This document shows positions 1-64,000 of a DNA stretch of 64,000 bases, in pieces. The stretch comes from Atopobium sp. oral taxon 416. Lineage in GTDB: Bacteria > Actinomycetota > Coriobacteriia > Coriobacteriales > Atopobiaceae. The position numbers and the translations under genes were made by a program. The notes beneath the pieces are model-generated. The model worked only from the letters and a program-made list of their open reading frames with translations. It had not been told where the DNA came from and made no database searches. The stretch spans positions 1,240,001-1,304,000 of the forward strand of contig NZ_CP072380.1 in NCBI RefSeq assembly GCF_018128285.1, written 5' to 3'. The first letter of the stretch is position 1, and each line of letters starts with the position of its first letter.

Positions 1-2
1 GT

Positions 3-311
3 ACGCTTGCGGATGAGGCCTACGGTGAGCCTTTGATCTACGAGCGTCATCGCCATCGCTATGAGGTCAACAACGCCTACCGCAACAAGTTGCAGGAGGC
101 CGGTCTTGTGATCGGTGGTCTCTCCCCGGACGAGCGTTTAGTCGAGATGATCGAGCTGCCGCCAGACGTGCACCCTTGGTTTGTCGCCTCACAGGCACAC
201 CCTGAGTTCAAGAGCCGTCCGACCAAGCCGGCGCCGCTGTTCCGTGAGTTTGTCCGCGCCGCGATCGGCCAGCACGAGGGTGTTGATCGCCACGACGTTA
301 CGCCGGATTAG
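3..311 (+). CDS. pyrG: CTP synthase, C-terminal part (5' end outside window)
   Basis: This is the last ~102 residues of CTP synthase, which makes CTP from UTP, ATP and glutamine. The visible part is the end of the class-I glutamine amidotransferase domain. The segment with RHRHRYEVN followed by a PWF[13 protein letters not shown] stretch is the typical family ending, and its His and Glu (AHPEF) belong to the Cys-His-Glu triad; the Cys lies outside the window. The frame is open to the left edge, so the gene is cut by the window and not truncated in the genome. Only 12 bases separate it from xerD, so the two are probably co-transcribed. Confidence 0.93.
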
Positions 312-323
312 AACCGAATCGCT

Positions 324-1247
324 GTGAACCTACAACAAGCGCTTGAAGAGTATCTGGGCTACCTTGCGATTGAGCGGGGTAGCTCTCCTCATACCCAGGA
401 AGCGTATCGCCACGATCTTCAGGGCTATCTCGCTTTCTTGAAGAAGCGCGACATCGAGGAGCCCGACCAGATCAAGCGTGAGGACATCGAAGCCTATGAG
501 AGGCACTTGGAAGGGGAGGGGCTTGCCACCACATCGGTCAAGCGGGCCTTGAGCGCGATCAAGAGCTTCCATCGGTTTATGGTGGCCGAGCAGATCGCTG
601 CGACCCATCCCGCCGCGGGGGTTCCACTCCCAAAGAAGGAACAGAGACTGCCGGAAGTCTTAAGCGTCGAGCAGATGCTCAAGATCCTCGACCAACCCTA
701 TCCCCAAACTCCTATCGGGCAGCGGGACCGTACGATCATTGAGGTGCTCTATGGGTGCGGACTTCGGGTCTCAGAACTCTGTGGACTCGATCTCTCCGCA
801 GTGCTGCTCGACGACGAGCTGCTTCGGGTCTTTGGAAAGGGGTCCAAGGAGCGCATGGTGCCCCTTTTGGGGACCGCGCAGGAGGCGATGCAGGACTATC
901 TCACGCACTGGCGCGCTGAGCTCGTATCGAGCCACTCACACGATGCGGTCTTCTTAAATGTCCGCGGGGGCAGGCTCACTCGGCAGAGCGTCTATACGAT
1001 CGTGGAGCGCGCCGGTCGCACTGTCGGTATCAGCGGGCTCCATCCCCACACCCTGCGGCACTCCTTCGCGACTCACCTTCTGGAGGGTGGAGCAGACGTC
1101 AGGGTTGTCCAAGAGCTTTTGGGCCACGCCTCCATCACTACCACGCAGCTCTATACACACCTTGACCGCGGCCACATCCGGATGACCTACCTTTCGGCCC
1201 ACCCCCGAGCCAACAGCCGTCCAATGCGTCACAAATCCAACAAATGA
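324..1247 (+). CDS. xerD: Tyrosine recombinase XerD/XerC-like
   Basis: A 307-residue site-specific recombinase of the size usual for XerC/XerD, which resolve chromosome dimers at dif. The N-terminal SAM-like core-binding domain is at about residues 1-95 and the catalytic domain at about 110-295. All catalytic residues are visible: R148 in GLRVSEL, K172 in GKGSKER, H242 and R245 in HTLRH, H268 in LGHAS and nucleophile Y277 in QLYTHL. It starts with GTG right behind pyrG. Position next to pyrG and upstream of the division cluster, rather than next to integrase cargo, supports a housekeeping Xer role. XerC versus XerD cannot be settled from this window alone. Confidence 0.9.
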   Translation: MNLQQALEEYLGYLAIERGSSPHTQEAYRHDLQGYLAFLKKRDIEEPDQIKREDIEAYERHLEGEGLATTSVKRALSAIKSFHRFMVAEQIAATHPAAGVPLPKKEQRLPEVLSVEQMLKILDQPYPQTPIGQRDRTIIEVLYGCGLRVSELCGLDLSAVLLDDELLRVFGKGSKERMVPLLGTAQEAMQDYLTHWRAELVSSHSHDAVFLNVRGGRLTRQSVYTIVERAGRTVGISGLHPHTLRHSFATHLLEGGADVRVVQELLGHASITTTQLYTHLDRGHIRMTYLSAHPRANSRPMRHKSNK

Positions 1248-1377
1248 GTGGGTGCACGTTGAGAATCAATCTCCCACATTGAACAGAATATTTGTGGTCG
1301 AGTTGGATCTCTACCCCTATATATAGTGGTCAAACAATATTCTGTGTCACACCCCACTTGAGCTGGGTGGATATAAA

Positions 1378-1417
1378 AAGGTGGGAGAAAGTGTAGGAAA
1401 GTGTTGGAAAATGGGTT
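1378..1417 (+). promoter_or_regulatory. MraZ-box-like array, four 10-bp repeats
   Basis: Four consecutive 10-base units occur at 1378, 1388, 1398 and 1408: AAGGTGGGAG, AAAGTGTAGG, AAAGTGTTGG and AAAATGGGTT. They match the known MraZ operator style, direct AAAGTG/TGGG repeats with exact 10-bp spacing upstream of mraZ. The array overlaps the predicted -35 element, so MraZ bound here would be expected to autorepress the division operon. The repeat periodicity is directly visible; the binding is inferred. Confidence 0.75.
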
Positions 1418-1433
1418 CGTGTGAAGGTATAGT
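1404..1433 (+). promoter_or_regulatory. Putative promoter of the mraZ/dcw operon
   Basis: A TTGGAA -35-like hexamer (1404-1409) is followed after 18 bases by TATAGT (1428-1433), about 45 bases before the mraZ start. The -35 lies inside the repeat array at 1378-1417. The rest of the 231-bp gap after xerD shows no other clear signal. Confidence 0.5.
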
Positions 1434-1478
1434 TGAATACACGCTCTAGGAGGCATCACAAACGTCGGGAGGTGGCAG

Positions 1479-1907
1479 ATGTACCTGACTGGCGAAAAGC
1501 AACAGAGGTTGGACGCAAAACTGCGTTTGACCTTGCCAGCAGACTTTCGTCACCAATTTGGCGAGCGCGTTTGTTTGGTGCCTCTGAAGGACGCTGTGTG
1601 GGGCTTTACCCCCGAAGGCCATCAGGCTTGGACAGCATCCTATTTCCCCAACGGGTTTAATCCCCGCGATCGGGAACAGGATACGTTGCAAAGAACACTC
1701 ATGAGAAGAACCGTAACGGTCGAGATCGACTCGGCGGGACGCGTTGCGCTGAGCAAGCTTCCCAAGGATAAGCTTGAGCGTCTCGGTATTTCCCGCGATG
1801 TGGAGGTCCTCGGTAACAGGGATCATTTTGAGGTGTGGGACCTCGATCACTTCAATGAACTCAACACCGAAGACGACGACGAACTCGACAACCTGATGTT
1901 TGATTAA
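1479..1907 (+). CDS. mraZ: Transcriptional regulator MraZ
   Basis: A 142-residue protein with two AbrB/SpoVT-like swapped-hairpin repeats: residues ~5-50 (KLRLTLPADFR) and ~80-125 (DSAGRVALSKLP-x-L-x-RLGI). It is the usual first gene of the division and cell-wall cluster and forms ring oligomers that bind repeats in its own promoter. The ATG is preceded by a GGGAGGT ribosome site at 1467-1473. The acidic C-terminal tail (TEDDDELDN) is a lineage-specific addition. Likely autoregulated through the array just upstream. Confidence 0.95.
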   Translation: MYLTGEKQQRLDAKLRLTLPADFRHQFGERVCLVPLKDAVWGFTPEGHQAWTASYFPNGFNPRDREQDTLQRTLMRRTVTVEIDSAGRVALSKLPKDKLERLGISRDVEVLGNRDHFEVWDLDHFNELNTEDDDELDNLMFD

Positions 1908-1927
1908 GCTGACGGAGGAATGTTTCT

Positions 1928-2908
1928 TTGAAAGTCGAATATCGGCATACCCCTGTGATGCTCAAGATGGTGCTCTCTCACCTGGATCCCCAACCGGGGG
2001 AGACAGTGTGTGACTGCACGCTCGGAGGAGCGGGCCACTCGGTCGAGCTCGCCAAACGGATTGCCCCGACGGGGCTGTCTCTTGGGATCGACCAGGACGA
2101 TATGGCTCTCACTGCTGCGCGCGAGCGCTTTGCGCGTGAGGTGCCTGAGGCCCGGCACAAGTTTTTGAAGGGCAACTTCGGTCAACTCGATAAGCTGCTC
2201 GTTGAAGCCCAAGTGCCTGGTGTGGACTGCTTTCTCTTCGATTTGGGTGTCTCATCGCCGCAACTTGATATACCAGCGCGGGGGTTCTCATACCATGAGG
2301 ACGCACCGTTGGATATGCGAATGGATCCGAGGAACAATACCTTAACCGCATGCGAGGTCGTAAACACCTACAACGAAGCAGACCTCACTCGGATTCTTCA
2401 CACGTATGGGGACGAGAAGTTCGCCTCCTCCATCGCGAGACAGATGGTCCGTCGTCGTGCCAAGAGTCCAATCAATACGACGCTCGAGCTTGTCGATGTG
2501 ATCAAGGCAGGCATCCCTGCCAAGGCACGTCGAGCAGGTCAGCATCCCGCGCGCAAAACATTCCAAGCTTTGCGCATCGAAGTCAACGGTGAACTCGACG
2601 CTCTGAACGACGGGCTACGTCAAGCCATGCACTGGTTGAATCCGGGCGGCAGGCTCTGCGCGATCTCGTACCACTCGCTTGAGGACCGACTCGTGAAGCA
2701 CATCTTCCACGAGTTTTCGCAGGGGTGCATCTGTCCACCGGACTTTCCGGTCTGTGTGTGCGGACACGTGCCGATAATCGAAGTGGTCACCAGAAAGCCT
2801 CTGGTGGCAACCGAAGAAGAAGTGGAGGCAAACCCACGTGCACGAAGCGCTTTGATGCGGGTCGCTCGTAGGCTTGATACGACCGGTGCACCGAAGATGC
2901 GCAATTGA
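1928..2908 (+). CDS. rsmH: 16S rRNA m4C1402 methyltransferase RsmH
   Basis: A 326-residue S-adenosylmethionine-dependent enzyme that methylates N4 of C1402 in 16S rRNA. The SAM-binding loop CTLGGAGHS and the GIDQDD strand end lie near residues 30-60. The family-typical LFDLGVSSPQLD and SYHSLEDRLVKH blocks are present. The start is TTG at 1928 behind a GGAGG site (1914-1918), 20 bases after mraZ; no closer ATG keeps the conserved HTPVML start. Length and position (second in the cluster) are normal. Confidence 0.95.
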   Translation: MKVEYRHTPVMLKMVLSHLDPQPGETVCDCTLGGAGHSVELAKRIAPTGLSLGIDQDDMALTAARERFAREVPEARHKFLKGNFGQLDKLLVEAQVPGVDCFLFDLGVSSPQLDIPARGFSYHEDAPLDMRMDPRNNTLTACEVVNTYNEADLTRILHTYGDEKFASSIARQMVRRRAKSPINTTLELVDVIKAGIPAKARRAGQHPARKTFQALRIEVNGELDALNDGLRQAMHWLNPGGRLCAISYHSLEDRLVKHIFHEFSQGCICPPDFPVCVCGHVPIIEVVTRKPLVATEEEVEANPRARSALMRVARRLDTTGAPKMRN

Positions 2909-3026
2909 TGTGATCAACTCGACAGAGTTGTTTGCATATGACGCACTACCTATGTACTACCAACGCACGTTAAACACACTACATTTGCATCTGCAACGCA
3001 GCTTAAAAAATGAGGGGAAATAAGGT

Positions 3027-3518
3027 ATGAGGTACGATTTCTCTGAGGCGTACAGCCTCGATGATTTTGGTGACAGCTCCCAGAGGTACGCTACCTCTAC
3101 CTCTCCCTCCTTCGACGTAATCGAGGGCGCAGGCTTGGACCAGCAGGCCCGCCAAGGCGTCTCCGCACAATTTCTGCAACACGTGAGGCTTGCAATCGCG
3201 ATCGCCTGCGCTGTTCTTACAATCGGCTTTGCCCGCATCACGCTCTCTGCCGCGACGGTCTCTTCACTTCAGGCGAACTATGCCTTGGAAGACCAAGTCA
3301 CCACGGCGCAGGATCTGAACAATGACCTTCGGGTCTGTCGCTCAGTGCTTTCAAACGGCAGCCGGATCGAGCGTCTGGCGACCCAGCAGTACGGCATGTA
3401 CCTTGCCGCCCCTGAGGTGCTGATCGCCTCTACGGATACGGATGATACAGATATGAGCGCGATTGTGAATGCTGGCCCATCCGCAGGTACTACGGATTGT
3501 GCCAACACCCAAAACTGA
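3027..3518 (+). CDS. ftsL: FtsL-like cell division membrane protein
   Basis: A small bitopic membrane protein of 163 residues between rsmH and the septal transpeptidase, exactly where ftsL sits. It has a 50-residue acidic cytoplasmic part, one membrane segment (~54-75) and a short extracytoplasmic coiled-coil-like stretch (~78-110). A region similar to the FtsL/DivIC motif follows (RIERLATQQYGMYLA). FtsL joins FtsQ and DivIC to activate FtsW-FtsI. Sequence similarity in this family is weak, so the call rests on topology, the motif and gene order. An RBS (GGGGAAATAAGG) precedes the ATG. Confidence 0.75.
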   Translation: MRYDFSEAYSLDDFGDSSQRYATSTSPSFDVIEGAGLDQQARQGVSAQFLQHVRLAIAIACAVLTIGFARITLSAATVSSLQANYALEDQVTTAQDLNNDLRVCRSVLSNGSRIERLATQQYGMYLAAPEVLIASTDTDDTDMSAIVNAGPSAGTTDCANTQN

Positions 3519-3546
3519 TCACCTACGTAAGGTGTAAGCTTTTCCC

Positions 3547-5499
3547 ATGAGACATTCGGGAAGAAGACATCACACACGGGCACAGCGCCCCCCATACGAT
3601 AGAGGGCGCAGTGATCCATACCGCTCCTCGTTTGACGAGAAGCGCTCCTGTGCGTCTCGATCATATCGTTCTTCTTACAGTGAGAGGAGCACCGATACCC
3701 CCCACAGGCACCGCTTGGCCTATGGCAATAAACGCACAGATACGCGCCGCTCTTCATACGATGAGGGGCGTACCCATTCCTCACGTCCAAAGCGCAAGCA
3801 GGGTGGCTCTCCCATGGCGCTATGGGCAAAGCGCTTGGGGGTGGATCGACGTTTAGTCGTCCTCTTTACCGTCTTGATCGTTTTGTGCCTCTGTGTCGTG
3901 GGGAGACTAGTCTATCTGCAGATCTTACGAGGGCCGGCGCTCGCTGAAGAAGCCTCAAACAACCGGACCAACGAGATCGTGCTGCCCGCCAAGCGCGGGA
4001 CAATCTACGATCGCAACGGGAATGTGCTCGCGATGAGCCAAGCAGCCACGACGATCTATGCCAATCCCAACCAGGTCTCCGATAAAAACCAGGCTGCACA
4101 GATTCTGTATGACGTACTGGGTGGCAACAAGCAGGACTATCTCGATATCCTGAACCAGGATACGACCTTTGCCTATGTGAAGCGCAAGGTGGATCCTGAC
4201 CAGGCTGACCAGGTACGTGAAAAGCTGTCAGACAGCGACATCGCGGGTATCTACTACCTGGACGACTCCAAGCGGGTCTACCCGTATGGCGCTCTCGCGG
4301 GGCAGATCTTAGGCATGCTCGGCACAGACAATGAGGGGCTTACGGGTCTCGAGCTCTACTACAACGATGTGCTCTCAGGCACGGATGGGTCAATGACGCT
4401 GGAAACCGGTGCGGACGGAACCCCGATTGCCGGTGGAATCTCCGAGACCAACAAGGCCACTGACGGGTCGGATATCGTCCTGTCACTCGATATCGACGTG
4501 CAGACTGTGATGGAGAATACCCTGCGCAATGCCCCGAAGACCTACGACTCCGACTCCGCTTCGGCGATGGTGACCAACCCCAAGACCGGGGAGATCCTGG
4601 CGACCTGCTCGACGCCCTTTGCAGACCTCACCGATCCGGATAGTCTCACCAACGACGAACTGAAGCTGAGGATGGTTTCGGATATCTATGAGCCGGGCTC
4701 AATCTTCAAGATCATTACCGCCGCCTCAGGCTTTATGAACAATACCTTCACTGCGGACACTACCTACGATGTCCCGGTGCAGATCAAGGTCGGCGACGAC
4801 TACGTGACCGACTCCGTGAAGCGCAATGCGATGCGGATGAGCGTCAGGACCGTGATGGAGCGCTCCTCAAACGTCGGTGCCATCCTGATGGCGCGCGATG
4901 TGGGGGCCGAGCAGTTCTCCTCGACGGTCAAATCCTTAGGCCTCGGGCAGCGCACCGGCATCGACTACCCAGGTGAACTTGCGGGCGATGTGGCTGACTA
5001 CGACGACTATACGTCGATGACGCTGTCGGACATGGCATTCGGGCAGGGCCTCGCAGTCCCGCAGGTGCAGATGGTGCAGGCGGTCGGCGCGATCGCCAAC
5101 GGCGGTACGCTCGCGACCCCGCACTTCCTAATCCAAAAAGATGGGCAGGATGTGACCTGGGCAGCCAAGGGGCAGGTGTGTACCCCGGAGGTGTCGCAGC
5201 AGATCTCAGATCTGTTGCAGGACGTCGTGGCGAAGGGCACCGCCAAGCAGGCGAGCGTGGCAGGCTACAAGGTAGCCGCCAAGACCGGTACCGCACAGAT
5301 GTCTTCGCAGGATTCTGGGTATGCGAAAGGAATCTATATGAGTTCACTGATCGGCTACGCGAACGCCGATGATCCGGATATATTGGTTTATGTGGGCCTC
5401 AACGGGACGCCACATTTTGCGGAAAGTTCATCGTCCTATATGTTCTCGAGTATCATGAGTGAGGCATTAAAAGATGAGGGAGTTCCGCGAGCATCCTAG
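3547..5499 (+). CDS. ftsI: Septal peptidoglycan transpeptidase (class B PBP, FtsI/PBP2)
   Basis: A 650-residue class B penicillin-binding protein that cross-links septal peptidoglycan. Residues 1-~95 are a very basic, low-complexity cytoplasmic tail with loose repeats of the type R-R/Y-S-S-Y/F-D-E. A membrane anchor follows (~100-122), then the PBP dimer domain and the transpeptidase domain. The three active-site motifs are intact: S385-I-F-K388, S440-S-N442 and K579-T-G-T. There is no PASTA domain. The long tail makes it larger than typical FtsI. It starts 28 bases after ftsL and ends 11 bases before murF. Confidence 0.93.
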   Translation: MRHSGRRHHTRAQRPPYDRGRSDPYRSSFDEKRSCASRSYRSSYSERSTDTPHRHRLAYGNKRTDTRRSSYDEGRTHSSRPKRKQGGSPMALWAKRLGVDRRLVVLFTVLIVLCLCVVGRLVYLQILRGPALAEEASNNRTNEIVLPAKRGTIYDRNGNVLAMSQAATTIYANPNQVSDKNQAAQILYDVLGGNKQDYLDILNQDTTFAYVKRKVDPDQADQVREKLSDSDIAGIYYLDDSKRVYPYGALAGQILGMLGTDNEGLTGLELYYNDVLSGTDGSMTLETGADGTPIAGGISETNKATDGSDIVLSLDIDVQTVMENTLRNAPKTYDSDSASAMVTNPKTGEILATCSTPFADLTDPDSLTNDELKLRMVSDIYEPGSIFKIITAASGFMNNTFTADTTYDVPVQIKVGDDYVTDSVKRNAMRMSVRTVMERSSNVGAILMARDVGAEQFSSTVKSLGLGQRTGIDYPGELAGDVADYDDYTSMTLSDMAFGQGLAVPQVQMVQAVGAIANGGTLATPHFLIQKDGQDVTWAAKGQVCTPEVSQQISDLLQDVVAKGTAKQASVAGYKVAAKTGTAQMSSQDSGYAKGIYMSSLIGYANADDPDILVYVGLNGTPHFAESSSSYMFSSIMSEALKDEGVPRAS

Positions 5500-5510
5500 G
5501 AGTAGGAACC

Positions 5511-6965
5511 ATGTTGCATATATCAGTCAATGAACTTTTACAGGTGACCGGAGCGCAGCTGATCGCCGGCTCCCCGGAGCACGCCGTGACCGGCTGTGTG
5601 ATCGATTCGCGTGAGGTCAAGCCGGGCGCGCTCTTTGTCGCCTTCCCAGGTGAGCATGTGGACGGAAACACCTATGTGGCCAAGGCGCTTCAGGCCGGCG
5701 CCGCCTGTGCGGTTGTCACACGCAAGCCGAATCAGGATGCGCTCGATATCGCCCGTCGGGGCGGCTGTGCGATTGTCCACGCTGCGAACGGCGACCCCGA
5801 AGAGTTCATGCTGCGTCTCGCAACCTGGTGGAGAAACCAGCACCCCGATTGGTTGGTGTGCGGTGTGACCGGGTCGGTGGGGAAGACCACGACCAAGAAC
5901 ATGACTGCTGCCGCGCTCGGGGCGAAGTTCCATACCCACGCTACCAAAGGTAACTTCAATAACCTGATCGGCGTGCCGCTGACGCTCTTTGCGGCGCCCG
6001 ATGACGCCCAGGCGCTTGTCGTCGAGATGGGGATGAACCACAAGGGCGAGATCAGACGGCTCGCTGCCGCAGTCCGCCCGACCGTTGCGATCATCACTAA
6101 TATCGGGACGAGCCACATCGGCAATCTGGGGTCACGTGAGAATATCGCGTGCGCCAAGGGGGAGATTCTTTCGGGTATGCGCCCGACAGCGCAGGCATTC
6201 CACAAGATTGCACCCTGTCTGGTCCTCAACGCGACCGATGACTACGCTGACTTCATCGCAAAGACCTTTGCGCGTCCCGCTGGCGTTGAGGTGGTCTACG
6301 TCGATGGAGACAAGGGCTGCGTGCAGGCTCACGATATCACCCTCAATAACCAAGGCTACGCGCGGTTCACGCTTGAGTTTGCTGACGGCTGGAAGCGGCA
6401 GGTCTCCCTGCACATCCCCGGACGCCATGCGGTAGCCGACGCGCTCTGCGTGCTCGCGATCTCTGAGCGCTGTCACGTCGACCGTGAGGAAGCGGTCCTG
6501 GCGATCACACAGCTCCAAGGAGAGCAGATGCGCCTGCAGGTCAAGACCGCACCCGGCAAGGCGCAGGTGATCGACGATACCTATAATGCCTCGCCGGCTT
6601 CCGAGGCGGAAGCGCTCGATGTGCTGAACCACATGAGCTGCTCAGGCAGAAAGATCGTTGTCCTGGGTGAGATGGGGGAGTTGGGTTCCGAAGCCCGGAA
6701 ACTTCACGGCTACGTAGGCGCCTATGCCGCCGCGATCCACCCCGCCATGCTCGTGACGATCGGCCACGATCTGGCGCACTGCATCGCTGAGGCGGCCGAG
6801 ACGATGGGACTCTCCGAAGACAGCATCGTCTCGTTTGACGATGTAGACTCCGCACTCAAAGTGATCAAACCGATCCTCAAACCTGAGGATCTCGTCCTGG
6901 TGAAGGCGTCGAGGGCAGAGCGTCTCGACCGATTCGTAGAAGGGGTGCTCCAGCAATGCCGCTGA
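5511..6965 (+). CDS. murF: UDP-MurNAc-tripeptide:D-Ala-D-Ala ligase
   Basis: A 484-residue Mur ligase that adds D-Ala-D-Ala to UDP-MurNAc-tripeptide in the cytoplasm. The N-terminal UDP-substrate domain, central ATPase and C-terminal domain are all present. The P-loop GVTGSVGKTTTK has its lysine at residue 125. The EMGMNHKGEI motif and absence of the MurE diaminopimelate motif point to MurF rather than MurE. murE, which normally lies between ftsI and murF, is not here. Its last 10 bases overlap mraY, indicating translational coupling. Confidence 0.92.
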   Translation: MLHISVNELLQVTGAQLIAGSPEHAVTGCVIDSREVKPGALFVAFPGEHVDGNTYVAKALQAGAACAVVTRKPNQDALDIARRGGCAIVHAANGDPEEFMLRLATWWRNQHPDWLVCGVTGSVGKTTTKNMTAAALGAKFHTHATKGNFNNLIGVPLTLFAAPDDAQALVVEMGMNHKGEIRRLAAAVRPTVAIITNIGTSHIGNLGSRENIACAKGEILSGMRPTAQAFHKIAPCLVLNATDDYADFIAKTFARPAGVEVVYVDGDKGCVQAHDITLNNQGYARFTLEFADGWKRQVSLHIPGRHAVADALCVLAISERCHVDREEAVLAITQLQGEQMRLQVKTAPGKAQVIDDTYNASPASEAEALDVLNHMSCSGRKIVVLGEMGELGSEARKLHGYVGAYAAAIHPAMLVTIGHDLAHCIAEAAETMGLSEDSIVSFDDVDSALKVIKPILKPEDLVLVKASRAERLDRFVEGVLQQCR

Positions 6966-7972
6966 TTGGAAGTACGTCCTACCCGAGCGCGTTGGTATTG
7001 GTTGCCGCGGCGATCGCGGCGGTCGTCACCGGTATTGCGCTCGTGCCCTATATCCGCTTCATGCGGCGTGAGCACGTGGGACAGCAGGTCCGTGCGGACG
7101 GCCCGAAGCGCCACCTTCAGAAGCAGGGTACCCCGACCATGGGCGGCATCGTGATCCTCGCCGTTGCTCTCGTCGTGACACTGATCATGGCGCCCAAGAC
7201 CCCCTACTTAGGTCTCGCGATCTTCGGCATGCTCACCACTGGCGCGTTAGGTTCGCTCGATGATATCGAATCCGTCGCACATGGCAGATCCCTAGGGCTT
7301 ACCCCTTCGCAGAAGATGGTGGGGCTGACGCTCATCTGCGTAATCTTTACCCTCGTAGCGGTCAACGTCTGCGGCATCGCGCCGACGATTCGCTTCCCGG
7401 GTGGCGCCGTCGTCAATCTTGGAGTTCTCACCACCGCGATCGGTGGGGTTCAGATCCCCTGGCTCTACATGCTCTTTGACTTCCTGTTGCTCGCCGGCTT
7501 CTCCAATGCAGTGAACCTAACCGACGGGCTCGATGGCTTGGCAGCCGGGACCGTGACGGTCGCGCTGTCCGCTTTCTCACTCATCGCGGCTACCCAGAGC
7601 AAGGCAGATCTCGCGGTTCTGTGCGCCGCACTCGTCGGCGCCTGCATCGGCTTTCTGTGGCACAACTGCAACCCTGCAGCGGTCTTTATGGGCGACACGG
7701 GCTCGCTCGCGTTAGGCGGTGCCTTCGCGTCGGTCGCGATCCTCACTAAGACTGAGATCTTTTCCCTCATTATGGGTGGCCTCTTCATTATCGAAGCCGT
7801 TTCCGTCATTATCCAAGTCGTCAGCTACAAGACCACGGGCAAGCGCGTCTTTCTGATGGCGCCGTTGCACCATCACTTCGAGAAGAAGGGCTGGCCTGAG
7901 CAGAAGGTCGTCGTCCGCTTCTGGATCGTCTCTGCGGCCTTTGTCGTCCTGGGAGCTGCCCTGTACTTTTAG
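6956..7972 (+). CDS. mraY: Phospho-MurNAc-pentapeptide translocase MraY
   Basis: A polytopic membrane enzyme of 338 residues that transfers phospho-MurNAc-pentapeptide to undecaprenyl phosphate, giving lipid I. Family motifs seen are QxxRxxGPKRHLQKQGTPTMGG near the N-terminus, NLTDGLDGLA in the middle, FMGDTGSLALGG, and the MAPLHHHFEKKGW loop. About ten hydrophobic helices can be traced. The ATG lies inside the end of murF. Confidence 0.96.
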   Translation: MPLIGSTSYPSALVLVAAAIAAVVTGIALVPYIRFMRREHVGQQVRADGPKRHLQKQGTPTMGGIVILAVALVVTLIMAPKTPYLGLAIFGMLTTGALGSLDDIESVAHGRSLGLTPSQKMVGLTLICVIFTLVAVNVCGIAPTIRFPGGAVVNLGVLTTAIGGVQIPWLYMLFDFLLLAGFSNAVNLTDGLDGLAAGTVTVALSAFSLIAATQSKADLAVLCAALVGACIGFLWHNCNPAAVFMGDTGSLALGGAFASVAILTKTEIFSLIMGGLFIIEAVSVIIQVVSYKTTGKRVFLMAPLHHHFEKKGWPEQKVVVRFWIVSAAFVVLGAALYF

Positions 7973-7990
7973 CACCTGAAGGGTCTTCTT

Positions 7991-9385
7991 ATGCCTGTAC
8001 AGAAATCAATTGTCATACTAGGATTAGGCTTGACCGGAGGGGCAGTGGCGAAGTACTGCGCCGAACGGCTCGGCACCACTGTTTCATCTGTCACGGTGAT
8101 CGGCGGGGCGGCCTCAAAGCCGGGGAAGCTCTCTTGTGAGCTTGAGAACCTAGGCTGCACCGTGAAGCTCGGCACCGAGCAGATCGAGGGGCACTTTGAT
8201 CTGGCAGTGGTCTCGCCGGGCATCTCTGAGTTCTCTGGTTTCTTTGCTGAGGCAGAGGCGCACGCCGATGAGGTGATCGGGGAGCCTGAGTTTGCCTACC
8301 GGCAGAGCCCGGAGCACTGGGTCGCAATCACCGGCACCAACGGCAAGACGACTACGACGAGCCTCTCTACTGCGTTGCTGCACGCTGCCGGCATGAAGGC
8401 TGAAGCGGTTGGCAACATTGGCACGATCATTACAGGCAGACTCGACGAGCGTCCGGCAGACTCCTGGTTTGTGGCAGAGCTCTCGAGCTTCCAGTTGGCT
8501 ACGACCAAGAAGCTGCACCCCCATGTGGCGGTGCTGCTCAACATCACCCCCGACCACCTCGAGTGGCACAAGACACTCGAGAACTACGCGGCAGCCAAAG
8601 AGAAGATCTTCCAGAACCTGACGAAAGATGATCTGGCGATCATCTCGGTCGACGACGACTACTCCCGGGCCATCTGTGAGCGCGTTGCGGCGCGTGGTAT
8701 CCGGGTATGTGAGCTCACGGTCCAGACCGAGCCTGATACCCCCTACGCGGCCTTTTTGAGAGGCTCTGAGCTGATCGTGCGGCGTGCCGGGGAAGAGCAA
8801 CACATCTGCACGCAGGATGAGCTTTCGATCAGAGGTCTCCACAACGTAGAGAATGCGTTAGCGGCTTCTGCGCTCGCACTTGAGCTGCACGTGGGCTTAG
8901 ATGCAATCAGATCCGGTCTTTCCACCTTCAAGCCGCTCGAACACCGTATCGAACCCTGCGGCGAGGTTAACGGGGTCCACTTTGTGAATGACTCAAAAGC
9001 TACCAACACCGATTCGGTCCAGAAGGCGCTGACCGCCTTCAAGCCGGGCCACATCATTTTGCTGTTAGGTGGGCACGATAAGGAGACGCCCTTGACCGAT
9101 CTAGCCTGCGACGTCGCGAAGGACGTCCGCGTGGCGGTGTGCTATGGCGCAGCGGGGCCCCGTATCGCTGAGGCGCTGCAAAACGAGCATTCAGATACGC
9201 TTACGGTGGTGGAGAAGCCCCACATGCACGAGGCGTTCGATAAGGCAGTAGCCGTAGCCAAAAGCGGTGACACGGTACTGCTGTCCCCTGCCTGCTCCTC
9301 CTTTGATGAGTTCCACAACATGGCAGAGCGCGGACGGGCCTTTAAGTCCTATGTAGCTGACCTTATTGCAAAGACGAGGGAATAG
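7991..9385 (+). CDS. murD: UDP-MurNAc-L-Ala:D-Glu ligase
   Basis: A 464-residue Mur ligase that adds D-glutamate to UDP-MurNAc-L-Ala. It has an N-terminal Rossmann start (VILGLGLTGGAVAKY), the P-loop ITGTNGKTTTTS, the ELSSFQL motif diagnostic of MurD, and a C-terminal domain with NDSKATNTDS and LLLGGHDK. Length is normal. It lies 18 bases after mraY and 5 bases before ftsW in the same operon. Confidence 0.94.
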   Translation: MPVQKSIVILGLGLTGGAVAKYCAERLGTTVSSVTVIGGAASKPGKLSCELENLGCTVKLGTEQIEGHFDLAVVSPGISEFSGFFAEAEAHADEVIGEPEFAYRQSPEHWVAITGTNGKTTTTSLSTALLHAAGMKAEAVGNIGTIITGRLDERPADSWFVAELSSFQLATTKKLHPHVAVLLNITPDHLEWHKTLENYAAAKEKIFQNLTKDDLAIISVDDDYSRAICERVAARGIRVCELTVQTEPDTPYAAFLRGSELIVRRAGEEQHICTQDELSIRGLHNVENALAASALALELHVGLDAIRSGLSTFKPLEHRIEPCGEVNGVHFVNDSKATNTDSVQKALTAFKPGHIILLLGGHDKETPLTDLACDVAKDVRVAVCYGAAGPRIAEALQNEHSDTLTVVEKPHMHEAFDKAVAVAKSGDTVLLSPACSSFDEFHNMAERGRAFKSYVADLIAKTRE

Positions 9386-9390
9386 AAGGA

Positions 9391-10938
9391 ATGGCGTACG
9401 CGAGCCAACAGGCACACTCACAGACACAAGCCAGATCAAGAATACGGAGCAGAAGAGAGAGGCGTGAGCGTACCATCATGGGTAGGCCCGCGCGTTTTAT
9501 GCGGCCGATGATCCTTGTGATCCTGGTCGCGGGAATTCTTGCAGCCTTCGGGCTCATGATGATCTATTCGTCCTCCTCGATCGTGGCGATGTCGTCGGCG
9601 GACTACAACAACGATCCGGCGTTCTTCCTGAAGAGCCAGGCGCGCAACTTGGTGCTCGGCGTCCTGATCGCGTCTGTGATTGCACGGATCGAATACCACG
9701 ACTTGGCCCGGCGGTTTACGTTCTGGTTCTGGCTGCTGATGATGGTCCTGCTTGTTATCATACAGACCCCGATTGCCGGCAGCGATATGTACGGCGCAAC
9801 CCGCTGGATCTCGATCGGCGGCTTCTCGCTGCAGCCTTCTGAGTTCGTGAAGCCGCTTCTGATCGTGACCTCCGGCATGATCTTTGAGCAGTACTTTGAG
9901 GAGCGCTCGACCAACTCAAAGGAGTTTTTGATCCAGCTCGCGATCTTTGTCGCCCTGCCGCTCTTCTTCGTCGTGATCCAGCCGGATAAGGGCACGACCC
10001 TGATTATTATCATGACGATCATCTGTATGCTCTATCTGGCAGGGGTGCGCGGTAAAACGATCGGCGTCCTGATCGCAATTGGCTTTGCGCTCTTCCTGCT
10101 CCTGTCGCTGCGTGATTCCTACTCTCTGGCGCGTATCCAGACGCTTCTCAACCCCTGGGGCGACCGCTACCGTTCGAGCTATCAGATGATCGAAGGCTGG
10201 TACGCCTTTGGGTCCGGTGGCCTCTTCGGCACTGGCATCGGCTCCTCGCATCAGAAGTACGCGTATCTGCCGATGGCGTACAATGACTTTATCCTCGCAA
10301 TCGTAGGCGAGGAGTGTGGCTTTGTCGGCTGCGTCGGTGTTCTTGTGGGCTTTGTAATTTTGCTGATCCAAAGCTTCAAGATCGGCAATCAGGCTCCGGA
10401 TCTGCTGGGACGCCTGATCGCCTGTGGCAGTGCCTCGATGCTTGTGATCCAGCTGCTGGTCAATATCTGCGGTGTGCTGGGCATGATCCCGCTGAGCGGC
10501 AAGCCGGTCCCGTTTCTGTCCTACGGCGGATCCTCCATCATCTCCACCTGCATGCTGGTGGGTCTGATCATCTCGGTGTCGCGCTCCTCAATGATTGCGA
10601 GAGACGAGCACGACCGTGCCCGGGAGACCTTCCACGTGACTGATGGCCCGGGAGCAGGCCGTGGGGCTGAGGCGCAGAAGGGCTACCGCGTCTCAAGTGC
10701 CTCCTTTATGGTGCTCCCCGGCGGAGCCTCTAATCAGCTGCACAGCCGCCGTGCCTCTTCATCTGACGTCCGTAACAGCGCAGGACAGGGGTACTATAGT
10801 GGAGGGAGTGGGGTGTCTGCGCCGACAGAAAGGCGTGAGCGCCCTGCGCGACCGAGGCTGAACTCTAAGGTAGATGCTGGGTACAACCGCCGCAGGAGGG
10901 ACGCGCGCGATCCCCGTCGGCACACAAGGAGGAGATAA
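9391..10938 (+). CDS. ftsW: Lipid II polymerase FtsW (SEDS family)
   Basis: A 515-residue SEDS glycosyltransferase that polymerises lipid II at the septum with FtsI. Ten hydrophobic segments span ~38-405. Conserved parts include the R-WI-x-G-x-QPSEF-K block, the VVIQPDKGTT loop with its catalytic-type Asp, and the PFLSYGGSS motif. The first 35 residues and the last ~110 are cytoplasmic, Arg/Gln/Ser-rich and low-complexity, unlike most FtsW. The final codons of ftsW contain the ribosome site of murG. An internal ATG at 9478 is an alternative start after the basic stretch. Confidence 0.93.
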   Translation: MAYASQQAHSQTQARSRIRSRRERRERTIMGRPARFMRPMILVILVAGILAAFGLMMIYSSSSIVAMSSADYNNDPAFFLKSQARNLVLGVLIASVIARIEYHDLARRFTFWFWLLMMVLLVIIQTPIAGSDMYGATRWISIGGFSLQPSEFVKPLLIVTSGMIFEQYFEERSTNSKEFLIQLAIFVALPLFFVVIQPDKGTTLIIIMTIICMLYLAGVRGKTIGVLIAIGFALFLLLSLRDSYSLARIQTLLNPWGDRYRSSYQMIEGWYAFGSGGLFGTGIGSSHQKYAYLPMAYNDFILAIVGEECGFVGCVGVLVGFVILLIQSFKIGNQAPDLLGRLIACGSASMLVIQLLVNICGVLGMIPLSGKPVPFLSYGGSSIISTCMLVGLIISVSRSSMIARDEHDRARETFHVTDGPGAGRGAEAQKGYRVSSASFMVLPGGASNQLHSRRASSSDVRNSAGQGYYSGGSGVSAPTERRERPARPRLNSKVDAGYNRRRRDARDPRRHTRRR

Positions 10939-10939
10939 C

Positions 10940-12058
10940 ATGGCGCTCAAGGTTGCCATCGCTGCTGGAGGTACCGCGGGGCACATCAATCCCGCGCTCG
11001 CGCTTGCGGAGGAGCTGAAAGACAGAGGGGACGAGGTCAGCTTCTTCGGCCAGCCGAACCGCCTCGAAGCCACCCTGGTTCCTCAGGCTGGTTTCCCCTT
11101 CTTTGAGACCCACATCACCGGCTTTGACCGTGCCCGCCCCTGGACGCTGGTCTTCGCACTCGTACGTATGGAGCATGCGGAGAAGCAGATCGCAGAGTAC
11201 TTCGAGAAGGTTGGCAAGCCGAACGTCGCGGTCGGTTTCGGGGCTTACGTGGAGATGCCGCTCTTGCGGTGGTGTCACGCGAACAACGTGCCGGTCGTGA
11301 TCCACGAACAGAACTCCGTGCCAGGCCTTGCGAACAAGAGCTGCGCGCACTTTGCGGCAATCGTATGCCTCTCACTTCCGGCAGCGAAGGACGCCTTTCG
11401 AAAGGACATCGGGCCGGAGACGACGGTGATGGTGACGGGGAACCCGGTGAGGAGGTCCGTGATCAATGCCTCCCGTGAAAAGGGACGGGACGACTTCCAG
11501 GTACCGCAGGACGCGGAGATGCTCTTGGTCTTTGGAGGCTCGCTCGGGGCGCGCCATCTGAACAGTGCGGTTGCGAATATGAAAGACGAGCTTTTGAGCC
11601 GCAAGAACCTCTACGTGATCCACTCCACCGGCAGGCAGGACTTCGACGCGGTGAAGGAGCACCTGAACCTCACTGCGCAGGAGCAGAAGCGCTACCACAT
11701 TATGCCCTACATCGACTCGATGGGTGAGGCGCTGGCAGCAGCTGATGCGGTGATCTCCCGTGCAGGGGCGTCCTCGATCGCAGAGATCGCGGCGCTCTGC
11801 GTCCCGAGCATCCTGGTCCCGTATCCGAAAGCGACTGCAGATCACCAGACGATCAATGCGCGCTACCTTGTGGACCACGGGGCCGCGAAGCTGACCCCCG
11901 ACAGCGAGATCGACGGCGAGGGATTCAAGCAGGAAGTCCTGCACCTGATCGACCACCAAGAGGAGCGCGAAAAGATGAGAAAAGCGGCCCATGGATTGGG
12001 TCAGGCCCATGCTGCCTGCGCACTTGCTGATGCGGTGGAGATGGCGCAAAGCAGCTAA
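10940..12058 (+). CDS. murG: UDP-GlcNAc:lipid I GlcNAc transferase MurG
   Basis: A GT28 glycosyltransferase of 372 residues that converts lipid I to lipid II on the inner face of the membrane. It has the N-terminal glycine-rich loop AAGGTAGHINPALA, a second GGSLGARHLN loop, and a SRAGASSIAE block with a VPYPKATADHQ acceptor motif. The ATG at 10940 directly follows an AAGGAGGA site embedded in the end of ftsW. A longer frame starting upstream would add unrelated residues, so the ATG start is preferred. Confidence 0.95.
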   Translation: MALKVAIAAGGTAGHINPALALAEELKDRGDEVSFFGQPNRLEATLVPQAGFPFFETHITGFDRARPWTLVFALVRMEHAEKQIAEYFEKVGKPNVAVGFGAYVEMPLLRWCHANNVPVVIHEQNSVPGLANKSCAHFAAIVCLSLPAAKDAFRKDIGPETTVMVTGNPVRRSVINASREKGRDDFQVPQDAEMLLVFGGSLGARHLNSAVANMKDELLSRKNLYVIHSTGRQDFDAVKEHLNLTAQEQKRYHIMPYIDSMGEALAAADAVISRAGASSIAEIAALCVPSILVPYPKATADHQTINARYLVDHGAAKLTPDSEIDGEGFKQEVLHLIDHQEEREKMRKAAHGLGQAHAACALADAVEMAQSS

Positions 12059-12102
12059 AATGGAGAATCGGCAAAAACGCTGGTTTGAGGGAAGGACGAA
12101 CG

Positions 12103-13530
12103 ATGGCAGAAAAGATGCCCAAGTTTCATAGTGCTCACTTCATCGGCATTGGCGGCGCAGGTATGAGCGGTATCGCGTTGGTGCTGCATGAGCGTGGCTG
12201 TAGGGTAACGGGGTCGGACTTGAAGGCTTCGCGCTACGTGCGAGAGCTTGAGAATGCTGGCATCCATGTCTATGTGGGGCATCACGCCGACACGATCGAC
12301 AAAGAGAACCCGGATGTGGTCGTTGTGTCCTCCGCAATTCCGGAGACGAACCCGGAGCTGGTCCATGCCAGACAGCTTTCGATTCCGGTGTGGAGGCGCG
12401 CGCAGATGCTCTCTGCCCTCTCAGATGGGGCCAAAACCATCGCGGTCGCGGGTACCCACGGCAAGACCACGACCTCCTCGATGATCGCCACGATGCTCGA
12501 CAAGATCGGGATGGACCCCTCGTTTTTGATCGGCGGAATCGTCGAAGATTACGACACCAACGGTAAGAACGGCAACGGTGGCTACTTCGTCTGTGAGGCG
12601 GATGAGTCCGATGGGTCGTTTCTCTATCTGCACCCCAACATCTGTGTGATTACCAACATCGAGGCGGACCACCTCGACCACTATGGTACCTTGGCCAACA
12701 TCGAGAAGACCTTCTGCGAGTTTATGAACCTCGTGGGCGATGCTGGCACGATCATTATCTTCGGAGACATCCAACACCTGGTTGACCTCGCGCACTCGAC
12801 CGGTCGCCGCGTGATGACCTACGGCTTCAAGGACACGAACGACTACGTCTGCACCCCGCAGGGCAGCCACCATCAGCTGGAGTCTCACTTCATTGTCAAA
12901 GCTCCAGGCGGAAAGAGCGAGCACATCTCGCTACATGCCAACCCAGGTTGCCACAACATGTTGAATGCGACCGCGGCGATGGCAGTAGCGGATGTGATCG
13001 GGGCAGACCTCGATAAGGCTGCGACTGCGCTCTCCGCGTTCAAGGGAGTCCGCCGCCGTTTCACCCATGTGGGGGATATTGACGGTGTGACGGTGATCGA
13101 CGACTACGGCCACCATCCCACTGAGATCAAGGCGACGCTGTCTGCGGCAGCCGATCTCGAGTTTAAGCGGATCATTGTGGTGTTCCAGCCGCACCGCTAC
13201 AGCAGGACCCAGGCGCTCAAGGATCTCTTCGCGCAGGCCTTTGACAAGGCGGACACCCTGCTTGTGATGGATGTCTTCTCTGCCGGGGAGATGCCAATTC
13301 CGGGCATCTCAGGCAAGACGGTAGCGACTGAGGTCCAGGAGCACGGCGACGTCGATCAGGTTGAGTACATCCCCAACCGCAAGAAGCTGATCGCACGGCT
13401 CGTCGAGATAGTGAAGCCGGGTGATATGGTGATCACCCAGGGCGCCGGCGACGTCACCGCTATGGGCCCCGCCTTTATCAAGGCGATGAGAGAGCGTGAC
13501 GAAGCGAAGAACGAGCCAAAGACTGACTGA
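12103..13530 (+). CDS. murC: UDP-MurNAc:L-Ala ligase
   Basis: A 475-residue Mur ligase that adds L-Ala to UDP-MurNAc, the first peptide step. The Rossmann start HFIGIGGAGMSGIA, the P-loop VAGTHGKTTTSSM and the EADESDGSFL motif identify MurC. The C-terminal YGHHPTEI block is also present. An in-frame TTG at 12085 exists, but the ATG at 12103 is preceded by GAGGGAAGGA (12088-12097) and gives the standard N-terminus. The order murG-murC-ftsQ is typical of actinobacteria. Confidence 0.95.
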   Translation: MAEKMPKFHSAHFIGIGGAGMSGIALVLHERGCRVTGSDLKASRYVRELENAGIHVYVGHHADTIDKENPDVVVVSSAIPETNPELVHARQLSIPVWRRAQMLSALSDGAKTIAVAGTHGKTTTSSMIATMLDKIGMDPSFLIGGIVEDYDTNGKNGNGGYFVCEADESDGSFLYLHPNICVITNIEADHLDHYGTLANIEKTFCEFMNLVGDAGTIIIFGDIQHLVDLAHSTGRRVMTYGFKDTNDYVCTPQGSHHQLESHFIVKAPGGKSEHISLHANPGCHNMLNATAAMAVADVIGADLDKAATALSAFKGVRRRFTHVGDIDGVTVIDDYGHHPTEIKATLSAAADLEFKRIIVVFQPHRYSRTQALKDLFAQAFDKADTLLVMDVFSAGEMPIPGISGKTVATEVQEHGDVDQVEYIPNRKKLIARLVEIVKPGDMVITQGAGDVTAMGPAFIKAMRERDEAKNEPKTD

Positions 13531-13567
13531 GCAGTGAGCGTATGAGAAGGAGCTGAGGGAGCGCACA

Positions 13568-14893
13568 ATGACGCAACGGAGAAAATCAGAGAAGCGCAAG
13601 CCGACTCCGCGCGGGGTGTCGCCACTCCCTCAGTCTGAACGCGTGGCCAAGCGCAGAGCCCAGGAGGCCGCCCCGGGTCGCACAGCCAGAAAACCGAATA
13701 CCACAAGTGCAAAAAAGCCGGCTCAGCGACCGGCAGTCCAGTCCCGTAAGGCTCAGGCACAGAAGCCTCAGGCCCCTAAATCTGAAGCGGTTCGTAGAGT
13801 TGCTAGCAAGACCAGCGATAGTGATAAGACCACCTATATCCCAAAACATGAGCGTACGCTGCAGCATGCGCGCACAGGGAGCAGGCAGAGTGCCCCCAAC
13901 CGCAAGGAGACCGCCTCACAGATCGGCCATGGGATCAAGATCGTCATCTCTGTCGCTGTCATTGTCTTCATTGTCTATCTCATCCTCAGAGTGAGCCCTA
14001 CCTTTACCATTACACAGGTGGTTGCGGATCCTACGGACCATATCTCTCAGGAAGAGATCTCAGACCTTACGCAGGTTCCGTCAGGTTCTACCTTGCTGAA
14101 TTTCGATGAGGACAAAGTGACCTCGGAGCTAAAACAGAATCCCTGGGTGGATTCTGTCGACTATGAACGGGACTTTCCACATACCTTAACGATTCACATT
14201 AATGAACGCCACATCGGAGCACTTGCCGTCCTGAATTCGGGATCTGCAGCCTGGTATATTGCCGATGACGGAACCTGGATTGAACCGGCGCAGCTCGATA
14301 AGTCCCAGGGACAGACGAGCGAACAGGCGGCTTTGGCGCTGGCAAGCTCTCAACAGTGTGTCGTGATCAAGAATCTACCGGCCTCGGTACAGCCCCGGTC
14401 GGGCTCACAGGCGAATGATGAGACGATCGATGCAGTCTCCACCTTCCAACACGATTTTTCCTCTGATTTCGCCGCACAGGTCGTGAGCTACTCGGCCAAT
14501 TCGACGGCGAGCCTGTCCTGTGTGCTGTCCAATGGGGTAGAGGTGTCGCTTGGGTCAGCCAACAATATCTCAGAGAAGGAAACCGCGATCGAGACCATCC
14601 TGGCTAGTCATGCCGGCAAGGTTACCTATATCAATGTGCGGATCCCGTCCAACCCTTCATATAGAAGTGTGGACTCTGATCAAATCGGACAAGGTAGCGG
14701 TACGCTGGGAGGCCAATCGCAGAGCACTACGAATGCGGCAAAGCCCAACAACAGTAGCTCCGATTCCTCTGCTTCAGCGTCACAGAGCTCAGGGGATTCA
14801 TCGTCCTCCTCATCCGGATCAGGCACGCAGAGTGGTTCCAGCACTGCACGTGGCTCCTCCGATGCCTCTGCATCCCAGGGATCTCAGGCGTAG
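13568..14893 (+). CDS. ftsQ: FtsQ/DivIB-like cell division protein
   Basis: A bitopic divisome protein of 441 residues. Residues 1-~115 are a very basic cytoplasmic tail rich in Lys, Arg, Gln and Ala. One membrane segment (~120-142) is followed by a POTRA domain (~145-215, with NPWVDSVDYERDFPHTLTIHI) and a beta domain. The last ~60 residues are almost only Ser, Gly, Ala, Thr and Gln, a disordered extracytoplasmic tail. FtsQ recruits FtsL and DivIC. Gene order just before ftsZ supports the call, and the tails are unusually long. Confidence 0.88.
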   Translation: MTQRRKSEKRKPTPRGVSPLPQSERVAKRRAQEAAPGRTARKPNTTSAKKPAQRPAVQSRKAQAQKPQAPKSEAVRRVASKTSDSDKTTYIPKHERTLQHARTGSRQSAPNRKETASQIGHGIKIVISVAVIVFIVYLILRVSPTFTITQVVADPTDHISQEEISDLTQVPSGSTLLNFDEDKVTSELKQNPWVDSVDYERDFPHTLTIHINERHIGALAVLNSGSAAWYIADDGTWIEPAQLDKSQGQTSEQAALALASSQQCVVIKNLPASVQPRSGSQANDETIDAVSTFQHDFSSDFAAQVVSYSANSTASLSCVLSNGVEVSLGSANNISEKETAIETILASHAGKVTYINVRIPSNPSYRSVDSDQIGQGSGTLGGQSQSTTNAAKPNNSSSDSSASASQSSGDSSSSSSGSGTQSGSSTARGSSDASASQGSQA

Positions 14894-15256
14894 CAACTGT
14901 TGCACTGTTTGGGTGAGGGTAGAGCAAAGCCTCAGGGTACTTGAAGGTTCTTAAACCTTCTATTGACAATGTACAAAACTTTAAGCTTCAAGAAGAGCCT
15001 TAAACTTTTTAATGAGCATAAAAATAGACGTTTACCTGGGCGATTCACATTTTTTACAAAAGGGTTGACGAGAGTGGCCGAAATGTGCAAGTATACGTCG
15101 CTTTAGATAACACGTTGAGCTGAACTTGAGGTTTAGGGTTGTTGAAGCCTCGAACTTGAGGATTTGCCCTGACGCAGGCATAAGCGATACGGCAAACATG
15201 GGCACTACCGGATATGGCGGATACGTCAACCGTCGCCTAGCAAGGAGGAACATTCT
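14894..15256 (+). promoter_or_regulatory. ftsQ-ftsZ intergenic region with hairpin and direct repeats
   Basis: No gene is seen in these 363 bases, and ftsA is absent. A perfect 7-bp hairpin (14943-14949 with 14954-14960, loop CTTA) lies soon after ftsQ and may end part of the transcripts. GAACTTGAGG occurs twice exactly 30 bases apart (15122-15131 and 15152-15161). A TTGACG hexamer stands at 15065-15070, but no well-spaced -10 was found. The AT-rich middle and the size suggest a separate ftsZ promoter region. Confidence 0.4.
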
Positions 15257-16393
15257 ATGACCGACAATGACATCTCATCCAACTACCTTGCAGTGATTAA
15301 GGTTGTGGGAGTTGGCGGCGGTGGCACCAACGCTGTCAACCGGATGATCGAGGAGGGGATCAGAGGCGTTGAGTTCGTCGCAATCAACACTGACGCACAG
15401 GCGCTTGCGATCTCTGACGCAGATATCAAGGTTCACATCGGCACCGATATCACCAAGGGCTTGGGAGCAGGTGCTGACCCAGAGGTTGGTGAGCAGGCTG
15501 CCCAGGAGAGCAAAGACGATATCAAGGCCGCACTCGCAGGCGCTGATATGGTCTTCATTACGGCTGGGGAAGGCGGCGGCACCGGCACTGGCGCAGCCCC
15601 GGTTGTCGCGGACATCGCAAAGAACGACGTGGGCGCTCTGACTGTCGCAATCGTCACGAAGCCGTTCACCTTCGAGGGACGCCGTCGTGCGACTTCTGCT
15701 GCCAGCGGCATCGAGAAGCTCGCTGAGAACGTCGACACCTTGGTTGTCATCCCAAACGACCGTCTGCTCGACCTCTCCGAGAAGAAGACCACGATGCTCG
15801 AGGCGTTCAGCATGGCCGATGAGGTCCTGGCTCAAGGCACCCAGGGTATCACTGATCTGATCACGGTCCCGGGTCTCATCAACGTCGACTTTGCAGACGT
15901 CACGACTATCATGAAGGACTCCGGCTCCGCAATGATGGGCATCGGTATCGCCTCCGGCGACACTCGCGCAGCAGACGCTGCCGAGGAGGCGATCTCCTCA
16001 CCGCTGCTTGAGACCTCCATTGATGGCGCGACGAGGGTCCTGCTCTCCATCGCCGGCAACAAGGATCTGGGCATCCAGGAGGTCAACGACGCCGCAGATA
16101 TCGTCGCTAAGAACGTCGACCCTGACGCCAACATCATCTTCGGCACCGTCGTCGACGAGTCGCTGGGCGATCAGGTCCGCGTCACTGTTATCGCAACCGG
16201 CCTCGACGACGCGAAGAACAACCCGGCAGGCTCCCACGATGTGGCACCGGCCTCGACGTCTCGTCGCTCGGGTTCCTCCCGTACCGCAAACCGCGGTGCC
16301 GCTGCCCGCTCTACCGGCGCAGCCAACCGCACGCCTGCTCCGAAGAACCAGGGTTTTGATATCCCTGACTTCCTGAAGAACAGCCGCATTTAG
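15257..16393 (+). CDS. ftsZ: Cell division GTPase FtsZ
   Basis: The tubulin-like GTPase of the Z ring, 378 residues. The nucleotide-binding glycines [14 protein letters not shown] (~residues 17-30) and the tubulin signature [14 protein letters not shown] (~105-118) are intact, as is the T7 loop NVDFADV. The C-terminal linker is short and basic ([13 protein letters not shown]) and ends in the conserved partner-binding peptide [10 protein letters not shown]. With no ftsA nearby, SepF downstream is the probable membrane tether binding this peptide. A GGAGG site (15244-15248) precedes the ATG. Confidence 0.98.
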
Positions 16394-16404
16394 GATTGTT
16401 CGCA

Positions 16405-17229
16405 ATGGATACGCCTACGCTTGAACAGGTCACACACCGTGGGGTGAGCTACCTCACAGCGCCAACGCTTTCGGGCTCGGTGCGCTTCGGCTTTACCGAA
16501 CGTACCGGAGGCGTATCCCAAGGCGCCTTCCGTTCCTTGAATCTGGGAGAGCGCTGCGGAGATGCGCAGACTGCGGTCACTGAGAACCGCCGCCGTGCGC
16601 TTGCGGCACTGGGCGCCGAGGACCTGCTCCCACGCCTGGTCAATCCGAAGCAGGTGCATGGCTCGAGGATCTTGGTGGTCGATTCAGCTGAGCCTCAACA
16701 ACTCCGTGCGGTGAGGTCGCAGGCGCGGAAGGGGGCAGACGGAATCGTCTGCACCGCCCCCGAAGTGCCGGTGCTTCTGTGCTACGCGGACTGCGTTCCG
16801 GTGGTATTAGTGGCGCCCCACGCGTTTGCAGCCCTCCATTCAGGATGGAGAGGGACGAAGGCCCGCATCTCCCAGGTGGGTCTCACGACGCTCTGCCGTG
16901 CGGCGCGCGTAGAGGTCAGCGAGGTCCGCGCCTATATCGGGCCGCACATAGGCGGTGCCGATTACCAGGTTTCCCAGGGGCTGCTCGATGGCTTTGTGGC
17001 GGATTTCGGGGAGTCGGTACGTCGCGAAAACCGGTGCTTGGATCTGGGAGCGGCTATTACGGTAACGCTTCTGGAAGCAGGGATGAAACGTGATCAGATC
17101 GTCGACGCGGGTATCTCGACCGCAACCAACACTGACCGGTTCTACTCCTATCGGGCCGAGCACGGGACCTGCGGTCGCCATGGTGCGCTTGCCTATATCC
17201 AGGCAGGGGGGCACTGTGCGATGGGATAG
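16405..17229 (+). CDS. pgeF: Peptidoglycan editing factor PgeF / multicopper-oxidase-like purine nucleosidase (YfiH family)
   Basis: A 274-residue member of the YfiH/DUF152 family. The Zn- and substrate-binding residues are visible in the motifs CYADCVPV, HSGWRG and GPHIGGADYQV, and DAGISTATNTDRFYSYR is near the end. Family members act on purine nucleosides and, in E. coli, prevent misincorporation of L-Ser into peptidoglycan precursors. It sits between ftsZ and sepF, a common actinobacterial arrangement. The ATG at 16405 is chosen over an in-frame TTG at 16396. A stem-loop follows the stop (17232-17239 pairs with 17258-17265). Confidence 0.88.
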   Translation: MDTPTLEQVTHRGVSYLTAPTLSGSVRFGFTERTGGVSQGAFRSLNLGERCGDAQTAVTENRRRALAALGAEDLLPRLVNPKQVHGSRILVVDSAEPQQLRAVRSQARKGADGIVCTAPEVPVLLCYADCVPVVLVAPHAFAALHSGWRGTKARISQVGLTTLCRAARVEVSEVRAYIGPHIGGADYQVSQGLLDGFVADFGESVRRENRCLDLGAAITVTLLEAGMKRDQIVDAGISTATNTDRFYSYRAEHGTCGRHGALAYIQAGGHCAMG

Positions 17230-17280
17230 CAACAAGAACAATTCAGGAAGTTTTCCTGTTCTTGTCCGAACAGTGAAATT

Positions 17281-17360
17281 TTCTAAAGGATTTTCTAAGA
17301 AGGTTCATTCCTTCTTTAAGTTCTAAAGGATTTTCTAAGAAGGTTCATTCCTTCTTTAAG
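17281..17360 (+). repeat. Perfect tandem duplication of a 40-bp hairpin unit
   Basis: Bases 17281-17320 and 17321-17360 are identical. Each unit contains AAGAAGG, a 6-base spacer and CCTTCTT, i.e. a terminator-like hairpin followed by TTAAG. So two identical stem-loops lie in series between pgeF and sepF, behind a third hairpin right after pgeF. They probably dampen or process read-through into sepF. Confidence 0.85.
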
Positions 17361-17430
17361 ATGGGCACGAAAATATAGTGCCTGTATTTTGGCGAACAAC
17401 CCTCAGGCATGCTACTAGGAGGACACACAG

Positions 17431-18171
17431 ATGAGCTTTCTCGATAAGTTCCGCAATCGCTTTTCTCATGATGATGACTACTATGAGGACGACGATGCGT
17501 ACGATGATGACGAATATTTAGACGAGGTCGACGATGAGCCGGAGCCGCGCCGCCACGCTGCACATACCAACAACGCAGGCCGTGAGGGGAGCGGTGTCTT
17601 AGGCAACACCCCGCGCCCGGAGGCAGAGTCGGTTTCGGTCTACACGCGATCCGGACGCCCGGTCGGCTCCAACGAGCGTGCCGGCTATACCCCGCGCCAG
17701 GCGCAGCAGAGCGCTCCTACCCCAAGCTCATCGAGCTATACGTCGGCGGCCTCTGCCCCTGTCTACAACAACGACACGGCCCCGGCCACCTCGTATGCCA
17801 ACAACGCGAACTACTCCGCTCAGTCTCAGAGCTATGGGGGACCGGCACAGCAGGAGCCGGTCCCCGAACCACAGGAGCAGCGCGTCAACTCCGGACAGCT
17901 TCCGCCTTACGTGCTGAAGCCGCAGGAGTATGAGGACGTACAGATGGTGATCCGCCGCGTCCGTACCAACCAGCCCGTGATCCTGGTGCTGAACGATACC
18001 GAGGGTGCGGTTGCACAGCGCATTCTGGACTTCAGCCTTGGCCTTGCCTGTGGCATCAAGGGCAAAGTGCAGGCGCTCTCCAATGAAGTCTTTGCGGTGC
18101 TGCCGGCGAGCCTGAGCCTGTCCGATGCGGATATCGAAAAGCTGATTTCCACCGGAGACCTGAAGAGATAG
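17431..18171 (+). CDS. sepF: Cell division protein SepF
   Basis: A 246-residue FtsZ-binding membrane tether. The C-terminal ~90 residues form the SepF core (DVQMVIRRVRTNQPVILVLN, IKGKVQALSNEVFAVLP). The N-terminus is an amphipathic start (MSFLDKFRNRF) followed by an extremely acidic stretch (residues ~12-38, mostly Asp, Glu and Tyr) and a Ser/Ala/Gln/Asn/Pro-rich linker to ~150. Family members anchor FtsZ to the membrane, and here that role is likely essential because ftsA is missing. RBS AGGAGG at 17416-17421. Confidence 0.93.
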   Translation: MSFLDKFRNRFSHDDDYYEDDDAYDDDEYLDEVDDEPEPRRHAAHTNNAGREGSGVLGNTPRPEAESVSVYTRSGRPVGSNERAGYTPRQAQQSAPTPSSSSYTSAASAPVYNNDTAPATSYANNANYSAQSQSYGGPAQQEPVPEPQEQRVNSGQLPPYVLKPQEYEDVQMVIRRVRTNQPVILVLNDTEGAVAQRILDFSLGLACGIKGKVQALSNEVFAVLPASLSLSDADIEKLISTGDLKR

Positions 18172-18186
18172 CAGGAGTTCATAGAA

Positions 18187-18447
18187 GTGCGCATTGCTAA
18201 CGTTATCGATTCCCTGTTTTATTTCTATGAGATTCTGATCATCGTGTGGTGTCTGATAAGCTGGATCCCGAGAAGGTCGGGCAGCGTCATTGACGATATC
18301 GCCTCGGTGCTCGACAGGATCGTAGGACCCTACCTGAGGGTCTTCCAGCGCATCATTCCTCCCGTCGGCGGTATCGATTTTTCGCCGATTATCGCGGTCT
18401 TGGTCTTAGGGCTGATCAAAAGGCTTATTGTAAGGGTATTGGTATAG
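18187..18447 (+). CDS. YggT-family membrane protein
   Basis: An 86-residue protein with two hydrophobic helices (~8-27 and ~65-84) and the family blocks SLFYFYEILIIVWCLISWIP, LDRIVGPYLRVFQRIIPP and DFSPIIAVLVL. YggT proteins lie beside sepF and divIVA in Gram-positives and are linked to cell shape; the molecular role is unknown. The start is GTG at 18187, 15 bases after sepF, with CAGGAG upstream. Confidence 0.88.
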   Translation: MRIANVIDSLFYFYEILIIVWCLISWIPRRSGSVIDDIASVLDRIVGPYLRVFQRIIPPVGGIDFSPIIAVLVLGLIKRLIVRVLV

Positions 18448-18508
18448 TTGCTAGTGTTGTTAATAACGGCTAAGGTGCGTACACTGACGCACATAGAAAG
18501 GTATTGAG

Positions 18509-19249
18509 ATGGCTATCACACCCGCAGACATCGAACAGTTGACATTCTCCCCGTCCAAGCACGGCTATGACACTGAGGAGGTTGACTCTTTCCTAGAGCA
18601 GCTTTCCAGCGAAGTTGACGCGATGCTTCAGAAAATCGCCGACCTCAAGAGCAGACTCAACAGCGCAGAGCATGAGCTCTCCGCTACCCAGTCACAGGTC
18701 CAGAACCTGGAGCAGCAACATCAGCGGGATCTCAACCAAGCGAAGTCTGCACAGCTGCCGCAGGCGACGGCTTCTGCCGACCAGATCTCCCGCGTCATGA
18801 TCGTGGCTCAGCAGAGCGCTGACAAGATCGTCGCTGACGCTAAGGAGTACGGCGAGCAGGTTAAGGATGAGGCAGACCAGAAGGCCCGCGACATTATCCG
18901 CCAGGCACTTAATGAAAAGCAAAGCGAGATCGACGAGACCGAGCGTCTCAAGAAGTCCCTCGAGGACTTCCGTAAGTCCTACAAAGAGCTGATCCAGCAC
19001 TTTATGGACGACGCCGACGCAGTCTTCCCGTCTTCAGATGATGATCACGCATCCTCGAGTGCCAGCGTCTCTGAAGCAGCTGACAACAGCTACAGCGCGC
19101 CTGCGGCTTCTGCTGATGTAGATAACAGCCAAGACAACGATCAGGCGGACGACAATGTGGGTGCAGACGACAATGCTAACCCCGATGAGACCGTCCTCAC
19201 TGACCAGCCTGCCTACCATGCAGGCATCAACGTCGACGACCTCGACTAA
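18509..19249 (+). CDS. divIVA: DivIVA/Wag31-type polar growth and division protein
   Basis: A 246-residue coiled-coil protein. The conserved N-terminal membrane-binding domain (ITPADIEQLTFSPSKHGYDTEEVDSFL) covers residues ~3-30. Coiled coils run through ~30-75 and ~100-155 (rich in heptads with Lys, Glu and Gln). The last ~75 residues are acidic and disordered (Asp, Ser, Ala, Asn). DivIVA marks negative membrane curvature at poles and septa. It ends the division cluster and is followed by a strong terminator. Confidence 0.94.
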   Translation: MAITPADIEQLTFSPSKHGYDTEEVDSFLEQLSSEVDAMLQKIADLKSRLNSAEHELSATQSQVQNLEQQHQRDLNQAKSAQLPQATASADQISRVMIVAQQSADKIVADAKEYGEQVKDEADQKARDIIRQALNEKQSEIDETERLKKSLEDFRKSYKELIQHFMDDADAVFPSSDDDHASSSASVSEAADNSYSAPAASADVDNSQDNDQADDNVGADDNANPDETVLTDQPAYHAGINVDDLD

Positions 19250-19275
19250 TCGCATCTAACATATATAAGCGATCT

Positions 19276-19325
19276 AAAGGGCCTTACAAGTGTATGGCCC
19301 TTCTGTTGTATGGCCCTTCTGTTTT
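19276..19325 (+). terminator. divIVA terminator with duplicated 3' arm
   Basis: AAAGGGCC (19276-19283) can pair with GGCCCTT at 19296-19302 or with a second copy at 19312-19318, because a 16-base unit starting GTATGGCCC is repeated in tandem (19292-19307 and 19308-19323). Short T-rich runs follow each arm. The 5' arm therefore has two alternative partners. Confidence 0.75.
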
Positions 19326-19358
19326 AGCTTGGCAGTTTCTGTGTGTGCTGGGCGATCA

Positions 19359-19367
19359 TGGTACAAT
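19359..19367 (+). promoter_or_regulatory. Extended -10 promoter of rnpB
   Basis: TGGTACAAT fits an extended -10 (TGn plus TACAAT) whose start point would fall at about 19374, right where the RNase P RNA begins. No clear -35 at the normal distance was found. Confidence 0.5.
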
Positions 19368-19374
19368 GGATAGG

Positions 19375-19732
19375 AGCGAAGTGGGCCGGACAATCGCGGA
19401 ACCTACATGTGAGGTTATGAGGAAAGTCCGGGCTCCACAGGGTGAGAAGCTGGCTAACGGCCAGGCGGGGTGACCCGACGGAGAGCGCCGCAGAAAAGAA
19501 GACTCCCACTGCCTCTTTGAGGTCAGAGAAAAGCTGAAACGGTGGTGTAAGAGACCACCAGCGTCGTGGCGACACGGCGGCTTGGTAAGCCCCTTCTGGA
19601 GCAAACACAAATAGGGATGCGATCGTGTGACCCGCACGGCATCCGGGTTGTGCGCTTGAGGGCACCGGTAACGGTGCTCCTAGATAGATGATTGTCCTCG
19701 ACAGAACCCGGCTCATAGGCCCACTTCGTGCA
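19375..19732 (+). ncRNA. rnpB: RNase P RNA (type A-like)
   Basis: The catalytic RNA of RNase P, which trims tRNA 5' ends. The universal segment GAGGAAAGTCCGGGCTCC (about 19418-19436) and its 3' partner GACAGAACCCGGCTCATAGG (about 19700-19719) are both present. The outer helix P1 is formed by GCGAAGTGGGCC at the start and GGCCCACTTCG at the end. The middle shows the expected paired arms. The ends are placed from P1 and may be off by a few bases. Confidence 0.95.
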
Positions 19733-19757
19733 ACTCTGAAAATAAGGATTACGAGCC

Positions 19758-20405
19758 GTGGTAACTCAACAATCTTTTATGACATCGAAGGCCGGTACCA
19801 ATCCAACCGCAGAGTACCGTGAGAAGAAGTCACGCTTCATCGCAAAGCTCGCGCACGTCGAGACACTCGACGAGGCGAATGCTTTTATTGCGTCAGTAAA
19901 AGCGGAGCACCCCGCTGCCCGCCATCACGTGCCTGCCTGGGTCCTCTCCGGCGGGCAGACCCACTCTTCGGACGATGGGGAACCACATGGGACGGCAGGC
20001 ATGCCGATACTGCAGGTGCTGCATGACAGTGGCCTGCGTGACGTCTGCTGCGTCGTGACGCGGTACTTCGGGGGTATTCTGCTCGGGATCGGAGGCTTGG
20101 TTCGGGCGTATGCCACAAGCACTCAGGAAGCGATTGAGCAGGCGCGAGAAGATAACCTGTTGGTCGAAATGACAGAGGTTGTCGACGTGACACTCACCGT
20201 TCCGTATGCCAAACATGACATGGTAATTCATCTGCTGGAGATGGGCGGCGGATTGATACAGAACCAGGACTACGCCACTGAGGTGACCGTAGCCGCGCGT
20301 TTTCGGGCGGGGACCCAAGACCCAACCCTGCAATCCATCACTGAACTGATGCAGGGAAAGAAGATCTACATAGTAGGAAAGCCACACTTTGCCTTGCTTG
20401 GATAA
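19758..20405 (+). CDS. yigZ: YigZ/IMPACT-family protein
   Basis: A 215-residue protein with the N-terminal IMPACT (UPF0029) domain (EYREKKSRFIAKLAHV, HHVPAWVL, SSDDGEPHGTAGMPIL, VTRYFGGILLGIGGLVRAY) and the C-terminal DUF1949 ferredoxin-like fold. Family members relate to the eukaryotic regulator of translation stress kinase Gcn2; the bacterial role is unclear. The start is GTG at 19758 with AAGGAT upstream, 26 bases after rnpB. Confidence 0.9.
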   Translation: MVTQQSFMTSKAGTNPTAEYREKKSRFIAKLAHVETLDEANAFIASVKAEHPAARHHVPAWVLSGGQTHSSDDGEPHGTAGMPILQVLHDSGLRDVCCVVTRYFGGILLGIGGLVRAYATSTQEAIEQAREDNLLVEMTEVVDVTLTVPYAKHDMVIHLLEMGGGLIQNQDYATEVTVAARFRAGTQDPTLQSITELMQGKKIYIVGKPHFALLG

Positions 20406-20415
20406 GTGGTAGGGA

Positions 20416-20612
20416 TCAGAACTGCACATCCTGTTGGTGCAGCCAGTCGGTCAAATTCCGGGAATCGGTGTAGCGGTGGGCAGCCATGCCGGCGGCTTTG
20501 GCGCCCACGATGTTGTCCTCTTTGTCGTCGATAAAGGCGCACTCTTCCGGTTTCAGATAGAAGCGCTCACAGAAGTAGGTACAGAAGGCCGGATCCGCTT
20601 CACCATCTTATT
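20416..20612 (-). pseudogene. HAD-superfamily hydrolase, C-terminal fragment
   Basis: Read on the minus strand, this stretch encodes about 65 residues ending a HAD-type phosphatase: GEADPAFCTYFCERFYLKPE, then ECAFIDDKEDNIVGAKAAGM with the Asp-Asp of motif IV, then HRYTDSRNLTDWL. The frame has no start codon, and a TAA lies a few codons upstream, so the N-terminal two thirds are gone. The break lies next to the IS5-like remnant at 20671, which probably removed it. Confidence 0.7.
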
Positions 20613-20670
20613 GAACGCGGACGCCATCCACCCATCGATGTTCTTAGAGCAGAAGATCTATGCCATGATC

Positions 20671-21735
20671 CTAGGGAAACGATGATTAATGCCCTATGAC
20701 GTGCCAGAGGGGACCGACCACACGACTTTTCGCGGCCGGAATGCGGGAAAGGCAGGGAAGGATGCTCATCCAGCACGTGCAGGAGCCGCTATCCTGGCAT
20801 TTGTCCTGTCCCATGCACCGCAAGAAAGCTCCAAGACAGATCAAGCGACGCTGAGAGCCGGGATAAGGAAGGGATGCTCTACCTTTGAGCGGATGGATGC
20901 CTTCCTGAACTCGATGCCCTTCTCGGACAAGAGTGCACAGTCAAGGCCCTCTCTAGTCGAAGGCTTTCTTAGCAACGCTTTAGCGCATAGATGAGAGGCG
21001 TGGGTCTTTATGCGTCCTTAAGGGCGCTTCGCTATACCTATATAGCCTAAAGTCTGCATAGCAGAACCTGTCATCCTCCCTTACGAGTGCATGTGCCACA
21101 GGATATGTCGGTTCCGTCAATAGTCTTTCGTACTTTCTCCAGCTGGGGTCCCGTCCCGGTAGTCGAAGCTAGCCTTTTTGTTTCTTGAGCACCTCCCTCT
21201 CGTCCCATCCGTTCAACAGGTCGGTGTCGAGGTAGCGCCTGGAGCCCCAGCCGCCCTCGGCCACGTACTTGCACCTCGCCGCCGCCAGCATCACGGCGGC
21301 GTCCCCCGCGGGGAAGCTCCCGCATCCTTAAGTTCCCTCGTCTTAAGAGAGCGAACATGACCTAAAGCAGGCTACATCCTAAGCTTTGTCTTTGCACCGC
21401 GCACATGCCTGACAAGAGCCTGTCAGTGGTAGCTGGGTTTCACCAGTGCAATCCAGCTATCCCACACAACGATTGCATCCATTTGCTCCAGGTGTGCCTC
21501 TCGCCTGGTCTTTCTCCTCAGACCTTAGGATGTAAGGTCCTAAAAGCTCATCTATCTGCCCATATCTTCCTTTTGGATATGCAGGAATGCGTGGATGTAG
21601 CTATACCATATCCAGAAGACAGATAGGCATCTATGTGGGTATGGGCACTGCGTGGTTCGAGACATTTTGAGCCGGTGGCATACAGCGTGTGGTCCCACTG
21701 ACCTCATCGAGGCGAATCAATCATCGTTTCCCTAG
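20671..21735 (-). mobile_element. IS5-like insertion remnant with terminal inverted repeats
   Basis: The ends carry inverted repeats CTAGGGAAACGATGATTAAT (20671-20690) and its complement with one mismatch (21716-21735). Minus-strand translations give pieces of an IS5-type transposase. The N-terminal part is near 21640-21420 (with a WDSWIALV block in the sister copy at 32.2 kb). A C-terminal piece at about 20970-20860 contains ASIRSKVEHPF. Stops and frameshifts are frequent. The middle (about 21000-21390) encodes an unrelated-looking stretch (AARCKYVAEGGWGSRRYLDTD) that I do not recognise. Confidence 0.6.
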
Positions 21736-21929
21736 CAATGAGAATTCACTAATGAGAGTTGATGGGTTAACAGGCCTTGGGTATCGGTGTTAAGGTGAGG
21801 GAAATGGCGCACAAGGCGTAAGGCCTCATGCACATAGAAATATCAGTAGGCATGACTGTGGACAGACCCTGTTCATGGTCATTGTTTGTGTATGTGAGGG
21901 TCCTGTGGCATGCGTCCGGAGGTGGATTG

Positions 21930-22823
21930 ATGGAAAGCAATAAGAGAGCCGCTCTCGTGCTTGAGGGCGGAGGTTATAAGAGCATCTTTGAGGCCGGTGT
22001 CCTCGATGTCTTTATGGAAAACAACATCTATACCGATTCCTTTGCAAGTATTTGGGGTGTCTCGGCGGGCTCCCTCATGTCCGTGAGCTATCGCTCACGG
22101 CAGATCGGCCGCTCGATGCGTATCATGCTTGCGCTGCGCGATGACCCGAGAATGATGTCGATGAAGACCTTCTTTGAGACCGGCAACTATTTTGGTACGG
22201 ACTTCATGTACAATGTGGTCCAAAACCAGATCGATCCCTGTGATCTGGATACCTTTGTGAAGGACACGACGCCCATGTACTTCGTGGCCACCGATGTGTC
22301 ATTTGGGACTCCAGCATACTTACGCAGCAAAGCAGAGATGTCGGATACCGATAAAGCACGGGCCTCGGCCTCGATGCCCGTCCTCTCGACGATGGTTGAG
22401 GTTGACGGCCATCGCTACCTCGACGGTGGATGCTCAGATGAAATCCCTTTTGCTGCCGCATTGGGACTCGAAGGGGCCTCGAAGGTGCCGAACAGAGTGC
22501 CTGCAGAGAAGGCTGTGGTGGTGCTTACCTCAGACAAAACGTATGTCCATGAGGGAACGCTTGAAGATTTTGCCCTGAAGACCCACCAATACGATGGGTA
22601 TCCCTACTTTGAACAGGATCTTGCTACACGGGCGGATCGTATCAATGCCCAACGGAAACAGCTCAAAGAGCTTGCAGATACAGGCAAGGTGATTGTTCTG
22701 ATGCCACCCGAGCCGGTGAATGTAAAGACCGCTGAGCATGAGGGGCTGCCGTTGCTGAATCTCTACCTGGAGGGACGTCGAGAGACTGAGAGGCACCTCG
22801 AGGAGATCCGTGAAATTCTGTAG
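21930..22823 (+). CDS. Patatin-like phospholipase/acyl hydrolase
   Basis: A 297-residue member of the bacterial patatin family (RssA/YjjU type). The oxyanion loop EGGGYKSIFEAG (12-23), the nucleophile elbow GVSAG with S45, and the catalytic Asp D165 in YLDGGCSDEIP are intact. Such enzymes cleave acyl chains from phospholipids or other esters. No signal peptide is seen, so it is probably cytoplasmic. The ATG at 21930 follows GGAGGTGG (21918-21925); a longer upstream frame is not supported. It stands alone between IS remnants. Confidence 0.88.
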   Translation: MESNKRAALVLEGGGYKSIFEAGVLDVFMENNIYTDSFASIWGVSAGSLMSVSYRSRQIGRSMRIMLALRDDPRMMSMKTFFETGNYFGTDFMYNVVQNQIDPCDLDTFVKDTTPMYFVATDVSFGTPAYLRSKAEMSDTDKARASASMPVLSTMVEVDGHRYLDGGCSDEIPFAAALGLEGASKVPNRVPAEKAVVVLTSDKTYVHEGTLEDFALKTHQYDGYPYFEQDLATRADRINAQRKQLKELADTGKVIVLMPPEPVNVKTAEHEGLPLLNLYLEGRRETERHLEEIREIL

Positions 22824-22903
22824 CGGTTGCATACAGAAACAGAGGTAGGCTGCACTAACCGGTGCTTCCGGTTATAGAATCTCGACAGAAGGGTGTCTGA
22901 GAA

Positions 22904-23659
22904 GGCAGATTGTCAAGCTGAGTGCAACAGTTCCCTAAAGACCTCGTTGGCCGTCCTGTATTTCAGGACCTTCCTCGGCCTGTCGTTGATCATGCCGAAT
23001 ACGCGCTGTACCTCATCATCGGTGAGCTTGGAGAAGTCCGTGCCCTTAGGGGAAGAACTCACAGATGAGGATATCGGTGTTCTTAGCAGTGGGCTTCTGC
23101 GGTGGTGGGGATGGCAGAAGTAGAACTGGACACCGCCGAGCCTGTCGCTCACCTCCGCACAGGGGGCAAACTACTTGCCGCGCTCAGGGGTGATGGTCTT
23201 GCGGTCACGGCCTAACAGAGCCGTGAGCTCGACCTCGTGTGCGCGGCGGCCTTGCCACCTACGAGTAGCCGCGACTCAGCGATCCGCGATTGTCACCAGG
23301 CAGGGCCCTCCCGGCTTGCCGACGAGCGTGTCGTCTGCCCCGTCACCGAGCCTTAAGCGCTCGTGTGCCTGCTTGGGCCTCTCTGAGATGCCGCAGGAGA
23401 CCTTGATCTTGCCTCTCCTCTCCTTGTGTTCCCTGTGCGTGCACTTCCCCTTCCTGTACAGATGGCGGCGGAGCTGGTCCTGTGGGGGCGCACCGGGGAT
23501 ATCGAGCTCGCCTGAGCCGACGAAGCGCTAAGATGTGTGTAGTGGCGCATTGCTCCCTGACTTGCGACGTTGATTGAGACAACCAACATCGTAGCCTTCG
23601 GAGGTGCGCCATGACCTTTGCCTGGCGCTATTCTGTTGCACTCAGAATGCTAATCTGCC
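22904..23659 (-). mobile_element. IS30-family remnant, copy 1 (internally deleted)
   Basis: The two ends are 26-base inverted repeats (22904-22929 and 23634-23659) that begin GGCAGATT and end CTGAGTGCAACA. On the minus strand the C-terminal part of an IS30 transposase can be read (INDRPRKVLKYRTANEVFRELLHSA), followed upstream only by frame-broken pieces. At about 756 bp it is shorter than the other two copies at 40.0 and 45.8 kb, so it has lost internal sequence. Confidence 0.75.
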
Positions 23660-23679
23660 CACGGAAAACCCTCCAGTGC

Positions 23680-23960
23680 CAACTTCGACCAGGGATCGCT
23701 CCTCTCCGCCGCAACGTATAAGGGCCTGCTGGCTTGTTGAAACATCTGCCAGAGCATGGAAGTGGGTCGACAACGCTATCGTAAAAGAGATGATCTAGAA
23801 GCCTCAAGAGTGAGTGCGTGAGGATCAACGAGTACAAAACGCTCGGCGAGCTCAAGAAGGCTCATCGCGGGCTACAGTAAGCAGTACAACAACGAGCGGC
23901 TCCACCAGCTACTTAGCTACGAGACGCCCCTCAAACTGGTATCGCTTAGGGCTGATGGCG
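23680..23960 (+). pseudogene. IS3-family transposase C-terminal remnant
   Basis: Plus-strand pieces in shifting frames resemble the end of an IS3-type integrase: WVDNAIVKEM, then EYKTLGELKKA, then YSKQYNNERLHQLLSYETP. Frameshifts and stops separate the blocks and the N-terminal two thirds are missing. It directly follows the IS30 remnant. Confidence 0.55.
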
Positions 23961-24057
23961 GCTTAAGGCCCCGGATCGAAGGAGGCGAGCACTCTTTCGG
24001 GGTTGATTTCAGTGTACAATCAACTGGGCCACTCTATTAGGACTGGATTAGACAGTG

Positions 24058-24087
24058 TGGTATTTTTTTATTTTCGGAAAAATACCA
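24058..24087 (+). promoter_or_regulatory. Perfect 10-bp inverted repeat upstream of glmS
   Basis: TGGTATTTTT (24058-24067), ten bases, then AAAAATACCA (24078-24087). It lies 80 bases before glmS. It could be a terminator for transcription coming out of the IS remnants or an operator. No glmS ribozyme-like sequence is seen. Confidence 0.5.
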
Positions 24088-24166
24088 ATGACAATCTTCT
24101 TAGATATCACAAAGATAGGTCTAAGCATAACAGGTGTAAATGACTACTGAAGCCGGAGGCGCTTAT

Positions 24167-26011
24167 ATGTGCGGAATTGTAGGATGTACCGGAACCGACA
24201 AAGCTGTTAACTTTCTTTTGAATGGTCTCGCAACGCTTGAGTATCGTGGCTATGACTCGGCGGGCATTGCGACGATTTCCCCTGACCACAATCTTCATGT
24301 GGTCAAGTGTCAGGGCCGTGTAGCAACCCTTCGTGATCGTGTAAAGAACGCAAATCTTGTCGGTACCTGCGGTATCGGCCACACCCGTTGGGCTACCCAC
24401 GGTGTCCCCTCCGACAGAAACGCACATCCCCATACCGACTGCTCCGGCAAGATCGCAGTCGTCCACAATGGCATTATCGAGAACTATGAGGATCTGCGTG
24501 CACAGCTTAAAGAGGCAGGTCACGAGTTCAAGAGCGACACCGACAGTGAGGTCGTAGCACACCTGTTTGAAGATGCCTGGAACGGCCCTGCCAAGGGCAA
24601 CCTGATCGCGGCTCTGCGCAATGCCGTGGCACGTCTCGAGGGATCCTGGGCCCTGGCGGTTGTGTGCACCGATGAGCCAGACTCTGTTGTCGTAACTCGT
24701 CATGGCAGCCCCCTGGTTGTCGCTTCTACCCCGGAGGGTGCCTACGCCGCTTCTGACGTTATGCCCTTAGCTGCGATCACCAAGCACGTAATCCAGCTCG
24801 CAGATGACGATATCGCCCTGCTCCAGAAAGACGGTACTATCACGATCTATGACGCTAACGGCGACGAGGTTAAGGATCCTGCAACGCTTGATATCGACTG
24901 GGATGCCTCCGCTGCAACCCTGGGTGGCTACCCTGACTTTATGAGCAAGGAGATCAGCGAGCAGCCTGAGGCGATTGAGCGTCTGCTCAAGGGACGCCTT
25001 ACCGATAAGGGCATCAGGCTCGACGAGCTTGATATGAGTAACGAGGAGCTCGCACAGGTCGACCGTGTCTACATTATTGGCTGCGGCACCTCCTACCACG
25101 TAGGACTCATCGCAAGGAATATGATCCAGCACTGGGCAAAGATTCCGGTTGACATCGAATATGCCTCTGAGTTCCTTTACTCTGATGCGCTGGTCACCGA
25201 CCACACTCTCTGCCTGATCATCACTCAGTCCGGTGAGACCGCCGATACCTTTGCGGCAGCACGCAGACTCAAGAGCATGGGCTGCAGGATCTTTGCCATC
25301 ACCAACGTGTTAGGCAGCTCTGCCGCGCGTGAATCCGACGGTACGATTTACGTCCAGGCAGGACCTGAGGTCTCCGTCTCTTCAACCAAAGCCTACACGG
25401 CACAGATGGTCGCTGCGACGCTTGTAGCGCTGCGCTTGGCACAGGCGAATGGTAATATGACGCTCGACGAGGTCAAGAAGGTCTACTGTGAGCTTCTGAC
25501 CGTACCTGACGCGATCCGCAAGATCTTTAAGCGAACCTGGCAGGACAAGCAGCTAGTCAAAAAATTGAAGCATGCGCAGAGCATGCTCTACCTCGGCCGT
25601 GGCTCCAGTTCTGCGACCGCCTACGAAGGCGCCCTGAAGATGAAGGAGATCTCCTACATTCACGCAGAAGCCTATCCGGCAGGTGAGATGAAGCATGGCC
25701 CGATTGCCCTGGTTGAATCCGGGTTTCCGGTGGTCGCGATTGTGCCGCAGGACCACGTACACGACAAGACTCTCTCCAACATTATGGAAGCAAAGTCCCG
25801 TGGCGGTTACATTATTGCGGTGGCAACTGACGGTGATGAAGAGGTTGCCAACCTGGCTGACCATGTGCTGTGGGTCCCGCCGATGAGCGAATACATCATT
25901 CCTATCGTCTCCATCGTACACCTGCAGATCCTTGCGCTCTATGTAGCACGTGCCAAGGGTCTCGATGTGGATAAGCCGCGTAACCTGGCCAAGTCCGTCA
26001 CGGTTGAGTAG
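24167..26011 (+). CDS. glmS: Glutamine-fructose-6-phosphate aminotransferase (isomerizing)
   Basis: A 614-residue enzyme that makes glucosamine-6-phosphate from fructose-6-phosphate and glutamine, the entry to UDP-GlcNAc and peptidoglycan. The N-terminal class-II amidotransferase domain starts with the catalytic Cys right after Met (MCGIVG), which fixes the start at 24167 behind CCGGAGG. Two SIS sugar-isomerase domains follow (GCGTSYHVG, ITQSGETADT, LGRGSSSATAYEGALKMKE). The C-terminus KPRNLAKSVTVE is the conserved end. It is complete although surrounded by IS debris, as expected for an essential gene. Confidence 0.97.
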   Translation: MCGIVGCTGTDKAVNFLLNGLATLEYRGYDSAGIATISPDHNLHVVKCQGRVATLRDRVKNANLVGTCGIGHTRWATHGVPSDRNAHPHTDCSGKIAVVHNGIIENYEDLRAQLKEAGHEFKSDTDSEVVAHLFEDAWNGPAKGNLIAALRNAVARLEGSWALAVVCTDEPDSVVVTRHGSPLVVASTPEGAYAASDVMPLAAITKHVIQLADDDIALLQKDGTITIYDANGDEVKDPATLDIDWDASAATLGGYPDFMSKEISEQPEAIERLLKGRLTDKGIRLDELDMSNEELAQVDRVYIIGCGTSYHVGLIARNMIQHWAKIPVDIEYASEFLYSDALVTDHTLCLIITQSGETADTFAAARRLKSMGCRIFAITNVLGSSAARESDGTIYVQAGPEVSVSSTKAYTAQMVAATLVALRLAQANGNMTLDEVKKVYCELLTVPDAIRKIFKRTWQDKQLVKKLKHAQSMLYLGRGSSSATAYEGALKMKEISYIHAEAYPAGEMKHGPIALVESGFPVVAIVPQDHVHDKTLSNIMEAKSRGGYIIAVATDGDEEVANLADHVLWVPPMSEYIIPIVSIVHLQILALYVARAKGLDVDKPRNLAKSVTVE

Positions 26012-26274
26012 TCCCGTATATCAGGAGTAGTCCAGCAATACGCTGGCTGCCGAGAGACGGTATGCGGATGATGGCTCGGCGTCGTATGCGCGCTTGTTGA
26101 ACAGCCACAAGTAAGCCCCGCTCTGTGTTTTCTCACGATTGGATGAGATGACACGGGCGGGAATTTTTGTATCCTGTGAGGTCAATCGAATAGAAACTAC
26201 ATGGAGCGTGGCCAAGGCTGAATCTGTAAACGGCAATAGAGCTGCTCAGGCCGTCTTACCCATAGAAAAAAACT
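26012..26274. other. glmS-downstream gap, no gene recognised
   Basis: No convincing coding region, tRNA or clear terminator was seen between glmS and the next IS remnant. Short frames here lack ribosome sites and family resemblance. Confidence 0.4.
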
Positions 26275-26987
26275 TCTCTCTGTAAGACCACTATTGACCT
26301 CGGCCTTCGCCTTCCACCAGTCCCAGGGAGACTGGGTATGTCGACAAGCGCGCCTCGTGTGTATGTAGCTGCCTTCTGCCAGCTGTCCTGAGAGCATCTC
26401 TTTGCTGTCCTGCTTCGAATGCTTTGCCTGCTTTGTCCAAAGGAAGCACGAGCGACAGTGGCCGAGCCACTTTGTTGCCACCTTGTAGAAGAAAAGCAAG
26501 AACTTGCCTGAGCCTTCGCTGCATCGCATTGACAAGACCGCTTCTCGCTGTCCCTGGACTTCTTTACCACACTTGGTGCGTGCTCAACGACGCTGAGTAA
26601 GGAAAGGATGTGCGCCATATCCTGCATGATTGTCTGTTGCGACCCAGGAGCTGTCGGCGATGCCTGAAAGGGCAACTTTTAACTTTGAATTGGTGGGCCT
26701 TCCCTTCCCGCGAAGTGTCCTTTACAGAAGGAGTCTACAGATCTACACCTCGGGCATCTTTTGAGCTTACCTGTGAGGGTAGATCCTGCCATCTTTTTAG
26801 TGATGAGGGTCTTGAGCCTCTTCAGGAGCTTGCGCTTTTTCTGTGATGCTCATCTTCTCGATCTGCTGCAGTATCATTGAGTCCGGCCCTTCCGTTTCTC
26901 GGTGTCTTTGTTTGGCGACATGCATTGTAGGCAAAGGTTCGGACAACATTGGATCCTTCTCAGGTCAATAGTGGTCTAACAGAGAGA
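26275..26987 (-). mobile_element. IS1595-like remnant, copy 1 (internally deleted)
   Basis: Bounded by 26-base inverted repeats (26275-26300 and 26962-26987) differing at one position, containing TTAGACCACTATTGACCT. Minus-strand pieces match the C-terminal half of the transposase seen in the longer element at 60.4 kb (the YTRRALID-type block and the QVRHSE region), in several frames. At 713 bp it is deleted and dead. Confidence 0.65.
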
Positions 26988-26988
26988 A

Positions 26989-27950
26989 AAACGTTTGACT
27001 CTATTAGACCACTGTGGATATGAGACCATGTCGCCTGCTCCCAGTACTGAGGGAACGCAATCGGCATGCCCATATAGCCTCTCTGGGTGGTGTGGTAGAC
27101 ACCGTCTCACTTGTGCTTGTAGATCTGCCTGCGCTTATCGCCGTTCGATCTTCGGAACTGCTCCTTGTAGCAGAACTACTCTGGGTAGTGTTAGAGATGC
27201 TTGGTCGAGACCTTGCGGATGCGATCCATGAAGTGCTTAAGCTGCAAGTGCATGGAGTTGACCTGTGACGTGCGCTACACCGAGGTTGACCAGGCCGCTT
27301 GCATATTGGCCCTTACCGTCGCGCCGAGCTTGTCTACGCCGTAGACAACGCAGAGCTGTAGGTTAGAGAGCCCCCGCACACAGATGTTGTGGGCACTGCG
27401 CTGCTTGGGGGAACACCATCTCGAATGAGCCTGCCCCATGGTTGTCGGCCAGGCTCTTTGCGAAGTGTTTGCCGACGGCGCGCAACAACTTAAGCCTTAA
27501 CGCTATCGCCTCACATGCGCGCTGGCACATGAACCAGGCGCTGTACAGACACACGCCGCATCTCTTTGCACACCTGCGTAGTGTGAGCCTGCCAGCCAGG
27601 CACTGGGTAAGCTTCATCCACTGGGATACTGCTAACTTCGACTGCGCGAGCAGCTTGCCTGTCCCTGCTGTAAGCGAGCACTCATGCTTGGTGGACTCAG
27701 GGCATCCGCAGTGCGGACATGTGGCGGACTTGTCGGCCTGCGATGCCAGCTTCTCGGCTATCATCTGCTTGAGATCGGCGGTGAGTGCGACCTTCTCCTC
27801 GTAGGTCAGCTACTTTGCTAGTTGTCGTATCATGTCGAGCATGCAGGGCCTTCTTCAGGTCGGTTTCTTGGTCGAACCCGATTGTAGGGTGACCCCGTGA
27901 CATCTTTTCGCTTCCCTATATCCACAGTGGTCTAACAGAGTCAAACGTTT
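26989..27950 (-). mobile_element. IS1595-like element, copy 2, degenerate
   Basis: Bounded by 32-base inverted repeats with one mismatch (26989-27020 and 27919-27950), starting AAACGTTTGACTCT and ending CCACTGTGGATA. The minus strand encodes a transposase with a zinc ribbon (CPHCGCPESTKHEC), a helix-turn-helix region (LTLRRCAKRCGVCLYSAWFM) and a C-terminal FMDRIRKVSTKHL block. The frame is interrupted by stops and shifts. It abuts the previous remnant with one base between. Family assignment (IS1595/ISXO2 group) is from the zinc ribbon plus HTH layout and is tentative. Confidence 0.65.
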
Positions 27951-28261
27951 AGAATGGTGCATGTCTCTGCGAGCATCATCATAGGTCGTGCCTGGACGGT
28001 TGGCTCGTATCTCCCTGTTACACTCGAAGTGTGGATTCGCCGCTAAAAAGATCATTCCAGCTTCGGAGTTACGGATGTGTTAGCCGCTGGTAGTGAAGGA
28101 GATGCCGTTCGCCCCTGAATCTGACGCCCCTTCACCAACGTATTCATAAATCCATCATAATTTAAGCCGGTTACTCAAGTTTTTTATATCTCGACACCAC
28201 ACAGAGCTGGTGCCGATGGAAAACTGTGTTCATCTGATTCAGAACGAAGGAAAAGGGCGCT
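27951..28261 (+). promoter_or_regulatory. treB upstream region with operator-like palindrome
   Basis: No gene was recognised. Near treB, TTAAGC (28162-28167) and TATATC (28185-28190) are 17 bases apart and could form a weak promoter. Just downstream, TCGACACCA (28191-28199) and TGGTGCCGA (28208-28216) pair at 8 of 9 positions around an 8-base spacer, a possible operator at the start of transcription. The ribosome site GAAGGAAAAGG precedes the ATG at 28262. Confidence 0.4.
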
Positions 28262-30310
28262 ATGGGAAAGTACGCGGTGGACGCGAAGAAACTCCTTGAC
28301 CTTGTAGGTGGTAAGGAGAATATCTCTGCTGTATCGCACTGTATGACGCGCATGCGCTTTGTCTTGGCTGATCCGGATGAAGCTAACGTTGAGGCGATTG
28401 AGGATCTGCCTTCTGTGAAAGGTACCTTTACTCAGGCGGGGCAATTCCAGATCATCATCGGTAACGATGTTGCCTCATTCTACGATGACTTCACTGAGAT
28501 CTCAGGCATTGAAGGTGTCTCGAAATCGGAGGCGAAGGAAGCCGCCGGCGCCAACCAAAACTGGCTACAGCGTGCACTCGGTGTCTTGGGTGAGATTTTT
28601 GCGCCAATCATTCCCGCCCTTATCTGCGGCGGCCTTATTCTCGGCTTCCGTAACATTATCGGCGATATCAACTTCTTTGATGCTGCCGGTAACTTCGATG
28701 TCGCTAACGGGACACAGTCACTCGCAGACCTCTCACAGTTCTGGGCCGGCACCTATAGCTTCCTATGGTTGATTGGTGAGGCGGTCTTCCATATGCTGCC
28801 GGTTGGCATCTGCTGGTCTGTCACTAAGAAGATGGGTACCACCGAGATCCTGGGCATCATCCTCGGCTTGACCATGGTATCAAGTCAGCTGCTCAACGGC
28901 TTTCTGGTCCCGACCACCCCGGCCGACCAGATCCCGGTATGGAACTTTGGCTTTGCACAAGTCAGAATGATCGGCTACCAGGGCCAGGTTATTGCAGCGC
29001 TGATGGGTGCGTTTGTCCTGGTTGAACTCGAGAAGTTCTTCAAGAAGGTCACGCCTGAAGTCGTATCCATGATTGTCGTGCCGTTCTGCTCGCTGGTGCC
29101 TGCGGTTATTATTACCCACGCTTTCGTTGGACCGATCGGCTGGGCTATCGGTACCGCAGTCGCAGATGCGGTCAACTGGGGCCTCTCTTCCGACTTCAGA
29201 CTGCTCTTCGCAGCAGGCTTTGGCTTAATCTATGCCCCGCTCGTTATGACCGGCTTGCACCACATGACCAACGCAATCGATACCCAGATGGTCGCAGCCC
29301 TTGGCTACACCACCCTGTGGCCGATGATCGCACTCTCCAACATCGCTCAGGGCTCCGCTGTCCTCGGTATGAGTGTTCTACAGAAGCACAATGAGCGCGC
29401 TCAGCAGGTTAACATCCCAGCTTGCATCTCCTGCTACCTCGGCGTTACTGAGCCGGCGCTCTTCGGTGTCAACGTCAAATACAAGTTCCCGCTGCTCTGC
29501 GGTATGATTGGCTCCGCCTGTGCGGCTATGATCTGTACCGGCAACGGCGTCCAGGCGCTCTCCATCGGCGTCGGTGGCTTGCCGGGCATCCTCTCCATCC
29601 GCTTTCAGTACTGGGGCATCTTTGCATTGAGTATGCTCGTCGCCGTCGTGATTCCATTCCTGCTTACGCTTGCTGCGGGCAAGAAAAGCCTGACTGAGAG
29701 GGATCTTTACGACAAGAAGCCCGCGCTCAAGGCTGAGGCCACTACCGCAGAAGTTGCTCCTGCTGAGGAAACTGTGCCTGCGGCAACTGAGACCGTAGCG
29801 TCTGAGACTGTTCCTGAAGCTGCGACCGACGAGACAGGGATTGTCCACGCACTGATTGCTCCAATTGAGGGAACCGTGCATCCGATCTCCGATATGGCTG
29901 ACCCTGTCTTTGCTAGCAAAACTATGGGCGACGGCGTCATGATCGAGCCAGCTCCGGCTGTTTCCCGTGTAGTTGCTCCGGCTGATGCAACCGTCTCCGC
30001 TATCATGCCGAACACCTACCACGCTATAGGCCTCACGCTCGATAACGGTATCGAAGTCCTCATCCATGTCGGTATTGACACCGTCGATATGAACGGCGAC
30101 GGTTTTACCTGCCCCGTGAAACAGGAGCAGCACGTGAAGGCAGGCGATCTGCTGCTCACCTTCGACCAGGCAAAGATCAAGGCAGCGGGGCACTCCGCAC
30201 AGACCGCAGTGATCCTGACTGAGCCGGACGACGCCAAAGATATCGCATACTTCTTGGGCGCCCACGCCCTGGCCGGTGAGACTGAGATCGTAACGTATTT
30301 GGCACACTAA
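28262..30310 (+). CDS. treB: PTS permease EIIBCA, trehalose/sucrose family
   Basis: A 682-residue PTS enzyme II with all three domains in the order B-C-A. EIIB is at ~1-85 with phosphorylated C27 in SHCMTRMRF. EIIC spans ~105-480 with about ten helices and the APLVMTGLHHMTNAID substrate block. An Ala/Glu/Thr/Pro-rich linker (~485-525) leads to a glucose-type EIIA (~530-680) with phosphorylated His in IHVGIDTV (H602). Substrate is inferred from the adjacent TreC-like hydrolase, only 20 bases downstream, making trehalose the best guess; sucrose or maltose-type substrates remain possible. No regulator gene lies next to it. Confidence 0.82.
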   Translation: MGKYAVDAKKLLDLVGGKENISAVSHCMTRMRFVLADPDEANVEAIEDLPSVKGTFTQAGQFQIIIGNDVASFYDDFTEISGIEGVSKSEAKEAAGANQNWLQRALGVLGEIFAPIIPALICGGLILGFRNIIGDINFFDAAGNFDVANGTQSLADLSQFWAGTYSFLWLIGEAVFHMLPVGICWSVTKKMGTTEILGIILGLTMVSSQLLNGFLVPTTPADQIPVWNFGFAQVRMIGYQGQVIAALMGAFVLVELEKFFKKVTPEVVSMIVVPFCSLVPAVIITHAFVGPIGWAIGTAVADAVNWGLSSDFRLLFAAGFGLIYAPLVMTGLHHMTNAIDTQMVAALGYTTLWPMIALSNIAQGSAVLGMSVLQKHNERAQQVNIPACISCYLGVTEPALFGVNVKYKFPLLCGMIGSACAAMICTGNGVQALSIGVGGLPGILSIRFQYWGIFALSMLVAVVIPFLLTLAAGKKSLTERDLYDKKPALKAEATTAEVAPAEETVPAATETVASETVPEAATDETGIVHALIAPIEGTVHPISDMADPVFASKTMGDGVMIEPAPAVSRVVAPADATVSAIMPNTYHAIGLTLDNGIEVLIHVGIDTVDMNGDGFTCPVKQEQHVKAGDLLLTFDQAKIKAAGHSAQTAVILTEPDDAKDIAYFLGAHALAGETEIVTYLAH

Positions 30311-30330
30311 CGAGACGAAAGGGGAGAGCA

Positions 30331-32058
30331 ATGGCGGACTTTGTTCCACGCGACAAGAAACATGCCGTCGTGTATCAGATCTATATCCGCAGCTTCTGCG
30401 ACTCTAATGGGGACGGTATTGGAGACCTTCCGGGTATTACCTCCAAGCTTGATTACTTGGCTAAGCTCGGGATCGACTACCTCTGGATCACCCCGTTCTA
30501 TCCTTCACCCATGAGGGATAACGGCTACGATATCTCTGACTACACCGCGGTCGATCCCACCTATGGGACGATGGATGACTTTGATGAACTGGTGGCTGAA
30601 GCCAAAAAACGCCATATCGGCATCATGCTCGATATGGTCTTATGCCACACTTCCTGTGATCATCCCTGGTTCCAGAAAGCGATTGCGGGTGACAAGGAGT
30701 ATCAGCAGTACTACTTCCTGAAAGACGGCTGTAACTCCAAAGGCCCGGGGGATCCGGGAGAGCCGCCCACCAACTGGAAGGCTGCCTTCGGTGGCAGCGC
30801 CTGGGAGTGGGAGCCGCACATCGGCAAGTGGTACCTGCACCTGCACGATGTATCACAGCCGGACTTGAACTGGGATAACTCCAAGGTCCGCAAAGAAGTT
30901 GAGAATGTCGTGCTGTTCTGGAAGAAGCGCGGCGTCGCCGGCTTCCGTTTCGACGTGATCAACTTCGTTTCCAAACCCGCGAAGTTCGTGGACGACACCG
31001 AAGGGGCAGGACGGCCGCTCTTTGCCGATGGCCCGCACATCCACGAGTACCTGCAGGAGCTCGTTTCCACCACCGGTATTGACGGTATGCTCACGGTGGG
31101 GGAGATGGCGTCAACGACGCTCGACAACTGCATCAAGTATTCCAATCCTGACAACCATGAGCTGGCTGAGACCTTCAGCTTCCACCATCTGAAGGTGGAC
31201 TATGCCAACGGGGACAAGTGGGCGTTGAAAGAGGCTGACATCGCAAAGTTGCGCGGGATCCTCTACACCTGGCAGCGGGGTATGCAGGAAGGCGGCGGTT
31301 GGAATGCCCTCTTCTGGGACAACCACGACCAGCCACGGGCGGTCACCCGCTTCGGCGGCCGCGCCGGTGAAGGAGAGCCCAACTCTGATTGGGAGCACGT
31401 GGGTAAGATGTTGGCTACTACGTCCTTCTTCCTGGAAGGCACGCCCTATATCTATGAGGGCGACGAGTTGGGAATGACGAACGCACACTACGCGAAGATT
31501 GACCAATACAACGACGTCGAGTCACTTAACTTCTATCAGATCTTGCTCAAGAAAGGTGAAACTGAGGACGAAGCTCTTCACGTTCTCTCAGAGCGCTCCC
31601 GTGATAACGGGCGTACGCCGATGCAGTGGTCAGATGGGCATGCCGCAGGCTTCACTACCGGAAAGCCCTGGCTTGCTTCACCTGCGAACTACACGAGCAT
31701 CAATGCCGAAGCTGAGGTCGATAAACCTGGCTCAATCTTTGAGTACTACCGTAACCTCGTCCATTTACGTCACGAACTCGAAGTGTTGGCAACCGGTAAG
31801 GTTACCTGCTATGAGCCAGGAGATGAGGCTCCGAAGGTGCTGCTCTTTGAGCGTCAAATCGGCGATATACGCGTTGTAGTGACCACTTCATTCGACCAGA
31901 AGCCATGCACGGTTGATGCCTCTAAGCTCAACGTAGGTGAGCTGGAGCCGTTAGTCTTCAATTACAAGGAAGCACCGCAGATCCAGGGGGATGGTACAAT
32001 AGCGTTGAAGCCCTATGAGGCATGTGCCTGGATCACCAAAGGTGCGCTGAACAAATAG
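30331..32058 (+). CDS. treC: GH13 alpha-glucosidase, probable trehalose-6-phosphate hydrolase
   Basis: A 575-residue GH13 enzyme of the oligo-1,6-glucosidase/TreC group. The start YQIYIRSFCDSNGDGIGDLPGI is typical. Catalytic residues are D208 (GFRFDVINF), E258 (TVGEMAS) and D333 (NHDQPRAV), all present. The FWDNHDQPRAVTRFGG block and its place directly after a PTS permease favour cleavage of imported trehalose-6-phosphate to glucose and glucose-6-phosphate. Alternatives are an isomaltose- or sucrose-active glucosidase. RBS AAGGGGAG precedes the ATG, and a strong terminator follows. Confidence 0.8.
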   Translation: MADFVPRDKKHAVVYQIYIRSFCDSNGDGIGDLPGITSKLDYLAKLGIDYLWITPFYPSPMRDNGYDISDYTAVDPTYGTMDDFDELVAEAKKRHIGIMLDMVLCHTSCDHPWFQKAIAGDKEYQQYYFLKDGCNSKGPGDPGEPPTNWKAAFGGSAWEWEPHIGKWYLHLHDVSQPDLNWDNSKVRKEVENVVLFWKKRGVAGFRFDVINFVSKPAKFVDDTEGAGRPLFADGPHIHEYLQELVSTTGIDGMLTVGEMASTTLDNCIKYSNPDNHELAETFSFHHLKVDYANGDKWALKEADIAKLRGILYTWQRGMQEGGGWNALFWDNHDQPRAVTRFGGRAGEGEPNSDWEHVGKMLATTSFFLEGTPYIYEGDELGMTNAHYAKIDQYNDVESLNFYQILLKKGETEDEALHVLSERSRDNGRTPMQWSDGHAAGFTTGKPWLASPANYTSINAEAEVDKPGSIFEYYRNLVHLRHELEVLATGKVTCYEPGDEAPKVLLFERQIGDIRVVVTTSFDQKPCTVDASKLNVGELEPLVFNYKEAPQIQGDGTIALKPYEACAWITKGALNK

Positions 32059-32088
32059 GAAAGTTAGTGAAAGAGTCGCTGAGATAGG

Positions 32089-32123
32089 GGTCATGGGATG
32101 CAGTATGTGTCCCATGGCCTTTT
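32089..32123 (+). terminator. treC terminator
   Basis: GGTCATGGGA (32089-32098) pairs with TCCCATGGCC (32110-32119) across an 11-base loop and is followed by TTTT. A second perfect 9-bp hairpin (TAGCGCTGC, loop ATGA, GCAGCGCTA) lies just after at 32128-32149. Confidence 0.8.
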
Positions 32124-32200
32124 CGGCTAGCGCTGCATGAGCAGCGCTATATAAACGGCGACTAAACAGCATGGCCCTCTGGCAGGTCCGAGTTTATATC

Positions 32201-32590
32201 CTAGGGAAACGATGATTAATTCGCCTCGATGAGGTAGCTGGGGCTGTACGCTGTATGCCGTCGGCTCAAAATGTCTCGAACCACGCAGTGTCCATACCCA
32301 CATAAATGCCTATCTGCCTGCGGATATGTTATAATTACAGCAACGTATTCCAGCATATCCAGGGGGCAGATATGGGCAGATAGATGAGCTTTTAAGACCT
32401 TAAATTCTAAGGTCTTAGGAAGAAGACTCGGCGGGAGGCATTCCTGGAGCGGATGGATGCAATCGTTGTGTGGGATAGCTGGATTGCACTGGTAGATACC
32501 AGCTACCACTGACAGGCGCGTGGCAGGCATGTGCGCGGTGCAAAGACGATGCTTTAGGAGATCGTGAAAGCACTCATCCGTAAGAATCAT
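32201..32590 (+). mobile_element. IS5-like remnant, copy 2 (3' truncated)
   Basis: Starts with the same 20-base terminal sequence as the copy at 20.7-21.7 kb (CTAGGGAAACGATGATTAAT at 32201-32220) and runs parallel to the reverse complement of that copy. From about 32430 it encodes an N-terminal transposase piece (AFLERMDAIVVWDSWIALVD) with in-frame stops. The right end is lost where AT-rich sequence begins. Confidence 0.6.
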
Positions 32591-32664
32591 CTGAAAAGCC
32601 GGAGACAGATGTACAAGGAAGAACTAGATAAAACAAAGATATAGGACTTGTAGGAGCAAATGAC

Positions 32665-32811
32665 ATGGTGGATTATGAGTATATTACAGACACAGAAATA
32701 TTGTTAGAGAAAGTTGGCTGTTTAGGTATTGAAGAAGTAGACAAGTATAATGAATGCTATTTGAATAGTCAACCAGAGTGCGGATGCTTGTGCTTCCTTG
32801 AACTGCGGTAA
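32665..32811 (+). CDS. Small AT-rich ORF, possible peptide precursor or interrupted gene start
   Basis: A 48-codon frame with a good ribosome site (TAGGAG at 32651-32656, ATG at 32665). It begins MVDYEYITDTEILLEKVGC and ends with a Cys-rich stretch (SQPECGCLC). The acidic, leader-like first half and Cys-containing end resemble a modified-peptide precursor, and an ABC exporter of the same base composition lies 3.4 kb downstream. The last ~10 codons may already belong to inserted transposon sequence, since base composition changes there. So it may instead be the start of a longer gene cut by the insertion. I recognise no family. Confidence 0.45.
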   Translation: MVDYEYITDTEILLEKVGCLGIEEVDKYNECYLNSQPECGCLCFLELR

Positions 32812-33300
32812 GGCGCTTCGGTGAGCATCAGATGGCGGAGGACCCCTGCAGTCTTCGGCCACCTCTCGTCGGCCTGCTTGACCCGGAAGAGATATACGTT
32901 TCAGTTGAGATACTCCTGGAGGTTCGAGGCTTCATGCCCACATAGCCCTCCACGAAGCACCTTATCCAGGCGCACAGGCTGTTGACCATCTTCATGTCTT
33001 CAAGATAGTCCGGATCCTCGGTGTCGGCCTTGTATGCGACGCTGGTCCCCTTCAGCGCCCTGACGAGGGAGCTGTGGGCGCGTTGTTATGTATGATCGTG
33101 GTCCTTTCGGCTATGTGACCCTCCAGCGTCTCTCTGACCTGTATTTGATAGCCTCTGAGTTGGGGTTCTGAGCGCCGGAAGGCTACGGCTTTCATCACGA
33201 AGATTTTTCGGGTTTGCGCATGGGCACGCTGCCCATCCCCAGGATGCTCCAGAATGTCGCTGCTTCGGTATCGACAGAAAGGGGCAGAAGGAAATGATCG
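32812..33300 (-). pseudogene. Transposase C-terminal fragment, family unassigned
   Basis: Minus-strand pieces read as a transposase end: YLEDMKMVNSLCAWIRCFVE with GYVGMKP, then, in another frame, LFRVKQADERWPKTAGVLRH. The style (a DDE element ending with a helical VN-x-LC block) resembles zinc-ribbon IS transposases, but I could not fix the family. It separates the small AT-rich ORF from the IS21-like remnant. Confidence 0.4.
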
Positions 33301-33304
33301 GTGT

Positions 33305-35450
33305 GGACAAGATTTAAGATATACGAGAGATGTACAGGAACAAAGAGCCAATCGCCAGGATCGCGAAGAAGGTCGGGGTGTGTGAGCCCACTGCGAGGAA
33401 GTACGCGAAGATGGAGGACCTCTCGCCAAAGATGCCTAAGGAACAGGGAGGCGAGGCACTCCTCCCTCAAAGGGTTCGGTCGCTTCATCGATAAGATGCT
33501 CGGGCAGGAGCGCAGCTGCTGGCGCAAGCAGCGCCACACCGGCGTGCGCATCCTCGACAGGCTGAGGAACGATCACAGCTTTAAGGGCTCCTTGTCCCAC
33601 CGTGCAGCGCTACGTGAAGGAGAAGCGCTATGAGATGGCGGCTGACAGGGACGCGGAGGGGCCTTGCCGGCTTTTTGCCCTCGAATGGCTACCCGGTAAG
33701 TGCCAGGTCGACTTCGGTAAGGCCGACTTCACGGTGAAGGGCGCAACGTCTAAAGGGGGAGGTACCTCACCGTGAGCTTCCCCCCACTCCAACGTGGGCC
33801 TGACGCAGGTGTTGTGGGGCGAGACGGTGGAATGCGTGTGCGAGGAGCTTACCGATGTGTTCGAGTTCATAGGCGACCTGCCGGAAGCGCGCGGTCTTTG
33901 ACAACGCGCTCGGCATAGGAAGGATGGTCGGCGACGAGATCCGCCTGAAGCGAGCTCTTCCGCCTGTTTTGCGCCCGCTATGGCCTCTCGTGCTCCTTCA
34001 CGAACCCCTATTTAGGCAACGAGAAGGGCAATGTGGAGAACAAGGTAGGCACCCATTGCCGGAACATGTTCGTGCCCATGCCGGCCGTGGGCGACGTGGA
34101 GGCCTTCAACAGCAGGCTTCTCGAGCAGAGCCTTAGCCTCTCGTAGGGCAAGCCCCACTGGAAGAAGGGCACACCGCAGCTCGACCTGTTCGGAAAGGAC
34201 AAGGCAGCCCTCTTAGCGCTCGCGCCGCAGAGGTTCTCCTGCAGGAGGTGGGAGACGAGGAAGTGCAGCAAGCAAGGCACGTTCACGCTCGGCGGCATAC
34301 AGCGCTACTGCGCAGGCCCCGCCTGGGCGGGAAAGGAGGTGGCGGTCTTCTTCGGCGCCTTCCGTGTGGAGCTCTTCGATCCCAAGACGGGAGATAAGAT
34401 CGCCAGCTACGAAAGGGAATGGGGGCAGGTCCCGACGGACAGCGCGGATCCCGTGGCGCAGCTGCGTCTGCTGTGCATAAGGCCAGGCGGCTGGAGGGAC
34501 TGCGTCGTGAGGAAGTCGCTTCCCGAGGAGCTCGTCAGCTTCCTCAACGCTAAGCCGAAGGAGTCGCTCTTTGAATCGCTGAGGACGCTGAGAGACGAGA
34601 GCGCCGAGCATGGCTGGGAAGGCTGCCGTCGAGGGCATGCAGCGCGCGCGGGGTGACAGGAGGCCACAGCCGGGCATCGGTGTCGCTGTGCGCGGAGAGC
34701 GCCACATCGGGCGACGCGAGGATCGACTACGGGAAGGATGCTTCCGACCTCGGCATGTACGACGTGGCCCAGGGCATCCAGAAGGGAGGCGCTGCAGATG
34801 CCGCAGTCGAGCTCTGAGCGCGGGGCGGTACGCTCCCTCTTCATATCGTGCGACACGATAGATACCTTTCTCGCCACGGCCACGCCGGGGCAGCTCTCGG
34901 CCTGCACGTCGATGCTGGAGGGCGAGCTCGCCCACAGGCAGCGCCTGCTCAGGCAGGCCCGCTTCCCCGTGCCAAAGTCGGCAGATGGCTTCGACTGGAC
35001 GAATGTCTCCTTCCTTGACGGCTGGGGCAGAAAGGACATGCTCTTACTCGGCTCCGTCGGCGCGGCGCAGGACCTCGTCCTCTTACGGGCAGACGGGCAG
35101 GGGCAAGACCCACATGGCCACGGCGGTCGCCATGATGGCCGTGGCCCAGCTCGTCTGCGAGCTCGGCCGCGCCAAACGCGAGGGCACGCTCGACAGGGTC
35201 TTCGCCGACATCTTAAAGGCGCGCCTGCTCATACTCGACGAGTTCGGATCGACGTCGACGGGGCAAGGCTGCTCTTCCAGGTCATATCGGAAAGCTACGA
35301 GAGGAGGAGCATCATCTTCACGATAAACATCGAGTTCTCGAGATGAGGCACGCTCTTCGCTAACGACAAGCTCACCGCAGCCATCGTCGAGCGCGTCGTG
35401 CACCACGGAAGGCTCGTGGAGTTCGGGGGCCCAGCCACAGGCTTAAGTAG
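33305..35450 (+). mobile_element. IS21-family remnant (istA and istB, both broken)
   Basis: Plus-strand pieces give an IstA-like transposase: an N-terminal HTH (IARIAKKVGVCEPTARKYAK), an integrase part (NPYLGNEKGNVENKVG) and a long C-terminal domain at 34150-34656. IstB follows, with a P-loop GQTGRGKTHMATAV near 35090-35130, then LLILDEFG and LFQVISESYERRS. In-frame stops and frameshifts occur throughout both genes. GC-rich like the chromosome and unlike the AT-rich genes on each side. Confidence 0.75.
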
Positions 35451-35569
35451 AGCCTCATGCTCGGCAAGTCCGGCAGGTAGAGAGAGATGCGGCGCGCCCG
35501 TGACGGAACCTGAAAATATTTCGTGATGAGACCCGAAAGGAGAAGCTGCCTAGGACCCAAACTCAGGCT

Positions 35570-35950
35570 TGACTAAACACACCAGGTCCTCGTGCTCGAC
35601 GAATGGCTGCTCAGCAGGCCGGACGACGGCTTTTGCCGCTTCCTGCTCGAGATCTTCGAGCTGCGCTACGACGAGAGGTCGACGATCTTTTTGCACGCAG
35701 TAGCGCCAGAAGGACTGGCATGTCCGTCTCGGCACCGATGTCACAGCTGAGGCGATCATGGACCGCATCGTCCACAAGACGGCGTGGGTCGACATGGGAG
35801 AGATGAATATGCGTGCCTCCGCCAGGACGGCAGCACCCTCTGGATCGAGGCAGTGATGTAGGAGCCAGGGGCCATGGGGCGGTGCTGCGCGGCGCCGCCC
35901 CCGGTGCCGATTCGCGACACAGCCGGTGCCGAGCCGCAATAATCGCTGGT
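35570..35950 (+). pseudogene. Second IS21-type istB C-terminal fragment
   Basis: Pieces of another IstB ATPase end: VLDEWLLSRPDDGFCRFLLE and IFELRYDERSTIF, then after a shift MDRIVHKTAWVDMGEMNM. The sequence differs from the IstB just upstream, so it comes from a different IS21-type element. Its right boundary touches the AT-rich coding segment at about 35960. Confidence 0.6.
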
Positions 35951-35964
35951 GCCTACACGCGCAA

Positions 35965-36190
35965 ATACTCATTTACAGCTTGTTCCATATGTTACTCTCA
36001 TTGCATTTCATGGGACAAACTAGGCATTTCCACGGACACTTGCGAACATAGAAAATATAATTTCAGACATAAAATTGAAGTGATACAAAAAATATTACAA
36101 AAGTGTCCAGAATTTTTTAACGATAGGATAAAGGAATCTGCAACCGCAGCATTTCAATTAAATCTTATGAATAAAAAACTCGGAACATGA
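35965..36190 (+). pseudogene. C-terminal fragment of an AT-rich Cys-motif protein (possible peptide-maturation enzyme)
   Basis: The last ~75 codons of a gene whose 5' part is missing. The remaining sequence has a C-x2-C-x3-C motif (ACSICYSHC) followed 14 residues later by another Cys (DTCEH), then a helical Lys-rich end. Such a Cys pattern near a C-terminus recalls the auxiliary Fe-S (SPASM-like) region of radical-SAM peptide maturases, but this is only a resemblance. It stops 3 bases before the ABC exporter, so the two were one operon. The upstream side is IS21 sequence, which truncated the gene. Confidence 0.45.
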
Positions 36191-36193
36191 AGG

Positions 36194-37831
36194 ATGAATA
36201 TGAGACCGTTGAGAAAAATAATATACACACTGATAAGAAATAAACTGGGAAAATTTATTTTGGCGATTTCTTTATATGTTTTCTCTGCGTTTCTTGCAAT
36301 GGCACCAGCCAAAATATTGCAAATTATTATTGATGACGCCTTCCTGAAATATAGGATAGACAGACTTCTGATATATTTGGCAATATTGTTGCTTGTATAT
36401 TTCCTAAAAACTATTTGCTCTTACTCATCAAATAAAAGAATGATATCTCTTGGAAATGAATTATTAAAGAATATCAAGAAGGCAATATATAACAAACTGA
36501 TGTATATGGATCTATCTTTTTATACAAACAATGATTTGGGATATATTAATTCAAGAATAGAAGAGATTGACAAAATTGACGTGTTATTTTCATCACAAAC
36601 ACTTACACTAGGATCTTCAATCTTAGAATTTGTGTTTGCAATAATTATGCTGTCAAGTATTAACTTTAAGATGCTTATTATATTTTCTATCCCAATTCCG
36701 GTCTTATGCTGGTATGCGTATTCGTCATCAAAAAGAATAAGTCATCAGATTCAACATACGTTGGAAAGTGCGGCGGAATATTCGGGAAAAATGCAGGACA
36801 CTCTGCACGGAATGGAAGAGATTAAATCACAAGGAACTGAAGAAAAAGAAAGCAGAAGAATAGACAAATTCAACCGTAAAGCACTAGACACTCAAAAACA
36901 GCAATCTCTCTTTGTTAATAAGTTTGGTTCTGGAATAGGGATGATTGGAAATGTTGTAACAGTACTTGTTTACCTAATTGGAGGCTTGTTTTTTATAAAT
37001 AAAGAGCTATCAATGGGTACTTTCATTTCGATATCTACATACGTAGGGAAACTTTATTCTCCAATCTTAAGTTATGCAAGTATATCAGTTTTAATACAGC
37101 CGGCATTTCTATCGTTAAAGAGAGTATCTGAGTTTTTTTTCAAAGAAAATGCAGTAACTGAAGATGGCCAAGAAATCACTGGGATTTATAAGATTGAATT
37201 CCAAGGCGTTTCTTTTCAATACAAGAAAGAAAGCGCACTATTGAAGAATATTAATCTAACTATTCATAAAGGTGACAAAATGCAACTTACTGGAGAAAAT
37301 GGCTCCGGAAAAAGTACCTTGTTGCGACTGATTGTTAAAACAATTAAACCGATAGAGGGAAAAATATTGGTCAATGATATTGACTTAAATAATATAAATA
37401 AAGAGTCATTTCTTAAACAGATATCATATATTCCGCAGAAGAAATATTTGTTTAATGAAAGCGTATTTTATAATGTGACATATGGAATTGAAGATGTCGA
37501 CAAAATCCAATACAACAATATTGTGAATGAGTTAGGATTGCGCCCTATTGTAGATCAATTGGAGCGTTCTGGTAATAATAAAATTGGTGAAAATGGATCA
37601 AGACTTTCGGGAGGCGAGATTCAAAAAATTTGCATTGCAAGGGCATTATTGCAAGAACGCTCAGTGGTTATTCTAGATGAAGCAACTACTAGCCTAGATA
37701 AAAAAGCGTATGCCTATATTCAGGAGAAAATCAAGAACTCAGCATCAACATGGATAATAATTGATCATCAACATGATTTGTCTAATTATGGATTTAAATG
37801 TGTAGATATATTCAGTTTACAAGGAGTATGA
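36194..37831 (+). CDS. ABC exporter (fused TMD-NBD), AT-rich, likely acquired
   Basis: A complete 545-residue half-transporter. Six hydrophobic helices lie in residues ~1-310 and the ATPase in ~325-545. Walker A is GENGSGKST (K373), the Q-loop is in YIPQKKYLF, the signature is LSGGEIQK, Walker B is VVILDEATTSLD (D495-E496) and the switch His is in IIIDHQHD. There is no C39 peptidase domain, so any leader would be removed by another enzyme. Codon use is strongly AT-biased, unlike the rest of the window, and fits transfer from a low-GC Firmicute. Coupled to the Cys-motif fragment upstream; peptide or bacteriocin export is the inferred role. Confidence 0.8.
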   Translation: MNMRPLRKIIYTLIRNKLGKFILAISLYVFSAFLAMAPAKILQIIIDDAFLKYRIDRLLIYLAILLLVYFLKTICSYSSNKRMISLGNELLKNIKKAIYNKLMYMDLSFYTNNDLGYINSRIEEIDKIDVLFSSQTLTLGSSILEFVFAIIMLSSINFKMLIIFSIPIPVLCWYAYSSSKRISHQIQHTLESAAEYSGKMQDTLHGMEEIKSQGTEEKESRRIDKFNRKALDTQKQQSLFVNKFGSGIGMIGNVVTVLVYLIGGLFFINKELSMGTFISISTYVGKLYSPILSYASISVLIQPAFLSLKRVSEFFFKENAVTEDGQEITGIYKIEFQGVSFQYKKESALLKNINLTIHKGDKMQLTGENGSGKSTLLRLIVKTIKPIEGKILVNDIDLNNINKESFLKQISYIPQKKYLFNESVFYNVTYGIEDVDKIQYNNIVNELGLRPIVDQLERSGNNKIGENGSRLSGGEIQKICIARALLQERSVVILDEATTSLDKKAYAYIQEKIKNSASTWIIIDHQHDLSNYGFKCVDIFSLQGV

Positions 37832-37853
37832 AGATCGTGTCGGAACCGACGCT

Positions 37854-39171
37854 CCTATGCTGTGTCAAGTCATTTTCAGGTTCGCTAACTTGCTCTTCAT
37901 GAATGCGGAGTACCTATCGCGAATCTCGTAATGCTTGCTGGCCTCGCGCTCGATCTCGCTTATGCGGATGTGGTCGGTGCCGAGTGCGGCGGCGACCTCT
38001 TCCTGCGTCATCGCGGCTTCGGCCCTTTTCGCCCTGAGCGACCTTTCGTCCTCGTGGGTTTTAGCTGTTGGGTTCATCAGCGCGCAGCAGACTTCCCGGG
38101 CGATGTATCTCTTGAGGCATCTGATTGCCTCGCGCTTCGATGTGCCCTCGGCCATCCGCTTCGCGACATACTCCTGCGTGCGCCCATCGTACTTCATCCG
38201 GTTGAGAGCGATGGTGTGCAGGGCCCTGTTGGCCTGCCTGTTACCTCCCCGGTTGAGCCTGCGCCTGACGATCTTGCCGCTCGACGCCTCTATCGGCAAG
38301 GCGCCGCAAGGCGAGGCGAGTACTGCTTTTGAGCGGAGCCTTTCGGGGTTGTCGCCCGCGGCGTTGCCGAGCGCCGCAGCCGTCGATCTCCAGCAGGGCC
38401 GGCGCGTTGTCGCGCACCAGGTCGGATATGAGCGCCTCGAGCTCGTCGGCCCGTTGCTTGGCGTCGATTCACGTCTTCGCGAGAACATGGAGCGAAGTGT
38501 GCAGCGCATCCGTGACGGCACTGCCGGTTGCGAACCTTTTCTTGGCAAGCGACTTCATCATCGCCGAAACGCTTATCTTCCCGTACTTCGACCTTATGGG
38601 CTCCGGCGCGATGTTGTCCAGGGACTTCGCGGCGCTGGATGCCGCCGTCGAAGTCCTCACGCATAGCTCTCTTAAGTCCAGCAGCGCCCTGACGGCTTCG
38701 GACCACCCGTCCCTCGACTTTAGGGGACACAGGTGCCGTGCCCCGCCGCTGTGTTCCGCGTCTATGGCGTCGTTTTTGCTGGAGCCCCTGCGCCTCTTGT
38801 CGCGCTTGGGCCGCAGGATCTCCATGACAGTGTAGCCGCGCTCACGCAGGTAAGAGCAGATCCCAGCGCCGTATAAGGCTGTACCCTCGATACCGACAAG
38901 CGCGCAGCGGCCGGCGTCGCTGATGGTGTGGGCAAGCGATCGATATCCGGCGCCGTCGGCGGCGAACCCGCCCTCGTAGACGAGCCTGCCGAGCGCGCCC
39001 AGCACACACAGCACGTACGCCTCCTTGTGCGTGTCGATGCCGGCGTAAACGACAGACGTGCCTTCCATGCAGCCTCCCTGTCTTCACCGGGCACTCCGCC
39101 GGTGAGCCAGACACAACACTGAAAGGGGCGCTATAATCAGGAGAGTCCGGCCTGCTGGCAGCGCCTATGCT
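37854..39171 (-). mobile_element. IS110-family element, approximate limits
   Basis: The limits are set by an 8-base direct repeat CCTATGCT at 37854-37861 and 39164-39171 that flanks the transposase pseudogene. IS110 elements lack long inverted repeats, so the limits are provisional. The ~100-base non-coding stretch upstream of the transposase start (39069-39171) would be the expected place for a bridge-RNA gene in an IS110-group element. It contains a hairpin-forming CACCGGGCACTCCGCCGGTG at about 39077-39096. Confidence 0.5.
37865..39068 (-). pseudogene. IS110 transposase with C-terminal HTH extension, broken
   Basis: Two halves of an IS110 transposase are visible. The N-terminal RuvC-like DEDD domain (38469-39068) starts with VYAGIDTHKEAY and includes KNDAIDAE. 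The C-terminal Tnp20 domain has LASPCGALPIEASSGK and NRGGNRQANRALHTIALNRMK. A TGA at 38469 replaces an expected Arg codon, since the frame continues IDAKQRADELEALISDLV. A frameshift near 38380 then separates the halves. After Tnp20 the frame runs on for ~65 residues with an XRE-like helix-turn-helix (RAEAAMTQEEVAAALGTDH). That tail is unusual for the family. Confidence 0.75.
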
Positions 39172-39430
39172 CCTATAAGGTCATGGCGGGCCTTCGGGAT
39201 GCCCGCGGCAGGGCGCGGCAAGTCATTTCAAGGTCAGTCCTTGCGACGACGGTTGGTGTATGGGCCAGCGCCCTGTCGCAAGCCACTACGATGGGAGCAT
39301 ACGCTCCCACGGTCGACTTTGCGCGAGTGTCGGCGCAATCACAACCGCGATATCATTATCAGTGTTGGTGTAGGTCCGATTCTGCCTGGGGTGAGGAGGC
39401 CGTCCTGGATCTGGAATCCCTGGGACTATC

Positions 39431-39998
39431 CTATGCTGTCTCCATCCCATCTGCAAGCTCAAGGCTGACATCTATCACCTTCCTGGCAAGACCCCTGAGC
39501 TCTGTCAGCCTCTCCGGCGTGAGAGGTAGCGTAGGTCTGCGCTTCTCGAAGAGCTCTGCGATGACCTTCTCAGAGAAGTAGCGCTCGCCTGCCTATATCT
39601 CGTCCTGCTCTGCGAGGACCGATCCCACGAGCCTCATGAGCGACCTCTGTGAGGGGAACACCTGCACGACCTTCGTGCGTCGCTTGATCTTGTGGTTGGT
39701 GCGCTCTTGTAGGTTGTTGGTGCGCAGGCGCTTCCAGTGGGATGCAGGGAAGTCCAGACAGGCAAGGGCATCCGCCTCGGCGTCCTCCCAGATCTCTGCC
39801 GCCTTGGGGCAACACTTCTCAAGCATCTTAGCTGCGAGGTGGAAAAGGGCGCACACCTGGTTGGTGTCCTTGGCACGAAAGACTGGCTCCATGATCCTTG
39901 CCACCCGCTTCTTCAGGCTCCTGGAGCCTGCGGCGGCTATGCAGTTCCTCATGAGATGGACGACGCACCTCTGCCACGTGAGCTCCCAGGAATACTGA
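39431..39998 (-). pseudogene. IS256-family (Mutator) transposase, C-terminal fragment
   Basis: Minus-strand reading gives the end of a Mutator-type transposase: WQRCVVHLMRNCI, then HWKRLRTNNLQERTNHKIKRRTKVVQVFP, SLMRLVGSVLAEQDEI, a TAG stop, and then AGERYFSEKVIAELF in the same frame. The N-terminal two thirds are missing exactly where the IS30 copy begins at 39999, so that insertion probably truncated it. Bases 39172-39430 beyond its stop contain no gene I recognise. Confidence 0.75.
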
Positions 39999-41108
39999 CC
40001 TGTGTCAATATTTCGGACGGCAGATTGTCAAGCTGAGTGCAACATCTCCCTAAAGACCTCGTTGGCTGTCCTGTATTTCAAGACCTTCCTCGCTCTGTCG
40101 CAGATCAGCTCCACTACATGCTACACCTCCTCGTTTGTGACCTTGCTGAAGTCGCTGCCCTTAGGGGAAGAACTTTCGCAGGAGCCCGTTGGTGTTCTTA
40201 ACTGTTAGCTTTTGCCATAGATGGTGGGGGTCGCAGAAGTAGAACTGCACGCCTCAAAGGGTATCTGTGACATCTGCATGCCCTGCGAACTGCTTGCCCC
40301 ACTTAGGCGTGAGCGTTTCGAGGGGACGTCCCTGTAGCAGTCCGACCTCGGCCTTAGAGACGCTTCCGCTGTCGTGGTGGCATCTCTTCTGCGAGAAGCA
40401 GCCTCACTGCCCTGTCGGCAAGCACGAGCAGGCACATGGGCCCGGCTGCCACGAGCGTGTCGTCTGCCCACTCGCCGAGGCAAGACCTCGCATCGGCCTG
40501 CTTTGGCCTCTCCTTTACGGTATGTAAGATCTCGATCTTGCCCCTCGTCTTAGGCCCCTTCCTGCGCAGGTGGTGCCGCACCTGGCCTTCGGGGCCGGAT
40601 CCCGACAGGTCGAGGGTGGCGGCTACGGACCTCACGGTAGAATAGTCGAGAGGCTCAACGACGTACCTGCCGCCACCCTCGAGCCTGAGATGTCGTCTAT
40701 CTTATCTGGGGACCAGTGTCTGTCCATGATGAGAGAGTGCACGGTCTGAAAGCCGCCTTTTCGGCCTGCATCTCCTGCGGCGCTCATCCGCCCTCTTTTT
40801 GAGCAGTACAGGCCCTAAAGTGTCCGTGGCGTGCGTTCCTCTTGAGCTTGTGGCAGACGCTGGAGCTGTCCCTGCCGATCTCTGCCGCGATATAGGCAAT
40901 TGACCTTCCCTTGTGCCACACAGCTCGGCTATGCAGTCCCTCTCCTGTAGGCTTACGATACTTGTAGTGGCACATTCCTTTTAGCTTTCGACGTTGATTG
41001 AGACAACCAACATCGTAGCCTTCCGGAGTGTGCTACGCTTGCATTCAGCGGGCTATCCTGTTGCACTCAGAATGCTAATCCTCCAGACCTTGCTATTTTG
41101 ACACATGG
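39999..41108 (-). mobile_element. IS30-family element, copy 2, degenerate
   Basis: Imperfect terminal inverted repeats begin with TGTGTCAATATT (from 40001) on the left and its counterpart TGTGTCAAAATA (ending about 41106) on the right. Inside these are the GGCAGATT and CTGAGTGCAACA blocks shared with copies 1 and 3. The minus strand encodes an IS30 transposase starting MCHYKYRKPTGEGLHSRA with HTH SIAYIAAEIGRDSSSVCHKLKRN. The catalytic region is split among frames. Full length (about 1.1 kb) but inactive. Confidence 0.8.
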
Positions 41109-41140
41109 AAAAGCGGCACTGGTGAATCCGATGCCGCTTT
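41109..41140 (-). terminator. scrA terminator
   Basis: AAAGCGGCA (41110-41118) and TGCCGCTTT (41132-41140) form a 9-bp stem just past the stop of scrA on the minus strand, with T residues following in that direction. It abuts the end of IS30 copy 2. Confidence 0.75.
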
Positions 41141-41164
41141 ACCTCAAACTCTAGCGTTTGTTAC

Positions 41165-42616
41165 TTATGCGGCTGCTGCTGCGGTAGCCGGAGCTTTCTC
41201 TTTATCCTCATCCTTATAGATTGCAGAGGTGATACCGAAGGCTACGCCGAAGGCGACGGCGAACATAATGATGTATTGGATCGGCTGCGTGATGCAAAGG
41301 AGAATGCCGAAGATGCCGGTGACGCCGGTGCCGGAAGCGCCAAGGTGGAAGATGTAGCAGCACAGAGCACCACAAGCAGAACCGATCATACCGGCAACGA
41401 ACGGCTTGATCTTAGGCAGGTTGACGCCGAAGATTGCAGGCTCGGTGATGCCGAGGAGGCAGGAGACGCCGGAGGGAACAGCCAGGGACTTGGTTTTCTC
41501 GGACTTGGTGCGAAGAGCTACAGCCAGGCAGGCGCCGCCCTGGGAAATGTTTGCTGCGGAAGCGATCGGCAGCCAATAAGTCACGCCGTACTGAGCGAGC
41601 ATGGAGACATCGATTGCGGTGTACATCTGGTGTAGACCGGTGACGACGGACGGGGAGTAGATAAGGCCGATTGCGATATAGCCGATACCGAACGGGACAG
41701 AGAGTAGGAACATCAGGAGATTAAGGATTGCGTTCTCAAGCCAGACGAAGATTGGGCCGATGAAGAGGATCGTGATGTAGGCAGCTGCGGACACGGAGAC
41801 CAACGGAGTGACGAACAGATCAAACATCTCGGGGACGACCTTGTGGAGGCGTTTCTCAAAGAAGCACAGGATCCAGACGCCGACCAGAATAGGAATGACG
41901 TGGCCCTGATAGCCGACCCAGTCGATGGAGTAAACACCGGGGATAACGTCGAGCGTGATCATCGTGCCGTTTGCGATTGCCGCGCTTGCATCATAGGAGT
42001 TGATGAAGTCAGAGCTGATGAGCAATGCGCCCAGCGATGCACCCAGGTAAGGGTTGCCACCGAAGACCGTTGCGGCGGAGAAGCCTAAGAGGATCTGCAG
42101 GTTGCCCAATGCGCAGCCGTTGATCAGGGCAGCGATTCTCCACCATACGGTTGTGGTGTCGAGGTTGAACATCCCCGCGCCGCCGTCTGCAACAGGGGTC
42201 CCCATAAACTGAATAGCGGACATGACGCCCATCAGCATGCCGGAAGCGACGATTGCCGGAATGATCGGAACAAAGACGTCTGAAAGGACTTTAATTGCGC
42301 GTTGGAAGGCGTTGCCTTTTTGAGCGGCCTCCTGTTTGGCCTCGTCTTTGCTGACTGCGGAGACACCAGACTGCTTGATGAACTCGTCGTACACCTTGTT
42401 GACAGTGCCGGTGCCGTAGATGATCTGCAGCTGGCCGGCGTTGTTGAAGTTGCCTTTGGCGCCGACTGCATTGGCCAGTTTGTCCTTGTCCACCTTGGAA
42501 TCATCGGCAATGACTAGGCGTAGACGCGTCGCGCAGTGTGCTGCGGAAACTACGTTGTCCGCTCCGCCGATAGCCTCAAGGGCCTCTTTGGCAGCTTGTG
42601 CGTAATCAAGAGCCAT
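41165..42616 (-). CDS. scrA: PTS permease EIIBC, sucrose type
   Basis: A 483-residue sucrose-family EIIBC. EIIB is at ~1-85 with phosphorylated C28 in SAAHCATRLR. EIIC is at ~105-465 with about ten helices and the SPSVVTGLHQMYTAIDVSML block. It ends in an Ala-rich tail and has no EIIA domain, so phosphate must come from an EIIA elsewhere; the EIIA of TreB is a candidate. Clustering with a LacI regulator and a sucrose-6-phosphate hydrolase supports sucrose as substrate. The upstream region carries a ScrR-type operator at 42672-42687. Confidence 0.9.
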   Translation of the reverse strand: MALDYAQAAKEALEAIGGADNVVSAAHCATRLRLVIADDSKVDKDKLANAVGAKGNFNNAGQLQIIYGTGTVNKVYDEFIKQSGVSAVSKDEAKQEAAQKGNAFQRAIKVLSDVFVPIIPAIVASGMLMGVMSAIQFMGTPVADGGAGMFNLDTTTVWWRIAALINGCALGNLQILLGFSAATVFGGNPYLGASLGALLISSDFINSYDASAAIANGTMITLDVIPGVYSIDWVGYQGHVIPILVGVWILCFFEKRLHKVVPEMFDLFVTPLVSVSAAAYITILFIGPIFVWLENAILNLLMFLLSVPFGIGYIAIGLIYSPSVVTGLHQMYTAIDVSMLAQYGVTYWLPIASAANISQGGACLAVALRTKSEKTKSLAVPSGVSCLLGITEPAIFGVNLPKIKPFVAGMIGSACGALCCYIFHLGASGTGVTGIFGILLCITQPIQYIIMFAVAFGVAFGITSAIYKDEDKEKAPATAAAAA

Positions 42617-42671
42617 ACTTTGCTTCTCTCCTTATCCTGCTGAATAGATCGGTCTGTACATGAGAGTGATT

Positions 42672-42687
42672 GTGGAATCGATCTCAC
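42672..42687. promoter_or_regulatory. ScrR operator upstream of scrA
   Basis: GTGGAATCGATCTCAC is a near-palindrome with GTG and CAC outer arms and an ATCGAT centre, the form bound by LacI-family regulators. It lies 55 bases upstream of scrA, and a matching site lies upstream of scrB. Confidence 0.7.
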
Positions 42688-42809
42688 ATCAGAATTAAAG
42701 GGCAATAAGGTTATTTACTCCATAGCACCTCCGTCCTTTGGATGTGAGCGGTAGAAATATATTGGTGAACGGTAGATAGTGGTTCAGGGAAATTGCCGAG
42801 ATGCTCCAT

Positions 42810-43796
42810 TCAGATGCGCGTGGAGGAGCGGATCTGCAGTTCGTATCCCATACAGATCTCCCGGGGGATGTGGGTATTCAACTGCAGGGCATCTGACAAA
42901 AGCTCAGCGGCCTGTCTCCCCGCAGTCTTGTAGTGGAAGTGCACGGTCGTGAGTGACGGGGTGACCACCTGTGTGAGTTCAGTGTCTCCGACACCGGTGA
43001 TCTGGATATCTTCGGGGATACGCCGTCCGTATTCTCGTGCGCAGGTCATTGCCCCAAACGCAATCGTGTCAGACGCGCACATGATGGTGTCTGTTTCTGG
43101 ATGGGCCTCTAAGATCTCTTCTGCGCAGAGGTATCCTGAATCCAACGTAAAGGCAGATATTCTCTGGGCATCCCTCTTGGGCTTGAGGCCGCAGTCTTTG
43201 CAGGCATTAAGAAACGCACGGTGGCGGTCATGACCAGCGCTTTTGTCCTCTTCGATCACGCCGATATAGGCAGGATTTTTCGAATGCTGTAGCACCCGGC
43301 AGGCCAGGTCATACATCGAGGAGTAATCGTCGTTAAAGACGGAGTTGTAGCCTTTGAGATCCTGGCCTAATACGACGATCGGACAACGCAGGGCCCGTAT
43401 CGTTTTGCGATGCTTTGCATCGAGTACCGTAGCGATCAGGATAATTCCATCAACCCGATTTTTCCGGGAAAAGAGGTTAAGGTAGATGATCTCGGCGTTC
43501 TTATCATTGGCAGTGTTGCCCAACAGCATCTGGTAGTCGGTCGCGGAGAACCCTTGGGTGATGCCGGAGAGCATACGTGAGACGGAAAATGAGTTCACCT
43601 TCGGCAAGATGACGCCGATGAGGCCGGTCTTTCCCGTCCGCAGTGTCTGAGCTTGCTGAGAGGGGGTGTAGCCGGTCTTCGCGACTGCCTGAGCGATTGC
43701 CTGGCGCTTTTCATCTGACACATATCCATCATTGAAGTACCGCGAGACGGTAGCCCGTGACACTCCCGCTATCTTTGCAACCGTATTGATGTCCAT
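42810..43796 (-). CDS. scrR: LacI-family transcriptional repressor of the sucrose genes
   Basis: A 328-residue LacI-family regulator. The HTH is at residues ~3-22 (INTVAKIAGVSRATVSRYFN), followed by a hinge helix region with TPSQQAQTLRTGK and a periplasmic-binding-protein-like ligand domain (LIGVILP, FAFG-type CASDTIAFGAM, ITGVGDTELTQVV). It lies between scrA and the divergent scrB, with operators in both control regions, so it most likely represses both and its own gene until a sucrose-derived sugar binds. The ATG is at 43796. Confidence 0.88.
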   Translation of the reverse strand: MDINTVAKIAGVSRATVSRYFNDGYVSDEKRQAIAQAVAKTGYTPSQQAQTLRTGKTGLIGVILPKVNSFSVSRMLSGITQGFSATDYQMLLGNTANDKNAEIIYLNLFSRKNRVDGIILIATVLDAKHRKTIRALRCPIVVLGQDLKGYNSVFNDDYSSMYDLACRVLQHSKNPAYIGVIEEDKSAGHDRHRAFLNACKDCGLKPKRDAQRISAFTLDSGYLCAEEILEAHPETDTIMCASDTIAFGAMTCAREYGRRIPEDIQITGVGDTELTQVVTPSLTTVHFHYKTAGRQAAELLSDALQLNTHIPREICMGYELQIRSSTRI

Positions 43797-43842
43797 AATC
43801 CGCCCGTAACTTTCCTGTTTCGTCTCTTACAGCGGACACGTT

Positions 43843-43893
43843 GTATCTACCGATTTCACCGAAGTTCCCACTAGAATGTGAAATCGATACCAC
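43843..43893. promoter_or_regulatory. scrR-scrB divergent control region with ScrR operators
   Basis: GTGAAATCGATACCAC at 43878-43893 matches the scrA operator in its outer GTG/CAC arms and ATCGAT centre. A second, inverted and less regular site (GTATCTACCGATTTCAC) lies at 43843-43859. The pair sits between the divergent scrR and scrB genes, suitable for repression of both. Confidence 0.7.
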
Positions 43894-43942
43894 TTACTAT
43901 AAGCATATCACCATATCGCGCTTTCGTGAAAGGAGTCTTACG

Positions 43943-45394
43943 GTGTCCACTGCACTCACGAACGATCTCGACAGCCTGCGCAAAGAGAAAGAAGCAGGCG
44001 CACAACACGGACGGTTTTCCCAAGCTTTCCACCTGATGCCTCCGGTAGGTTGGCTCAACGATCCGAATGGGCTGTCCCAATTCAAGGGGCTCTATCACGT
44101 GTACTTCCAATATGCCCCCTTCAATGTCAATGGTGGCGTCAAGATGTGGGGGCTCTATACCTCTGAGAACCTGCTCGACTGGGAGTATCAGGGCGTCCCA
44201 CTCTTCCCGGACCAGCCCTTTGATGTCAGCGGCGTCTACTCAGGCAGCGCGCTGGTCGAGGGTGACAAGCTCCATATCTTCTATACTGGCAACGTGAAGC
44301 GCTTGGACAGCGGACAGTACGACTACATCCATACGGGACGTGAGGCCAATACGGTTCACTGCGTTTCGGCGGATGGTCGCTCCTTCCCGGTCAAACGTTG
44401 CGTGATGACGAACGCGGATTATCCTGAAGACGACACCTGCCACGTGCGTGACCCGAAAGTCTGGAAGGACGACAAAGGTTGGTGGATGGTACAAGGTGCC
44501 CGCAAGAATAATGACACCGGTGAGATTTTGCTCTTCCATGCGCAGGATCCAGACCATTGGGAACTCCTCCGGCGTCTGACCACCGATGAGCCTTTTGGCT
44601 TTATGTGGGAATGTCCGGACTACTTTGTCCTGCAGGAGGGAGATAGTACTAAGCAGGTGCTCTCCTTCAGTCCGCAGGGGCTTCATGGCGGAAAGTGGGA
44701 TGAGCGTAATGTCTATGCCTCAGGCTTCTGCATGCTGACCGGATCGATCGAAGAGGTATACAGCCCGATTGAGTTCTCTGACTTCTCAATCTGGGATGGC
44801 GGTTTTGACTTCTATGCCCCGCAGAGCTTCCTGGCAGATGACGGACGCCGCATCCTGATCGGCTGGATGGGGATTGGTGATACGCCGACGCAGACCAACA
44901 AGACGATCGCGGACGGCTGGCAGCACTGCTTTACGTTGCCACGTGAGCTCTATCTGAAGGATGGGGCAGTGTGCCAGTGGCCGGTGCGTGAGCTCGAGCA
45001 GAAGCGGGGAGCGTACCATACTTCCGATGCAGGACACCTGAAGCTTCAGGGTATTCCCTGCTTTGACGCACTGATTACCCCTCAGGGAAAACCGTTTACT
45101 GTAATGCTCGCCGATCAGTTCACCATCAATTGGGATACGAATACTCTATCTCTGGAGTTCAACAATACGGATAAAGAAGGGGCCGGCGCGGGTCGTACCA
45201 AGCGGTCTGAAGTGGTGAGCGACCTCGAAGAGCTCCATATAGTCGCCGATTATTCTTCAGTTGAAATCTTTATTAAGGACAGTTCCCTGAGCTTCACGAC
45301 CCGCTATTATCCTGATCAATACTGGGTAGACTTTGTAGGCGACCCTACATCAGTCCTTAAACTTTGGGAGCTCAATTGCACACAACCTCAATAA
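43943..45394 (+). CDS. scrB: Sucrose-6-phosphate hydrolase (GH32)
   Basis: A 483-residue GH32 invertase-type enzyme that splits sucrose-6-phosphate, made by the PTS, into glucose-6-phosphate and fructose. The five-bladed propeller carries nucleophile D40 in WLNDPNG, the RDPKV transition-state motif and the acid/base Glu in WECPD. A C-terminal beta-sandwich ends with VEIFIKDSSLSFTTRYYP. The GTG at 43943 is chosen because AAGGAG (43929-43934) precedes it; a longer frame to 43841 would run through the operators. Divergent from scrR. Confidence 0.92.
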   Translation: MSTALTNDLDSLRKEKEAGAQHGRFSQAFHLMPPVGWLNDPNGLSQFKGLYHVYFQYAPFNVNGGVKMWGLYTSENLLDWEYQGVPLFPDQPFDVSGVYSGSALVEGDKLHIFYTGNVKRLDSGQYDYIHTGREANTVHCVSADGRSFPVKRCVMTNADYPEDDTCHVRDPKVWKDDKGWWMVQGARKNNDTGEILLFHAQDPDHWELLRRLTTDEPFGFMWECPDYFVLQEGDSTKQVLSFSPQGLHGGKWDERNVYASGFCMLTGSIEEVYSPIEFSDFSIWDGGFDFYAPQSFLADDGRRILIGWMGIGDTPTQTNKTIADGWQHCFTLPRELYLKDGAVCQWPVRELEQKRGAYHTSDAGHLKLQGIPCFDALITPQGKPFTVMLADQFTINWDTNTLSLEFNNTDKEGAGAGRTKRSEVVSDLEELHIVADYSSVEIFIKDSSLSFTTRYYPDQYWVDFVGDPTSVLKLWELNCTQPQ

Positions 45395-45838
45395 TTTGGC
45401 TCTTCGCTACTTATGGTGGGTAGCACGTCTGCATCCCCTTGAAGGCGTGGCCTTTGAACGGTAGGATTTTCGGAAAGGAAAGGCTTCGGTCCTAAGGCGC
45501 GCGATGGATGCTTAAGGCAGGCATGCTGGCAAGGCTCTTTAAGAGATCCCATGGGGCTTAGGGACGAATGGGAGCTCTTCGATGTCTGGTTTAAGGAGCG
45601 CGAGGGGGCGCAAGACGAGCTCCCGAGGTACTCCCGCAGCTTCGGCTCGTCGAATGATACTGTCTCGTGTGGCATGGTCCCGCTTCCTCGTCTCGAGTGG
45701 TGCTTGGTCGCTTCCAATCGTAGCGAGACGGGGCCATACCTCTTTATGCGGCTATTCGGTTTTCAAAAGTGCAAAAGAAACTGTACGTCATCAAACCTAA
45801 GTTAGAAGAGGACCAGATATCACCATCCACTGCTCCGG
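45395..45838. other. scrB-downstream gap, no recognised gene
   Basis: About 440 bases between scrB and IS30 copy 3. Frames on both strands are short, lack ribosome sites and resemble nothing I know. The sequence is probably further transposon debris. Confidence 0.35.
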
Positions 45839-45839
45839 C

Positions 45840-46957
45840 GGATTAGCATTCTGAGTGCAACAGGATAGCCCGCTGAATGCAGGTGTGGCACACTCCGGAA
45901 GGCTACGATGTTGGTTGTCTCAATCAACGTCGAAAGCTAAAAGGAATGTGCCACTACAAGCATCGTAAGCCTACAGGAGAGGGACTGCATAGCCGAGCTG
46001 CGTGGCACAAGGGAAGGTCAATTGCCTATATCGCGGCAGAGATCGGCAGGGACAGCTCCAGCGTCTGCCACAAGCTCAAGAGAAACGCACGCCACGGACA
46101 CTTTAGGGCATGTACTGCTCAAAAGGAGGGCGGATGAGCGCCGCAGGAGATGCAGGGCGAAAAGGCGGCTTTCAGACCCTGCGCTTACGCAGAAGGTGCG
46201 CTTGCTCATCATGGACAGACACTGGTCCCTGGAGCAGATAGACTATATCTCAGGCTCGAGGGTGGCGGCAGGTGCACCGTTGAGCCTGCCGACTATTCTA
46301 CCGTGAGGTCCTTAGCCGCCGCCCTCGACCTGCCGGGATCCGGCCCCGAAGGCCAGCTGCGGTGCCACCTGCGTAGGAAGGGAAAGCAAATCCGCAGGAA
46401 GAGGCCCGAGACGAGGGGCAAGATCAGGATCTTACACAGCGTAAAGGAGAGGCCCAAGAGGCCGATGAGAGGTCTTGCCTCGAAGACTGGGCAGACGACA
46501 CACTCGTGGCAGCGGGACCCGTGTGCCTGCTCGTGCTTGCTGACAGGGCATTCAGGCTGCTTGCCGCGAAGAGAGCCAGCACGTCAGCGGGAGCGTCTCC
46601 AAAGCCGAGGTCGGGCTGCTACAGGGACGCCCGCTCGAGACGCTCACCCCGGATAGGGGCAAGGAGTTCGCAGGGCATGCAGATGTCACAAAGGCCTTGG
46701 GAGGCGTGCAGTTCTACTTCTGCGACCCCCACCATCTATGGCAGAAGCTAACAGTTAAGAACACCAACGGGCTCCTGCGGGAGTTCTTCCCCCAAGGGCA
46801 GCGACTTCGGCAAGGTCACAAACGAGGAGGTGCAGCATGCAGTGGAGCTGATCTGCGACAGGGCGAGGAAGGTCCTGAAATACAGGACAGCCAACGAGGT
46901 CTTTAGGGAGATGTTGCACTCAGTTTGACAATCTGCCGCCCGAAATATTGACACAGG
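45840..46957 (+). mobile_element. IS30-family element, copy 3, degenerate
   Basis: Left end GGATTAGCATTCTGAGTGCA and right end with TGACAATCTGCC, then ATATTGACACAGG (to 46957) match copy 2 in inverse orientation. The plus strand encodes the transposase N-terminus from ATG 45946 (MCHYKHRKPTGEGL, HTH IAYIAAEIGRDSSSVCHK) to a stop at 46137. Later parts (KIRILHSVKERPKRPM, LETLTPDRGKEFAGHADV, ICDRARKVLKYRTANEVF) lie in three frames. So at least three disruptions exist. The outer left repeat (TGTGTCAA part) is missing. Confidence 0.8.
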
Positions 46958-46969
46958 TCACTCTACAGT

Positions 46970-48020
46970 GAGGCTTTGTATTATAGCAAGGCTTTGTATC
47001 AAACAAGGCAGCATCTCTTCATTGCAGACGGGCTTTTCAGCTGAAAGACCAACTATCATCTGTGCAAAACCAACGATACCTACAAGATGCTGCAAGCCTA
47101 AGGGGCCACACACACGATAAAGGTTGTCGCCTATAGCTTGAAAGCTTCCCTTGCAGTATTGAGAAGATGCAAGAGTGGCAACTACAGCTGCTCTCAAGTG
47201 TTGATCTCACACTACAGGGCAAAAGGCGGCGTGTTTTTGCTGATACTTCCCACGAACGGGTTGTAGAGACTGCCCAAAAGCAGGTAGCTTCTACAAACCT
47301 ATCCTAGCCATGTCGAACGTTTGGATGGGCGGTGTATCAAGGGCATCCTCTCTAAACAGCCAGCAGCCCCTTAGCTTGAATGAGTGCTGTGTTATGGGAG
47401 TGGATATAGAAGCTGACAATCTCGCCGTGCATGTCACCCCAGAGCATGGGCGCTTGGTTGGCAGGCGACAACTCAAGTCAGCCAACCACTATTGCAACAG
47501 GCACTTGGCGTATCTGAAAAGCCGACTAGACACAGACAAGTTCCGACAGGTAGCCGACAAAGGGGGTCGGCGTGTGCAAGACTGCATGCTCAAAGCGGCA
47601 CGCACCATCACCAACCTGTGCATAGAGAAGAACACAGACACCCTGATTGTTGGATCCACCATGGGATGCAAGCAGGGAGCAGCCACGGCAGAAAGAATGA
47701 TCAAGCGTTCATACAGATTCCCTGTAGGCTACTCGAACGCTAGCTTACATATCGATACATGCAGCAGAAAGAGACCTACACGTCCAAAGCATCCTGTATG
47801 GGTGGGGATCGAATACAAGCCTGCTGACAAGTAAGCACACCTTTTCTTAGACAAGCGCATCTGAGGCGGCCTATAGCGAACCCAAAGGTAGCATCTTGGT
47901 GAAGTGCAGACATCAACGCTGCCGCAAACATTACACACAAGCAAAAGCCAGCAGAGCGGCAACTGTGTGTTGTGGCAACACCTCAGCAAATTCACGTCGA
48001 TTAAGACATGGGTCACGCCA
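46970..48020 (+). pseudogene. tnpB: IS200/IS605-type TnpB (RNA-guided nuclease family), degenerate
   Basis: The whole length reads as a decayed TnpB. N-terminal part: LYYSKALYQTRQHLFIADG, ATHTIKVVAYSLKA, YRAKGGVFLLILP. RuvC-I region: MGVDIEADNLAVHVTPEHG with its Asp, then LKSANHYCNRHLAYLKS and NLCIEKNTDTLIVG. After a shift: NDQAFIQIPCRLLE and ETYTSKAS. RuvC-III: DINAAANI. Several stops and frameshifts break it, and the second zinc-finger Cys pair is lost. No tnpA is present. The left side is cut by IS30 copy 3. Confidence 0.75.
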
Positions 48021-48023
48021 AAA

Positions 48024-48047
48024 TCCCGTAAACTGTAGTTTACGGGA
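48024..48047 (+). repeat. IS605-type right-end hairpin
   Basis: TCCCGTAAAC (48024-48033), loop TGTA, GTTTACGGGA (48038-48047): a perfect 10-bp stem just downstream of the tnpB remnant. IS605 ends carry such subterminal hairpins and the guide (omega) RNA is transcribed from this region. It could also serve as a terminator. It stands 38 bases before the DUF362 gene. Confidence 0.55.
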
Positions 48048-48085
48048 ATATCAATTTCCCATTAGCAAGAAAGAGAGGGATATGT

Positions 48086-49090
48086 ATGGCAAGCAAGCCT
48101 ATACCTGGTACAGATGGTGACAACTACGTACCATATGATCAACGTTCCAGTCAGGAGTCAGCAGTTTACTTTACCCGTGACCTTTCTGCAGAGGGATTGA
48201 TCAAAGCCTTCAATACAGTCGGTGGCCATCTTACAGGAAAGACTGGTGTCAAGCTTCACACCGGTGAGCCGCACGGACCCAACATTATCCCGCGTCCATG
48301 GGTCAAGCAGTTGATCAGCGAGAAGTTGCCTGACGCCAATATCGTCGAGACGAACACCTTCTATGTGGGCGGTCGGCATACCACCGCTCAGCACCGTAAG
48401 ACCCTTCAGATTAACGGTTGGACGTTCTGTCCCGTTGACATTATGGACGAAGACGGCACCACGGACCTCCCGGTTCGCGGCGGCAAGTGGTTTGACCACA
48501 TGACTGTGGGTTCTCACATGCTCGACTACGATTCCATGCTGGTACTGACACACTTCAAGGGCCACGTCCAGGGCGGCTTTGGCGGTTCCAACAAGAATAT
48601 CGGTATCGGCTGCGCAGATGGCCGTATCGGCAAAAAGATGATCCACCAGGGTCGGCATCCGGGTCAGTGGGATATCGCCAAAGAGGAGTTCATGGAGCGC
48701 ATAGTCGAGTCCTCCAAGGCGACCATCGATTACTTCGGTGACAGAATCGTCTATATCAATGTGATGCGCAACATGTCCGTGTCCTGCGACTGCGAGGGTG
48801 TTGCTGCACAGCCGGTCGTAACTCCGAACGTAGGTATCCTGGCCTCCACGGATATCCTGGCAATCGACCAGGCCTGCGTCGATCTGGTTTACGCTATGAA
48901 GCCGGAGGAGCATCACGATCTGGTTGAGCGTATGACGTCCCGTCACGGCCTGCGTCAGCTCTCCTACATGAAAGAGATGCACATGGGCAATGACCTGTAT
49001 AAGCTGATCGATCTGGACCACGATACCAAGCGCATTGTTGCAGCGGATGCGGTACAGGACCTGATCCCATTTGGCGAGGATAATCGATAA
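48086..49090 (+). CDS. DUF362-domain protein
   Basis: A 334-residue protein of the DUF362 family, unknown function. Typical blocks are GVKLHTGEPHGPNIIPRPWV near the N-terminus, LTHFKGHVQGGFGGSNKNIGIGCADG in the middle and the ASTDILAIDQACVDLVY stretch near the C-terminus. No ferredoxin domain is attached, unlike many DUF362 proteins, though NMSVSCDCEG has two Cys that might bind metal. No signal peptide or membrane segment is seen. RBS AGAGAGGGA precedes the ATG. It is monocistronic with a terminator behind it. Confidence 0.8.
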   Translation: MASKPIPGTDGDNYVPYDQRSSQESAVYFTRDLSAEGLIKAFNTVGGHLTGKTGVKLHTGEPHGPNIIPRPWVKQLISEKLPDANIVETNTFYVGGRHTTAQHRKTLQINGWTFCPVDIMDEDGTTDLPVRGGKWFDHMTVGSHMLDYDSMLVLTHFKGHVQGGFGGSNKNIGIGCADGRIGKKMIHQGRHPGQWDIAKEEFMERIVESSKATIDYFGDRIVYINVMRNMSVSCDCEGVAAQPVVTPNVGILASTDILAIDQACVDLVYAMKPEEHHDLVERMTSRHGLRQLSYMKEMHMGNDLYKLIDLDHDTKRIVAADAVQDLIPFGEDNR

Positions 49091-49116
49091 CCCATAGACA
49101 TTGATCGATAGTATGA

Positions 49117-49151
49117 GCGGTGCTCCCGAATAAGACCGAGGGCGCCGCTTT
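49117..49151 (+). terminator. DUF362 gene terminator
   Basis: GCGGTGCTCCC pairs imperfectly with GGGCGCCGC across AATAAGACC, followed by TTT. It lies 27 bases after the stop codon. Confidence 0.55.
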
Positions 49152-49199
49152 GACTATCTATCGGCTAGAACCTTGGGCATTGCACTGAGTATGAATAAC

Positions 49200-49727
49200 T
49201 CACTGGGCATCCGGATCCTTGAGGGTGTGGGTGATTTCACCGATATACACGGTGTGGTAGTTCATGTTAAGCTCACCCTTGCTGTACCACTTCTTTTTTG
49301 CCTCAGGATCAGTGAAAGATTGCGGGGATAGGAACTGGACCAAGGCTTTGTCGGCGGTGAAGGCAAGCTTGGCTTCCTTGAGCACTGGAGTTCCGTCCAC
49401 GAAGAGCGGGGTGAGGCCGGTTGCCTTGAACTTGTCGATATTACGGCCTGACTTGGTGCCGATCAGATTCATCTCTTTGCGGTAGGAAGCCGGGAGTACA
49501 CTGATACCGAAGGTGTCATTGTTGTCCAGGAACTCTTTGGTGTAGCGGGACTCACGCACATAAATCGTAACGGAAGGCTTTGTCCAGATATTGCCAAAAG
49601 CTCCCCAGGCGGCGACCATCATATTGACTTTCTTTGGGGTGCCAGCAGAGACAATGAGCCAATCACTGTAGACTGTGGTGAAAGGGTTCATTGTGGCGTC
49701 TTTGATTGAGATTTCCTTAAGTGGCAT
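49200..49727 (-). CDS. Flavin-reductase-like (FMN-binding split-barrel) protein
   Basis: A ~175-residue protein of the flavin reductase-like family. Characteristic blocks are NPFTTVYSDWLIVSAGTPKK, MMVAAWGAFGNIWTKPSVTIYVRESRYTKEFL and FGISVLPASYRKEM. It probably binds FMN or FAD and may act as an NAD(P)H:flavin reductase or use a similar cofactor; the partner is unknown. I choose the ATG at 49727, which has AAAGG about 11 bases upstream; an ATG at 49739 has no room for a ribosome site. It converges with the DUF362 gene. Confidence 0.78.
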   Translation of the reverse strand: MPLKEISIKDATMNPFTTVYSDWLIVSAGTPKKVNMMVAAWGAFGNIWTKPSVTIYVRESRYTKEFLDNNDTFGISVLPASYRKEMNLIGTKSGRNIDKFKATGLTPLFVDGTPVLKEAKLAFTADKALVQFLSPQSFTDPEAKKKWYSKGELNMNYHTVYIGEITHTLKDPDAQ

Positions 49728-49815
49728 CAGTGCTCGCATCCTTTATCGTTGAGTTATGATAAACAGTTAAGTCTATACCCGACGTTTGTCTGCTTTAACA
49801 ATAAGCGTGAGGGTC

Positions 49816-50547
49816 TCAACAGTTGCGCACATCGAGGGACCACAGCGGTTTGGCATACTGAACTGCATACGCGTCGAGCGAAATCCAACTGACGGCATGG
49901 TCGATCACGGCGCTGTCGTTGGAGGCGACATAGGATAGCCCCTTCAGAGCCCTATCGGCACTCGGCACCAATTCAGCGTTGACCGTAAAAGAATATCGAT
50001 CACCTATCTCGGTGATCAGATGGGCGAGTCGTCCCGAATTCGACACTGGTGCATCGAGATAGAAGTGCATGCCCTTCACGTGTCCTTGGTTTCCGATTCT
50101 GAGCAACAGCTCGATCGCGCGTGGCGTCTCCTCGATCGGATGGTAGGTGCCTGAAAGGCCCGCGAGATCCCGGATGGCTCCGTCTTGCGCGAAGATGATA
50201 AGGGCACGGTTCAGGGCTACCTCTAGTGGGATAATCTCGTTGAATCCGTCAATTAAGAGCGTTTGTCCGGCGAGCTTTGAGAACTCAATCTTTTTGAAAC
50301 GCCGTGCGGCAGCCTTACTATGCCCCGAGATCCCTCGGGCCAGGAGCAACCGCTGCCGTTCGGTGAACTGGTAGTGGTTCGACACGAAGGTGATGGAAGA
50401 GTCACGAGGATAACCATGATCGAGCAGAAAGCTGAGCTCTGTACCCGCCTTCAGAAGCATCTGAAATCGGGACTTGCTGAAATCGTGTTGGTCGCTGTTT
50501 TGAAATCCGCGACATGTATGCCGCAATTCACCGTCATCCATATCCAT
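49816..50547 (-). CDS. DUF434-domain protein
   Basis: A 243-residue protein with the DUF434 region (GFQNSDQHDFSKSRFQMLLKAGTELSFLLDHGYP) and the second domain LLIDGFNEIIPLEVALNRAL, AIRDLAGLSGTYHPIEETPRAIELLL and VKGMHFYLDAPVSNSGRLA. The Asp-rich LIDGFN and YLDAPVS stretches suggest a metal-dependent, PIN-like fold, but no activity is known. The ATG at 50547 follows GGGAG; a longer frame starts at 50589 without a ribosome site. Confidence 0.75.
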   Translation of the reverse strand: MDMDDGELRHTCRGFQNSDQHDFSKSRFQMLLKAGTELSFLLDHGYPRDSSITFVSNHYQFTERQRLLLARGISGHSKAAARRFKKIEFSKLAGQTLLIDGFNEIIPLEVALNRALIIFAQDGAIRDLAGLSGTYHPIEETPRAIELLLRIGNQGHVKGMHFYLDAPVSNSGRLAHLITEIGDRYSFTVNAELVPSADRALKGLSYVASNDSAVIDHAVSWISLDAYAVQYAKPLWSLDVRNC

Positions 50548-50924
50548 TCCTGACTCCCACTGTTTAGCCTCTATATACCACACATTCATATGAGAGAGCG
50601 GGATGGGGCACAGAACTACTCCTGAGAGGGTGATATAGCCGCTCCCCTCCGTATGCCAGGAATAATGCCAGGTAACAATACAATCGGGTATTTTCTCCCA
50701 GTCTTACTGCGCACTGAGTGTGAGTTTGTTGCAGTGGGAATCCTGCGCTGTGGGTTGGGAGACCCCTGATTCTGGTCACATTCCCGCATGTGTGGAGGAA
50801 CTGCGCTGATCGGATTATCTTCAAGCACATATACCTATGGGGGGTATATTGATGCCGGTAAAGGGATACCCCATCTGGGTATCAAATACAAATAATCCTA
50901 TGCTAAGGGAGGATAAGCACAGCT
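50548..50924. promoter_or_regulatory. Intergenic region with two metal-sensor-like palindromes
   Basis: Between the DUF434 gene and the broken ABC transporter. ATATACCTATGGGGGGTATA (50829-50848) and GGATACCCCATCTGGGTATC (50864-50883) are dyad-symmetric, G/C-centred with TATAC or GTATC arms. This is the style of operators bound by CsoR/FrmR-type copper or aldehyde sensors. They would control the transporter downstream. No sensor gene is in the window. The remaining ~270 bases show nothing certain. Confidence 0.45.
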
Positions 50925-51632
50925 GACAATATCTTGGAGGTGCGCAACCTGAAGAAGACCTACCGCACGAGGTTCGGTGGTTTCGAAGTGGTCGAAGGAA
51001 TCAGCTTCGATGCTCCCCGTGGTGAGGTGTATGGTTTTTGGCCCCAACGGTGCAGACAAATCGATGGCCATTTCAATGCTGACCACACAGCTGGAAGCAA
51101 CCGGTGGTGAGATCTACCCGGATGGCCACTCAGTGATTGGCGATTCGGTCAGGGCATATGCAGAGATCGGTGTGGTTGCACAGCACAATGTAGGTTGGCT
51201 GCCCATGAGAACCTTTCGTCTCACGCTCGTTACTTCGGGATGGACATGAAGGAAATCAGTGAGAAGGCAGACCAGTACCTGGAGAGCTTCGGTCTCGTAG
51301 ACTGTCAGAATGACTATGTCTCTACCTATTCCGGCGGTATGGCTCAGCGCCTGAAGATCGCGCGCAATGATGCACACACCGAAGATCCTGTTTTGAATGA
51401 GCCGACCACCGGCTTTGATCCGACCTACTGTGAGATCCTTTGGAAGGAGATACTCAACCACGAGGCCGGGACCACGATCTTCCTCACGACGCACTACATA
51501 GACGAGCCGGAGCGGTTCTGCAAGCACATCACGATCGTCAACCACGGTCAGATCGTGGCGCAGGGGACTGTACCTGCGCTGAAGGCCCTGGTGCCGACGG
51601 ACACGGTCGTGAATATCCGGATGTCCGGATAG
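50925..51632 (+). pseudogene. ABC transporter ATPase, frameshifted and degenerate
   Basis: An ABC-2-type exporter ATPase. The start ILEVRNLKKTYRTRFGGFEVVEGISF is in one frame, Walker A VFGPNGADKSMA in another, and YFGMDMKEISEKADQYLESF onward (51195-51632) in a third. Walker A has Asp where the family has Gly, and Walker B reads DPVLNEPTTGFDP with Asn for the Mg-binding Asp. The signature YSGGMAQRLKIAR is near normal. With two frameshifts and these changes it cannot make a working ATPase. Confidence 0.8.
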
Positions 51633-51853
51633 ACAAGGATGTGGTATTCTCCGCGGAGAAGCTCTCGGACGTCTCACAAGCGAAGCTGCAGGCAGGGGCG
51701 CTCTCGCTCTACATCAACCAGCACCAGTCGAACTTCGATGAGATCTTCCGTTGGGCTGAGCGACTTCGCGAGACGATCTTCGATATCAGCCTCGAACAGA
51801 CCACACACTCGACGATGTATTCGTGTGCTTGACTGGGGAGGGAATGAATAACA

Positions 51854-52645
51854 ATGACAACTGAGGTAGTGGAACAGCAGAACTACAAGAAGCAGGAGAG
51901 TTAGATTACCCGCTCCGCGCTCTGGGCTATGGTACAGCGTGATCTGTTGATCCAGGGGGGGGTAACATCTGGGAGTTCGTCTTCCGTGTCGCGATGCTTC
52001 CGTCTGTATTGATTCTGACCTATGGCTATATTCTGCCGACACTGAACATGGTACCGGAGTCTTTCCCATCTCAGATGTTTGCAGGCATGGTTGGTATGTC
52101 TATGGTGATCACGGGCATCCACGGGACAGCGGTGCCGATGATGATGGACTTCCACAATCTGCATGAGGTTGAGGGTAGGCTGCTCGCCCTGATTTCGACC
52201 CGCATGGTGGCCTTCTCCAAGATGTTTGTCAGCAGTTTGATCGTTCTGTTGATCTCGCTCATCTTCATGGGTGGCAAACTGAATGCGTCGATCATCCTGC
52301 GGGACATTCCGCTCTTCATCCTGATCCTCATCTCGCTTGTCTCGGCTTCGCTTGGCTTTCTGGCCGGTACCATCGTCGAGTACTCCCAGATCGCGCAATG
52401 TTCCCGGGCTTCCTGGGCGTTATCTTCTTCACCTGGGAGAGCCTTTCCGCGATCCCTGTGCTGCAGGTGATCGTCTCGGTCAACCCGCTGGTCTATGCCA
52501 ATGGGACCCTGCGTGCGATCATGTTCTCCTGAATCCCCATATGGCTCTGGGCTGGAGCCTGACCGGGCTCATCGCTGCGATCCTCATCGTGGACGGTTTC
52601 GGTATGAAGCGCTTCATCCGGATGGCGACTGGCGCTGAGAAGTAG
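51854..52645 (+). pseudogene. ABC-2 type permease, broken
   Basis: The membrane partner of the ATPase above. It starts MTTEVVEQQNYKKQ, hits a TAG after ~16 codons, then shows a frameshift in a G-run near 51955. The main frame (51994-52470) carries membrane helices (FVFRVAMLPSVLILTYGYIL, MVGMSMVITGIHGTAVPMMM, LIVLLISLIFMGG). Another shift near 52390 leads to FPGFLGVIFFTWESLSAIPVLQ with a further stop. Overall this is a complete but dead ABC-2 permease. Confidence 0.75.
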
Positions 52646-52673
52646 GCTCAATACCGTATAGGTATCAAAGCGT

Positions 52674-52705
52674 CTTAGGGAGAGGTGCTCCTTAAGGTGC
52701 TTTTT
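52674..52705 (+). terminator. Terminator after the ABC-2 pseudogene
   Basis: CTTAGGGAG (52674-52682), loop AGGTG, CTCCTTAAG (52688-52696), followed by GTGC and TTTTT. Confidence 0.7.
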
Positions 52706-52816
52706 GCTTAGTTGTCGGGCCCCTAGTACAATTGCCTGATTTAAGATCCTGCTTTGAGGTGATGCCATCGCAGTGTATCGTTGAAGCTACGCAGATACCG
52801 AGGAGAGGGTTTTCAT

Positions 52817-53758
52817 ATGGATATCAAGAAGGTCACGGTTGCCGGCGGCGGTGTGTTGGGGAGCCAGATTGCGTTTCAGAGCGCCTACTGCGGCTACGAT
52901 GCCACGATCTGGTTACGTTCCGAAGCTTCCATCGGGCGGTGCCAGCCGAAGCTGGACCGACTCTGTGAAATCTATCTGCAGACGCTGGAAGCGATGAAGA
53001 AGGATCCGGAAGCCTATGCCTACGGCCTGTGCGCAAAGGACGAGGTAGAGGCTGGCCACCTGGACGAACTCAAGCAGCAGGTCCGCCACGCTTATTCTTT
53101 AATCAACCTTACGACCTCCTATGAGGAAGCCTTTGGGGATGCCGACTTTGTGATTGAGGCCATCGCAGAGAATGCGGAGCAGAAAACTGCTTTCTATACA
53201 ACGGTGGTACCGTACCTGTCCCAGAAAGTGATCGTTGTAACAAACTCGAGCACGCTGTTGCCGGGTCAGTTCGCGGACCTGCTGCCGCAGCCAAAGCAGT
53301 ATCTGGCCCTCCACTTTGCCAACGAGATCTGGAAAAATCCGACCGCCGAGGTGATGCGTCAGGCGAAGACCTCCGATAAGGCCTTTGAGGCTACGGTTGC
53401 CTTTGCAAAGTCGATCCGCATGGTGCCGCTGAAAGTCATGAAGGAGCAGCCGGGATATCTACTGAACTCTATGCTCGTCCCGCTCCTCAATGCGGCGCTG
53501 AGCCTGTGGGCCGGCGGCGTGGGAAGCGTCGAGGATATTGATGCCGCCTGGACCATGTCGACCGGAGCACCGGCAGGTCCCTTCCGTATGCTCGATATCA
53601 TCGGTCTCACCACCGCCTATAATATTATGGTGATGAACCCCAAAGCTAAGGATCCTGCTTCACTTGAGGCACTGATTGTGAAGAAGCTCAAAGCGAAGAT
53701 CGATGCGGGAGAAACCGGCGTGAGCGCCGGTAAGGGCTTCTATACCTATAGCGAGTAA
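52817..53758 (+). CDS. 3-hydroxyacyl-CoA dehydrogenase family protein
   Basis: A 313-residue NAD-dependent dehydrogenase of the 3-hydroxybutyryl-CoA type. The Rossmann motif VAGGGVLGSQIA (residues ~7-18) and the ADFVIEAIAENAEQK and VVTNSSTL blocks mark the N-terminal NAD domain. ALHFANEIWKNPTAEVM holds the catalytic-type His, and the C-terminal domain includes GYLLNSMLVPLLNAAL. It may act in butyrate-type fermentation or short-chain acyl-CoA metabolism; no other pathway gene is adjacent. The ATG at 52817 follows AGGAGAGGG. Confidence 0.85.
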   Translation: MDIKKVTVAGGGVLGSQIAFQSAYCGYDATIWLRSEASIGRCQPKLDRLCEIYLQTLEAMKKDPEAYAYGLCAKDEVEAGHLDELKQQVRHAYSLINLTTSYEEAFGDADFVIEAIAENAEQKTAFYTTVVPYLSQKVIVVTNSSTLLPGQFADLLPQPKQYLALHFANEIWKNPTAEVMRQAKTSDKAFEATVAFAKSIRMVPLKVMKEQPGYLLNSMLVPLLNAALSLWAGGVGSVEDIDAAWTMSTGAPAGPFRMLDIIGLTTAYNIMVMNPKAKDPASLEALIVKKLKAKIDAGETGVSAGKGFYTYSE

Positions 53759-53778
53759 GATTCAGCTCTAATATCTGC

Positions 53779-53818
53779 AGACCTCCTGACACGCTGTTTC
53801 ATATGTGTCGGGAGGTCT
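53779..53818 (+). terminator. Hairpin terminator after the dehydrogenase
   Basis: AGACCTCC-GACAC and GTGTC-GGAGGTCT pair around a short loop (53779-53818) just past the gene. Only a short T run follows, so it may also serve as an mRNA end stabiliser. Confidence 0.6.
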
Positions 53819-53852
53819 TATGCTACACAAAAGACAACATATCTTGACCTGA

Positions 53853-53970
53853 TGTCGAGTTTGCGCGGGGTGTCGAGTTACTGTGGAGGTACCTGTGCAT
53901 CAAAGCGGTAAAAAAGTGCATAAATACGCAGGATACCTGTAGATTTATGAATTGTGTTAGCTGTCGAGTT
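53853..53970 (+). repeat. Three TGTCGAGTT repeats upstream of the DUF4012 gene
   Basis: TGTCGAGTT occurs at 53853-53861, 53871-53879 and 53962-53970. The first two are 18 bases apart and the third precedes the gene by about 150 bases. Such repeats may be regulator sites. Nothing else was recognised in the 300-bp gap. Confidence 0.45.
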
Positions 53971-54123
53971 TATGTCAAATTAAAGAACTTTTTTCCACGA
54001 AGTAGCCTAATATAAAATCAGCATGCGTCCAGAAAAAGCGTTGTTTCAAAGCGGGCCGTGCCTGATCAATATTTCAACTACATGGCACACCATGTGTTTT
54101 GTTTATATATGGAGCGAAAACAT

Positions 54124-56193
54124 ATGCCTAGTCGTAAAGACAGCGGTAAACATTTCAGGGATGCCAAAGCGCACAAACAAGCGCGGCACTCCTCAAGGCA
54201 AGAGCAGAGACAGAAACGGAATAGTAAAAGGCAGCAACAGCAGTATGCAGACGATGGGGAAGACTTCGACGACAGTGGCAAAACCAAGGATGAGAATTTA
54301 GATGGCCTCGATGTGATGGCCTCCTATGTGGATTCCGAATCCGCGCATGAAGGGGATGACCCCTACGATCTGATGCCGGATCTTTCGATGGATGCCTACG
54401 AGCAGACCGAAAAGGACGAAGAGCGGGCTTGGGAACATAAGCGGCAGAACCATCCGCACCATCGCGTCCGCAATACCTTCCTGGTTATCTTTATTGTCTT
54501 CGTTGTCGTACTCGGCGGTTTTACAGCCGTGTTTTATGTCAGTGCGCGCAATGTCTATAACTCGAGCCTGAACGCAGTGTCGCTTTCAAAAGACATTGCA
54601 ACGAGCTTCGGGGAAGGCAACACCAAGAACATCGTCTCAGATGCGCAGTCCTTCTCCCGGTGCCTACAATCCATGAAGGATGAGACGGACAAACCGATCT
54701 GGAAAATTGCCCAGCACGTGCCCTTTATCTCAGGGGATGTGCAGAAGGCGATCGATCTGGTCGATATCGGGCAGCAGGTCTCGGTCAATGTGGTGACGCC
54801 GGTGGCGCAGGATATGGACGGCGTGTCCGTGCAGTCGATCCTATCCAACCAGAAGATTGACCTGGACTCCCTCAATCAGCTGTGCAAGGTCTTCAGCGAT
54901 GTGCAGCCTGCGATCGGCGATGCAGATCAACAGATCAACGCCTTAGGCGATGCGCAGTTCGAATATCTCAACGATCCTCTGCAGGCCTCGAAGGCGCGCC
55001 TCAATGAGCTCAATACCGCCGCAGTGAATCTGAGCAACATTGCTCCGCAGCTGCCGGCGATGCTTGGAAGCGAGGGGACAAGGACCTACCTGGTCGTCGC
55101 CCAAAACAACGCACAGCTGCGCTCAACGGGCGGATCTCCCGCGGCGCAGATGTTGATAAGCATCAACCAGGGAAAGTTTACCCTGAGCACCTTCAAGATT
55201 GCGGATGAGGACTATCGGGAAGGCCAGATCCCGCTGACCGATGAGGAGCGGCAGATTGTCGTCGATCTGATGGGTACCGACGCGGATACCGAGCAACAGG
55301 ATGTCAATGTCGTACCGAGCTTTCCGAGAGCAGCCCAGCTCCTCGAGTGGTGCTCAGAGAAGAACACCGGAGAGAGTGTCGATGGTGTGATCGCGATCGA
55401 CCCGATCTTCCTGCAGGACCTACTCGATCTGATCGGCGGTGTCAGGGCCTCAAATGGCACGCAGATCGACGGTGAGAATGCGGCGCAGCTCATGATGAAC
55501 GGCGTATACCTCAACCAAAGTAGCGAGAGCAAGCATGGTAACAGCGACTTCGCACAGCTCGCAGGGCTGTCCTTGAGCTCTGTCGTGAATAACATGGGGC
55601 GCGTCAGTATCACGGACTTCGTGCGCTGCGTCTGGGATGCGACGCAGACAAATCACTTCACCATCTATATGGATAAGGAAGATGAGGAAGCCGCAATCGA
55701 GAGGATCAATGCGGCGGGCGAAGTCAATCAGGACGGTACCCAGCCGGTGGCAGCGCTGTACTTGAACGATGCCTGCGACTCCAAGCTCGATTGGTACCTG
55801 AAGGCACAGCAGCGGATCACCGGCGTGCAGTACAACGACGACAGCAGCGTGACTTATACGGTCGATGCGACGCTGGAGAATACCGCTACGGCCACCGCGA
55901 TGCAGAACAATGCGCCGGAAGAGTTAGTGGGCGATAATCCGGAGGGCCGTAACTATGGGATCGTGCTCAGTTGCCTGATCATGGCTCCGACCGGCGGATC
56001 CATCAGCGATGTGGATGCCCGCCTGACGACGGATAAGGATCAGAGCAATGTAAGCCTCTACGGCAACAACGTCGTCACGGGTTCCCTGGAGATCGACCCG
56101 GGGGAGACGATCGATGTGTCGTATAAGATAACGACACAAAGGGGGGCAACGGCGCCGCTGCAGCTGTACATGACGCCGGTCGCACAGAGCTGA
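54124..56193 (+). CDS. DUF4012-domain membrane protein
   Basis: A 689-residue envelope protein. Residues 1-~125 are a charged, Gln/Lys/Asp-rich cytoplasmic tail. One membrane helix follows (~138-162, NTFLVIFIVFVVVLGGF). The DUF4012 domain fills the extracytoplasmic rest, with LGSEGTRTYLVVAQNNAQLRSTGG, VDGVIAIDPIFLQDLLDLIGG and a C-terminal beta-rich part (PGETIDVSYKITTQRG). Family members are large actinobacterial cell-surface proteins often near polysaccharide genes; the function is unknown. The ATG at 54124 follows GGAG at suitable spacing; a frame beginning at 54058 adds 22 doubtful residues. Confidence 0.82.
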   Translation: MPSRKDSGKHFRDAKAHKQARHSSRQEQRQKRNSKRQQQQYADDGEDFDDSGKTKDENLDGLDVMASYVDSESAHEGDDPYDLMPDLSMDAYEQTEKDEERAWEHKRQNHPHHRVRNTFLVIFIVFVVVLGGFTAVFYVSARNVYNSSLNAVSLSKDIATSFGEGNTKNIVSDAQSFSRCLQSMKDETDKPIWKIAQHVPFISGDVQKAIDLVDIGQQVSVNVVTPVAQDMDGVSVQSILSNQKIDLDSLNQLCKVFSDVQPAIGDADQQINALGDAQFEYLNDPLQASKARLNELNTAAVNLSNIAPQLPAMLGSEGTRTYLVVAQNNAQLRSTGGSPAAQMLISINQGKFTLSTFKIADEDYREGQIPLTDEERQIVVDLMGTDADTEQQDVNVVPSFPRAAQLLEWCSEKNTGESVDGVIAIDPIFLQDLLDLIGGVRASNGTQIDGENAAQLMMNGVYLNQSSESKHGNSDFAQLAGLSLSSVVNNMGRVSITDFVRCVWDATQTNHFTIYMDKEDEEAAIERINAAGEVNQDGTQPVAALYLNDACDSKLDWYLKAQQRITGVQYNDDSSVTYTVDATLENTATATAMQNNAPEELVGDNPEGRNYGIVLSCLIMAPTGGSISDVDARLTTDKDQSNVSLYGNNVVTGSLEIDPGETIDVSYKITTQRGATAPLQLYMTPVAQS

Positions 56194-56221
56194 GCGTCCT
56201 GCCTCTCATACATACAGGAGG

Positions 56222-56257
56222 GCCATCGTGCGGTAACAAGAGCGGTGGTGGCTTTTT
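56222..56257 (+). terminator. DUF4012 gene terminator
   Basis: GCCATC (56222-56227) pairs with GGTGGC (56247-56252), followed by TTTTT. The rest of the gap to 56547 shows only a TACCGTAA direct repeat near 56390-56410. Confidence 0.65.
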
Positions 56258-56547
56258 CTTTGCCGATAGGCTGCACCACAGGGTTTGTATGGGAGCATGC
56301 TGAGGGGAGTGTTGGTATTCCACTATAGAAGTTTGGACTCACCGAGGGGGCCTGTCCCGGAAAAGTCAGTGCGGAATGCTGTGAGATACCGTAAGCTTTA
56401 CTACCGTAAAACGATAGTACTGATTGTTAAGCTCGAAGCCTCTTGAGGGGTATGAGCATGAAACGTCGCGCGTGCTTCGTTGAGCGATATCCAATATCGG
56501 GGGCTTTGAGTGCAACAAACTACGGTCGGTCACAGAAGGGAACACAC

Positions 56548-59500
56548 ATGGCAGGGTCTGACTTAAAGAACCGTGTATTAGATGCCTGGACGATGGTTGA
56601 GCATCTGTCCGAAGGAGATTTTAATCCGAGGGATACCGCAAATCACAAACTGACGCTCAACGCTCAGGACTTCTATGGCCTTTTCGGTGAGGCAATGAGG
56701 AAGAAGGGATCAGGCAAGAAAGGCGGTATCGTTTTATTCCTCAACACCTTTCCCTTTGAGCGCGTCATCAGAATGCTGCATGAAAAGTTCCAGCTTGAGG
56801 ATACCGATGAGGATATCTCGTACGGGACTAAGTTCTCGCTGTCACTGAGTTTTGATCGGGAATTGAATCTGCTGCCTGACAATACCTTCCTGACCGAGAG
56901 TGCCTATTTCCTAGAGGTCAATAGCATTCTGGATGAGGATAAGTTCCAGCAATACGAGGAAGAGCAAAAAGAAACGATTGAAAAGCTGTTCCATGCTGAA
57001 GAAGAGGATAGACAAGAAGAGGATGAACACAGGGACACCCATACTTCGAAAGCAACCCCACGGAAATTCTTCAACAGGGCTATGCATAAGTTCATCACAC
57101 ACTATAACCTGCAGGGCGGCCAATGCTATTACCGGGCCGTGAAGAACCTTGATTCGGATGTCACGAATCTGCATTCATTTTTCGTGGACGACCTTCAGAG
57201 GGCCAAAGAGACCAGCACCAAAAACCTCGATGCGTACCTCTACCAACAGGTACACAATGACCGTGTGGACCTTGATGCAAACCAAAAGTCTCCGAATTTC
57301 AACCCCTTACCGTTTTACGATATCCTCCAGCCGAAATACTATCAGTTGGGACGCTTCCCGAGCCATCCAGAGTATGCGCTCTCCCTGATGCAGCAGGTTG
57401 CGGTAAACCTTTCGACGCATTGCGGTGACGAACAGATCCGCAGTGTCAATGGGCCTCCGGGAACCGGTAAAACAACGTTACTGAAGGATATATTCGCTGA
57501 GCTGATCGTGCAGCAGTCCTATGAGATAGCATTACTGCAGGGTAAGAATTTCGATGTTCCGGGGAGCAATGGCCCTGACGGCATTGGCGAACTTCCTGAT
57601 TCCATTGCGGACAAGGGCATTGTGGTAGCTAGCTCCAACAATGGCGCGGTACAGAATATCGTCAATGAATTACCGCTCACCAAGGAGGTCGATCATTCTT
57701 TTCAAGAGGCCCTAATCAAAGCCGATTACTTTACTGAGATTGCCAACTCCGATGCCAAAGAGGAGTGGGTACAAGGCGAGGAAAGCAAAAAGCATAAGAG
57801 CTTCGTTGTGAAGCCCACTAACAGCGAGGACCCGAATAAATTCTGGGGCTTATTCTCACTTGAAGGCGGCAGAAAAGCCAACGTCGAAAAGATTACGACC
57901 GATATCGACCGGATCGTCAAGTACTTTGACGAGCACGTGCCGAATGACGGAGTGTATGCCGAGTTCTTAGATGCGTATAAGAAGCAGGAACAAGAACGGG
58001 ACAAACGCCAGAGCGCGGTCGATACCCTGAACCAGGTGTCCGTTCTGGAATCCCAACTAAACAGCCACAAGACAGACTTTACCCGTGAGTACCAGGAGCG
58101 GGAAGCTAATCTTAAACAGCTGCCGGCACAGGTTGAGAGGACCATTCGGCAGATTCAGAGTAGGATCGGTCTACTCCAGGCACAGAAGCAACAGATCCAT
58201 CAGTCCCGGGTGGAGAATGCCGATCGGGAAGCGACACTCAACCAACAGATTGATGCCCTAAAGCTGCAAAAACCGGGAGTGCTCCAGCTCTCTAAGAAAC
58301 GGGAGTATGACCAAAAAATGGCTGGCTATTCAACTGCGCTGCAAGACGTGATCGGGAAAAAGCAGGAACTCAAGGAAGCTGAGGTAAAGCAAGATCGGCT
58401 CATTGCGCAGAAGCAGGCAGCCGGACAACAGGCACAAACTCAGCTGAAACAGGAACAGGCTGACTTTGAGGCTTGGAAATACGAGCAGCTCTACAACATG
58501 CAGCAAGAGGAACAGCAGCTTGCCCAGCGGAAGCAGGAGAACGCCGAATTCTCCTATCCGCGCCTCAATCTCAATGAGGACTACGACAAGCTTGAGATCT
58601 CAAATCCTTGGTTTGATAAGGAGTACCGGATACAGCAGTCAAAGCTCTTCATCTTGGCCCTTCGAGTCCGAAAGCAGTTCCTGTATGACAACAGAAAGAG
58701 TTTGTCCAAAGCCACCTGGATCTGGGGTGATCAACAGAAATTCATGAATGAAAATCCTGACCTTATCGTGAAAGCATGGCATTGGATCAACCTGGCGATC
58801 CCGGTCATCAGCACCACCTTTGCTAGTTCCAGCAGGATGTTCAAGAATCTGCCGCCGGAGACGATTGGGAGGCTCTTTGTCGATGAGGCAGGGCAGGCAC
58901 TGCCTCAGGCGAGTGTCGGTGCGATCATGCGGAGTCGTAACGTAATGGTGGTCGGTGACCCGGCACAGATTAAACCGGTCCTGACGCTTGATTCAAAGGT
59001 GTTGGGATTGCTTGGACGGCACTACTTTGAAGGCCTGAGAAATCCGGATGATCTTGCAGAGACCTATATCTCGGAAAATTCCTCAACGCAGACCTTGATT
59101 GATGCAATTGGAAAATACGGGTTCTATAAGGATAAGGAAAAGACAGACTGGATCGGCATCCCGCTTTGGGTACACAGGCGGTGCCAGTACCCTATGTTCG
59201 ATATCTCCAACGACGTTTCCTACAATGGCAACATGGTTCAGGGTAACAAGGGGGATGGCGCAGCAAAGTGGTTCGATATCGGAGGCTCTGCCAACAATAA
59301 ATATGTGTCAGAGCAAGGGCAGCTTCTGCACTATCTGATCAAGAAGATGGCCCAGAAGAATCACGATATTCTCGACCCGAACAAGAAGGATGTCGCTTAC
59401 GTTATCTCACCCTTCAAGAATGTCGCAGATCGGCTGAAGAAGGAACTCAACAGTCCTGACCTGAAGTTCACGCGAAGAGATCATGGCAAAGTGACCAACA

Positions 59501-60309
59501 TTGGCACAGTCCATACGTTCTAGGGGAAGGAAGCGCCGATTGTCTTCTTGGTGCTTGGCGCTGATGAAAAAAGCAAGGGTGCCGCTAATTGGGCCATGGG
59601 TTCGAGCAATCCGAACATCATGAACGTTGCGGCAACCCGTGCCAAAAAGCAGTTCTATGTGATTGGCGACCTGAAGCTTTACCGTGGCTTAGGCAGTGAC
59701 GCTATTAAGAAGACACTTGAAGCGATCGATCAATTCAATCAACGGATACAGAAATCCAATACCAATGCGGATCAGAAAGAAGACTTCACAGCGCAGTACG
59801 AAGAAGGGGAGCCGGGTGTCGTCGATGGAAAGGCTTTGCTTGATACTCTGGAGAAGGAATTCTCGTCTGCATTACCGAATGCACCGCAGAACGCTGAGGC
59901 TGGGACACCGAATAAACCACAAGAACAGCGGCAACAACAAAGGAACGTGCTCCCTGTTACACAGAACCAACAGCGTCAACCGCAGCAGGATTTGCGACCT
60001 GTACGGAATTATCAACGGCAGCCGCAACAGAATACACGCCCTGCGCAGAATTACTGGGGAAACCATCGGGGACAGTCGCGGCAGAATGCATATCTGGCAC
60101 AGAATCGACAGCAGCGACCTCAATATCAGCAGTCGCAGCGAAACTCACATCCGACGCCGCAGATAATCAAGAGGCGGGTGGATCTGAATGTCCCCTATGA
60201 GGAAAAAGACGAAGCTAAGAAGTTAGGCGCCAGGTGGGACTATAAACGCAAAACATGGTATGTGCGGCCAGGCTCTGACCTGAACGAGTTTAGAAGATGG
60301 CTGAAGTAA
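56548..60309 (+). pseudogene. SF1 (UPF1-like) helicase with DUF5710-like tail, interrupted by one amber codon
   Basis: A frame of 1,253 codons if the in-frame TAG at 59521-59523 (codon 992) is ignored. N-terminal ~290 residues unknown. Walker A GPPGTGKTT (302-310), a long coiled-coil insert rich in Gln/Glu/Lys (~455-665), Walker B FVDEAGQA (D779-E780), GDPAQIKPV, VHRRCQYP, then motif V. There THTF-type TVHTF is followed by TAG where family members have Gln, and then GKEAPIVFLVLGAD. Motif VI is NVAATRAKKQFYVIGD. A Gln/Asn/Arg/Pro linker leads to a DUF5710-type end (LNVPYEEKDEAKKLGARWDYKRKTWYV). A CAG-to-TAG change fits. Start ATG 56548 follows GAAGGGA. Confidence 0.8.
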
Positions 60310-60409
60310 GGCGCGTCGATCGGAGGAGTGGCTGTATATCTAAGGTGCATTCACTTCACCTTTCATTCGTTATGGAACTAACTTAAGGAGTGACGGATAT
60401 CAATATATT

Positions 60410-61572
60410 TCTCGCTGTTAGACCAGGATTGACCTGAGAAGGGCCCAAAAGTGTCCGGGCCTTTGCCTACAATGTATGTCGTCAAACAAAGACATCGAGG
60501 ATCAAAGGACCCGGATGGGTCCAATGATACTGCAGCAGATCAAAAAGATGGGGATCGCCGAGAAGCGCGAGCTCTTAGAGAGACTGGAGGCGCTCATAGC
60601 CAAGAAGATGGCAGGCTCTGCACTTGCGGGAACACCCAAGAGGTGCCCGAGGTGCAAATCGCTCAGCTTCTATTGCAAGGGCCACGACGCGTGTGGCCTT
60701 AAGAGATGGAAGTGTTGCTCGTGAGGCAAGACCTTCTTTGTAAAGACAAGATCTGTCCTGGCTATGTCAAAGCCCACGGCCGCCACATGGGCCGCATATG
60801 CAAAGGGCACGCTTGCAGGCATGACGCTTGAAGGAGCTTGCCGAAAGCTGCCATGTGAGCCTTAAGGACATTGTGGTTTTATGCACATGAGGCTCTTCGA
60901 GGTGATGCAGGCAGCGCTTGGCGCCTTCAGGTATGGACCCACCGTCTCCTGCCAAAAGATTGGGATCTACATCGGCGAGTCGCTTACAGGCAACAGGGCA
61001 AGGCCCAACATCCAGATGCTGAGAAAGGCGCACACGCACGGCCATGTTGTGCATTGCTGTGGCATATCGAACGAGAAGGTCTGCGTGGAGTGCTGCGCAA
61101 ATGACCTAGGAGACGAATATGCCATCCTCTGCGGCAGGGGCAGGCCCGAGGACGGGAAGCTGACAGATGCCCTTTCAGGTATCGTCGACAGCTTATGGGT
61201 CGCCACCGGCGACCATACAGGATATGCGCGCGTGGCTCTCCTCGCTTGGGGTCTTCAAGCACACAGCGAGCGTGGCGAAGAAGGCCGTGCACGGCGAGCT
61301 CGGGCTCGTCAATGCGATGCATCAGAGGCTGTACGAGTTCCTGCTTTTCTTCCATGGGGTCTTCTGCGAAGTGGCTGGGGCACTTGTCTTGCCTGCTTTT
61401 TGTGGATAGAGCAGGTAAGGCATTCTGAGCGGGAGAAGAAGGATATACTCTCAGGCAAGCTTGCAGGAGGCAGGTATGTCTATACCAGGCGTGCGCTCAT
61501 AGACATCGAGCAGCCCTTCTGGAGCTATTGGAAGGACAGGGGCGACAGGTCAATCATGGTCTAACAGCGAGA
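60410..61572 (+). mobile_element. IS1595-like element, copy 3, full length but degenerate
   Basis: Bounded by 27-base inverted repeats with one mismatch (60410-60436 and 61546-61572), starting TCTCGCTGTTAGACCA and ending TTGACCTG. The plus strand encodes a transposase starting near 60476 (SSNKDIEDQRTRM) with a zinc ribbon (RCPRCKSLSFYCKG), a TGA at 60721-60723 where Cys is expected, then GKTFFVKTRSVLAMSK. Later frames give IGESLTGNRARPN, AHTHGHVVHC, NAMHQRLYEFLLFFHG and RYVYTRRALIDIEQPFW. At least three frame disruptions. The best-preserved member of this family in the window. Confidence 0.75.
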
Positions 61573-61724
61573 TAGTAAAATGGCTGAGGACTTTAAGCAC
61601 AAGCCCAACAATTCCTGTCGGTCTCGAGCTGCATACTATAGATGAAGGGTTGATGCATCTAAAAGATCGGGAAAAGACATGGCCAAGGGGCATGAAGGCG
61701 GACTTAAGCATGAAGGAATGTGAG

Positions 61725-62390
61725 AGCAGGGGGACCTTTGATGGAGCTTCTGGAGAGGTTCTCAGACGAGCAAGCAAAGGCTTATCGAGGAGAAGTTCCC
61801 GCAAGGGTTCGTATGCCCTATCTGCGGCCCCACGAGCTGCTCGCACCAGTTCAGCGTGAGCGCGAAGACGATGATGGAGGGCACCCATCTTGCCCTGAGG
61901 GAGTAGTTCGTCGCGATGTGGTTCATAGGATGCGGCACAAAGCAGCAGCCTATGCTCGCTGCGATGGACAGGGCTGCTGCGTCCTGTGCTGCGTAGATTC
62001 CTGGTAACAGTTCGAACACGACCACCTCTGTCATATGTCCAAGATCTGTGCCGATGCCTGGAAGCGGGATATCGGCAGGGTTGGATTGCTTCTGCGGGCT
62101 CGTCCAGAAAAAGTACGACAGCTCAGACGATGACGCCTCGCTTCCCCATGGCCCACAGGATCCTCTCGAATATCAAGGCATATGTCGAAGGAGCGTTCCA
62201 CGACCTTCCGAAGGCCCATATACAAGTCGTATGCCGACTCGTTCAGCTAAAGATACAGCCACAGGGATTCTTTTGATGCTTGGTGCCGATCTCCTCCACG
62301 GGATGTGCCTCACACGCATCCCGCTTGCAGGCATCGCAACCACATCCACGGTGCAGCCAAAGCAGCTTACAGTTCATGGAGCCTAACTGT
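61725..62390 (+). pseudogene. ISXO2-like (IS1595-group) transposase remnant
   Basis: A different transposase from the element just upstream. It shows FSDEQA, then LIEEKFPQGFVCPICGP, HQFSVSAKTMMEGTHLALRE and a stop, then FVAMWFIGCGTK. Further on are RILSNIKAYVEGAFHDLPKA and, in another frame, a YADSFSYRYSHRDSFDAW end typical of ISXO2-type proteins. The DDE middle part is missing and the frames are broken. Confidence 0.6.
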
Positions 62391-62412
62391 GCCGCAAGTC
62401 CTTAGCCATTAT

Positions 62413-63999
62413 CTATGATTCAAGTCCGAGCAGGGCGGCGCCGATCGCTCCGCACAGCTGCGAATCCTTATGGGTGGTGACCTCGGATTTCAGAGCGTCG
62501 GAGAGCGCGTGGACGGCACCGATATTGTGTGCCACTCCTCCGGTCATCACATAGGGTGGCTCTGCATGGACGCGGCGGGCGAGCATCACGGTTTTCCGGG
62601 CGACTGAATTATTGAGTCCGTGGATAATATCAGGGATCGGAGTGTCCTTGGCCACAAGAGAGACAACTTCAGACTCTGCAAAGACCGTACACATGGAGCT
62701 GATACGGACGGGGTGTTTCCACTCAAGCCCAGCCTTGCAGAAGTCAGACAAGGGCATCTCCAAGGTGCGCGCCATCATCTCCAGGAATCTGCCGGTTCCG
62801 GCGGCGCATTTGTCATTCATAACGAAGGATAAGACCTCACCGTTGTCCCCGATATGGATGACTTTGGAGTCCTGTCCTCCGATATCGATAATGGTATGGG
62901 CCTTCGGGAAGAGGTAGTGCGCGCCTTTAGCGTGGCAGGTGATCTCGGTGATCGTGCTGTCTACGCCCTCGACCATATCTCTGCCATAGCCGGTAGCGAC
63001 GGTGCAGCTGATCTGGCCAGGAGTGAGTTTGGCTTGCTCCAGTACACTCTGGATAGCCTTGGCTGATGCCGTTCCGGCTTTCGCGCCGGTCGGGATAATC
63101 ACCGAGGAGAGGAGGTGCTTGTCTGAGTCCATCACCACAGCATCGGTCGAGGTGGACCCACAGTCGATGCCGATCACGTAGCGCTTTCCAGGGGAGCCTG
63201 GCTGTGACGGGGTCTGAACTTTAGGCTCTGTTCTCGGTTCAGTCTTCACAGTTTGAACATCTAGGGTCTCTCCGAAGGCTTCGAGGCGGGTGCGCAGCTG
63301 TCCGGTGCTCTGCGTCGTGGGGTCTGTCTCAATTTTCACGAGCGGGAAGCTCTGGTGAGCGGCGATGCGCGCATACTCGAAGCCGTAGTAGTCGCAGAAC
63401 TTCATCGTGTGATAGACTACGCCTTTTTGGTGGGGATCTGCGAAGAGTTCCTTGCGCCTTGAGACATCCTCCATACGCATGCAGGGCATCTGTTTAAGGA
63501 GTGCCGGTGCATACCAATCGAGGAAGGTATCGAGCGGATCCTGCCCACCAGTATCTGCCTGATCACACCCTACGCAGTCGTAGGGCGACTTGAGGCGTGC
63601 CAGATCATTGGGGACCGGTGTATCGATGTGGCGGGCGGTGCAGGTCTCATTGGCCACCGGAAGTGGGAGGCTCGCCTGCACTTCCTCGAGCAGTTCAGGA
63701 TAACCATGGGCTCCGATCAGGGAGACATGGTCAGCTGTGGTCGGAACTGAAGGAGAAAGCGCGCCGATCGCACGGGTGATATCGAAGGTGGCGCTGGAAT
63801 AGGCGGCATATGCCTGTGCGAGATCCTTCAGCTGCTTCTTGAAGAACTCAACTTCCTTTGGTCCCGTCTTATGCGGAATATCCAATAAGAACAGAAACAT
63901 GTCAGGGTCTGCACGGTCCTGCACGATATCGAATACTCTTCTCACTGTATCGCAGCAGGTGGTGAGGACTGCGGCATGGACATCCGGTTTGAGGAGCCG
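62413..63999 (-). CDS. 2-hydroxyacyl-CoA dehydratase-like subunit fused to its ATPase activator (5' end outside window)
   Basis: At least 528 residues, open to the right edge. The N-terminal half resembles the dehydratase subunit HgdB/BcrC-type (VLTTCCDTVRRVFDI, LFLLDIPHK, MKFCDYYGFEY). A Pro/Gln/Thr linker joins the BadF/HgdC-type activator: ASKHA start GIDCGSTSTDAVVMD, IDIGGQDSKVI, Cys in NDKCAAGTGRFLE and the second cluster Cys in SSMCTVFAESEVV. Such activators use ATP and a [4Fe-4S] cluster shared by a dimer to inject a low-potential electron into the dehydratase, an oxygen-sensitive reaction. The substrate is unknown, and separate genes are the norm. Confidence 0.85.
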   Translation of the reverse strand, partial: RLLKPDVHAAVLTTCCDTVRRVFDIVQDRADPDMFLFLLDIPHKTGPKEVEFFKKQLKDLAQAYAAYSSATFDITRAIGALSPSVPTTADHVSLIGAHGYPELLEEVQASLPLPVANETCTARHIDTPVPNDLARLKSPYDCVGCDQADTGGQDPLDTFLDWYAPALLKQMPCMRMEDVSRRKELFADPHQKGVVYHTMKFCDYYGFEYARIAAHQSFPLVKIETDPTTQSTGQLRTRLEAFGETLDVQTVKTEPRTEPKVQTPSQPGSPGKRYVIGIDCGSTSTDAVVMDSDKHLLSSVIIPTGAKAGTASAKAIQSVLEQAKLTPGQISCTVATGYGRDMVEGVDSTITEITCHAKGAHYLFPKAHTIIDIGGQDSKVIHIGDNGEVLSFVMNDKCAAGTGRFLEMMARTLEMPLSDFCKAGLEWKHPVRISSMCTVFAESEVVSLVAKDTPIPDIIHGLNNSVARKTVMLARRVHAEPPYVMTGGVAHNIGAVHALSDALKSEVTTHKDSQLCGAIGAALLGLES

Positions 64000-64000
64000 C

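Follow-up and report, generated by a model that had tools for sequence, protein, structure and literature searches.

A probable sactipeptide-type peptide locus wrecked by insertion elements, with its ABC exporter intact, in Atopobium sp. oral taxon 416

Introduction

The described systems closest to the locus reported here are the RumMC and Apre_1838 maturases (CcpM-type; NF035951, TIGR04068) and the ABC exporter McjD. The C-terminal Cys pattern of RumMC is CX2CX5CX2CX18C, as given in the accessible part of its description (PMC6779426), and McjD exports microcin J25, confers self-immunity and is compared with MsbA in the portion of its paper available to us (PMC5641919). In the sections that could be consulted, sactipeptide clusters are reported among gut genomes at large (PMC6784870, PMC9561172), sactipeptides are named in necrotizing enterocolitis (PMC9917134), and SCIFF-type clusters are described in new pig isolates, with Collinsella mentioned for bile acids (PMC7738495). 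Our literature search, which had supplements and subscription journals outside its scope, returned no sactipeptide tied to Coriobacteriia in the accessible portions of the texts, and no paper in which Collinsella, bacteriocin and radical SAM came together; such clusters may well appear in survey tables.

Here we analyse a stretch of 64,000 nucleotides (the window; bases 1240001-1304000 of a single-contig genome of 3.0 Mb) that contains the end of a radical SAM/SPASM maturase immediately followed by an intact ABC exporter. We consider it likely that this is a horizontally acquired, low-GC RiPP locus of the sactipeptide type, wrecked by insertion elements, with the exporter surviving. An earlier reading of the DNA letters alone (the sequence-only reading) had proposed a candidate undescribed peptide-export system, which is too strong, since the parts are already of known kinds and the locus represents a familiar type of cluster in decay.

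Results and discussion

An AT-rich block between insertion elements

The GC content of the window is 0.551 and drops to 0.32 over 35971-37832; among 500-base windows moved in steps of 250 along its whole length, values below 0.42 occur only within 36001-38000. The three ORFs singled out by the sequence-only reading lie where it had placed them (48 aa at 32665-32811, a frame ending at 36190, an ABC transporter ORF at 36194-37831), and the strong AT-richness that it had ascribed to the three segments was borne out by measurement, with GC values of 0.345 for 32590-32760, 0.318 for 35971-36190 and 0.321 for 36194-37831. The pieces of 32821-35970 between the AT-rich parts have a GC content of 0.58-0.64. 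Codon usage, which the same reading had suggested plotting, sets the exporter apart too: its GC3 is 0.288, compared with 0.60-0.77 in the other 22 of the 23 window ORFs of 300 aa or more (overlapping frames dropped). The exporter is the sole large ORF in 35971-37832, a block that is foreign in composition. The locus is made up as follows.

32590..32760, no strand: AT-rich fragment on the left (GC 0.345; its left limit is approximate)
33140..35581, forward strand: broken IS21-type element (IstA/IstB remnants), found again at a second genomic position and matched by IstB_IS21
35582..35970, forward strand: second insertion sequence fragment, whose right edge cuts the maturase gene
35971..36190, forward strand: last ~72 codons of a radical SAM/SPASM peptide maturase (C-terminal tail, CSICYSHC...C)
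36194..37831, forward strand: ABC exporter P0001, intact, peptidase-less, 545 aa (PF00664, PF00005)
37833..39068, reverse strand: IS110-type remnants forming the right boundary of the block (PF02371, PF01548)

To the left of the first fragment lies a repeated element (32198-32557, 88% identical to L052 422-782). The DNA separating that fragment from the exporter block is indeed, for the most part, of the IS21 type, as had been recognised from the letters: 33140-35581 is 92% identical over about 2.5 kb to positions 895957-898429 of the same genome (G000), and 34985-35323 matches PF01695 IstB_IS21 (E 4.5e-8), whereas 33301-33630, the only IstA-side fragment searched, gave no Pfam match. The IstA/IstB genes that mark IS21 elements are present, though the element is broken. 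The adjoining fragment 35582-35970 is 87% identical over 394 columns to G000:140601-140994. On the right, PF02371 (37865-38545) and PF01548 (38469-39068) identify IS110-type domains, and the part queried, 37833-38200, has three further copies at 97-98% identity.

A maturase tail at the edge of an insertion element

The frame over 35969-36187 reads SFTACSICYSHCISWDKLGISTDTCEHRKYNFRHKIEVIQKILQKCPEFF... and is the C-terminal end of a radical SAM/SPASM maturase, most like the sactipeptide (RumMC-type) enzymes. It is cut between the second and third Cys of the C-terminal CX2CX5CX2C block, and because the insertion element ends at this point the first two Cys of the block are absent. The Cys pattern that remains, C-x2-C-x3-C-x12-C, is that of a SPASM C-terminus for the retained part. 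Compared with the RumMC and Apre_1838 maturases, the tail has the third, fourth and last Cys of the SPASM block at similar spacing, together with the C-terminal stretch, and lacks the N-terminal region, the first SPASM Cys and the radical SAM barrel with its CX3CX2C motif, the sequence beginning only past the second block Cys, at the edge of the insertion element.

Profile comparisons point the same way. Searched against NCBIfam, a 78-aa piece matched positions 451-502 of the 510 in NF035951 rSAM_RumMC (E 0.0082), the model for the sactipeptide maturase of ruminococcin C, the only other match up to E 10 being an antitoxin model (E 0.032). The NF035951 score, 14.9 bits, is far under the curated cut-off of 720 because the tail is a fragment. 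On an HMM of 11 maturase tails, none from the window, 35966-36187 scored 17.7 bits, a value reached by none of 5000 shuffles (best 12.0), and among 1278 window segments only the ORF at the same place came within 5 bits of it; maturases from L037-L043, L048 and L053, as well as the second L045 maturase, were not part of this HMM. The supposition that the Cys-motif protein was the C-terminal part of a maturase is thus supported by both the RumMC match and the shuffled controls. In a 24-protein set, CSICYSHC...C aligned with the clostridial plasmid maturases of Sarcina and Paraclostridium bifermentans, whose tails read CSLCYMKC and CSLCYLNC (BLAST E 0.002-0.003); alignment A4 comprises eight rows. 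Of six plasmid records that contain radical SAM genes, five have a small peptide near the maturase, its annotation being huazacin, Apre_1838 sactipeptide, lachnocin or putative bacteriocin; the sixth, from Enterococcus, is without such an annotated small peptide.

The rest of the enzyme did not turn up in the same genome with NF035951 at E 0.001, a threshold at which the tail too is missed, so that short scattered enzyme pieces could escape. The tail profile revealed no second SPASM tail in this genome. No relatives of the tail were detected in the plasmid or viral contig sets, and a comparison with solved structures yielded a single chance-like match.

An intact peptidase-less exporter with distant relatives

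Three bases separate the frame of the tail from that of P0001, with no insertion element between them. Read from the sequence, P0001 more likely starts six bases into its frame, at the ATG of 36200, which follows AAGG. A TATAAT-like site at 36056-36061, inside the tail, is a candidate for the origin of an exporter transcript. Both of its domains are full (PF00664, 5.9e-36; PF00005, 3.8e-33), so the sequence-only reading was right to call the exporter intact, and the motifs GENGSGKST, LSGGE and VVILDEAT (Walker A, signature and Walker B) could be read directly. Among the 22 Pfam families listed for the protein there was no peptidase domain. With fused transmembrane and nucleotide-binding domains, the expected motifs and no peptidase, P0001 belongs with the MsbA/McjD-like exporters. 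The intact maturase that would adjoin the exporter in a sactipeptide cluster is missing: the exporter is whole, and of the maturase only the tail is left.

Relatives of P0001 are distant. Over most of its length, matches showed 22-30% identity in all sets searched. The plasmids (1400 records) and phages (564 records) gave only matches below 60%, with best listed values of 30% and 29%, respectively. The genome contigs gave two loci only, the best over most of the length at 24%, and the viral contigs gave no close relative in the first scan, with the proviso that both of these scans seed on exact 8-residue stretches, which moderately similar relatives would escape. Among the viral contig matches listed (at least 26 loci), short ATPase stretches reached up to 42% identity. 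A DNA search of 60 relatives recovered P0001 itself and one 101-base match of 71%.

In a tree of 27 rows, P0001 groups with exporters of its own class (support 100/99), this group joins an exporter from a human faecal contig, L053, at 88/83, and exporters from RumMC/Apre_1838 and lachnocin clusters are placed in other parts of the tree. Tail and exporter therefore point to different known clusters, the one by its best-matching family and the other by its nearest kin, which weighs against the sactipeptide-type reading. For this tree, P0001 was taken with the gaps of alignment A2, which BLAST ignored, and the rows were aligned afresh; three exporters were trimmed up to their ABC part so as to remove the peptidase domain, and rows from the same genome that are interrupted by a stop codon (L002, L006) were represented by stop-free pieces.

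Tail and exporter are paired again in a second genus

Across same-class genomes (sets of 396 or 392, drawn evenly from a larger group), exporters of the P0001 clade occur in 7 of 396 (E 1e-100). In two of these genomes, G008 and G218, which belong to one related genus, an orphan SPASM tail directly precedes the exporter. This tail, HCSKCNVSRLCPKCF...DSFC..., is N-terminally truncated, and tblastn aligned it with the C-terminus of the G032 maturase at 37.5% and 36% identity over 72 residues (E 1e-10 and 4e-10). Because the two loci are about 98% identical and come from the same genus, we count them as one event. They (L139 and L137) share with the window locus an N-terminally truncated SPASM tail immediately before an intact exporter of this clade and differ from it in exporter identity (27-28%), in an exporter GC content of 0.545 and in tail and exporter frames that overlap; L139 also has an XRE-type regulator upstream.

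A class-wide tail profile, applied to 392 genomes at E 1e-4, gave five places: full maturases in G127 and G032, the only genomes in the set with full maturases of this tail type, and short orphan tails in the genome of the window, G008 and G218. All three orphan tails lie directly upstream of a P0001-clade exporter. As the profile took in the tails of the window and of G008, finding these two again was bound to happen, but their place next to the exporter was not built in. NF035951 at E 1e-25 detected 9 of 396 genomes, none above the curated cut-off, the loci including L035, L036, L037 and L043. The recurrence of SPASM tail and exporter is the only slightly unusual part of the locus.

The remaining four clade exporters (G210, G260, G045 and G211) had no clear SPASM match in the surrounding 16-18 kb (best 9.6 bits, E 0.13), so that membership in this clade does not imply a role with a RiPP. 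Intact relatives whose exporter neighbours unrelated genes are what the sequence-only reading had named as evidence against a peptide cluster, and these four loci go half way towards that, while the other three, the window included, have a tail only. Together with an XRE-type regulator preceding one of the four (L149), and with MsbA being the best NCBIfam model for P0001 (under its curated cut-off), they would suit an ordinary multidrug or lipid ABC half-transporter, to which the tail, an unrelated relic, was joined by shuffling of insertion sequences. We regard this as unlikely, given that tail and exporter have nearly the same GC content and adjoin with no insertion sequence between them, that the same order recurs in a second genus, there with overlapping frames, and that L053 holds an intact maturase-exporter pair.

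L053 encodes in a row, all intact, a 38-aa Cys-rich peptide that matched nothing in NCBIfam, a maturase of the AlbA-like kind (E 2.9e-51, under the curated cut-off) and a 545-aa exporter. Like the locus in the window, it has the maturase directly before an exporter of 545 aa that ends soon past the H-loop; it differs in that the exporter is 27% identical to P0001, the maturase is AlbA-like and not RumMC-like, and the locus is intact with a Cys peptide. The search for an uninterrupted cluster that the sequence-only reading had called for thus succeeded for the wider exporter clade, with an intact maturase, and turned up no intact close relative. Genes further upstream in L053 look, from their sequence, like mobilisation genes.

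Probable history and possible present role

If the locus is a wrecked, low-GC sactipeptide-type acquisition, as we believe, its ancestor would have been an operon running from a radical SAM/SPASM maturase to a peptidase-less, MsbA-like ABC exporter. By analogy with such enzymes, the maturase of the working ancestor would have introduced thioether cross-links into a small Cys-rich peptide, and the exporter, if it behaved as McjD does, would have pumped the product out and thereby protected the producer. Insertion elements would then have entered, with loss of the maturase gene up to the second Cys of the C-terminal SPASM block. With most of the maturase missing, the modified peptide cannot be made here, and since this enzyme is broken the locus is very probably dead for biosynthesis; a truncated enzyme and a probably dead locus had also been the verdict of the sequence-only reading. 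The locus would record the arrival and decay of a low-GC cross-linked-peptide locus in a higher-GC bacterium.

The exporter frame is still whole, and P0001 may still act as an orphan self-protection pump. McjD is a precedent inasmuch as it too is an ABC exporter of a RiPP that provides self-immunity, in the available text of PMC5641919; it serves a lasso peptide, and its likeness to P0001 is one of description. Comparison of G008 with G218 gives weak hints that such orphans are kept. Between their exporters lie 11 synonymous and 10 non-synonymous differences (dN/dS 0.32, Fisher p 0.011); their tails are identical at 204 of 204 bases, where 115 of 5141 alignment columns differ around them (p about 0.01, for a region chosen after the fact).

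These observations, the keeping of a tail with an intact exporter in two lineages and the McjD precedent would accord with a functional unit in which truncation was selected and the pump was kept, McjD-like, as immunity against the peptides of neighbours. We hold this possible, though doubtful: a single gene pair with 21 substitutions is a small sample, the longest G008/G218 run free of differences, 362 bases over the tail, hardly exceeds the next (355, from 8302 inside the exporter), and the window tail is without the first two Cys of its block. The further proposal that a SPASM-tail microprotein and the exporter make up a retained two-gene immunity (possibly sensing) module, derived from sactipeptide clusters, arisen at least twice and protecting commensals against the cross-linked peptides of Firmicute neighbours, seems to us highly improbable. 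Should orphan exporters from this clade turn out to give protection from sactipeptides, their presence would be of use in predicting which gut commensals survive such peptides.

The upstream 48-aa ORF is a chimera

The sequence-only reading took the small Cys-ending ORF of the left AT-rich fragment for a peptide precursor. The ORF proved to be composite.

32665..32811, forward strand: 48-aa ORF, a chimera of a native part followed by an insertion sequence end and the DNA beyond
32665..32760, forward strand: native 32 codons of this ORF (MVDYEYITDTEILLEKVGCLGIEEVDKYNECY), with AGGAG upstream, resembling a ribosome-binding site
32761..32785, forward strand: left end of an insertion sequence, coding for the first residues of the misleading ORF tail

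A 23-base pattern of the insertion sequence end recurs exactly at G000:895343-895365 and with two mismatches at G000:2768823-2768845, and these two copies of the end continue into one common insertion sequence body (91.6% over 239 bp), from which it follows that residues 33-48 of the ORF are encoded by the insertion sequence end, which covers codons 33-41 (codon 41 in part), and by the DNA beyond.

The Cys-rich end on which the precursor proposal leaned is thus insertion sequence DNA or what lies past it, and the whole ORF had no match up to E 10 in Pfam or NCBIfam, precursor families included, so the proposal was rejected; the locus contains no Cys-containing precursor gene of the kind found in sactipeptide clusters. 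The native 32 codons matched nothing in the plasmids or in the 139 other genomes of the same family (140 searched, including its own). As a candidate maturase N-terminus they were likewise rejected, scoring -0.7 bits against the starts of ten maturases, a score equalled or beaten by 1569 of 1989 scored shuffles (2000 made). They have no known relative and offer no grounds for assigning them a precursor role.

A single cluster split by transposons, with the 48-aa ORF as precursor, the tail as maturase and the ABC protein as exporter, would fit the AT-richness of the left fragment, the plausible ribosome-binding site and the place of the 38-aa Cys peptide before maturase and exporter in L053. 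We judge it improbable in view of the composite Cys-rich end and the failure of both the ORF and its native codons to find a relative in the searches run; a 170-base AT-rich scrap could, besides, be the start of any gene. The origin of the left fragment and its link to the exporter block are accordingly conjectural.

The exact copy of the insertion sequence end extends over all 25 bases of 32761-32785 and stands in L021 at 7342-7366, where it borders a further AT-rich island of the same genome, which carries an AT-rich ABC pair at L021 5978-7337.

Clusters and exporters in other genomes

The window's own family holds a sactipeptide-like cluster, apparently intact, at L140 6501-11049 (G032). 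The top match of its radical SAM maturase is TIGR04068, under cut-off, and a protein of 411 aa, SPASM-like at its end, matches TIGR04193 (3.8e-10, also under cut-off) and is followed by an ABC ATPase and a permease recognised by eye. GC of the cluster genes is 0.40-0.49, against 0.54 for the 19-kb stretch holding them. One short product of the cluster was without NCBIfam match:

L140 10897-11049, minus strand: Cys-rich peptide, 50 aa

Among exporters grouping with P0001 in the tree (clade exporters), those of G008 and G218 have starts overlapped by an orphan SPASM tail (C-terminal maturase end), all 204 bases of which are identical between the loci, with a helix-turn-helix regulator gene upstream of the tail:

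L139 7128-7331: orphan SPASM tail (G008)
L137 9034-9237: orphan SPASM tail (G218)

An XRE/TPR regulator lies directly upstream of the clade exporter in G045 (L149 5899-8491), near which SPASM gave no clear match; the two are possibly a peptide-sensing pair.

A gene set of low GC (0.38-0.44) occupies L141 5730-10821 in G127, comprising a 481-aa maturase, a 337-aa protein and a 104-aa protein; a 534-aa ABC protein on the opposite strand shares 24% identity with P0001. At L053 5833-9060, a faecal contig (MT836680.1) labelled Bacteriophage sp. carries a subtilosin-like cluster of a 38-aa Cys peptide, an AlbA-like maturase and an exporter, near genes that look mobilisation-like.

A second AT-rich island

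Another AT-rich island was found in the window's own genome (L021 5978-7337; G000:893977-895336), with two genes:

ABC ATPase, GC 0.34
Permease, 226 aa, GC 0.31

The top NCBIfam match of the ATPase is lantibiotic protection TIGR03740 (E 5.4e-38, under cut-off), and it matches at 34% the ATPase from a huazacin-type cluster in Ruminococcus albus; the permease matched no family. The island terminus and the window's left AT-rich fragment have one insertion-sequence end in common. The pair may be an immunity component that came in with the window locus and became displaced.

Repeats and remnants in the window

The element at 32198-32557 is a repeat: L052 422-782, at another place in this genome, matches it with 88% identity. 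Insertion-sequence remnants are piled up at 37833-40975:

within 37833-40975: IS110-type remnants
39593-39952: Mutator-type remnant
40784-40975: HTH_38 fragment
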